DNA of 38,002 nucleotides, taken from positions 1 to 38,002 of the forward strand of contig CANQSU010000004.1 of the NCBI GenBank assembly GCA_947626585.1, given 5' to 3'. Within the stretch, counting starts at the first letter, position 1, and each line of letters opens with the position of its first letter. This DNA comes from an uncultured Oscillospiraceae bacterium. Its GTDB lineage: Bacteria; Bacillota; Clostridia; Oscillospirales; Oscillospiraceae. Position numbers and translations under genes: made by a program. A model generated the notes under the pieces. It saw nothing but the letters and a program-made list of their open reading frames with translations. It searched no databases and was not told the origin of the DNA. Positions 1-38,002 of this stretch are shown one piece after another.

Positions 1-1
1 G

Positions 2-85
2 GATGCGCTCAATGGGAATGAAAAATCCGAACACATCCCCGATTTGGAAGATGCAGTTCGGATTATCATGGATTGGTGCGAGTGA
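2..85 (+). CDS. 3' end of an unidentified CDS truncated by the window edge (…DALNGNEKSEHIPDLEDAVRIIMDWCE*)
   Basis: Frame 2 is open from the window start to TGA at 83-85 with plausible amphipathic protein sequence; no start visible. A strong hairpin+T-run follows about 100 nt downstream. Confidence 0.4.
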   Translation, partial: DALNGNEKSEHIPDLEDAVRIIMDWCE

Positions 86-181
86 CGTTATAGGAACTCC
101 CGAGGAATTCCCTAATACCAAGGGTTTGCGGGCGGACACACAGCGATATTTACATCCTAAAGCAGATTTTTTGATTTGCAG

Positions 182-214
182 AATCGGTGTTCCTCACTTG
201 GAACGCCGATTTTT
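182..214 (+). terminator. Rho-independent terminator
   Basis: AATCGGTGTTCC (182-193), loop TCACTT, GGAACGCCGATT (200-211): 12-bp stem with one T:G wobble, followed by a T run. Confidence 0.7.
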
Positions 215-489
215 CATGTCCATTTCCAACCCTCTAGCGATGAAGAAACACACCATCGCAACCATGCTTATTTACTGTGTTTATTGTATCATATTACACT
301 TTTGAACACAAGAGGTTTTTATTTGAAAACTGTAAAGCACAAATTACCGCATCTCATCTTTGACTATGAGATTGGAGAAAACGGCACAGTCCCCGATTAA
401 ACCTGTTCAATCAGAGGGCACACGGCTCTCTCTGAATTGGAAGTCGCTCAAAGATGGGCGGCTATTATTATTTTGTAGGAGGAACCCAT

Positions 490-3400
490 GTGAAGAAGAT
501 CAAACGCTTGTTGCCTCTGCTGATGATTCTACTGCTTCTGCCGAGCATGGTGCCGTTCAGCGCCTTGGCTCAGGAGGGTGCCAGCAATGATCCCCCGGAG
601 ACAACGCCCACGGCAACACCGGATGATGCTGTTTTTTCGGGCGGCATCCCGGATGAAACATCACCCCCGGCGGAAACCGCCGCACCCACGGACACGCCTG
701 TCCCCACGCCAACGCCTACAGGAACACCCACACCCACTGTACCTACGCAGATTCCGGAGGAAGCATCCACGCCTGCCCCGGAGATCATGCCACCCGGCAT
801 GAGCGGCCCCAGCATGGATGAACCCTACGGAGATGGCATCGTAATGGGGCCGAACAATCCCCCAGAGGATGGCCCGGTCATGTTTTCCGCAATCAGCGGG
901 ACCGCCGCCATCGCCGTGCATAACTGCTATGATTCCACCGGCGCACAAATCAAATATGCCAGTTCTTTCTACTGGAACGGGAAGTATATCGGCGGCTACA
1001 GCAGCCCCCGGTATCAGATCACCGCCAACGGCTCCCCGGCGTACTGCATCGAACCGGGCGGCTACCTCCCCGGAGGCTCTACCGTTTCCACCAGCACCGC
1101 AAAGGTCTGGAACGGCTTTTCGTCAGACAAGCGCAACGCCATCAAGGTGGCGCTGTTGTGCGGAGAAGCGGGTAACAGCTCTAATCTCTCCGGCAACTTC
1201 GGCAGCCGGTACACGGCGACGCAGATGATCATTTGGGAACTCGTTATAGGCGCCCGCAGCACCTATTCTCCGTACAACTGCACCGATACCAAGGTGATCA
1301 ATTCCGTATGCAACGGAGGGGCCAACAGCGAGGTCAAAGCGGTCTACGATCAGATCTCCAACGCCATGCGGACATACAGCGTCCTGCCCAGTTTTGTCAA
1401 CTCTCTCAATGCCCCGCCCCCATCCAGTGAGATGACCTATCAGAACGGTGCGTTCACCATTACCTTTACCGACAGCAACAATGTGCTGTCCAATTTCAAC
1501 TTCACCAGCAGCAACGGTAATCTCCGCTTTAGTGTGTCGGGGAATCAGTTGACGATCACATCCCCGTCCACCGTGGATGACGCCACCGTGAATGTCACCA
1601 AGAAGAACGCCGCGTCTGTCAGTTCGACCATCACGGCCTACGCCGGAAACGGTTTGCAGGAAACCATCGTGGGCATTGAAGCAGCGGATAACACATCCGG
1701 CTGGTTCTCTGTCTATGCTGAGGCATCGCCCCCGCCTCCTCCCGCCAAGGCTACACTGACGATCAAAAAGACCGCCGAGGACGGCAACATCTATAACATC
1801 TATTTCACGATCGACGGTATCGGCGGCACTGTGGCAGATAAACATTACAACGTCTACACCGACTACTCCGGCACTATCACGCAGGAGCTTGATCCGGGGA
1901 CCTACATGGTCACGGAGCAGACGCCCAGCGGCTATGTTGCCAGTCCGAGATCCAAGCAGATCACGCTCCAGAGCGGCGATGCCCAGACCATCAGTTTCTA
2001 TAATTCGCTGGAAAAGGGCAGTCTTACGATCAATAAGACCTCGGATGATGGCAAGGTCAGCGGGATCTCGTTCACCATTTCCGGTAACAGCGTATATAAG
2101 ACTGTGACTACCGACTACTACGGCAGTATCACCGTGTCCGATCTGCCTCCCGGCTCTTACACCATCACGGAGCAGGTCCCGGCAGGCTATTCCGCAGACA
2201 AAGCCTCCCAGCGTATCACCCTTATGCCCGGTGAGGCCTACACGGTCAACTTCCACAACTCTCCGCAGAAGGGCAGTTTGAAAATCATCAAAACGTCCAA
2301 CGACAACAAGGTGAGCGGCATCACGTTCACGGTCAAAGGCGGGAGTGTGAATACGAACGTGACCACCGAATCGGACGGCACCATCACAGTTTCCGACCTC
2401 ACCCCCGGCAGTTATACCGTGACCGAGACTGTCCCCAGCGGCTATACCGCAGACCGGGCCTCGCAGACCGTGACCGTAGAATATGGCAAGACCGCCACCG
2501 TCAATTTTAAGAACACCCTCAAGACCGGGAGCATCAAGATCGTCAAGACCTCGGACGATGGCAAGGTCAGCGGCGTCCAGTTCACGGTCACGGGTGGCTC
2601 GGTCAATCAGACCGTCACCACCGCCTCGGACGGCACCATCACCGTCCCCGGCCTTGTACCCGGACAATACACCGTGACCGAGACTGTCCCAGAGGGCTAT
2701 GTCTGCGATGCCCCCTCACAGACTGTCACCGTCGTTTATGACCAGACCGCCACCGTGAACTTTACCAACAAGCTGAAGATGTGGCGTGTGGCCGTGACCA
2801 AGGTGGACGCGGATGCCAGTGTGCGCCGCAGCCGGAATGTGACGCTGGAGGGAGCGCAGTACGGCGTGTATAAGGACGGCGCGATCCAGGACACCTATAC
2901 CACGGACAGCGGCGGCCACTTTACCACCAACTACTACCCCTGCGGGACAGGCTGGACGCTGCAGGAGATCGTCGCCCCGACCGGGTACACCGTGGACCCC
3001 AATTCCTATCCCATCGGCCTGGAGGCGGGGACTGTCCAGCTTGCCGCCAATGATACGGAGCTGACCGTCCCCGAGGAGATCATTGAGGGAAAGCTGGTCA
3101 TCGTCAAGCAGGACGGCCTCACCGATGCGCCCCTGGCCGGGGCCATGTTCACGGTCTACGATGAGGATGGCGCAACTGTGACCGAGGGACCCACCGGGGA
3201 GGATGGCACCTTTACCGTGGACTCTCTGCCCTACGGCAGCTACACGGTCAAGGAAATGAAAGCCCCGGACGGCTACCAGCTGGACGAAACGGTTTTTGAC
3301 TTCGCTATCGAGACAGACGGCCAGACCGTGACCCTGACGAGGGAGAACGTCTATTGCGTCGGTTCCCTCACCGTCCACAAGCAGGACACCCAGGGCAGCG

Positions 3401-3855
3401 CCCTTTCCGGCACCGTGTATCTGCTGGAATACTCCCAGGACGGCGCGACCTGGAATCCCGTCACGTTCAGATCGGACGCGACGCCCACCATCGGCGGCTG
3501 TACCAGCCTGGACCTCAACGCCGGACAGCTTGCCACGGGCGCGGACGGCACCGTGTTCTATGACGGCCTTGTGGCAGACGGAAAGGTGCAGTACCGCCTC
3601 ACGGAGATAAAGGCCCCGGAGGGCCTGTCCCTGCTGAAAGACCCGGTATTCAAAGGCACTCTGCCTTTTGAGGCTCCCACCGGCCCGGAGTACGACATCT
3701 CCTTTACCGTCACCAACAACCGCATCACCACTCTGCCGCAGACAGGCTCTTCCGGCCTGCTGCTGCCCGTGACCATCGGCGCTGCCCTCCTGGGGCTGGC
3801 CGGATGCACGGGCTTTTTTGTTGCCCACAACCGCAAAAAACACAAATCACTTTAA
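490..3855 (+). CDS. LPXTG-anchored surface adhesin / pilus tip protein with thioester-like domain and CnaB/SpaA-type repeats
   Basis: GTG at 490 preceded by TAGGAGG; signal peptide (VKKIKRLLPLLMILLLLPSMVPFSALAQ); P/T-rich segment; AYCIEPG…ATQMIIWE thioester-like Cys/Gln motifs; repeated GSLxIxKTSDDGKVSGxxFT…PGSYTVTE units; C-terminal LPQTG + TM + NRKKHKSL. The ATG at 454 in the ORF track is probably too far upstream. Confidence 0.9.
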   Translation: MKKIKRLLPLLMILLLLPSMVPFSALAQEGASNDPPETTPTATPDDAVFSGGIPDETSPPAETAAPTDTPVPTPTPTGTPTPTVPTQIPEEASTPAPEIMPPGMSGPSMDEPYGDGIVMGPNNPPEDGPVMFSAISGTAAIAVHNCYDSTGAQIKYASSFYWNGKYIGGYSSPRYQITANGSPAYCIEPGGYLPGGSTVSTSTAKVWNGFSSDKRNAIKVALLCGEAGNSSNLSGNFGSRYTATQMIIWELVIGARSTYSPYNCTDTKVINSVCNGGANSEVKAVYDQISNAMRTYSVLPSFVNSLNAPPPSSEMTYQNGAFTITFTDSNNVLSNFNFTSSNGNLRFSVSGNQLTITSPSTVDDATVNVTKKNAASVSSTITAYAGNGLQETIVGIEAADNTSGWFSVYAEASPPPPPAKATLTIKKTAEDGNIYNIYFTIDGIGGTVADKHYNVYTDYSGTITQELDPGTYMVTEQTPSGYVASPRSKQITLQSGDAQTISFYNSLEKGSLTINKTSDDGKVSGISFTISGNSVYKTVTTDYYGSITVSDLPPGSYTITEQVPAGYSADKASQRITLMPGEAYTVNFHNSPQKGSLKIIKTSNDNKVSGITFTVKGGSVNTNVTTESDGTITVSDLTPGSYTVTETVPSGYTADRASQTVTVEYGKTATVNFKNTLKTGSIKIVKTSDDGKVSGVQFTVTGGSVNQTVTTASDGTITVPGLVPGQYTVTETVPEGYVCDAPSQTVTVVYDQTATVNFTNKLKMWRVAVTKVDADASVRRSRNVTLEGAQYGVYKDGAIQDTYTTDSGGHFTTNYYPCGTGWTLQEIVAPTGYTVDPNSYPIGLEAGTVQLAANDTELTVPEEIIEGKLVIVKQDGLTDAPLAGAMFTVYDEDGATVTEGPTGEDGTFTVDSLPYGSYTVKEMKAPDGYQLDETVFDFAIETDGQTVTLTRENVYCVGSLTVHKQDTQGSALSGTVYLLEYSQDGATWNPVTFRSDATPTIGGCTSLDLNAGQLATGADGTVFYDGLVADGKVQYRLTEIKAPEGLSLLKDPVFKGTLPFEAPTGPEYDISFTVTNNRITTLPQTGSSGLLLPVTIGAALLGLAGCTGFFVAHNRKKHKSL
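1747..2781 (+). repeat. Four tandem SpaA/CnaB-like repeat units in the adhesin gene
   Basis: Unit starts near 1747, 2017, 2272 and 2527; the last three spacings are 255 nt (85 aa), each beginning [AG][ST]LTIxKT and ending near VNFxN(S/T)L. Confidence 0.85.
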
Positions 3856-3870
3856 GGAGGAAACTGACCT

Positions 3871-5751
3871 ATGAAAACTGTCAAGAAAACCGTAGCCCTC
3901 ATCCTGGCCCTCATCATGGTGCTGTCCCTGGCTGCGGTCGGCTTTGCCGATAACGGCCCCATCATCGACCCGTCCAAGACGGGCTCCCTGAACATCTACA
4001 AGTACGATCTCACCAGCGCGGAGGCTGCGGGTGCGTGGGACGCCGGTTCCCATGTATCCTCCGGCGTCTATGACAGCAGCGTGAACGACACCCTTGGCGG
4101 GGCCGTCAACTACGCCATTCAGGGCGTGAAGTTCACCTATTTGAAGGTGGCCGATATTACCACCTACACCAGCTCGGACGGCAGCAGTCAGACTTCCACC
4201 ACTGTCTACGCCATGCCCGTTGGCCCCACTACCACCTCGCTCCTCACGGCCCTGGGTCTTTCCTATGAGAACACCCATCACCAGACGGAGAGCATCTACT
4301 ATTTCACCTCGGATACGCTGGTCTCCGCCCTGGAAAAGGCCCTCGCGGGCAACGCTACCGTCACGAAGAACGCCCTGGAGACCTACATCGGCTCCAATGG
4401 CGGTACGGAAATGGCTGAAACGGACGAGTACGGCCACAGCTCCGCCAGCGGCCTGCCCCTGGGTCTGTATCTCATCGTTGAGACTGCTGTGCCGGAGAAC
4501 GTCACCAGCACCACAGATCCCTTCCTGGTGAGCCTGCCCATGACCTCCATTGATGGGTCCTCGTGGAATTATGACGTGACTGTATATCCCAAGAACAATA
4601 CCGGCTCCCCTACGCTGGAAAAGACTGTCCGGGAGGCCCAGACCAGCACCGGCAAAAACTCCGGCGCGGCGGACAGCATCACGGACGGCTATGCCCATAC
4701 CGCCACCGCCTCGGACGGCGACGTAGTGCAGTATCAGATCATTTCCACCCTGCCCACCATCACCAGCGCGGCTTCCCAGCTCACCACCTATACCTTTGTG
4801 GATAATTTGAGCCAGGGCCTCGCTTATACCCAGAATGATGTCGTGGTCGAGTTCTTCCGGGACAAGGGCTGCACCGACAAGATCACCACCTGGGCGCAGA
4901 GCGAGGGCAAGTTCAGCGCCGACTACACCGCCGAGGACGGCGGGGCCGCCATGACCATCACCATGACCGGGACCGGCTTGGCGGAGATCAACACCAGCGC
5001 TGACGTGTATGGCGCTGCCGGCCAGCAGTCCGGCTATTCCGCCTGCACCATGCGAATCACTTACAGCGCCGCCGTCCACAGCGACGCCAGCGTTTCCTAC
5101 GGTGCTACCGGCAATCCCAACAACGTGACCCTCACTTGGCGACGTACCAATGCCGAGTATTACGACACGCTCAAGGACGACTGCCATGTGTATGTCTACG
5201 GCCTCGACCTGACCAAGCAGTTCTCCGACGGCGCGGGCAGCTTCGCCAACGTGAAGATGCTCCTGCACAATGATACCGACAGCTACTTTGTCCAGGCCAC
5301 CCAGCAGGACGGCATATACTTCGTGACCGGCCATACCGCCGACGAGACCCAGGCCACCGTGTTCGTCCCCAACGCCGAGGGCAAGGTCATCGTCAAGGGC
5401 TTGGAGGATGACGCTTACTCCATCACCGAGGCCGCTACCGACAACGGCTATATGCTGCTGCAGGAGGCGGTCAAGGTCGTTATCTCCACCGCCGAGGGGA
5501 CAGTATGCGACGTATGCAAGAAGCCCATGCTCACCGCCTCCGCTACGGTCAATGGCAATGCGGCGGAGATGGCCGCTTCCAACGAATCCGCCAACGCCTT
5601 CGTGACGCTGACCGTGGTGAACACCAAGGGCTTTGATCTGCCCCAGACCGGCGGACGCGGCACCTGGCTCTACACCACTATCGGTATTGTGGTCATGGCC
5701 GGAGCCGCCGCTGTGATCTTCTTCATCATGCGCCGCCGCTCCACCCGGTAA
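3871..5751 (+). CDS. Sortase-polymerised backbone pilin (isopeptide-forming SpaA/FimA-like)
   Basis: Signal peptide; YDVTVYPKN pilin motif (candidate Lys for polymerisation); C-terminal FDLPQTGGRGTWLYTTIGIVVMAGAAAVIFFIMRRRSTR. Confidence 0.92.
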   Translation: MKTVKKTVALILALIMVLSLAAVGFADNGPIIDPSKTGSLNIYKYDLTSAEAAGAWDAGSHVSSGVYDSSVNDTLGGAVNYAIQGVKFTYLKVADITTYTSSDGSSQTSTTVYAMPVGPTTTSLLTALGLSYENTHHQTESIYYFTSDTLVSALEKALAGNATVTKNALETYIGSNGGTEMAETDEYGHSSASGLPLGLYLIVETAVPENVTSTTDPFLVSLPMTSIDGSSWNYDVTVYPKNNTGSPTLEKTVREAQTSTGKNSGAADSITDGYAHTATASDGDVVQYQIISTLPTITSAASQLTTYTFVDNLSQGLAYTQNDVVVEFFRDKGCTDKITTWAQSEGKFSADYTAEDGGAAMTITMTGTGLAEINTSADVYGAAGQQSGYSACTMRITYSAAVHSDASVSYGATGNPNNVTLTWRRTNAEYYDTLKDDCHVYVYGLDLTKQFSDGAGSFANVKMLLHNDTDSYFVQATQQDGIYFVTGHTADETQATVFVPNAEGKVIVKGLEDDAYSITEAATDNGYMLLQEAVKVVISTAEGTVCDVCKKPMLTASATVNGNAAEMAASNESANAFVTLTVVNTKGFDLPQTGGRGTWLYTTIGIVVMAGAAAVIFFIMRRRSTR

Positions 5752-6632
5752 TGGGATGGGCAAAGATAGCCGCCTGCGTCCTGGTGTTCATCCTGGCGCT
5801 GGGGCTCACGCTTTACCCATTCGCCAGTAACTATCTGGCGGAGAAGTACGCCTCCACCGCGATGGCCGCCTACTCTGACGCGATCTCCTGCATGGACGAT
5901 ACCATGCTCCAACGGGAGCGCGAGGCGGCCCAACAGTTCAACAGCAGCATCGGGGTCATCTCTATGAGTGGCCCCGATGCCCTCTCACGGCTCAACGCCG
6001 CCCGCGACGGCTATGAGGATCTGTTGAATATAAACGGCAACGGCATTATGGGCTATATCCGCATCCCGGCCATCGACGTGGCGCTGCCCATATATCACGG
6101 CGTAGAGAACAGCACCTTGGAACAGGGCGTGGGCCATCTGCCCGGTTCGTCCCTGCCGATAGGCGGCGAGGGCACCCACGCTATCCTCGCGGCCCACTCC
6201 GGTCTTGCCAGCCAAAAGATGTTCACCGACCTGGAGCAGCTGAAGCAGGGAGATACCTTTTACATATCTGTCCTGGACGAAACATTGGCCTATGAGGTGG
6301 AGCAAAGCATCGTGGTGGAGCCGGACGACGCCTCGACCTTGGAGGTCATACCGGGCAGCGACCTTGTGACGCTCATCACCTGCACCCCTTATGGGGTGAA
6401 CACCCATCGGCTTTTGGTTCGGGGCAGGCGCATCCCGTACATCCCCGCACAGGAGGCAGTCATGGAAGATGAGGCCACTACCGAACCGTCTACATGGCGG
6501 CAGCAGTATATAAAGGGCCTCGCTCTGGGCTTCGGCATCCTGGCCGGGAGCGGCGGGGCGGCGCTTATTGGATGGAAGCTTTACCGCATAAAGCACAGAC
6601 GCAGGAGGTACGGTAAGCATGAAGCACATTGA
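5751..6632 (+). CDS. Class C-like sortase (pilus assembly)
   Basis: ATG overlaps the pilin stop (TAATG). GYIRIPAIDVALPIYHG, ILAAHSG catalytic His, TLITCTPYGVNTHRL catalytic Cys/Arg; N- and C-terminal TM segments. Confidence 0.93.
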   Translation: MGWAKIAACVLVFILALGLTLYPFASNYLAEKYASTAMAAYSDAISCMDDTMLQREREAAQQFNSSIGVISMSGPDALSRLNAARDGYEDLLNINGNGIMGYIRIPAIDVALPIYHGVENSTLEQGVGHLPGSSLPIGGEGTHAILAAHSGLASQKMFTDLEQLKQGDTFYISVLDETLAYEVEQSIVVEPDDASTLEVIPGSDLVTLITCTPYGVNTHRLLVRGRRIPYIPAQEAVMEDEATTEPSTWRQQYIKGLALGFGILAGSGGAALIGWKLYRIKHRRRRYGKHEAH

Positions 6633-7404
6633 TCCGCGCCGGAGAAGCAGCGCAAAGACCGGGGCAATTATCGCGCTGCTCTGCGCCATCTTTCTAGCGG
6701 GCCTCACCATCTTCCTATGGCCTAAGCTGGTGGGCTTTCATCTGACCCGTCAGGCCCACAAAGCCGTGAGCGAGTTCTTTGACATGACCGCCATGCCCGA
6801 CAACGATGCCGATGTGACCATCACTTATGTGGATGGCCCGACCGTTTCTCCCACGCCCCGGCCATATTCGGAACTGTATGAAGCCATGCGGCAGTATAAC
6901 GCCCGGATCCACGCCAACGGGCAATCCGGGCTGTCTGACGCCTGGGCTTACCAGCAACCGTCCTTTGACCTCGCCGCATATGGCATTGAGGATGGCGCGA
7001 TGGGCGTGATCTCCATTCCCAAAATGGACGTGGAGCTGCCCATTTACCTGGGGGCTACCTATGACAACATGGCCGCCGGCGCGGTCCACCTGTCCCAGAC
7101 CAGCCTTCCCATCGGAGGGGAGAACACCAACTGCGTCATCGCCGCCCACCGGGGATGGTATGGAGCGCCCTATTTCCGATATATCGATCTGCTTGAAGCA
7201 GGCGATGAGGTATATGTCACAAACCTCTGGGAAACGCTGACCTATAAGGTCACGTCCATCAAGGTCATTGAACCCAACGACATTGACGAGATCCTGATCC
7301 AGCAGGGACGGGATATGCTGACGCTGCTCACCTGCCACCCCTATGCCTCTGGAGGACGGTACAGATATGTGGCCTTCTGCGACCGCGTAATGAGCGTCGG
7401 CTGA
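6619..7404 (+). CDS. Second sortase (class C-like)
   Basis: GVISIPKMDVELPIYLGA, VIAAHRG, TLLTCHPYASGGRYRYVAFC; N-terminal TM; overlaps the preceding sortase by 14 nt. Confidence 0.9.
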   Translation: MKHIDPRRRSSAKTGAIIALLCAIFLAGLTIFLWPKLVGFHLTRQAHKAVSEFFDMTAMPDNDADVTITYVDGPTVSPTPRPYSELYEAMRQYNARIHANGQSGLSDAWAYQQPSFDLAAYGIEDGAMGVISIPKMDVELPIYLGATYDNMAAGAVHLSQTSLPIGGENTNCVIAAHRGWYGAPYFRYIDLLEAGDEVYVTNLWETLTYKVTSIKVIEPNDIDEILIQQGRDMLTLLTCHPYASGGRYRYVAFCDRVMSVG

Positions 7405-7412
7405 CACAGAAA

Positions 7413-7443
7413 AAGCACGGGTCTCACTTCGAGGCCCGTGCTT
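7413..7443. terminator. Hairpin downstream of the pilus operon
   Basis: AAGCACGGGTCTC / loop ACTTC / GAGGCCCGTGCTT, one T:G wobble. Confidence 0.65.
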
Positions 7444-7482
7444 ACGTTAGGTCGTTACCCATTTGTGATGAGCATCAAATGA

Positions 7483-7523
7483 CACAAAAGCATGGGTTTT
7501 AATTCTAACCCATGCTTTTTGTG
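7483..7523. terminator. Bidirectional terminator between convergent operons
   Basis: CACAAAAGCATGGGTT … AACCCATGCTTTTTGTG; A-rich and T-rich flanks suit termination from both sides; lies between sortase (+) and lipoprotein (-) genes. Confidence 0.75.
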
Positions 7524-7526
7524 CAA

Positions 7527-8261
7527 TTAATCCGATAGTGTTTCTCCGGAAAAACTAAGAACTTCATCTAAAGTCACGGCTTCTATAGGTCTGATTGGTT
7601 TATCCGAATTGCCACTATACGGGATCTCATAAGAATACAAATCTGGATTGAGACCTTCAGTCAATGCTTCGGGGATATCACGGATGTTCTTAATTATATA
7701 CTGTCTTCCATCAATTTCTCCAACGAAGTTAAAGATTCTGTCATAGTATCCAGCGGAAGTGTCCTCTGCGTCAGATGCACTCTTCTTTGTTAGGACTGTG
7801 AACGCATAGAGACCATCATTGATTTTTTCTATTTGATCGATCTCATAGTCTAGAACAAACCATGGAGTGGTTTCATCCATTTGGCGGTAGAACTCACTAT
7901 TAGGTGAATAGTAACAATATGAAAGAGCTTCTGAACTGTGAAGACCTTTTTTACCGGCTTCCATATAATCTTCAAAGAATGAAATGACTTCTTGTGGAAC
8001 ACTTGCAAATGAATCATGATCACCCGAGTTGTTGTTAGGATTATCTTCGGATGTGACCGGACTCACTTCTGGAAGAATATTTTGGGTTGGACTAACCAGT
8101 TCGGTATTGTTGGACTCATCTTTTGATAATACCGTCATGGAAGACGAGATTACGCCGCTCCCCAACGTCCCCCTTTTTTTTGAACAGCCAAGAAGGACCA
8201 GAAAGCACAGCACCGCCACAAACACTTCAAAAGCTGGCTTTATTCGAGGTTTCATATCCAT
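7527..8261 (-). CDS. Putative lipoprotein of unknown function
   Basis: N-terminal FVAVLCFLVLLGCSKK lipobox; SD AGGAG upstream of ATG; no family recognised. Confidence 0.75.
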   Translation of the reverse strand: MDMKPRIKPAFEVFVAVLCFLVLLGCSKKRGTLGSGVISSSMTVLSKDESNNTELVSPTQNILPEVSPVTSEDNPNNNSGDHDSFASVPQEVISFFEDYMEAGKKGLHSSEALSYCYYSPNSEFYRQMDETTPWFVLDYEIDQIEKINDGLYAFTVLTKKSASDAEDTSAGYYDRIFNFVGEIDGRQYIIKNIRDIPEALTEGLNPDLYSYEIPYSGNSDKPIRPIEAVTLDEVLSFSGETLSD

Positions 8262-8277
8262 ATTTCTCCTATTTTAG

Positions 8278-8829
8278 TTAAGTGCTAAGACTGAAATTCC
8301 CAGACAGGGTTAGGGTCCCACCACCAGATACATTCTTCAAGAAACCAAGATATCGAATATAATCACCAAAATTACCGGATGGTCTAGATACTGTAAACTG
8401 CTTTGTATAATTTCCGGCTACATTAGTCCATTGATAGTACAATCCAGGATTTGTTGCGTATATTCCACCTTGCCCATCCCAATAACATGCGCCAGCACGA
8501 CCAGAAGTATTATTCGTATACGGAGAGAAACTTATGTTTGAACCAGTGATAATCAGTTTGCCACCCGTTAAATCATAATTGTAAAAGTATTTGGTTGTAG
8601 AATCAGTCACAACAAGGTCCTTTACATTCCCATAATAGGAAAACGGAAAATGTGCATTAATCCCACGAGTTGTCCCAAATGTTTCTGAAGTCGTATCAAT
8701 GATGATGGACTCCGGATCCGGGAGACCCAAAGGAACATACAGTTGAGATTCTTCACTTGCGAAAGCAGGAATGGCTAGCGAAAATGCAAGAATGACGGCA
8801 AAGAACAAAGCAATCAAGTTGCGCTTCAT
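8278..8829 (-). CDS. Small secreted protein of unknown function
   Basis: Signal peptide MKRNLIALFFAVILAFSLAIPAFA; SD AGGAGG upstream; 16 nt from the downstream lipoprotein gene, so likely one operon. Confidence 0.75.
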   Translation of the reverse strand: MKRNLIALFFAVILAFSLAIPAFASEESQLYVPLGLPDPESIIIDTTSETFGTTRGINAHFPFSYYGNVKDLVVTDSTTKYFYNYDLTGGKLIITGSNISFSPYTNNTSGRAGACYWDGQGGIYATNPGLYYQWTNVAGNYTKQFTVSRPSGNFGDYIRYLGFLKNVSGGGTLTLSGNFSLST

Positions 8830-8865
8830 GAAAATTTCCTCCTCTTATAGATTTTCTTACAATGA

Positions 8866-8894
8866 ATTATGAGTAGGCCATGCAACATTTGCAA
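8866..8894 (-). promoter_or_regulatory. Candidate sigma70-type promoter for the secreted/lipoprotein pair
   Basis: Minus strand TTGCAA (8894-8889), 17-nt spacer, CATAAT (8871-8866), upstream of the ATG at 8829. Confidence 0.4.
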
Positions 8895-9298
8895 ATTGTT
8901 CTCTACAGTATTCGCGTGACAATCAGTCAAAAATGTTCCCCCTTTCTTGTTGATAGGTGCTCCTCCAAAGCAAATGTCAATAGCTCCTCATTTGTAATGG
9001 AATTATAGAAAAACATCAGATATTTTCAACTAATTTGACACAAATAATAAAATTTATTGCACGAACTAATATCTTTCACACTTTGCAAAGCTATTTCCCT
9101 ACATATCCGTCCGCACTGCCAGGCGGATCATTCTATCTGAAGGCTGGCTGATGGACTTCAAACGGACGCTATGGCTCCCGGAGGTGTTTGTCAGACCAAG
9201 ACACTCTCATTCTAACAGCTTGGGCAATGATGCGGAAACAGGCGTGGCTGGTTGCCGTGCCCTTGACCGTAAATTTATTGTAGGAGGTATCAAACCCA

Positions 9299-10120
9299 AT
9301 GGCAAAACCGAAAGTGATCGCCGTGGCCAACCAAAAGGGCGGCGTCGGAAAAAGCACCACCGTGTTCAATCTGGGCGCGGGACTCGCCGCCCAGGGAAAG
9401 CGGGTGCTGCTTCTGGACGTGGACCCCCAGGGCGATCTCACCAAAATGCTGGGCTTACGCAAGCCCCATGAGCTGACCATGACCCTGGCCACCGTGATGA
9501 ATGATGTGGTGGAGGACATCAACAGGGACGGACACCCGGAGATACTCCATCATAACGAGGGCTTCGACTTCATTCCTGGCAACCGGGCGCTGTCCGCCGT
9601 GGAAGTCAGCCTTGTGAACGTGATGAGCCGGGAAACGGTCTTGAAGCAGTATCTGGCCGGCGTGAAAAAGGACTATGACTATGTACTGCTGGACTGCCGC
9701 CCGTCCCTGGGTATGCTCGTCCTCAACTGCCTTGCCGCAGCAGATTACGTTATCATCCCCGTGCAGGCGGATTATCTGGCCGCCGAGGACATGACGGAGC
9801 TGGTGGGCACCGTGAACAGCCTTAAACGTCAGGTGAACCGCAACCTAAAGATCGGCGGCGTGGTCCTCACGATGGTCAACAACACCGCCTTTCGTAAGGA
9901 TATAGTGGAATCGGTCAGAAACGGAGCAGGAAAGAACATCCCCATATTCGATTCTGTTATCCCAGCCACAGTACGGCTGGCAGAAGTCAGTCTGGAGGAC
10001 AAGAGCATTTTCCGCCATGAGCCGCGGGGGAAAGCGGCGGAGGCATACCGCAATCTGGTAAAGGAGGTGCTGGACATTGGCGAGAAGAAGCGCAGCCGGT
10101 CTGCTGACCTCGCTAGATGA
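9299..10120 (+). CDS. parA: ParA/Soj-family partition ATPase
   Basis: VIAVANQKGGVGKSTTVFNLGAGLA deviant Walker A; LLLDVDPQGDLTKMLG; YVLLDCRPSLGMLVLNCLAAADYVIIPVQ; SD TAGGAGG. Confidence 0.95.
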   Translation: MAKPKVIAVANQKGGVGKSTTVFNLGAGLAAQGKRVLLLDVDPQGDLTKMLGLRKPHELTMTLATVMNDVVEDINRDGHPEILHHNEGFDFIPGNRALSAVEVSLVNVMSRETVLKQYLAGVKKDYDYVLLDCRPSLGMLVLNCLAAADYVIIPVQADYLAAEDMTELVGTVNSLKRQVNRNLKIGGVVLTMVNNTAFRKDIVESVRNGAGKNIPIFDSVIPATVRLAEVSLEDKSIFRHEPRGKAAEAYRNLVKEVLDIGEKKRSRSADLAR

Positions 10121-11003
10121 CCTGTTTACCACGCAGGAGGAACGGGACGAGGCCAAGCGAGAACACCTTGTAGATATTCCGCTGGACCAGATCAGCGACT
10201 TTCCCGACCATCCGTTCAAGGTGCGGATGGACGAGGACATGGCCGACCTCGCGGAGAGCATAAAGGCCCGCGGGGTGCTGGTCCCGGCGCTGGTGCGACC
10301 AATGGGCGACGGCTATCAGATGGTGGCCGGACACCGGCGCAAGGCTGCCTCGGAGCTGGCGGGCGTGGCGACCATTCCCTGCATCGTCCGCGAGATGTCG
10401 GATGATGATGCGATCCTGGCGATGGTGGAGAGCAATCTCCAGCGGGAGAAGATACTCCCCAGCGAAAAGGCTTTTGCCTACAAAATGAAGCTGGACGCCA
10501 TGCGGCGGCAGGGGAATCGGGTGGATTTAACTTCGTCCCCAGTGGGGACGAAGTTGGGAGCAAGGTCAAATCAAGAGTTGGCAGACCAATCCCCAGACGG
10601 AAAAACGCAAATTCACCGATATATCCGTCTGACTTCCCTTATCCCGGAGCTGCTCTCTCTGGTGGACGAGAACAAGATCGCCATGCGCCCCGCCGTGGAG
10701 CTGTCCTATCTCTCCCCGGACGAGCAGGCGGCTCTGCACGAAACGATGGATAGCGAAGAACGCACCCCTTCCCACGCCCAGGCCCTCAAAATGCGCAAGT
10801 TCTCTCAGGAGGGCAAGTTGAACGAAGATGTGATACTTTCCATCATGCAGGAGGAAAAACCCAATCAGGTGGAGCAGTTCAAGATGCCGAAAGAGCGGAT
10901 AAGCCGGTTTTTTGCGCCGGGGACGCCCGCACAGAGAATTGAGGACACCATCGTAAAGGCTCTTGAACTGTACCGCAAGCGCCAGCGAGACATGGAACGC
11001 TGA
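10077..11003 (+). CDS. parB: ParB/Spo0J-family partition protein
   Basis: TTG start with AAAGGAGG, overlapping parA by 44 nt; GYQMVAGHRRKAASELAG, IVREMSDDDAILAMVESNLQRE ParB/Srx motifs. Confidence 0.95.
   Translation: MARRSAAGLLTSLDDLFTTQEERDEAKREHLVDIPLDQISDFPDHPFKVRMDEDMADLAESIKARGVLVPALVRPMGDGYQMVAGHRRKAASELAGVATIPCIVREMSDDDAILAMVESNLQREKILPSEKAFAYKMKLDAMRRQGNRVDLTSSPVGTKLGARSNQELADQSPDGKTQIHRYIRLTSLIPELLSLVDENKIAMRPAVELSYLSPDEQAALHETMDSEERTPSHAQALKMRKFSQEGKLNEDVILSIMQEEKPNQVEQFKMPKERISRFFAPGTPAQRIEDTIVKALELYRKRQRDMER
10529..10555. repeat. Perfect 13-nt-arm palindrome inside parB
   Basis: AACTTCGTCCCCA-G-TGGGGACGAAGTT. Confidence 0.9.
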
Positions 11004-11182
11004 CAGCAGCCCATAAGTATCCTTTTTCAGCCCGTGGCTCTCCGGAGGGCAGGCCACGCTCCCCCTCTCCACACCTTACCCCGGAAAACCGCCTGACCGC
11101 CCGAAAGAAAAAGCGTTACCACCCCAGCGGCGCAAGCCACCTATTTTTATACCCAAATCAATCTTGAAAGGAGTTGTCAACC

Positions 11183-11416
11183 ATGCAGCACGAACCCTAC
11201 GAAAAGCGCCTGCTCCGCATTTTCGAGCAGGCCGGATACGCCCCCGCAGATATCCTCTCCCTCAAGCCGGAGGAGCTGGTGGAGGTCCCCAATATCACCG
11301 TCCCCAACATCCGCACGGTGCTGTTTATCCAGAAAAAGGTTCCCATTCCCAAGAGGTGCAAGCATTGCCCGGACAGGGCTTTGGAGAAGTTCCTGGAGGA
11401 AGTGGGTCTGGGATGA
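11183..11416 (+). CDS. Small conserved ICE protein with HhH-like segment
   Basis: ATG at 11183 preceded by AAAGGAG; MQHEPYEKRLLRIFEQAGYAPADILSLKPEELVEVPNITVPNIRTVLFIQKK…; ATGA overlap with the next gene. Confidence 0.7.
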   Translation: MQHEPYEKRLLRIFEQAGYAPADILSLKPEELVEVPNITVPNIRTVLFIQKKVPIPKRCKHCPDRALEKFLEEVGLG

Positions 11417-12024
11417 ACGAAGAAAAGCGCATGGCCGGCGATTATGAGATCATCCAGGCCATCACTCTGGGCGGCCGGGAGATCGTCCTGGGCGAAAATT
11501 TGCAGGCCCCGCCAGACGAGCGGTATGTGTGCGCTTTTTGCCAGGATACAGGCTTGCGCCTTATATATGAGGAGGCCACAGCCTACGGCAGCTATGTGGA
11601 GGCGGTCAAGGACTTCTCTGACCGGTTAAAGGCCCAGGCCATACAGATCGAGGTGAGAATGCGTCAGCCCGCCGCAGCGGGCATTGATGACCGGCCTATC
11701 ACCGCCGAGGGATGCACCCCTATTGACGGAAACGACGATCTCCGCGACCGGATCGTGGTCATCAAACAGGAGGTTTTGCGCCCGGAGTACCGGGCGGCGC
11801 CCCACCAGATCAAGCTCTGCACCGGCGGTTTCGGCGCATCGCCCCATGCCCGCGACTCCGCCTGCTTCTGCGTGGATCTCTATACCGGCAAAGAGGCCAT
11901 ATATGAGCGCCGGGACATTCTTGGCACTATGACGTCGGAGCAGGCCCCGGAGTGGGCAAAGCAGGGGCTGAAGAAGTATCAGCAGCAGGAGAAAAAGCAC
12001 GACCGTGGAAGGGAGGCCAGATGA
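11413..12024 (+). CDS. ICE accessory protein of unknown function (paralogous N-terminus with next gene)
   Basis: MNEEKRMAGDYEIIQAITLGGREIVLGEN…; C-terminal IVVIKQEVLRPEYRAAPHQIKLCTGGFGASPHARDSACFCVDLYTGKEAIYERRDILG. Upstream extension to 11164 is out of frame with the real 11183 gene and rejected. Confidence 0.75.
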   Translation: MNEEKRMAGDYEIIQAITLGGREIVLGENLQAPPDERYVCAFCQDTGLRLIYEEATAYGSYVEAVKDFSDRLKAQAIQIEVRMRQPAAAGIDDRPITAEGCTPIDGNDDLRDRIVVIKQEVLRPEYRAAPHQIKLCTGGFGASPHARDSACFCVDLYTGKEAIYERRDILGTMTSEQAPEWAKQGLKKYQQQEKKHDRGREAR

Positions 12025-12672
12025 ATGGCAGAACGAATCAACGCCGGATACACCATCATCCAGTCCGTACCCGTAGGCGATACGGAGTTCGTTCTCGGCA
12101 AGAACAAAAAAGCCCCGGACCTCTATGTAACATGGCGCTGCGACGGCGGCACGAATTACTATTGGGGTCACTACTTCAGTGATTTCCACCGCGCACAGAC
12201 AGACCTTTTTGACCGGGCACTGGAGAAAGCCCAGTGGGACGAAGAACACGCACCGAAAAAGTCCTGTCAGACGGAGAAGTATAGCATACCGTGCTATTCG
12301 CCATGGGGCACGGTAATAGGAGCCAATACGATATGTGACGGCGTTTACTACGTGTCTACGCGCACTCACAGCGGCATCATGGTCGGGCAAAATGTCGCGC
12401 GGGCATTCATGTCTCCCAGTGCTCTTCGTTGTGGTGTTGTCAAAGACAACTTCAATTGCTTTGAAAGGGAGCATGATGCACCGGTGGCCATCCGGGAATT
12501 ACTGGACGCAAAGAAAATGACCGAGCCTGTCAACGATTGTTACGCCCCGGGGGAGTACAGCAAGTTCATAAACGCCAGGGTGAAGCAATTCCACCCGGAA
12601 TACTGGCAGGATCGCCAGCGCCGATTGGAGGCCGCCGCCAGGAACAAGCGGGAAAAGGAGCGTGAACGGTAA
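12025..12672 (+). CDS. ICE accessory protein, possibly DUF7007-like C-terminus
   Basis: MAERINAGYTIIQSVPVGDTEFVLGKN… then GVYYVSTRTHSGIMVGQN…MSPSALRCGVVKDNFNCFERE…AIRELLD; starts directly after the preceding stop. Confidence 0.7.
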   Translation: MAERINAGYTIIQSVPVGDTEFVLGKNKKAPDLYVTWRCDGGTNYYWGHYFSDFHRAQTDLFDRALEKAQWDEEHAPKKSCQTEKYSIPCYSPWGTVIGANTICDGVYYVSTRTHSGIMVGQNVARAFMSPSALRCGVVKDNFNCFEREHDAPVAIRELLDAKKMTEPVNDCYAPGEYSKFINARVKQFHPEYWQDRQRRLEAAARNKREKERER

Positions 12673-13619
12673 TGGACTTAAAAATACGGCCCATGACGAA
12701 GCCGGAGCGGATGTATTCTTACACCCAGAGCCAGCAGATCATGGCCCAGAGCGGCTGCATCGGCCATCTGCGCGGCGATATGGGCAGCAACGGCAAGGGC
12801 TTTTTCACTTCCTGGGATGACCATGACCGGGATATGAAAACGGACGTTTTCAAAACGGAGCTGGACGATGTGGTGAACGCCATGCGCTTCGACCCGCAGT
12901 ACGGCGGCGTCCTCAAAGATCGGGGTGCGCTGTCCCACTACTGTTATTCCCAGCCGGAGAGCAGTTTTGGCAACGACCGGGAATACGGCTTCCGGGCCGA
13001 CACAGCGCAGTACGCCTATCTCATGAGGCTCAACCCCAACCGGGGCGAGTATAACCTCTATATCTACTGCTACCGGCGCGACTGGCTGGACAGGCATATG
13101 AAACATGCTGAGAGAGGCATTCGCTTCATCACGCCGGGATATAAGGAGCTGTTCCGCATCCCGGATGGCGATACGGTGCGAATAACCACCAGCACCGATG
13201 AAAAGCTGGACAGGGTATGTCGGTATATCGACGACTGCCATGTTGAGGTCGGAAACGGTCTGTATCATATCTGCCAGTTTGCCGAGATGATGGAGCGGTG
13301 CGGCAATACCGTGATCCCGCTGCGGTCTTCTCTGCCGGAACATTGCTATGTCTATGTTCTCACCGCGCATGAGATCGGCATTGTGAAGAAAGGTGAGCAG
13401 GGATATTACCGCAGCGACCTTTCTCCTGTGTACGGCGAAAACGGGAAAGAATTTGTCGATGAGATGAATCGACAGGGCAGCGTAAGCAAAGCGCAGGCGG
13501 CGGCCATGAGCGCCGGTTCCATGTTCGGCTGGTCCAATCCCATCGCAGACCCTGCCAACTACGATGAGCAGGGCAAGCTCATCAAGCCCAGGCATCAGGA
13601 TAGAGGTGACGCACGATGA
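12672..13619 (+). CDS. ICE accessory protein of unknown function
   Basis: Long + ORF, TAATG junction with previous gene, ATGA junction with next; KIRPMTKPERMYSYTQSQQIMAQSGCIGHLRGDMG… N-terminus seen in related elements. Confidence 0.75.
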   Translation: MDLKIRPMTKPERMYSYTQSQQIMAQSGCIGHLRGDMGSNGKGFFTSWDDHDRDMKTDVFKTELDDVVNAMRFDPQYGGVLKDRGALSHYCYSQPESSFGNDREYGFRADTAQYAYLMRLNPNRGEYNLYIYCYRRDWLDRHMKHAERGIRFITPGYKELFRIPDGDTVRITTSTDEKLDRVCRYIDDCHVEVGNGLYHICQFAEMMERCGNTVIPLRSSLPEHCYVYVLTAHEIGIVKKGEQGYYRSDLSPVYGENGKEFVDEMNRQGSVSKAQAAAMSAGSMFGWSNPIADPANYDEQGKLIKPRHQDRGDAR

Positions 13620-14179
13620 CAGACGGAGATCATCTCATTTGGAGCGACTACGACCTGGACTATGAGGACTGGCGGGACTATTTGGAGGGAGAATATCCGG
13701 ATCTGTCCGAGGATAAGCGCGTCGCCCTCATGTATGAACTCAACAGTGAGTACCTGGAGGATGAGCGCGTCAATCTGAATATCCAACTGTCCCGGCCTAT
13801 CCTTGTAGCGGGCGATCTGGGCCTCTGGCACGGACGGCACATGGGCTATAAGGAGATCGCCAGCGGCAATATCCGGGATTGCCTCTATACCAACCGCGAC
13901 ACCTATTATGCCACATGGTATGTGGACAAGCTGGGGGACCTGCGCTGTGACGACATCCACCACGACGGCACCAACCACTATCTCTACCGCGTTTACAAGG
14001 ACACCGCCAGCGATACGCAGATAGAGCTTCTGAAAGAAAAGCTCTACCGGGGCATCGCCACCCGCGCCGACATCACCCGCGTGACCCGGAGGCCGGGGGA
14101 TGAGATCGCCCAGGTCTACGGCTGGACGCTCCCCCGCCAGCGTCAGCCGGCTGTTCAGATACGGGCGGAGGCAAGATAA
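13616..14179 (+). CDS. Conserved hypothetical ICE protein
   Basis: ORF coupled to upstream gene by ATGA; coding-like composition. Confidence 0.65.
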   Translation: MTDGDHLIWSDYDLDYEDWRDYLEGEYPDLSEDKRVALMYELNSEYLEDERVNLNIQLSRPILVAGDLGLWHGRHMGYKEIASGNIRDCLYTNRDTYYATWYVDKLGDLRCDDIHHDGTNHYLYRVYKDTASDTQIELLKEKLYRGIATRADITRVTRRPGDEIAQVYGWTLPRQRQPAVQIRAEAR

Positions 14180-14190
14180 AGGAGCCTGCT

Positions 14191-14562
14191 ATGAGTTACC
14201 GTCAGGACGCAGTGAAAGAGAAGTTTGAGAAAGTCACGGTGCTGGGCAAGCCCATGCTGTTCACCTGTCTGCGGATAGATCGCGCTACTGTTCCAAAAGG
14301 TCTGTATATGTACGAGGTACGGCACGATGACGATATGCGCGGCGATCCGGTGCAAATCGCCAGATGGATCATGGTGAACCATTTGGGAACGTTGATTTCC
14401 AGCGAACCGCTCAAACTTGTGCCGAGCAAAACTATAAATAATGCCTACCTGGACATTGACCCGGAAAAGGACTGGAACTATGAGGGTGTACTCTCCACCG
14501 TATCGGAATACATGGCGAAACACCCGCCGAAAAAGGTAAAGCACCGAGATTTTGAGCGTTAG
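14191..14562 (+). CDS. LPD28-like domain protein
   Basis: VKEKFEKVTVLGKPMLFTCLRIDRATVPKGLYMYEVRHDDDMRGDPVQIARWIMVNHLGTLISSEPL resembles large polyvalent protein-associated domain 28. Confidence 0.7.
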   Translation: MSYRQDAVKEKFEKVTVLGKPMLFTCLRIDRATVPKGLYMYEVRHDDDMRGDPVQIARWIMVNHLGTLISSEPLKLVPSKTINNAYLDIDPEKDWNYEGVLSTVSEYMAKHPPKKVKHRDFER

Positions 14563-14578
14563 GAGGTAAAGCACCCAC

Positions 14579-17500
14579 ATGGCGAAACGAATCGACCTAT
14601 TGGCCGAGCTGTACCAGCGGACGCAGCGGGAAGTGACCGCGCCCCAGGAGTGGCAGCGGTTTTTGGCCTCCGCCTGCCGCAACTACCGGCTTCCCTTTGA
14701 GGAACAGCTTTTGGTCTATGCCCAGCGCCCAGACGCCACCGCCGTGCTGGAGATCGAGCGATGGAACAGGCGGTTTGGGCGCTGGGTCAACCGGGGAGCC
14801 ACCGGCATCCCCGTCTTTGACCGGGACTATGAGGGTCGGTCCCGGCTCAAATACTACTTCGACATTTCCGACACCCACCCCGGACGCTTCAGCCGGCCCG
14901 TGCCCATCTGGGCCATGCGCCCGGCGTATGAAGCCGAGGTCACGGAAACGCTGGAAAACGGCTTCGGAGAGTTGGAGAACAAGGACACCTTCGCACAGGC
15001 GCTCATTTCCGCGGCAAAAAACGCGGTTCTGGACAACATGCCGGACTATCTTTCTGAACTGCGGCAATTTACGGCGGACAGTTTTCTGGAAGATCTGGAC
15101 GATCTCAATGTAGAGGTCCTCTATCGGAACACGCTCCAAAACAGTATCGCGTATATGCTCCTGACCCGGTGCGGACAGGACACCGGCGACTACTTCGACG
15201 ACGATGATTTTCGCGGCGTGATCAATTTCAACACCCATGATACGCTGAACGCTCTTGGTAAGGCCACCAGCGACATTGGGCAGATGTGCCTTTCGGAGAT
15301 CGCCCGGACCGCTCTTGATCTGCAAAAAGAGGCGGAAAAATCAAATCGCACATTTGCGTTGGAGCCGGAATGGGAATATGCTGTCCCCAGAACAACAAAT
15401 CAGACGCCAGAAAGGAGCGCAGACGATGAACGAGATAGGCTACACGATGGTGAACGGGTACAGGATACCGAACTATCTGCCGCACCAGGAGCCGGAGATC
15501 CAGCTTGGGAAGTACGCGCTTCTGCGCCGGAGGTTTCTGAAGCAGAGCCGACCCATAACCTTTACGAATCTTCTGACCAGCGGGAAGCTGAATCCGCACC
15601 TGATGGAGATCGACCGGACAGCGCGGACCAGAGTGGAGCAGATCACGGAGCAGATGGCGAGAGCCGAGGGCGTGACGGAGGAACTGAAAGCCCGCGACCA
15701 GATGAAGTGGGCGGGCCTGATGAACAACATCAAGCAGGCGGCGGAGGAAATGGTACTCCAGGAACTGATCTACGCATAACCAATGTCGTGGCCGAGAGCG
15801 CGAGGGGCAGTGAGCTCCCCGCGCTTTTGGATGAAGAGCCCATTATGACCCTGCTTGCCAACCGGGAGAACGACCTCATCTTCACGAAAGAGCAGATAGA
15901 GCTTTTCTTCTCTCTGCATCCCGATATTAACGACCGGACCGAATATATCCGGCAGGCATACCCTTACCGGTTCACCGAGGCGATCATAGACGGCGAGCGT
16001 TATGGATATGTAGCCCAGGATGACGGCCTTGTGATGTGGGCCGGGTCCTACACATCCCCCACACACCAATCCCTGTTTTCCTGGGGGATCATCGCCGAAT
16101 GGATGGGCCAGCTCATAAACCGGCGGGAATACGGCGTCAATACCAGCGCCAAGAAGCTGCCGCCCCAGGATGACCAGCAGATGACCATGTTCGGCTTCGG
16201 CGGCGAGGAACCGGGATCGTCGTTGGCTGACGCGCAGTTTTCCTTCCTGTCCGACCTCCGCCTGCCTCAGCAGGTCATTGACGAGGCCATGTGCATCGGA
16301 GCAAATCGCGAGAACAGCCGCCTTGCCATCTGCGCATGGTTTATGAAGGACAAGCCGTTAGAGGATAACGCCGTGTTCCTCCGGGAGCATTACGGCACCA
16401 ATGGCGCGGGCTTTTATCTGAACGACCGGCAGTATTCAATATGGTACACCCCGGACGGCATCCGCATAGACACCGGCGATACCGCCCAACGCCCCGGCGC
16501 TACCACGCTCACTTGGAAGGAGGCCGCGAGGCGTATCCGGGAGCTGCTGGATCTGGGCCGGTATATGCCCCAACGGGAGGTTGACCAAGCGGCATCCCAC
16601 GAGCGCAAAGAACTGGCGAACAAGCTATTGTATCTCTGCCGGGATTTTGAGGAGGATTTCAGAGACAAATTTCTCCCCGTGTCCATGTCCATCCACAACA
16701 CCAATCTTGGGTTCCCGGAAGAAAGCGCCGCCATCCAATCCCTGCTGGAGCAGCCGGAAAGCTTGCAGCTCCTTGTGGATGAGGTGCGCGTGTTCGCGGA
16801 CGCCTATGACGAAAACCGGGATATTCTCCGCTTCCACTATCACAGACCGCGAGAACTGCTGCAGCGGCTCACCGACCTACAAAGGGAGCCGGTCATCTTC
16901 ACCGCCGCCGAGGGCCACGACCCTCAACGGCGGTTTTTCATTACCGGCGACGAGATAGATAAGCAGCTCCGGGGGAGTACGGAATATCGCCTCGGCGTGT
17001 ATGCTTATTTTCTGGCCCATCCAGACCACGAAGAACGCCGGAAGTATCTGAAAAAAGTCCACGGCGAGTACAGCGGTTCCTACAATGGCATCGACAACAC
17101 CACCTGGACAAGCAAGGGCCTCTCTTTCAGCCACGGCTCCATAACGGCCCCATACGCAAAAGTGGAACTGTCGTGGCCGAAGATAGAAAAGCGCATCTCC
17201 GTCATGATCGACGCCGGGGCATTTCTGGACGATGAGGATCGGGCCGCCATGCCCGACTATGAGCGTGAGCAGCTTGCGCGGGAGATCTACCACTTTTTCT
17301 CCAATGCGCCCGCTATCTTTGAGCGGCCATATCCCCGTGATATGTATTTTACCGACGCCGTGGGGCTTATCGCCAGAGCATTGAACGACCCCTCAGAAGT
17401 CGATGTGCTCTATGAAATGATGCTCCGACTGCGGGTAAGTACGGACCCGGAGGACCGCGACCATGACAGCCGGGAGCAGGCGTTCATCAACCTCTCCGCA

Positions 17501-20500
17501 TACCGCGACGGCACGTTCTCCCTGTTCGGAGAGAAAAAACAGCCCGTCATGGTGCATGGCACGATGGTCACGACGCGGGAAGAATCGGACCCATACCCGG
17601 ACTTGGCCGAGAATATTTTGCGGCTTTTCCAAGCATTTGACGGTTCGACCTATCTGGAAACTCTGCAACAGCCAGACGAGGCCGCCGCGCTGGAATCTTT
17701 GGAGCAGCGGCTCCATGACCCCACCCAGCGCGACATGATAACAGAGCAGCTTCGCGCCTTTCTTGACCACGCCGATCCGAATGAGGAAATATACGGTGAT
17801 CTGGAGATTGCGCTGGAGATACTGGCCGAGCTTTCAGACCGGGACGCGGAGCCGGAGCGATCCGAGGATGATTTTTCAGATATAGACCCCGCTGCTGTCC
17901 GGGAGGAGCTTGCCAAATCCGGGATCGTGGATGGCAAGGTCGTGGACCCGGACGCTCTCAATGCCAGCCCGTTTATTCAGACGGTGCGGCGAGATGTCAG
18001 TTCGGCAGCAGATACGCAAAAGCAGGAGGTCATATCCCGCGAGGCGGAGCTGGCCCACGATATACTGCATTTCTATCAGGAGTTCGACGGCGGCGAGTAC
18101 ATGGAATCGCTGGGCGTATCTACCTATGACGAGGCCACGGTCAAGACCCGGCAGGCGCTGCGGACGCCGGAGGGACTGGCGCAGATCGTTTTCGTCCTTG
18201 AATCATTCCTCAACGCGGATGACGCGCCGGACGAGATATACGACGAACTGGGGCATACCATAGAGGTCCTCCGGCAGATGGAGGAGGAACTGTCCCCCCA
18301 GATGGAACTGGCCAAGAATCTCATCAACGAATACTGCCAGGAGGAATTTGACAGCGATGGTGACTACTCCGACCTAACCAAAGTGGGCGTGGCATACACC
18401 ACGTCGGAGGATGAGGCTCATACAATACAGGTCAGCGTTGACCTCATCGGCTGGTCCCTGGACTTTTATGTGGACAACAAGTTGGTACACCAGCGTGTAT
18501 ATGGTTCCCTCCAGGAACTCATAGACAGAGAACTGTACCGTCTGGACTTCAACGAACTCATGGACGTGCCTCTCCCGGAAGAGGAACCGGAGCTTGAGGC
18601 CCCGGCCAGCGGGCCGGGGCGACTGCCCGAAAAAGAAATGGAGGGCAGGCAGCCGGGGACAGCCTATGCCCTGGGCTACGCTCACATGGGCAACGGCCTT
18701 ACCGTCTGGAACCGCCTGCGGATGGTGGACGGGGACTATCAGACCGTGGCCCATATTGCGCCGGACCGCTCCGTGAAGATCTACGACGAGGCTATGCCGG
18801 ATGATGTGCGGCGGCGGATCTACGATATAGCCGCCACCTCGGACGCCAGAATATCCGAGACGCAGGACGCCCCCGTGTTCTCCACACCGCCCCAGGTGCG
18901 GGAGCCGGTCACGCCGCAGGCCCCCGTAGATGAGCAGACCGAGGCCATCCCTGCGCCACCGCCCAGGCGGGAGCGCGTCACGTTCACCACCCTCCGCCCG
19001 GAGATACCGGCAGACCAGCGCCGCAACTTCCGTATCACCGACCCACAGCTTGGTTACGGCACCCCCAGCGAGAAGTTCGCTGCCAATGCCGCGGCCATCC
19101 GCACCCTGAAGCGCATCGAGGCCGAGGAACGCCTCGCCACGCCGGAGGAACAGGAGGTCCTTTCCCGGTATGTGGGCTGGGGCGGCCTCGCGGACTGCTT
19201 CGACGAGCGCCACAGCAGGTATCAGGAACTGAAAAGCCTTCTCACCGAGGACGAATACGCGGCGGCCAGGGCCAGCTCCCTGACCGCTTTTTATACGTCC
19301 CCGGTCATCATCGAGGCCATGTATAAGGCTCTGGCCCAGATGGGCTTTCAGTCCGGCAACATCCTGGAGCCCGCCTGCGGCGTCGGCAACTTCATCGGCA
19401 TGATTCCGGACGATATGGCCGCCAGCCGTGCCTATGGCGTGGAGATCGACAGCATATCGGGCCGTATCGCCCAGCAACTCTACCAGAACAGCAGCATTTC
19501 CGTCAACGGCTTTGAAAAGGTGCAGATGCCGGACAGCTTCTTCGACGTGGCCATCGGCAATGTGCCCTTTGGGGACCTGCGGGTGGCGGATCGGAAGTAC
19601 GACAAGCACCATTGGCTCATCCACGACTACTTCTTCGGCAAGGCGCTGGACAAGGTGCGCCCCGGCGGGATCATCGCGTTCATCTCCAGCAAGGGCACGA
19701 TGGACAAGGAGAGCAGCGCCTTTCGGAAGTATCTGGCCCAGCGCGCCGACCTCATCGGAGCCATCCGTCTGCCGGACAATGCCTTCAAACGCAACGCCGG
19801 CACAGAAGTCACATCCGACATCATCTTCCTGCAAAAGCGGGACCGGCTCACGGATATAGAGCCGGATTGGGTGCATCTGGATAACACCGAGGATGGTATC
19901 CGCATGAACAGCTATTTTGTCCAGCACCCGGAGATGGTGCTGGGCAATATGGTCATGCAGTCCACCCGCTTCGGCATGGACAGCGCCTGCAAAGCCTACG
20001 AGGGCGCCGATCTGTCTCAGCTTCTGGCCGAGGCCGTCGCCAACCTCCACGCCGAGATCACCGCCTACGAGCAGGACGAGCTGGACGAGGAACAAGATGA
20101 ATCCATCCCCGCCGACCCCACCGTGCGCAATTTCAGCTTCACCGTCGTAGACGGCAGGATCTATTTCCGCGAAAACTCCGTCATGCGCCCGGTCAAGACC
20201 TCCGCCACGGCGGAGAACCGCATCCGGGGCATGATCGCCCTCCGGGACTGTGTGCGCCGCCTCATCGAGCTGCAAACGGAGAACTACCCGGACAGCGAGA
20301 TCGAGGCAGAGCAGCGCAGGCTAAACAGCCTCTACGATAGCTTCGTGAGAAAGTACGACCGGCTCAATACCCGCGGCAACCGTCTGGCCTTTGAGGACGA
20401 TTCCAGCTACTATCTGCTGTGTTCCCTGGAGGTGTACGACAAGGAGAACAAATTTGAGCGCAAGGCCGATATGTTCACCAAGCGCACCATCCGGCCCCAT

Positions 20501-23500
20501 GAGCCTGTCACCCATGTGGACACGTCGGCGGAGGCCCTGGCCGTGTCCATCACCGAGAGGGCCCGCGTGGATATGGCCTTTATGTCCGAGCTGTCCGGCA
20601 AGACCCCGGAGGAACTGGAAAACGAGCTGGACGGGGTTATCTTTCGGGCGGTGGACTGCGCCGAGGACCCCAAGGATATTTCGGAGGCCCAAAAGGACAT
20701 GAGCCTCTACCCGCTGGTGCCCGCTGACGAGTACCTGTCCGGGAACGTGCGGAAGAAGCTCCGCATGGCCAGGGCCATGCGGGACGCTTTACCGCCCGAA
20801 GAACAAAGCCGGCTGGACCGGAACGTGGCCGCGCTGGAGGCGGTGCAGCCGCCCGACCTGTCCGCCGGGGAGATCGGCGTCCGCATCGGTGCAAGCTGGG
20901 TCCCCATATCGGACTATGAGGATTTCATGTTTGAGTTGTTCGGGACATCCTATTATGCACAGCAGAAGATCAAGATCACCCATTCCAGGTTCAGCGGCGA
21001 GTGGACCATCTCCAACAAGACCTATGACCGGGTGAACATCAAGATCCGCACCACCTACGGCACGGACAGGGTGAACGCTTACCGTATATTCGAGCAGACC
21101 CTTAATCAGAAGGACGTGCGGGTGTTCGACTATGTGGAGGACCCCCTCACCGGGAAGAAGAACGCTGTGTTCAACGCTAAACAGACGGCCATCGCCCAGG
21201 ACCGGCAGGAGCTTATCAAGCAGAAATTTCAGGAATGGATATGGCGGGACATTGACCGCCGCGAGAGGCTGTGCCATATTTACAATGAGACTTTCAATTC
21301 CATCCGGCCACGCGAGTATGACGGCTCCCACCTGACGTTTCCCGGCATGAACCCGGAGATCACGCTGCGGCCCCATCAGGTCAACGCCATCGCCCATGTC
21401 ATCTACGGCGGCAATACGCTTCTGGCCCACGAGGTGGGCGCGGGCAAGACCTACGAGATGGCTGCAGCCGCGATGGAGATGAAGCGGCTGGGCCTGTGTA
21501 CCAAGTCCCTGTTCGTGGTGCCCAACCACATCACCGGCCAATGGGCTTCCGAGTTTCTGCAGCTCTACCCCGCGGCGAATCTGCTGGTGGTCACGAAAAA
21601 GGATTTTGAAACGGCCAACCGGAAGAAGATATGCGCCCGGATCGCCACCGGCGACTATGACGCCGTTATCATCGGCCACAGCCAGCTTGAAAAGATCCCC
21701 ATGTCCGTGGCGCGTCAGCGGCTGCTCATTATGAAGCAGCTTGACGAGATTACAGACGCGATAAAAGAGGCACGGAAAGAAGATGGAACCCCGCGGTACT
21801 CCATCAAGCAGATGGAAAAAACGAAGCACTCCCTGGAAACGCGGCTGGAACGGCTCAACGATACCACGCGGAAAGACAATGTGGTGGACTTTGAGGAGCT
21901 GGGCATAGACCGCCTGTTCGTGGACGAAAGCCATTATTTCAAAAACCTCTACGTCGTTTCAAAAATGCGGAACGTAGGCGGTATATCCCAGACGGACGCC
22001 CAAAAGTCCAGCGACCTGTTTATGAAAACGCAGTATCTGGACGAGTTGACAGACCATCGTGGGACCATTTTCGCCACCGGCACACCCATCTCGAACAGTA
22101 TGGTAGAGTTGTATACCATCCAGCGATACATCCAGTATCAGGTGCTGCAGGATATGGGCCTCGTCTTTTTCGACGATTGGGCGTCGAGCTTCGGGGAAAC
22201 AATTACCGCCATAGAGCTTGCACCAGAAGGCACCGGCTACCGGGCCAAGACGCGCTTTGCTAAATTTTACAACCTCCCGGAGCTGATGAGCACGTTCAAG
22301 ATGGCGGCGGACATCCAGACCGCCGATATGCTCAAGCTCCCCGTACCCAAGGCCAACTTCCACACCGAGGTCATTTCCCCATCCGAACTGCAGCAGGAAA
22401 TGGTAGCTGGACTGGCGGAACGGGCGGAAGAGATACGGAAAGGCCATGTTGACCCTACGGTGGACAATATGCTCCGCGTTACCAACGACGGCAGAAAGCT
22501 GGCGCTGGATATGCGGCTGGTGCAGCCTCTTGCCCCGGATGACCCGGACGGCAAAGTGGCCAGATGCGCCAAGAATGTCTTTCAGATATGGGAGCAGACC
22601 AGGGACCGGCGCAGCGCTCAGCTCGTTTTCTGCGACCTTTCCACACCCCGGAAAGACGGCGGCTTTGACGTATACAACGACCTGAAACAGAAGCTCATGG
22701 AAAAAGGTGTCCCGGAGAATGAGATCGCGTTCATCCACGACGCGGATACGGATGTGCGAAAGCAGGCTCTGTTCGCCAAGGTCCGGGCCGGGACGGTGCG
22801 CGTCCTCATGGGCAGCACACAGAAGATGGGCGCTGGCACCAACTGCCAGGACCGGCTCATCGCGCTCCATGACCTTGACTGCCCCTGGCGGCCCTCCGAT
22901 CTGGCCCAGCGCCTGGGCCGCATCGTCCGTCAGGGCAACACCAACCCGGAAGTAGAGGTTTTCCGTTACGTCACCGAGGGCACCTTCGACAGCTATTTGT
23001 ATCAGCTTGTGGAGAACAAGCAGCGGTTCATCTCCCAGATCATGACCAGCAAGACCCCCGCCCGCGTCGCGGATGATGTGGATGAAACCGCGCTGTCCTA
23101 TGCCGAGATCAAGGCTCTGGCCACCGGCAACCCGCTTATCATAGAAAAATGCGAGCTGGAGATGGAGGTCAGCAAGCTGCAAATGCTCAAAGCGGCCTAT
23201 CTGAACCAGAGGTACTCTTTGGAAAGCATGGTGCTGCGGACCTATCCCGCAAAAATCGCGGAGCTGACGGAGAAGATAGCCGGATACACCGCCGACGGAC
23301 AGACCGCCGAGGCCCATCCCAAGCCCAAGGAGGGCTTCGTGGGCATGGTCATAGACGGCGTGACCGTCACCGACAAGGAGCAGGCGGGCAAGGCTATTCT
23401 CACCAAATGCACCACCATGACAGGCACGGAAACGGGCGTGTTCGGCCAGTACCGGGGCTTTGACGTGTATATATCCTTTGAACGCCTGACCAGAGATTAC

Positions 23501-23833
23501 CGGCTGGCCTTGAAAGGTGAGCTGTCCCATGAAGTCGTGCTGGGCGCGGATGTGTTCGGCAACTTCACCCGTATGGATAACGTGATAGAGAGGTTCGCGG
23601 AACGGCTCAAAGAAACGAAAGAGGCGCTGCAGGAGGCCCGCCACCAGCTGGACAATGCCCGTACAGAGCTGGAGGCCCCGTTTGCCAGAGAGGAGGAATT
23701 GACCGAAAAATCCAAGCGGCTCAATGAGCTGAACGTGCTGCTGAACCTGGACCAGAAGGACAAAACGCTCATAGACGATGCGCCCGATGAGGACGCGCCG
23801 GAGCGCGGCAGAAGCCGGGACTACGAGCGGTGA
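14579..23833 (+). CDS. Giant ICE polyprotein: N6-DNA methylase-like plus SNF2/DEAD helicase
   Basis: 3084 aa; YVGWGGLADCFD, NILEPACGVGNFIGMIP (SAM-binding), AIGNVPFGD (NPPF/Y-like), LLAHEVGAGKTYEM (Walker A), RLFVDESHYFKNL (DExH), ATGTPISNSMVELYT, QRLGRIVRQGN (motif VI). Confidence 0.93.
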   Translation: MAKRIDLLAELYQRTQREVTAPQEWQRFLASACRNYRLPFEEQLLVYAQRPDATAVLEIERWNRRFGRWVNRGATGIPVFDRDYEGRSRLKYYFDISDTHPGRFSRPVPIWAMRPAYEAEVTETLENGFGELENKDTFAQALISAAKNAVLDNMPDYLSELRQFTADSFLEDLDDLNVEVLYRNTLQNSIAYMLLTRCGQDTGDYFDDDDFRGVINFNTHDTLNALGKATSDIGQMCLSEIARTALDLQKEAEKSNRTFALEPEWEYAVPRTTNQTPERSADDERDRLHDGERVQDTELSAAPGAGDPAWEVRASAPEVSEAEPTHNLYESSDQREAESAPDGDRPDSADQSGADHGADGESRGRDGGTESPRPDEVGGPDEQHQAGGGGNGTPGTDLRITNVVAESARGSELPALLDEEPIMTLLANRENDLIFTKEQIELFFSLHPDINDRTEYIRQAYPYRFTEAIIDGERYGYVAQDDGLVMWAGSYTSPTHQSLFSWGIIAEWMGQLINRREYGVNTSAKKLPPQDDQQMTMFGFGGEEPGSSLADAQFSFLSDLRLPQQVIDEAMCIGANRENSRLAICAWFMKDKPLEDNAVFLREHYGTNGAGFYLNDRQYSIWYTPDGIRIDTGDTAQRPGATTLTWKEAARRIRELLDLGRYMPQREVDQAASHERKELANKLLYLCRDFEEDFRDKFLPVSMSIHNTNLGFPEESAAIQSLLEQPESLQLLVDEVRVFADAYDENRDILRFHYHRPRELLQRLTDLQREPVIFTAAEGHDPQRRFFITGDEIDKQLRGSTEYRLGVYAYFLAHPDHEERRKYLKKVHGEYSGSYNGIDNTTWTSKGLSFSHGSITAPYAKVELSWPKIEKRISVMIDAGAFLDDEDRAAMPDYEREQLAREIYHFFSNAPAIFERPYPRDMYFTDAVGLIARALNDPSEVDVLYEMMLRLRVSTDPEDRDHDSREQAFINLSAYRDGTFSLFGEKKQPVMVHGTMVTTREESDPYPDLAENILRLFQAFDGSTYLETLQQPDEAAALESLEQRLHDPTQRDMITEQLRAFLDHADPNEEIYGDLEIALEILAELSDRDAEPERSEDDFSDIDPAAVREELAKSGIVDGKVVDPDALNASPFIQTVRRDVSSAADTQKQEVISREAELAHDILHFYQEFDGGEYMESLGVSTYDEATVKTRQALRTPEGLAQIVFVLESFLNADDAPDEIYDELGHTIEVLRQMEEELSPQMELAKNLINEYCQEEFDSDGDYSDLTKVGVAYTTSEDEAHTIQVSVDLIGWSLDFYVDNKLVHQRVYGSLQELIDRELYRLDFNELMDVPLPEEEPELEAPASGPGRLPEKEMEGRQPGTAYALGYAHMGNGLTVWNRLRMVDGDYQTVAHIAPDRSVKIYDEAMPDDVRRRIYDIAATSDARISETQDAPVFSTPPQVREPVTPQAPVDEQTEAIPAPPPRRERVTFTTLRPEIPADQRRNFRITDPQLGYGTPSEKFAANAAAIRTLKRIEAEERLATPEEQEVLSRYVGWGGLADCFDERHSRYQELKSLLTEDEYAAARASSLTAFYTSPVIIEAMYKALAQMGFQSGNILEPACGVGNFIGMIPDDMAASRAYGVEIDSISGRIAQQLYQNSSISVNGFEKVQMPDSFFDVAIGNVPFGDLRVADRKYDKHHWLIHDYFFGKALDKVRPGGIIAFISSKGTMDKESSAFRKYLAQRADLIGAIRLPDNAFKRNAGTEVTSDIIFLQKRDRLTDIEPDWVHLDNTEDGIRMNSYFVQHPEMVLGNMVMQSTRFGMDSACKAYEGADLSQLLAEAVANLHAEITAYEQDELDEEQDESIPADPTVRNFSFTVVDGRIYFRENSVMRPVKTSATAENRIRGMIALRDCVRRLIELQTENYPDSEIEAEQRRLNSLYDSFVRKYDRLNTRGNRLAFEDDSSYYLLCSLEVYDKENKFERKADMFTKRTIRPHEPVTHVDTSAEALAVSITERARVDMAFMSELSGKTPEELENELDGVIFRAVDCAEDPKDISEAQKDMSLYPLVPADEYLSGNVRKKLRMARAMRDALPPEEQSRLDRNVAALEAVQPPDLSAGEIGVRIGASWVPISDYEDFMFELFGTSYYAQQKIKITHSRFSGEWTISNKTYDRVNIKIRTTYGTDRVNAYRIFEQTLNQKDVRVFDYVEDPLTGKKNAVFNAKQTAIAQDRQELIKQKFQEWIWRDIDRRERLCHIYNETFNSIRPREYDGSHLTFPGMNPEITLRPHQVNAIAHVIYGGNTLLAHEVGAGKTYEMAAAAMEMKRLGLCTKSLFVVPNHITGQWASEFLQLYPAANLLVVTKKDFETANRKKICARIATGDYDAVIIGHSQLEKIPMSVARQRLLIMKQLDEITDAIKEARKEDGTPRYSIKQMEKTKHSLETRLERLNDTTRKDNVVDFEELGIDRLFVDESHYFKNLYVVSKMRNVGGISQTDAQKSSDLFMKTQYLDELTDHRGTIFATGTPISNSMVELYTIQRYIQYQVLQDMGLVFFDDWASSFGETITAIELAPEGTGYRAKTRFAKFYNLPELMSTFKMAADIQTADMLKLPVPKANFHTEVISPSELQQEMVAGLAERAEEIRKGHVDPTVDNMLRVTNDGRKLALDMRLVQPLAPDDPDGKVARCAKNVFQIWEQTRDRRSAQLVFCDLSTPRKDGGFDVYNDLKQKLMEKGVPENEIAFIHDADTDVRKQALFAKVRAGTVRVLMGSTQKMGAGTNCQDRLIALHDLDCPWRPSDLAQRLGRIVRQGNTNPEVEVFRYVTEGTFDSYLYQLVENKQRFISQIMTSKTPARVADDVDETALSYAEIKALATGNPLIIEKCELEMEVSKLQMLKAAYLNQRYSLESMVLRTYPAKIAELTEKIAGYTADGQTAEAHPKPKEGFVGMVIDGVTVTDKEQAGKAILTKCTTMTGTETGVFGQYRGFDVYISFERLTRDYRLALKGELSHEVVLGADVFGNFTRMDNVIERFAERLKETKEALQEARHQLDNARTELEAPFAREEELTEKSKRLNELNVLLNLDQKDKTLIDDAPDEDAPERGRSRDYER
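15426..15779 (+). CDS. tnpV: TnpV-family transposon-encoded protein, overprinted in the +1 frame of the helicase gene
   Basis: 117 aa MNEIGYTMVNGYRIPNYLPHQEPEIQLGKYALLRRRFLKQSRP…LTSGKLNPHLMEIDRTARTRVEQITEQMARAEGVTEELKARDQMKWAGLMNNIKQAAEEMVLQELIYA; own SD AAAGGAG at 15411-15417, about 8 nt from ATG. Confidence 0.85.
   Translation: MNEIGYTMVNGYRIPNYLPHQEPEIQLGKYALLRRRFLKQSRPITFTNLLTSGKLNPHLMEIDRTARTRVEQITEQMARAEGVTEELKARDQMKWAGLMNNIKQAAEEMVLQELIYA
17598..18288 (+). repeat. Internal domain duplication in the helicase polyprotein
   Basis: DLAENILRLFQAFDGSTYLETLQ…LRAFLDHADPNEEIYGDLEIALEILAEL versus ELAHDILHFYQEFDGGEYMESLG…LESFLNADDAPDEIYDELGHTIEVLRQM. Confidence 0.75.
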
Positions 23834-23834
23834 G

Positions 23835-23862
23835 CAGGGGGGCAGGCCACCCTGCCCCCCTG
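23835..23862. terminator. GC-rich hairpin immediately after the helicase stop codon
   Basis: CAGGGGGGCAGG-CCAC-CCTGCCCCCCTG, 12-bp perfect stem; no U tract, so mRNA-stabilising or attenuating role is also possible. Confidence 0.6.
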
Positions 23863-23909
23863 TCTGTCAGAGGGAATCTATACTTCCCCTACATGTTCTT
23901 CTGAATCGT

Positions 23910-24305
23910 TTAAGGCTCACACGGAATAACGCTCTTAGCCCAATCTAAAAGTGCCTTGGCATATTGAAGCGCTTTCTTGGGTCCCTGCTCTCCCAAAATC
24001 ATTTCATTTGGATATCGAACCATCACACCAAATGGGTTCAAATAATCAGCATACGCAAAATAGCGATCATCAATTGTGAACCGCTGTTCAAGACATTGCA
24101 AGAGAAATGAAATGTCATGTTTTTTCGGAACCTCGTCTGTGATGTCTGACGACAGGATCACCGCCTTCACAGCTTTTTCCGCAGCTTGCTGGCAATGGAA
24201 ACAGATGATCTCAGTTGGCATGGGACGGTATACTTCGTAAAGATGCTTTGCTACAGCATAGTCATTCTCCGCGATCTTCATCCACTTACCTGTATTGTCA
24301 GCCAT
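23910..24305 (-). CDS. HEPN-domain protein
   Basis: MADNTGKWMKIAENDYAVAKHLYE…TEIICFHCQQAAEKAVKAVILSSD…KKHDISFLLQ…MVRYPNE…A..YAKALLDWAK; ATG overlaps the MNT stop by 8 nt. Confidence 0.88.
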   Translation of the reverse strand: MADNTGKWMKIAENDYAVAKHLYEVYRPMPTEIICFHCQQAAEKAVKAVILSSDITDEVPKKHDISFLLQCLEQRFTIDDRYFAYADYLNPFGVMVRYPNEMILGEQGPKKALQYAKALLDWAKSVIPCEP

Positions 24306-24618
24306 AAAGAAGCACCCCCTTGCGGTATACTTCTCTCTCAACAGACGGAGTATCCCTGCGGGCTTCGAAGCTGGCTTTCGTGCCGACCAGAATATCGACC
24401 GGGTGCTGTTTGACTTTGCAAATCGCCCTATACGCCTGAACAGTTAAGTCAAAAAGGTTCTCGTCCTTGTCATCAACAACGATGTAAAAATCCAAGTCGC
24501 TGTCTTCTGTGTGGGTCCCGTCCGCATAGGAACCAAACAGATATACCTGCATCGGAGATAGAGACTCCACAAATCGGGTTTTCAGTTCTTCTATTTCATG
24601 TACTGGCACAGGCTTCAC
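24298..24618 (-). CDS. MNT-type nucleotidyltransferase (partner of HEPN protein)
   Basis: VYLFGSYADGTHTEDSDLDFYIVVDD = GSxxxGxxxxxSDxD; GTG annotated start, exact start uncertain. Confidence 0.88.
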   Translation of the reverse strand: MKPVPVHEIEELKTRFVESLSPMQVYLFGSYADGTHTEDSDLDFYIVVDDKDENLFDLTVQAYRAICKVKQHPVDILVGTKASFEARRDTPSVEREVYRKGVLLYG

Positions 24619-24748
24619 CCTCCCGCCATTATACTGATGGTGCTACACTTATAGTATAGCAGACCAACGCCAGACATACAAGAAATAATCTTTTCGCTTC
24701 AGAAACTCGTGTTGCCTTTTGCCTTGGTATTATAGAGCGGTGATTCTG

Positions 24749-24789
24749 AGCATACCTTCGCACATTTGCGGGCACGGCGAAAGTATGCT
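24749..24789. repeat. Inverted repeat between two divergent MNT loci
   Basis: AGCATACCTTCGC (24749-24761) / 15-nt spacer / GCGAAAGTATGCT (24777-24789), one mismatch. Confidence 0.8.
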
Positions 24790-24884
24790 AATCTACGGAC
24801 TGCATAATACGGTATCATCTGGAGCAGCAAGCAGAACACACTCCCGGTCAAAACAAATGTAGGACAGCCAGAGGAAACTTCCGA

Positions 24885-25199
24885 ATGATCTACACCGTAA
24901 ACGAACTGAAAAAGATAATAACGCCCGTAGCCAGGAGGTACGGCATCCGGGCGGTCTATCTGTTCGGCTCCTATGCCCGTAACGAGGCCACGGAGCAGAG
25001 CGATGTGGATATTCTCATTGACCGCGCAGGCTCGGTAGTCCGTGGCCTGATGATAGGTGCGCTGTACGAGGACATCCGCGCCTGCATCGGAAAGAGGATC
25101 GACCTCGTGACGGTGCAGACCTTGGAGCAGCCCAGCACTAAAGAGCGATGCCCCTCGTTTGTTCAAAATGTGTATGCGGATATGATCCGGCTGATATAA
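24885..25199 (+). CDS. Second, orphan MNT-type nucleotidyltransferase
   Basis: IRAVYLFGSYARNEATEQSDVDILIDRAG; no HEPN gene adjacent on the same strand. Confidence 0.85.
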   Translation: MIYTVNELKKIITPVARRYGIRAVYLFGSYARNEATEQSDVDILIDRAGSVVRGLMIGALYEDIRACIGKRIDLVTVQTLEQPSTKERCPSFVQNVYADMIRLI

Positions 25200-25224
25200 C
25201 TGTTCGGCATAGGAGAAGAAAGTA

Positions 25225-25761
25225 ATGATCTATTTTACGGCGGATACACACTTCGGCCATGCCAACAGCATATGGATGTGCCAGCGCCCATTCCCGGATG
25301 TGAACGCCATGAACGAGGCGCTGATCGCCGCATGGAACAACAGAGTACGGGCCAATGACACCGTGTTCATCCTGGGGGATATGTTCTTTCGCTGCAAGGA
25401 ACCGGAGAGCATATTGAAACGGCTCAATGGTAAGAAGCGGCTGATCGTAGGCAACCATGACAGCTCCTGGATGAACAAGGTGGAGATCTCGCGGTATTTT
25501 ACCAGCGTTGACAACTATTTGGAGCTTTCAGACGGCGCTCACGCCCTGACGCTGTGCCATTACCCCCTGCTCACCTGGAAACACGCACGTCGGTCATACA
25601 TGATCCACGGTCACATCCACGCCAACACGAACGCGGACTTTTGGCCGCTGCTGCGCTGCCGGGAGAATGTGCTGAACGCCGGCGTGGAAATTAACGGTTA
25701 TCAGCCGGTCACTTTTACCGAGCTGATGGAGAACAATCGCCGGTTCAAATCGAACCATTAA
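25225..25761 (+). CDS. Calcineurin-like metallophosphoesterase
   Basis: IYFTADTHFGHANS, FILGDMFF, IVGNHDSSW, LCHYPLLTW, MIHGHIHAN motifs. Confidence 0.92.
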   Translation: MIYFTADTHFGHANSIWMCQRPFPDVNAMNEALIAAWNNRVRANDTVFILGDMFFRCKEPESILKRLNGKKRLIVGNHDSSWMNKVEISRYFTSVDNYLELSDGAHALTLCHYPLLTWKHARRSYMIHGHIHANTNADFWPLLRCRENVLNAGVEINGYQPVTFTELMENNRRFKSNH

Positions 25762-25779
25762 ATTATAAGGGAAAGAAAA

Positions 25780-26406
25780 ATGAAATACAAGTCACTCTTT
25801 ACGGCAGTGGCGGCCATGTTCATCATGGCCGCTATTTTTATATCCTCGTCGTTCGCCATACCCGACCGGCCTGCCGCAACTCTCCCCACACCGGTGCCCA
25901 CTGCCACGCCGGAGCCCATCGACTGGAAAGAGGTCATGGTCAACGCTGTGTGCCACGCCGATAACCACGGCGGTCTGGACGCGGAGTACGCCCTGGGCGG
26001 GGCCGTCAAGTATGAGGACCTCTATCTGCTTGCGAAGATCATCGCCTGGGAGTGCGGCCCGAATTGGGAGGATCAGGGCGTCATGGCCATAGGTGAAGTG
26101 GTCCTCAACCGCGTCGTCTCGCCGGAGTTCCCCGACACCATCCGGGAGGTCCTCTACCAGACGGACCCTATGCAGTACGAGCCGGTATGGTCGGACGGCT
26201 GGGAGGACTATGTGCCCTCGGAGCGATATGTTCGGCTGGCTATGCGGCTGCTGGAAGGTGAACGCGTTTTCAATGACCCGTCCATCGTGTTCCAGGCCCT
26301 CTTTCCCCAGGGCAGCGGTATCGCCTTCACCTACCACGACGACGATCTGAACAACGATACCTATTTCTGCTGGACCAGCTATCCAGACTGCTACGCGGTG
26401 GGATGA
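25780..26406 (+). CDS. Secreted SleB-like cell wall hydrolase
   Basis: N-terminal signal/TM; LYLLAKIIAWECGPNWEDQGVMAIGEVVLNRVVSPEFPDTIREVLYQ…QALFPQGSG. Confidence 0.8.
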   Translation: MKYKSLFTAVAAMFIMAAIFISSSFAIPDRPAATLPTPVPTATPEPIDWKEVMVNAVCHADNHGGLDAEYALGGAVKYEDLYLLAKIIAWECGPNWEDQGVMAIGEVVLNRVVSPEFPDTIREVLYQTDPMQYEPVWSDGWEDYVPSERYVRLAMRLLEGERVFNDPSIVFQALFPQGSGIAFTYHDDDLNNDTYFCWTSYPDCYAVG

Positions 26407-26454
26407 GCTGTGTTTGTCAACAAGCGCCATATTTTTTCTCTGGAGGTAATGCAC

Positions 26455-26784
26455 ATGACCAATGAAGAGCTGAACACGGCATTATACAAAAAGATGTTTG
26501 CGGAGCAGGAGAAGTACAAAGAGTGGCTTCTTTCCCTGCCCCCGGATGAAATACTGAATCACGCCTATAAGTACACCAGCCGCGAGGACATTCTGTTGTC
26601 GTTGGAGGACAAAGACCTTACCAGCGCTCAGGCCAAAGCTCTTTTGAAGTCCCCCTGTCCTCTCACGGATGTGTTCAAGGATTGGGAGAAAAAAGAAACC
26701 GGCCACATGGATGATATATGGGAAACCGTGGAAAGCCGCGCCAATACCGTGATCGCCCGAGCCAAGGCCGGGCCGGAAAGGTAG
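26455..26784 (+). CDS. DUF3848-like protein
   Basis: MTNEELNTALYKKMFAEQEKYKEWLLSLPPDEILNHAYKYTSREDILLSLE; SD TGGAGG upstream; ORF-track start 26410 is probably too early. Confidence 0.75.
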   Translation: MTNEELNTALYKKMFAEQEKYKEWLLSLPPDEILNHAYKYTSREDILLSLEDKDLTSAQAKALLKSPCPLTDVFKDWEKKETGHMDDIWETVESRANTVIARAKAGPER

Positions 26785-26789
26785 GCGTT

Positions 26790-27743
26790 ATGCCATATAT
26801 TCCCCCCGCTGTCGTAGAGCAGGCCCGGAAGATGGACCTGCTCACCTATCTACGGAATTATGAGCCGGAGGAACTGGTGCCGTTCAGCCGGGACACCTAC
26901 TGCACCCGGACCCATGACAGCCTGAAAATCTCCAACGGCAAATGGTTTTGGTTCTCACGGGGCATTGGCGGCGCGTCAGCGCTGGACTATCTCATAAAGG
27001 TGAAAGGGATACCGTTCACGCAGGCGGTGGAGCAGATCGTCGGGATGGCAGCCGCACAGCCGTCATCTTATTTTGCACCCAAACGCCCCGCCGTCAAGGT
27101 ACTGCTCCTGCCCAGAGCCAGCCCATGTAACACCCATGCCGTGACCTATCTGACAGGCCGGGGCATTGACCCGGAGATCGTAGAGTTCTGCATCCGCACC
27201 GGGCGGCTCTACGAGAGTACGCCTCACCACAACGTCGTGTTCGTAGGCATGGACGAGGCCGGAAAGCCCCGGTACGCTAATCTGCGTGGCATCGGAACGG
27301 ACTTTATTGGCGAGGCCAACGGCAGCGACAAGCGCTACTCCTTCAACATCCCGGCCCAAGGTGAAAGCTCCACGCTCCACCTTTTTGAATCGGCCATTGA
27401 TCTGCTCTCCTATGCCACGCTGGTAAAGCGTGGCGGCCATGACTGGCGCGAGGATCACCTGCTCTCCCTCGCTGGGATATATGAATCCAGAAACAGCGTC
27501 CTCCCCCTGGCGCTCACACACTATCTGGATGGGCACCCGAATATCAGCCGCGTTGTCCTCCGGCTGGACAACGACCACAAGGGCCTCCTCGCGGCGCAGA
27601 CCATCCAGACCCAGCTTGCCAAACAGCGCTCCCTTCCCGCAGTCATCCGCTCTCCGCCCCGGGGCAAGGACTACAACGATTATCTGTGCATGACCCTGGG
27701 GCTGACCATCACCAAACGGCGCGATAAAACAAAAGAGCGGTGA
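26790..27743 (+). CDS. DUF3991/Toprim-like primase-related protein
   Basis: MPYIPPAVVEQARKMDLLTYLRNYEPEELVPFSRDTYCTRTHDSLKISNGKWFWFSRGIGGASALDYLIKVKGIPFTQAVEQIVG; Toprim-like RVVLRLDNDHKGLLAAQ. Confidence 0.85.
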   Translation: MPYIPPAVVEQARKMDLLTYLRNYEPEELVPFSRDTYCTRTHDSLKISNGKWFWFSRGIGGASALDYLIKVKGIPFTQAVEQIVGMAAAQPSSYFAPKRPAVKVLLLPRASPCNTHAVTYLTGRGIDPEIVEFCIRTGRLYESTPHHNVVFVGMDEAGKPRYANLRGIGTDFIGEANGSDKRYSFNIPAQGESSTLHLFESAIDLLSYATLVKRGGHDWREDHLLSLAGIYESRNSVLPLALTHYLDGHPNISRVVLRLDNDHKGLLAAQTIQTQLAKQRSLPAVIRSPPRGKDYNDYLCMTLGLTITKRRDKTKER

Positions 27744-27823
27744 AGCGACTGTACCGCTTGCAGACCGTTATCGAATATGATAGTATCATGACCATGATAT
27801 GATTTGGAAGTGATTATTTACAG

Positions 27824-28096
27824 ATGAAGCGTCACGGTCATTACTGCAAGGTGTGCGGCGAGTACAAGGCCAATGAAAAGTTCTCCGGGAAAGGTCATGC
27901 CGCCCATATATGCAAAGCCTGCGCCAAGCTCCCCCCGGAGGAAAAGGCGGAACAGATGGCCCTGCGCCGTTTGGAAAGCCTGCCGCCCCGGTTATCCAAG
28001 GCGGACATCGCGTGGCTGAAAAACCGCGTGAAGGACCGCCGCCCTGCTGTGCGCCAGATGGCTGAGATAATCTACGCCATCCGATTCCAAAAGTAA
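27824..28096 (+). CDS. Small zinc-ribbon protein
   Basis: HYCKVCGEYKANEKFSGKGHAAHICKACAKLP: two CxxC pairs. Confidence 0.75.
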   Translation: MKRHGHYCKVCGEYKANEKFSGKGHAAHICKACAKLPPEEKAEQMALRRLESLPPRLSKADIAWLKNRVKDRRPAVRQMAEIIYAIRFQK

Positions 28097-28119
28097 ATCA
28101 AATATATTATCGTATCACA

Positions 28120-28147
28120 AGCAGTCTGCAAAACGCGGGCTGCTTTT
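28120..28147 (+). terminator. Rho-independent terminator after the zinc-ribbon gene
   Basis: AGCAGTCTGC / AAAAC / GCGGGCTGCT, 10-bp stem with two wobbles, followed by TTT. Confidence 0.55.
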
Positions 28148-28181
28148 GCTATGCCCGGAAGAAAGAAGGTGGTTTTCATTA

Positions 28182-28358
28182 ATGGCAATAAAGACTCCGC
28201 GGCTCCAGCCGCTGCCCAGACCGTCCCGCTTCGTCTCTCGTGAAGAGTGGGCGTGGCTGTGCAAATACCGGCGCGAGGCCGCTTACGACGAGTACATGCG
28301 GGAACAGCGGGAGCGGTGGCTGTGGGAGCGTCCACACAGTCATGACAGAAGGAGTTGA
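28182..28358 (+). CDS. Small basic hypothetical protein
   Basis: MAIKTPRLQPLPRPSRFVSREEWAWLCKYRREAAYDEYMREQRERWLWERPHSHDRRS, coding-like, collinear with neighbours. Confidence 0.5.
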   Translation: MAIKTPRLQPLPRPSRFVSREEWAWLCKYRREAAYDEYMREQRERWLWERPHSHDRRS

Positions 28359-28362
28359 AGAA

Positions 28363-28695
28363 ATGCGTACAGAAAAACGGGCGTTATCCTGGGAGGAGTT
28401 TTTGAAGTCCGGCTATCAGGATAGTGACTATCGGTATCCCGACTTTGAAGGGACCTATGAGGCTGCCCTGGTCTGCAAACGCTGGGGCAAGAGGAACTGC
28501 CTGTTCGCGTACCTCGACTTGGAGGATGGCCGCAATATCCTGGCGGCAGCCTGGAGCGACAAGGGCTATCTGGGCCTTGCGGATATGCCCGTCGGTTCCC
28601 GTATCACAGTCACGTTCGTCCGCGCTTCAACGGGTAAAACCTACCTACGGAGCGTAGGACCGGCCAGCGGAGGAGGGGATGCTGTCATATCCTAA
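28363..28695 (+). CDS. Conserved hypothetical upstream of oriT/mobC
   Basis: MRTEKRALSWEEFLKSGYQDSDYRYPDFEGTYEAALVCKRWGKRNCLFAYLDLEDGR…; SD GAAGGAG. Confidence 0.65.
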   Translation: MRTEKRALSWEEFLKSGYQDSDYRYPDFEGTYEAALVCKRWGKRNCLFAYLDLEDGRNILAAAWSDKGYLGLADMPVGSRITVTFVRASTGKTYLRSVGPASGGGDAVIS

Positions 28696-28765
28696 CAAGC
28701 ATCGTGTTTTGGGGACAAAACACAGCTTGACAGGGGCGGTCCCCTGTAACCCCATACTACCCGAA
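28686..28765 (+). other. oriT: Candidate oriT
   Basis: Upstream of mobC-relaxase: IR1 GTGTTTTG-GGGA-CAAAACAC (28704-28723), IR2 ACAGGGG-CGGT-CCCCTGT (28730-28747), followed by AACCCCATACTACCC. Confidence 0.6.
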
Positions 28766-28773
28766 AGGAAGGA

Positions 28774-29112
28774 ATGCCAATGAGCAACAGAAACATTGAG
28801 ATCAAAGTCCGCCTCAACCGGAAGGAGGCGGAGGCCCTCGCCAAGCGCGTCAGGCGCAGCGGCCTGTCCCGCGAGGCGTATATCCGTCAGCTTATCAACG
28901 GTTTCGTGCCCCGCGACGCGCCCCCTCCTGACTACTACGGCATGATGCGCCAGCTCTACAAGATCGGAGTCAACCTAAACCAGATCGCCCAGAAGGCCCA
29001 TGTGCTGAATGTCATCGACGCGCCGCGGTACGACGCCGGGGTGCGCACGTTCGAGGATGCCGTGAAGACCATCACCAAGGCGGTGGTGCTGCCCATGCCT
29101 ATGGACCGGTGA
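28774..29112 (+). CDS. mobC: MobC-family relaxosome accessory protein
   Basis: IEIKVRLNRKEAEALAKRVRRSGLSREAYIRQLINGFVP…YKIGVNLNQIAQKAHV. Confidence 0.9.
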   Translation: MPMSNRNIEIKVRLNRKEAEALAKRVRRSGLSREAYIRQLINGFVPRDAPPPDYYGMMRQLYKIGVNLNQIAQKAHVLNVIDAPRYDAGVRTFEDAVKTITKAVVLPMPMDR

Positions 29113-29115
29113 TAA

Positions 29116-30549
29116 ATGGCCACCACTTCTCTCTGGCGGGTGAATGGCTGGCTGGGCAAGGTGGTCATCTATGTGGAAAACCCGGACAAGACAGAGAACC
29201 CTGCCTTTTATAAAAAAGAGAACATGACGGCCCGGCAGACGCAGGAACTGGATGATGTGATCGCATATGCCGTCAACAGCAAAAAGACGCAGATGGAGGA
29301 ATCCGATGAGATCCTCCATCAATTCGTTTCCGGCGTCAACTGCTCACCCAGCACAGCCAGAGATGAGATGATGGCGGTCAAGCGCCGTTTCGGGAAAGAG
29401 ACCGGCACCGTGGCCTATCACGGCTATCAGTCCTTCGCCCCCGGCGAGGCCACGCCGGAGATCGTTCACGAGATCGGCGTGAAGCTGGCCCAGCGGCTCT
29501 GGGGAGACCGGTATCAGGTGCTTGTTGCCACCCATTTGGACAAGGCCAACCACCTGCACAACCATTTTCTGCTCAACACGGTGTCCTTTGTGGACGGCAA
29601 GAAATACTACCGGTCAGCGCAGGACTACCAGCGAATGAAAGATGTGTCCGATCAGCTATGCCGGGAATACGGCCTGTCCGTCATTGAACACAGTCAATCC
29701 GGGAGGACCAAGCAGTACGCCGAGTGGAAGGCTGAGCAGGAGCAGCGCCCCACCTGGCGCGGCCTCATCCAAGCCGACGTGGACGAGGCCATCCGGCAGT
29801 CCATGACCGAGCGGCAATTCTTTGACGCCCTCCGCAGAAAGGGCTACGAGGTGAAGCATGGCAAGGACATCTCCGTCCGACCGCCCGGTAAGCCACGCTT
29901 CGTCCGCCTCATGCGGAACTTTGGCGAGGATTACTCTCTGGACATGATACGCCGCCGTATCCTGGCCCAGAGCCGCCCGGAGCGTCCCCGGCAGATGCAA
30001 GAGGAAACGCCGCCTAAAAAGTATCATGTTCGGGGAAAGCCGGTACGCAGAAAAGCCACCGGATTTCGCGCTCTGTATTTCCATTACTGTTATCTGCTGG
30101 GCGTCTATCCAAAAAAGCGCAGGGCCACCGTGAAAGACCTCCACTTTCTTCTCCGGGAGGACCTCATCAAACTGGAGGCCATCACCCAGGAGGCAAGGCT
30201 GCTCGCCAGGCGCCATATCGACACCGCCGAGCAGCTTTCTTCGTATAAGGCAGACGTGGAGGCCAGGATCGGAGCTGTGACCGCCGAGAGAAAAGAGTTG
30301 TACCGGGCACAGCGTACTGTCTCCGTGAGATCGGACCCGGAGCGGCGGGCGCAGGTCAAAGCCCAGGTAGCCGCCATGTCCAGGGAATTGTCCGATTTGA
30401 GGAAGGAGGCGCGCCTATGTGACGGCATCGCGGACCGGTCCGGCGTGATGCTGCAAAAGCTCCAGGCCGTCCGGGAGGACGAGAAAACCAAAGGAAAGGA
30501 GAACAAACGAGATGAACACATCCGGCGACGCGGCAGAACAGGTCGTTAG
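29116..30549 (+). CDS. MobA/VirD2-like relaxase
   Basis: GYQSFAPGEATPEIVHEIGVKLAQRLWGDRYQVLVATHLDKANHLHNHFLLNTVSFVDGKKYY: relaxase His motif. Confidence 0.95.
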   Translation: MATTSLWRVNGWLGKVVIYVENPDKTENPAFYKKENMTARQTQELDDVIAYAVNSKKTQMEESDEILHQFVSGVNCSPSTARDEMMAVKRRFGKETGTVAYHGYQSFAPGEATPEIVHEIGVKLAQRLWGDRYQVLVATHLDKANHLHNHFLLNTVSFVDGKKYYRSAQDYQRMKDVSDQLCREYGLSVIEHSQSGRTKQYAEWKAEQEQRPTWRGLIQADVDEAIRQSMTERQFFDALRRKGYEVKHGKDISVRPPGKPRFVRLMRNFGEDYSLDMIRRRILAQSRPERPRQMQEETPPKKYHVRGKPVRRKATGFRALYFHYCYLLGVYPKKRRATVKDLHFLLREDLIKLEAITQEARLLARRHIDTAEQLSSYKADVEARIGAVTAERKELYRAQRTVSVRSDPERRAQVKAQVAAMSRELSDLRKEARLCDGIADRSGVMLQKLQAVREDEKTKGKENKRDEHIRRRGRTGR

Positions 30550-31300
30550 GCTCAGTCTGGAGGGAACGGAAGTGGCCCTGCGGCTGACCGGCTCCGCCGC
30601 CAAGAATATCGCCGCCGCCATCTACACCGTTCTGAAAAACAAGGACAAAAACAAGACCAAAGGCCGCCAGCGCCTGTCTGCCATGCTCAAAAGCGGCAAG
30701 CCCTTAAAGGTGTTCACCGTCAGGGCGGACCAGCTCAAACAGTTCGCTTCGGAGGCCAAACGCTACGGCGTGGTCTACTGCGCCCTGCAGGAGAAGAACC
30801 ACTCCACGGACGGCATGGTGGATGTGATGGTCCGGGCCGAGGACGCCTCCAAGATCGACCGGATCGTGGAGCGGTTCAAGCTGTCCACGGTCGATACGGT
30901 CTCCATCAAGCAGGACATTGAGCAGTCCAGAGCAGAGCAGGAGACAGCTCCGCCGCCCAAGGAGCATACACGCCCACCCAAAAACGCGGACGAGGCGCTG
31001 GTAGATGAAATGCTCGCCCCCATCCAGCGGGAGGGGAATACCAGCCCAAACCCTACCGCCTCCCGGACGGGAAATACGTCTCCGTCCGCGCCTACCTCAA
31101 AGAGCGCCGAGGGTACGGTTAAGGACCGCCCCTCCGTCCGGGAGGCGCTGCGCCAGATACAGACCCGCCGGCAGCGGCAGGCGCCGGACACCCCCTTCCG
31201 GGAGGAACCCATCACGCCCGCCACGGACACAGCGCCCCGCGCTGCCGTTCACCAGCAGCCCAAGCATCTCAAAAAATCTGCAAAATATAAGGAGAGATGA
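30512..31300 (+). CDS. PcfB/DUF3801-family protein
   Basis: EQVVRLSLEGTEVALRLTGSAAKNIAAAIYTVLKNKDKNKTKGRQRLSAMLKSGKPLKVFTVRADQLKQFASEAKRYGVVYCALQ; overlaps relaxase by 38 nt. Confidence 0.85.
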   Translation: MNTSGDAAEQVVRLSLEGTEVALRLTGSAAKNIAAAIYTVLKNKDKNKTKGRQRLSAMLKSGKPLKVFTVRADQLKQFASEAKRYGVVYCALQEKNHSTDGMVDVMVRAEDASKIDRIVERFKLSTVDTVSIKQDIEQSRAEQETAPPPKEHTRPPKNADEALVDEMLAPIQREGNTSPNPTASRTGNTSPSAPTSKSAEGTVKDRPSVREALRQIQTRRQRQAPDTPFREEPITPATDTAPRAAVHQQPKHLKKSAKYKER

Positions 31301-31303
31301 CCC

Positions 31304-32194
31304 ATGAACAACTATGACGACCTCTTTACCTCCGGCGAGGATTTCCGCGAGACGCCCTTTGACAAGGACGCCTGGGCGGAAAAAAAGCAGGCCGAGCGTC
31401 AGGCCGTGTACGAAATGGCGGACGACACCGCCGTGGCCGTCAGCAAGGACGGACCGTACTACCAGCAGTATCTGGATACCCAGGCCCGGTTCCCCAGCTA
31501 CTCCGTGACCAACACGCTGCTCATCATGGCCCAGAATCCCGACGCCACACGGCTCCGGGACTTCGACAGCTGGAAGGACCTGGGCGCGTCCATCAAGAAA
31601 GGCGAGCAGGGTATCTCCATTCTGGAGCCGGGCGCGGAATATGCCCGTGAGGACGGCACCACCGGCACGTCCTACAACGTGAAAAAGGTGTTCGACATCT
31701 CCCAGACCACGGCCCGTTCCCGCCCCCAGCCCCAGACCAAGGTGGACGACCGGACGCTGCTCACCGCCCTCATCCACAAGGCTCCCGTGCCCATGAAGAT
31801 GGTGGACGAGCTGCCCGGAAACAGCGTCGCCCTCTATGACAACGATCAGCAGGTCATCTTTGTGCGCCGGGGCATGGACGCCTATGATCTGTTCCGGGGC
31901 GTCAGCAAGGAACTGGCCCACGCGGAGATAGCCAGGAGCCGGGAGAATTATACGCGCAGCGAGGCCAGCTTCGCCGCCTACTCCGCATCTTATATCCTCT
32001 GCAAGCAGAACAATGTTCCCACCGAGGGCTTCTACAGCTTCAATGTTCTGCCCACGGGTCTTGCGGAGAAAACGCCCCAGGAGCTGCGCGGCGTCCTCTC
32101 CGAGATCCACGATACCGCCAGCAGCATCTCCAACCGTATGTATCGAGTGCTGGAGCAGGCCAAAGCCCCTCGCGTGGCGGAGCAGGAGCGGTGA
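31304..32194 (+). CDS. ArdC/LtrC-like antirestriction-type protein
   Basis: FPSYSVTNTLLIMAQNPDATRLRDFDSWKDLGASIKKGEQGISILEP (ArdC N-terminal-like); degenerate VSKELAHAEIA. Confidence 0.75.
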   Translation: MNNYDDLFTSGEDFRETPFDKDAWAEKKQAERQAVYEMADDTAVAVSKDGPYYQQYLDTQARFPSYSVTNTLLIMAQNPDATRLRDFDSWKDLGASIKKGEQGISILEPGAEYAREDGTTGTSYNVKKVFDISQTTARSRPQPQTKVDDRTLLTALIHKAPVPMKMVDELPGNSVALYDNDQQVIFVRRGMDAYDLFRGVSKELAHAEIARSRENYTRSEASFAAYSASYILCKQNNVPTEGFYSFNVLPTGLAEKTPQELRGVLSEIHDTASSISNRMYRVLEQAKAPRVAEQER

Positions 32195-32197
32195 CGT

Positions 32198-32389
32198 ATG
32201 GGCAAGGTGGAACGCCGTATCCTGGCGATGGATGAGATCGACCGCGGCGTGGTCATCAACGCCCTCAACGACAAGCGCAACGCCATGATCGAGGCCGGGC
32301 AGTCCACCGAGGATGTGGACGACGTGCTTTTGAAAGCCATCGACGCGCCGGTTAAAAGGGTAAGGTGCCGGGAAGATGAGGCCAGATAA
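32198..32389 (+). CDS. Small conserved ICE protein
   Basis: MGKVERRILAMDEIDRGVVINALNDKRNAMIEAGQSTEDVDDVLLKAIDAP…; between ardC-like gene and virD4. Confidence 0.7.
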   Translation: MGKVERRILAMDEIDRGVVINALNDKRNAMIEAGQSTEDVDDVLLKAIDAPVKRVRCREDEAR

Positions 32390-34229
32390 ACGGACAGCCC
32401 TTGCCGTTCCCTGTGTGCTGGGCGTCATCCCCGTGGTGTGGCTGGGGCTGCTCATAGCCCCAGCCGTGTCGGGCGGCATCCCGGAGATCATCCGGCAGTT
32501 CCCCGCCATGATGGACGCGCCGTTCTATATATCGCTGTGTGAGGACAGTCTGAAAACTGTCCTCATCTTCTTATTTATATATGGAATGGCCATCGGCGTC
32601 TGCCTGTCCAGCCGGCGCAATTATCGCCGCCGGGAGGAACACGGCTCCGCCAGGTGGGGCGATGCCAGAGCGATATGTAAAAAATATCAGGCGAAGCGTT
32701 TTGTGGACAACAAGATATTTACTCAAAACGTGCGCATGAGCCTGGACGGACGAAAGCACCGGCGCAATCTGAATACCCTGTGCGTGGGCGGCAGCGGCGC
32801 GGGCAAAACGAGGTTTTACGGGAAAGTCAACCTCTACAATGCCAGCGGTAAGGTCAGTTATGTTTGCCTGGATCCAAAGGGCGAGCTTTTGCGGGACGCC
32901 GGGAATCTCCTGTTGGCCAGAGGCTACGATGTGCGGGTGCTGGACCTGCTGAATATGGAAAAGAGCCACTGCTACAATCCCTTTGTATATCTCCGGGACG
33001 ACAACGATGTGCAGCGGCTCGTGACCAATCTGTTCAAAGCCACCACGCCCAAGGGCAGCCAGTCCCAGGACCCCTTCTGGGACACCGCCGCCTCCATGCT
33101 TCTGCTGGCCCTCATTTTCTTTTTGAAGTATGAGGCACCCCCGGATGAGCAGAACTTTCCTATGGTCATGGAGATGCTCCGGGCGGCGGAGGTACGGGAG
33201 GAGGACGAGGGCTATCAGTCCCCGCTGGACGAACTGTTTGAGCGGCTGGAAATGCGGGAGCCGGACCACATCGCCGTCAAGTATTACAAGAACTACCGCT
33301 CCGGCAGCGCCAAGACCCTCAAATCCATCCAGATCACCCTGGCCTCCCGGCTGGAGAAGTTCAATCTGGAGAGCCTGTCGGCCCTCACCATCACGGACGA
33401 GCTGGACCTGCCCAGTCTGGGTGAGAAGCCCGTGGCCCTGTTCGCCCTCATCCCGGACAACGATACCAGCTTCAATTTCCTGGTGAGCCTGCTCTACACC
33501 CAGCTTTTCCAGCAGCTCTTTTATGTAGCGGACCGTAAGTACGGCGGGGCGCTCCCCGTGCCCGTCCACTTCCTCATGGACGAGTTTGCCAACGTGTCCC
33601 TGCCGGACGATTTTGATAAGATCCTGGCCGTCATGCGGTCCCGGCAGGTGTTCGTGTCCATCATCATCCAGAACATCGCCCAGCTCAAAGCCCTGTTTGA
33701 AAAGCAATGGGAGGGCATCATCGGCAACTGCGACGAATTTCTGTATTTGGGCGGCAACGAGATGGCGACCCATGAGTACGTCTCCAAATTGCTGGGGAAA
33801 GAGACCATTGATACGAACACCTACGGCCAGAGCCGGGGGCGGAGCGGCAGCTATTCCACCAACTGGCAGATCAGCGGACGGGAGCTGCTGGACGCCGCCG
33901 AGGTGCGGATGCTGGATAACCGCTTCGCCCTGCTGTTCATCCGGGGCGAGCGCCCCATTCTGGATGAGAAGTACGACATTCTCAAGCACCCCAACGTGGC
34001 GCTGTCCGCAGACGGCAAGGCCCCGCCCTATGAACACGGCGGGACGGATAACGCCGTCGCCACCATTTCCCTCACGGCAGGATCGGGCCGGGATACCGAG
34101 CTGTCCGAGCTGCCCGATACCGAGTATGAGCTTCTTTCCGACGAGGAGATAGAGGCTCAATTTTTATTGAATCAGGAGGATACCCATGAAAGAACCCAAA
34201 AACACCCTCAACACGCCTACGCTGGCTGA
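32376..34229 (+). CDS. virD4: VirD4/TraG-like coupling protein (CD1115 family)
   Basis: CVGGSGAGKTRFYGKVNLY Walker A; YVCLDPKGELLRDAGNLL; FLMDEFANVSLPDDFDKILAVMRSRQVFVSIIIQNIAQL. Confidence 0.95.
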   Translation: MRPDKRTALAVPCVLGVIPVVWLGLLIAPAVSGGIPEIIRQFPAMMDAPFYISLCEDSLKTVLIFLFIYGMAIGVCLSSRRNYRRREEHGSARWGDARAICKKYQAKRFVDNKIFTQNVRMSLDGRKHRRNLNTLCVGGSGAGKTRFYGKVNLYNASGKVSYVCLDPKGELLRDAGNLLLARGYDVRVLDLLNMEKSHCYNPFVYLRDDNDVQRLVTNLFKATTPKGSQSQDPFWDTAASMLLLALIFFLKYEAPPDEQNFPMVMEMLRAAEVREEDEGYQSPLDELFERLEMREPDHIAVKYYKNYRSGSAKTLKSIQITLASRLEKFNLESLSALTITDELDLPSLGEKPVALFALIPDNDTSFNFLVSLLYTQLFQQLFYVADRKYGGALPVPVHFLMDEFANVSLPDDFDKILAVMRSRQVFVSIIIQNIAQLKALFEKQWEGIIGNCDEFLYLGGNEMATHEYVSKLLGKETIDTNTYGQSRGRSGSYSTNWQISGRELLDAAEVRMLDNRFALLFIRGERPILDEKYDILKHPNVALSADGKAPPYEHGGTDNAVATISLTAGSGRDTELSELPDTEYELLSDEEIEAQFLLNQEDTHERTQKHPQHAYAG

Positions 34230-34530
34230 CCGGCTGAAGCGGGGCTACCGGCTCTACTGCGTAGCCGTCATCGTGTTCGCCATGACAGTCTGCTGCTCCG
34301 TCACCGCGCTGGCGGACGGCGACCCCATCACCGTGGTGAACAATCTGTCCACTTTCATCTTCGGCCTGATCCGGGCCGTGGGCCTCATTCTGCTGGGCTG
34401 GGGCATCGTCCAGGTGGGCCTCTCCCTCCAGTCCCACGACCCCAGCCAGCGGAGCAACGGCTTTCTCACTCTCGCCGGCGGTATAATTATCACCTTTTCT
34501 AAAGAGATTCTCGATCTCATCACCGGCTGA
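34186..34530 (+). CDS. Maff2-family small membrane protein
   Basis: Two hydrophobic segments; FIFGLIRAVGLILLGWGIVQVGLSLQSHDPSQRSNGFLTLAGGIIITFSKEILDLI; overlaps virD4 by 44 nt. Confidence 0.85.
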   Translation: MKEPKNTLNTPTLADRLKRGYRLYCVAVIVFAMTVCCSVTALADGDPITVVNNLSTFIFGLIRAVGLILLGWGIVQVGLSLQSHDPSQRSNGFLTLAGGIIITFSKEILDLITG

Positions 34531-34544
34531 CACATTCCCAAACG

Positions 34545-34569
34545 GCGGCGGGGCGCTATGCCCCGCCGC
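34545..34569. terminator. GC-rich intercistronic hairpin between Maff2 and virB6
   Basis: GCGGCGGGGC-GCTAT-GCCCCGCCGC, perfect 10-bp stem; no U tract. Confidence 0.6.
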
Positions 34570-34592
34570 TGTGCGAAAGGAGGGCTTGAAAC

Positions 34593-35429
34593 GTGTCTGA
34601 CAACTGGGTCGTTCAAAACCTTGAACGCGCCCTGAACACCTGGAATGAAAAGCTGGCGGAGATCTGGCAGCTCGTCACACAGTCCCCGGAGACTTTCAAG
34701 GGCGGCACCATCTGGAATGTGATCGTCACCATCAACGGTGCGCTGCAGGCCGTGGGCCTTGCTCTGCTGGTGCTGTTTTTCGTGGTGGGCGTGATGAAAA
34801 CCTGCGGCAGCTTCGCGGAGGTGAAAAAGCCCGAACACGCCGTAAAGCTGTTCGTGCGCTTCGCCATCGCCAAAGGCGTCATCACCTACGGACTGGAGCT
34901 GATGTCGGCGCTGTTTCGCATCATCCAGGGCGTCGTGTCCACCATTATGAACACTGCCGGCTTTGGCACGGTGCAGCAAACCGTATTGCCGCAGGAGATC
35001 GTCACCGCCGTGGAGGACTGCGGCTTTTTTGAGAGCATCCCCCTCTGGGCGGTCACGCTCATAGGCGGCCTGTTCGTCACGGTGCTGTCCTTCGTGATGA
35101 TCCTCAGCGTATACGGGCGATTCTTCCGTCTGTACCTCTACACCGCCATCGCGCCGGTGCCCCTGTCGTCCTTCGCCGGGGAGCCGTCCCAGCAGGTGGG
35201 CAAGAGCTTCATCAAGTCATACGCCGCCGTCTGTCTGGAGGGCGCGATCATCGTCCTCGCCTGCATCATCTTCTCCCTGTTCACATCGTCTCCGCCCGTG
35301 GTGGACCCGGACGCGGCGGCGGTCACAATGGTATGGAGCTATGTGGGCGAGCTTGTCTTTAATATGCTCATCCTCGTGGGCGCGGTCAAAATGGCCGACC
35401 GTGTGGTCCGCGAGATGATGGGCCTGTGA
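34593..35429 (+). CDS. VirB6/TrbL-like conjugal transfer membrane protein
   Basis: GTG start with AAAGGAGG; multiple TM segments; YGRFFRLYLYTAIAPVPLSSFAGEPSQQVGKSFIKSYAAVCLEGAIIVLAC. Confidence 0.9.
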   Translation: MSDNWVVQNLERALNTWNEKLAEIWQLVTQSPETFKGGTIWNVIVTINGALQAVGLALLVLFFVVGVMKTCGSFAEVKKPEHAVKLFVRFAIAKGVITYGLELMSALFRIIQGVVSTIMNTAGFGTVQQTVLPQEIVTAVEDCGFFESIPLWAVTLIGGLFVTVLSFVMILSVYGRFFRLYLYTAIAPVPLSSFAGEPSQQVGKSFIKSYAAVCLEGAIIVLACIIFSLFTSSPPVVDPDAAAVTMVWSYVGELVFNMLILVGAVKMADRVVREMMGL

Positions 35430-35445
35430 GAAAGGAAGATTATTT

Positions 35446-36030
35446 ATGAGTTATAACCACGCAATCAGCAGCGACGATCCGCAGGCTGTTGAGAAATTGA
35501 CCGAAAAGCTGGAAGCCTGCCAGAAGCGGCAGGAATATATGAAAGCCGTTAATACCTTTTACCGCAAAAACGGTACGGTCCATGGATGCCCCGGCATATC
35601 TGAGGAAACAGCTGAAAAACTGGACGAGGCCGTTCGCAGGGGCTATTCCTGGGAAACCGCGCCGTTTCCGTCCTACGAGCTTTCCAACAACAACGCGGAG
35701 ATCCGCCGCTTGAAGCAGCGGATCGGGCAGCTTTCCTGCGAACAGGAAGTGGGCTTCGCCGGCTGGGAGTTCGACGGCGGCAGCGCCGTGGCCAACACGG
35801 ACAAATGCCGCCTCCAGCTATTCTTTGATGAGAAGCCGGACGAGGGTAAGCGCACCACGCTCAAACGCAACGGCTTTCGCTGGACCCCCACCGAAGGCGC
35901 ATGGCAGCGTCTTCTCAACGAAAACACCATCTATGCCTGTGACCACATTGACTTCATCCGGCCCACGGACGGCAGGCGTCCCACCCAGCTACAGCCCAAA
36001 GCGCCCCGCAGCGCGGAATTGGAGCGGTGA
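35446..36030 (+). CDS. Conserved ICE hypothetical
   Basis: C-terminal LFFDEKPDEGKRTTLKRNGFRWTPTEGAWQRLLNENTIYA motif common in ICE accessory proteins. Confidence 0.7.
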   Translation: MSYNHAISSDDPQAVEKLTEKLEACQKRQEYMKAVNTFYRKNGTVHGCPGISEETAEKLDEAVRRGYSWETAPFPSYELSNNNAEIRRLKQRIGQLSCEQEVGFAGWEFDGGSAVANTDKCRLQLFFDEKPDEGKRTTLKRNGFRWTPTEGAWQRLLNENTIYACDHIDFIRPTDGRRPTQLQPKAPRSAELER

Positions 36031-36033
36031 ATC

Positions 36034-36219
36034 ATGGGAGAGTACACCAAAATATATGACCGCTTCAAGGGCTACACCGTAACGGACTGCGACTGTATTT
36101 TCTGCCTGCACTACGACACCAAGAAAAAACGCTGTCCTCTGCCCCGGTGCTGCTGTGAGGAGGAGCGCGCCCAGGCCATCTGCCGGGAGCAGCTGCAAAA
36201 GGCGGGGATCGCCCTATGA
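36034..36219 (+). CDS. Small cysteine-rich protein
   Basis: DCDCIFCLHYDTKKKRCPLPRCCCEEERAQAICRE; ATGA overlap with next gene. Confidence 0.65.
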   Translation: MGEYTKIYDRFKGYTVTDCDCIFCLHYDTKKKRCPLPRCCCEEERAQAICREQLQKAGIAL

Positions 36220-36716
36220 GAAAAACCAGGCGGGCCATCGTCCGCAAGTCCAACGAGGTGTGGCGCGGCTGCCACTTTTATAAGCAGGCCATGATCTTCA
36301 CCGGACTTCTTTCCAGCGAGCAGGTCAGCTTCATCCTCCGGCACAGCCGCGCCGCGCCCCCGGACGACATCATCGCCTATACGGACTATGAATCCGTGGC
36401 CGTGCGCCTCAAGCCCTACGCCGAGAACGCCGCCGAGGACGCTTTCTTTGACTTCTCCTTCAGCTACGGCGAAAACCTGTTCGGTAATTTGGAGCAGGGC
36501 TATGAGATCGTGTATATGTCCTATGCCTGCCACTGCGCCGTGTGGGACTATATCTCCCTGCACCGCCGGAATCATTTTGAGCATCTGGACGGCGTTATCC
36601 TCTATCTGAACTACTGCCGGAAACACCATATCACCGTCAACCGGCTTTTCAGAAAGTGCCGGTATCGCGGCGAGGACCTGCTGCATCTGCGAAAGGAGCG
36701 CAAGCCGTGGAGGTAA
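36216..36716 (+). CDS. Conserved ICE hypothetical
   Basis: ORF coupled at both ends with neighbours; coding-like. Confidence 0.65.
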   Translation: MRKTRRAIVRKSNEVWRGCHFYKQAMIFTGLLSSEQVSFILRHSRAAPPDDIIAYTDYESVAVRLKPYAENAAEDAFFDFSFSYGENLFGNLEQGYEIVYMSYACHCAVWDYISLHRRNHFEHLDGVILYLNYCRKHHITVNRLFRKCRYRGEDLLHLRKERKPWR

Positions 36717-37168
36717 AGATCAACCGCGAGATACGCAATTATACGGAATCCATGTTCTTCGGACTGTCCATGCGGCAGTGTGTTTTTTCTTTTCTGGCCA
36801 TCGCCGTGGCCGTGGCTCTCTACTTTCTGCTGAGGCCCTATCTGGGAACGGAAACGGTCTCCTGGGTCTGTATTCTGGGGGCGGCCCCTTTTGCCGCGCT
36901 GGGCTTCATCAGCTACCACGGCATGACCGCTGAACAGTTCGTCATCACATGGCTCCGCTCTGAACTCATGGAACCGCGCCAGCTCACCGCTGACACAGTG
37001 AATAACATCTACTATGAGGCCACGAAAGACACCATCGCGGCCTTGGAAAAGGAGGGATACAGGCGGAATGGGCAAAACCGTCAAAAACACAGCAAAGCAA
37101 GACCGCGTGAAGTACACCGTACCCCGCAAAGTCCAAGACACCATTCCCATACGAAGGATCTGGAATGA
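36707..37168 (+). CDS. PrgI-family conjugation membrane protein
   Basis: GTG start; VEVKINREIRNYTESMFFGLSMRQCVFSFLAIAVAVALYFLLRPYLG… two TM segments; SD AAAGGAG. Confidence 0.88.
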   Translation: MEVKINREIRNYTESMFFGLSMRQCVFSFLAIAVAVALYFLLRPYLGTETVSWVCILGAAPFAALGFISYHGMTAEQFVITWLRSELMEPRQLTADTVNNIYYEATKDTIAALEKEGYRRNGQNRQKHSKARPREVHRTPQSPRHHSHTKDLE

Positions 37169-38002
37169 CGGTATCTTTCAGGTCGGCGGCAAATTCTCCA
37201 AGACCTTCCGGTTCAGCGACATCAACTACCTTGTGGCCAGCCGGGAGGATAAGGAGGCCATGTTCCTGGACTATTCCGAGATCTTGAACAGTCTGGACGC
37301 CGGGGCCACCACAAAAATCACCATCAACAACCACCGCCTCAACCGGGTGGACTTTGAACGCTCCATCCTCATGCCCAAACGCGGCGACTCCAGGGACGTG
37401 TATCGCAGGGAATATAACCGGATGCTGGTGGACAAGGCCACCGGCGCGAACAGCATCGTCCAGGAAAAGTATATCACCGTCAGCGCCGCCAAAAAGGATG
37501 TGGAGGAGGCGCGATCCTATTTCTCCCGCATCGGCGCGGACCTCGCTTCCCACTTCTCCGCCCTCGGTTCCAGACTCACCGAACTGGACGCCCATGAGCG
37601 GCTGCGCGTCCTCCACGACTTCTACCGGGTGGGCGAGGAAACAGACTTCCGCTTTGATGTGCATGATATGGCAAAAAAGGGCCACGATTTTCGGGACTAT
37701 ATCTGCCCGGACAGCATGGAGAAGTCCAGCGACCATCTGGTGCTGGGAAAGCAGTATTGCCGGGTACTGTATCTCAAGGACTTCGCCAGCTATATCAAGG
37801 ACACCCTTGTGACGGAGCTGACCGACCTCAACCGCACGATGATGCTGTCCATCGATGTGATCCCCGTGCCCACGGAGGAGGCCGTGCGGGAGGTGGAGAA
37901 CCGGCTGCTGGGCGTGGAGACCAATATCACCAACTGGCAGCGCCGCCAGAACAACAACAATAACTTCTCCGCCGTCATCCCCTACGACATGGAGCTGCAG
38001 CG
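37068..38002 (+). CDS. virB4: VirB4/TraE-like conjugation ATPase, N-terminal part (truncated by window end)
   Basis: Open frame from ATG 37068 (SD AAGGAGG) to the window end: MGKTVKNTAKQDRVKYTVPRKVQDTIPIRRIWNDGIFQVGGKFSKTFRFSDINYLVASREDKEAMFLDYSEILNSLDAG…; missing from the ORF track, probably because it has no stop in the window. Confidence 0.9.
   Translation, partial: MGKTVKNTAKQDRVKYTVPRKVQDTIPIRRIWNDGIFQVGGKFSKTFRFSDINYLVASREDKEAMFLDYSEILNSLDAGATTKITINNHRLNRVDFERSILMPKRGDSRDVYRREYNRMLVDKATGANSIVQEKYITVSAAKKDVEEARSYFSRIGADLASHFSALGSRLTELDAHERLRVLHDFYRVGEETDFRFDVHDMAKKGHDFRDYICPDSMEKSSDHLVLGKQYCRVLYLKDFASYIKDTLVTELTDLNRTMMLSIDVIPVPTEEAVREVENRLLGVETNITNWQRRQNNNNNFSAVIPYDMELQ

Follow-up and report, generated by a model that had tools for sequence, protein, structure and literature searches.

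A probable out-of-frame tnpV gene nested in the giant helicase gene of a Bacillota conjugative element

The DNA analyzed here, referred to as the window, is a stretch of 38,002 nucleotides from an uncultured Oscillospiraceae bacterium. One segment of it very probably encodes two proteins, as judged from comparative sequence analysis. It would encode TnpV in the +1 frame and a linker of a giant helicase in the host frame. Selection keeps the amino acids of TnpV; in the host frame it acts mainly to keep stops out and tolerates almost any hydrophilic linker.

A tnpV ORF inside the helicase gene

The host gene (14579–23833, + strand) is an ORF of 3084 aa. Pfam matched SNF2-rel and ResIII and, weakly, Eco57I and Helicase_C, as in a polyvalent methylase/SNF2-type helicase. 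The tnpV ORF of 117 aa (15426–15779, + strand) is located entirely within it. Its ATG sits on host codon position 2, which places tnpV in the +1 frame. Over its 354 nt, neither the host frame nor the +1 frame contains a stop. A Shine–Dalgarno (SD) sequence, AAAGGAG (15411–15417, + strand), precedes the ATG with a spacing of 8 nt. A sequence-only reading had described this arrangement, and it was confirmed on the sequence.

The same reading had recognized TnpV by eye. The Pfam profile PF14198 bore this out over the full length (E = 6e-41, 139 bits with a cut-off of 27, profile positions 2–111 of 111), together with conservation in homologues and an AlphaFold model. The stop-free +1 stretch holding tnpV is 176 codons long. 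Other +1 stretches of the same helicase gene reach 162 and 158 codons, nearly equal, and ORF length was dropped as evidence for tnpV. What rules chance out is the match to the TnpV family, together with the recurrence of this +1 nesting in 103 of 108 homologous helicases.

The host frame over tnpV (15425–15778, + strand) is disorder-prone. Residues D, E, K, R, S, P, G and Q make up 68.5% of this shadow. The hydrophobic residues I, L, M, F, V, W, Y and C account for 11.9% of nested shadows versus 34.9% of TnpV. The shadow would form a low-complexity linker of the giant polyvalent methylase–helicase.

Nested tnpV in homologous helicases

A protein scan with TnpV yielded 21 loci. In 11 of them, tnpV was inside a helicase homologue, in the same frame and at 39–87% identity; an additional locus (L019) carried a fragment of the same arrangement. 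A first count of stops in nested and free-standing copies was partly circular, as nested copies were defined by openness, and the recount started from the helicase N-domain alone. Profile A1 was built from this N-domain only and searched against 338 genomes of the class and 398 of the phylum. The DNA behind each match was read for a TnpV-like ORF, so that the survey started from the N-domain and not from tnpV.

TnpV-like ORFs were present behind 103 of the 108 distinct N-domains. All 103 were in the +1 frame, and 102 had no host stop across tnpV. Five N-domains had no tnpV behind them: two lay at contig ends, one belonged to a short ArdC-like protein, and in L134 and L136 the gene is truly absent. 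In L134, the distance from the N-domain to the next conserved host motif was 79 aa; elsewhere it was at least 162 aa in the subset where it could be measured. These two absences indicate that tnpV is dispensable in some elements. The A1 seeds all came from nested loci, and the sample leans to helicases like that of the window; nevertheless, distant members lacking or barely keeping tnpV were recovered.

The nested arrangement was also found on Bacilli plasmids, with a strong TnpV match in Cohnella and one of 73 bits in Virgibacillus, and in Ruminococcus albus with a weaker match. Cultured carriers of a nested copy include Fournierella massiliensis DSM 100451 (L013) and Blautia schinkii (L021). 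Five distant helicases (L142–L144, L164 and L147) had weak TnpV-like nested ORFs in the same frame. With matches of 22–33 bits, these ORFs are less certain and may represent a separate TnpV subfamily.

Two copies were damaged. L080 has an intact tnpV, yet a host stop is located inside it. In L123, which is near a contig end, both frames are truncated.

Selection on the two reading frames

Divergence at host codon positions 1, 2 and 3 was determined in 20 close pairs. The values were.098,.074 and.261 in the N-domain,.187,.088 and.066 in the tnpV overlap, and.127,.101 and.291 downstream of tnpV. The fast-evolving site moves from host position 3 to position 1, which is the third position of tnpV, only over tnpV, and then reverts.

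Per-frame rates were obtained with an OLGenie-style count of 15 disjoint pairs. The dN/dS of tnpV was 0.27 (0.21–0.32). The dN/dS of the host was 1.24 (0.96–1.63) at sites where the tnpV change was non-synonymous, and 0.66 (0.45–1.1) where it was synonymous (SN/SS). The latter value is below 1, and weak amino-acid constraint on the host linker is possible.

At high GC, an open shadow frame says little by itself, and rates of mutation classes were therefore used, with free-standing tnpV as controls. The GC-rich free copies L006–L008 have open shadow frames with 0 stops, and openness by itself was set aside as evidence. Low-GC free copies contained on average 7.7 stops in the shadow frame. Among tnpV-silent changes, the rate of host-stop changes relative to host-missense changes was 0.097 (0.013–0.20) in nested copies and 0.80 (0.69–0.93) in the free-standing control. 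These ratios indicate that host stops are purged about tenfold among tnpV-silent changes, only in nested copies, and the purging is also visible at low GC. In nested tnpV, a third-position T occurred ahead of AA, AG or GA codons in 4 of 2705 cases, versus 790 of 5894 ahead of other codons.

Purifying selection was found in both frames. In tnpV it acts on the amino acids; in the host it removes stops, and any effect on amino acids is not clear. By these rates, the host is selected to stay open and the amino acids of its linker are close to free. Since both frames are selectively kept readable across homologues, we consider this true dual coding with a passive-shadow helicase linker. The sequence-only reading had proposed both a gene within a gene and a passive shadow. 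Both proposals held: homologues keep intact tnpV frames, the tnpV frame is constrained, the PF14198 match is strong, so that the conditions which that reading had named as refuting it did not come true, and the hydrophobe-poor shadow evolves near neutrality apart from its missing stops.

It is very improbable that only TnpV is real, with the N-domain and the helicase body made as separate products and the host frame over tnpV not translated as one. Public annotation of the Cohnella and Monoglobus plasmids, from a gene table that is incomplete, has TnpV and no full helicase, as such an arrangement would have it. However, in the records of R. albus and Virgibacillus one helicase is annotated across the region, nearly every host frame is open, and host nonsense changes are purged solely when tnpV is nested, low-GC copies included.

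Initiation of TnpV

Among 76 nested copies, 73 started with ATG. An SD of at least 5 nt was located ahead of 69 of the 76 starts, mostly with a spacing of 8–9 nt. The same was true of 150 of 4115 other +1 ATGs (3.6%) in the same helicases; the choice of nested starts was partly SD-guided, and this comparison somewhat favours the nested copies. With both SD and ATG conserved at nested starts, internal initiation is the simplest mechanism. Ribosomes most likely start TnpV synthesis within the helicase mRNA, at the SD and ATG that belong to tnpV. The sequence-only reading had offered internal initiation as a perhaps; the conserved SD makes it probable.

Alternatively, programmed +1 frameshifting could produce a fusion of the N-domain with TnpV and no internal initiation would be needed. 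The tnpV gene is always in the +1 frame and close after the N-domain, and upstream of the ATG its frame has no stop over a median of 19 codons, both as frameshifting would have it. However, this open stretch is at most 20 codons in 41 of 75 copies, free-standing TnpV begins at the same residue as nested TnpV, and a conserved SD and ATG mark the TnpV start. We regard frameshifting as highly unlikely.

History of nested and free-standing tnpV

Distances between TnpV proteins correlated with those between helicase N-domains (Mantel r = 0.77; none of 2000 permutations was as high), indicating that the two are co-inherited. The nested state is, from its distribution, ancient in the helicase family, across Clostridia and some Bacilli. 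The first nested tnpV may have arisen by an ancient insertion or by overprinting.

The trees rest on about 115 columns, which do not fix the deep forks, the root or the number of escapes. In the TnpV tree, the state changed between nested and free at least 4 times (bootstrap range 4–6). The free group L006–L011 had the window and L004 as its sister (100/98). This grouping falls within a nested clade, and the helicase N-domains of that clade point to the same relatives as TnpV. The free copies L063 and L070 also branched inside a nested clade. These positions suggest escape from the helicase, and at least two escapes to free-standing tnpV (L006–L011 and L063/L070) are probable, the rooting being incomplete. 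A large free clade also fell among nested sequences, in an unrooted tree with weak deep forks. The common free-standing TnpV clade may be derived from nested ones.

The sequence-only reading had supposed the capture of an ancestral tnpV in frame-open orientation. Taken as a recent capture of a free tnpV by this element, that supposition was not supported, given the near-universal nesting, very distant members included, the co-inheritance with the N-domain, and the free groups inside nested clades. Under recent capture, a free tnpV would have happened to land in a frame-open spot of this element, making the overlap accidental and local. In its favour, free-standing TnpV is widespread in the order (some TnpV in 181 of 297 genomes), and the shadow frame of GC-rich copies is naturally almost open. 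On the other side, position and frame are the same in 103 of 108 helicases, distant ones included, the window's TnpV and N-domain share the nested relatives L004/L005, L013 and L012, and only nested copies avoid stops. Recent capture is refuted by these results, and we give it scarcely any probability.

The ancient nesting in the helicase family probably seeded free-standing tnpV. A broader scenario is tentative and, in our estimate, rather unlikely to hold in full. The TnpV family would have arisen inside the helicase gene, by overprinting or one very early insertion, and stayed locked in that gene within the conjugative elements of Bacillota. Several later escapes would then have produced the free TnpV of transposons and resistance islands. 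If so, the helicase gene served as the incubator of a new gene family.

At L008 (2847–4871), by eye, the free-standing tnpV has a ParB gene on one side and HipBA-like genes on the other, and its shadow frame is still open and continues into the downstream gene. In L181 (Streptococcus gallolyticus pSGG1), a free-standing TnpV is immediately upstream of a mosaic tetracycline resistance gene.

Structure and function of TnpV

The 3D structure of TnpV was modeled using AlphaFold. The model, a confident one (mean pLDDT 86.9), shows a bundle of helices with a hairpin at the N-terminus. Foldseek with this model found no significant match in PDB (best E = 6.6) and none in viral libraries, and a sequence search of PDB found no solved relative. 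The PHROGs match was a family of unknown function. PADLOC returned nothing for TnpV.

For TnpV of Tn4451, a part in excision was once postulated on the basis of its homology to lambda Xis (PMC3158075). An Xis-like excision factor for the element's recombinase, with nesting coupling excision to helicase expression, is an unlikely candidate role. Large serine recombinases near free tnpV in 4 of 10 sampled loci would fit it; other free copies adjoin unrelated genes. No Xis or winged-helix relative emerged, since Foldseek gave no significant structure match, and an Xis or recombination directionality factor fold was not supported by the structure and sequence searches of PDB. Somewhat better favoured, though still doubtful, is a small helical accessory of mobility or establishment, made together with the helicase and perhaps acting with the element's recombinase.

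Relation to known systems

In bacteria, a gene nested out of frame within another counts as a rare anomaly (PMC12350097). In this case the nested gene is near-universal in a large family of mobile-element helicases, and selection is visible in both frames, with free-standing paralogues as a natural control. The system offers a clean natural setting in which to study the accommodation of an overlapping gene by a disordered linker. The comS gene inside srfA of Bacillus subtilis is likewise a small same-strand out-of-frame gene in a giant gene (PMC12350097). Unlike that pair, the host here is a mobile-element helicase and the nested family also exists free-standing. In addition, Clostridia and some Bacilli share the conserved overlap, which takes in an entire domain of 117 aa and has a disordered shadow.

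TnpV of Tn4451 and the window's TnpV are members of one family (PF14198), with similarity along the full length. Descriptions of known TnpV genes place them in transposons as free-standing genes, whereas the window's tnpV is inside a helicase gene and not a free-standing gene of a Tn4451-like transposon; the difference is one of context, not of protein family. A literature search, with subscription journals mostly outside its scope, did not turn up any description of TnpV nested in a helicase.

The gene lists inspected lack either the helicase or TnpV. No whole helicase is listed beside TnpV for Cohnella and Monoglobus, and no TnpV beside the helicase for R. albus and Virgibacillus; the PLSDB gene table is incomplete and gives an indication only. 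With one of the two genes dropped from these records, the overlap may have been overlooked.

The host element

The window is a conjugative element with genes for a MobA/VirD2-type relaxase, T4CP, ArdC-N, ParA/ParB, pilins and sortases. Its helicase is a polyvalent protein, with SNF2 and methylase domains in one giant product and relaxase, T4CP and ArdC-N genes in the same window. It shares with the polyvalent proteins of conjugative elements the adenine methylase–SNF2 dyad, a neighbouring LPD28 and possibly an ArdC-N-like N-terminal domain (Iyer et al. 2017, PMC5512222). The portion of that article's text covered by our search mentions neither TnpV nor an overlapping gene.

The conserved N-domain of the helicase (14579–15340, + strand) had no direct Pfam match. 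Profile A1 linked it distantly to ArdC-N, matching a separate ArdC-N protein at 31397–31726 (E = 1.8e-13). This protein (Pfam ArdcN) is encoded at 31304–32194, and it is at its start that it shows the relationship to the helicase N-domain. A stand-alone gene for LPD28, a large-polyvalent-protein-associated domain, is located immediately upstream of the helicase (14191–14562). Directly 3' of the helicase are a HEPN protein and a nucleotidyltransferase, likely a HEPN–MNT toxin–antitoxin pair, and a second nucleotidyltransferase is encoded on the opposite strand; these genes occupy 23910–24618 (− strand) and 24885–25199 (+ strand).
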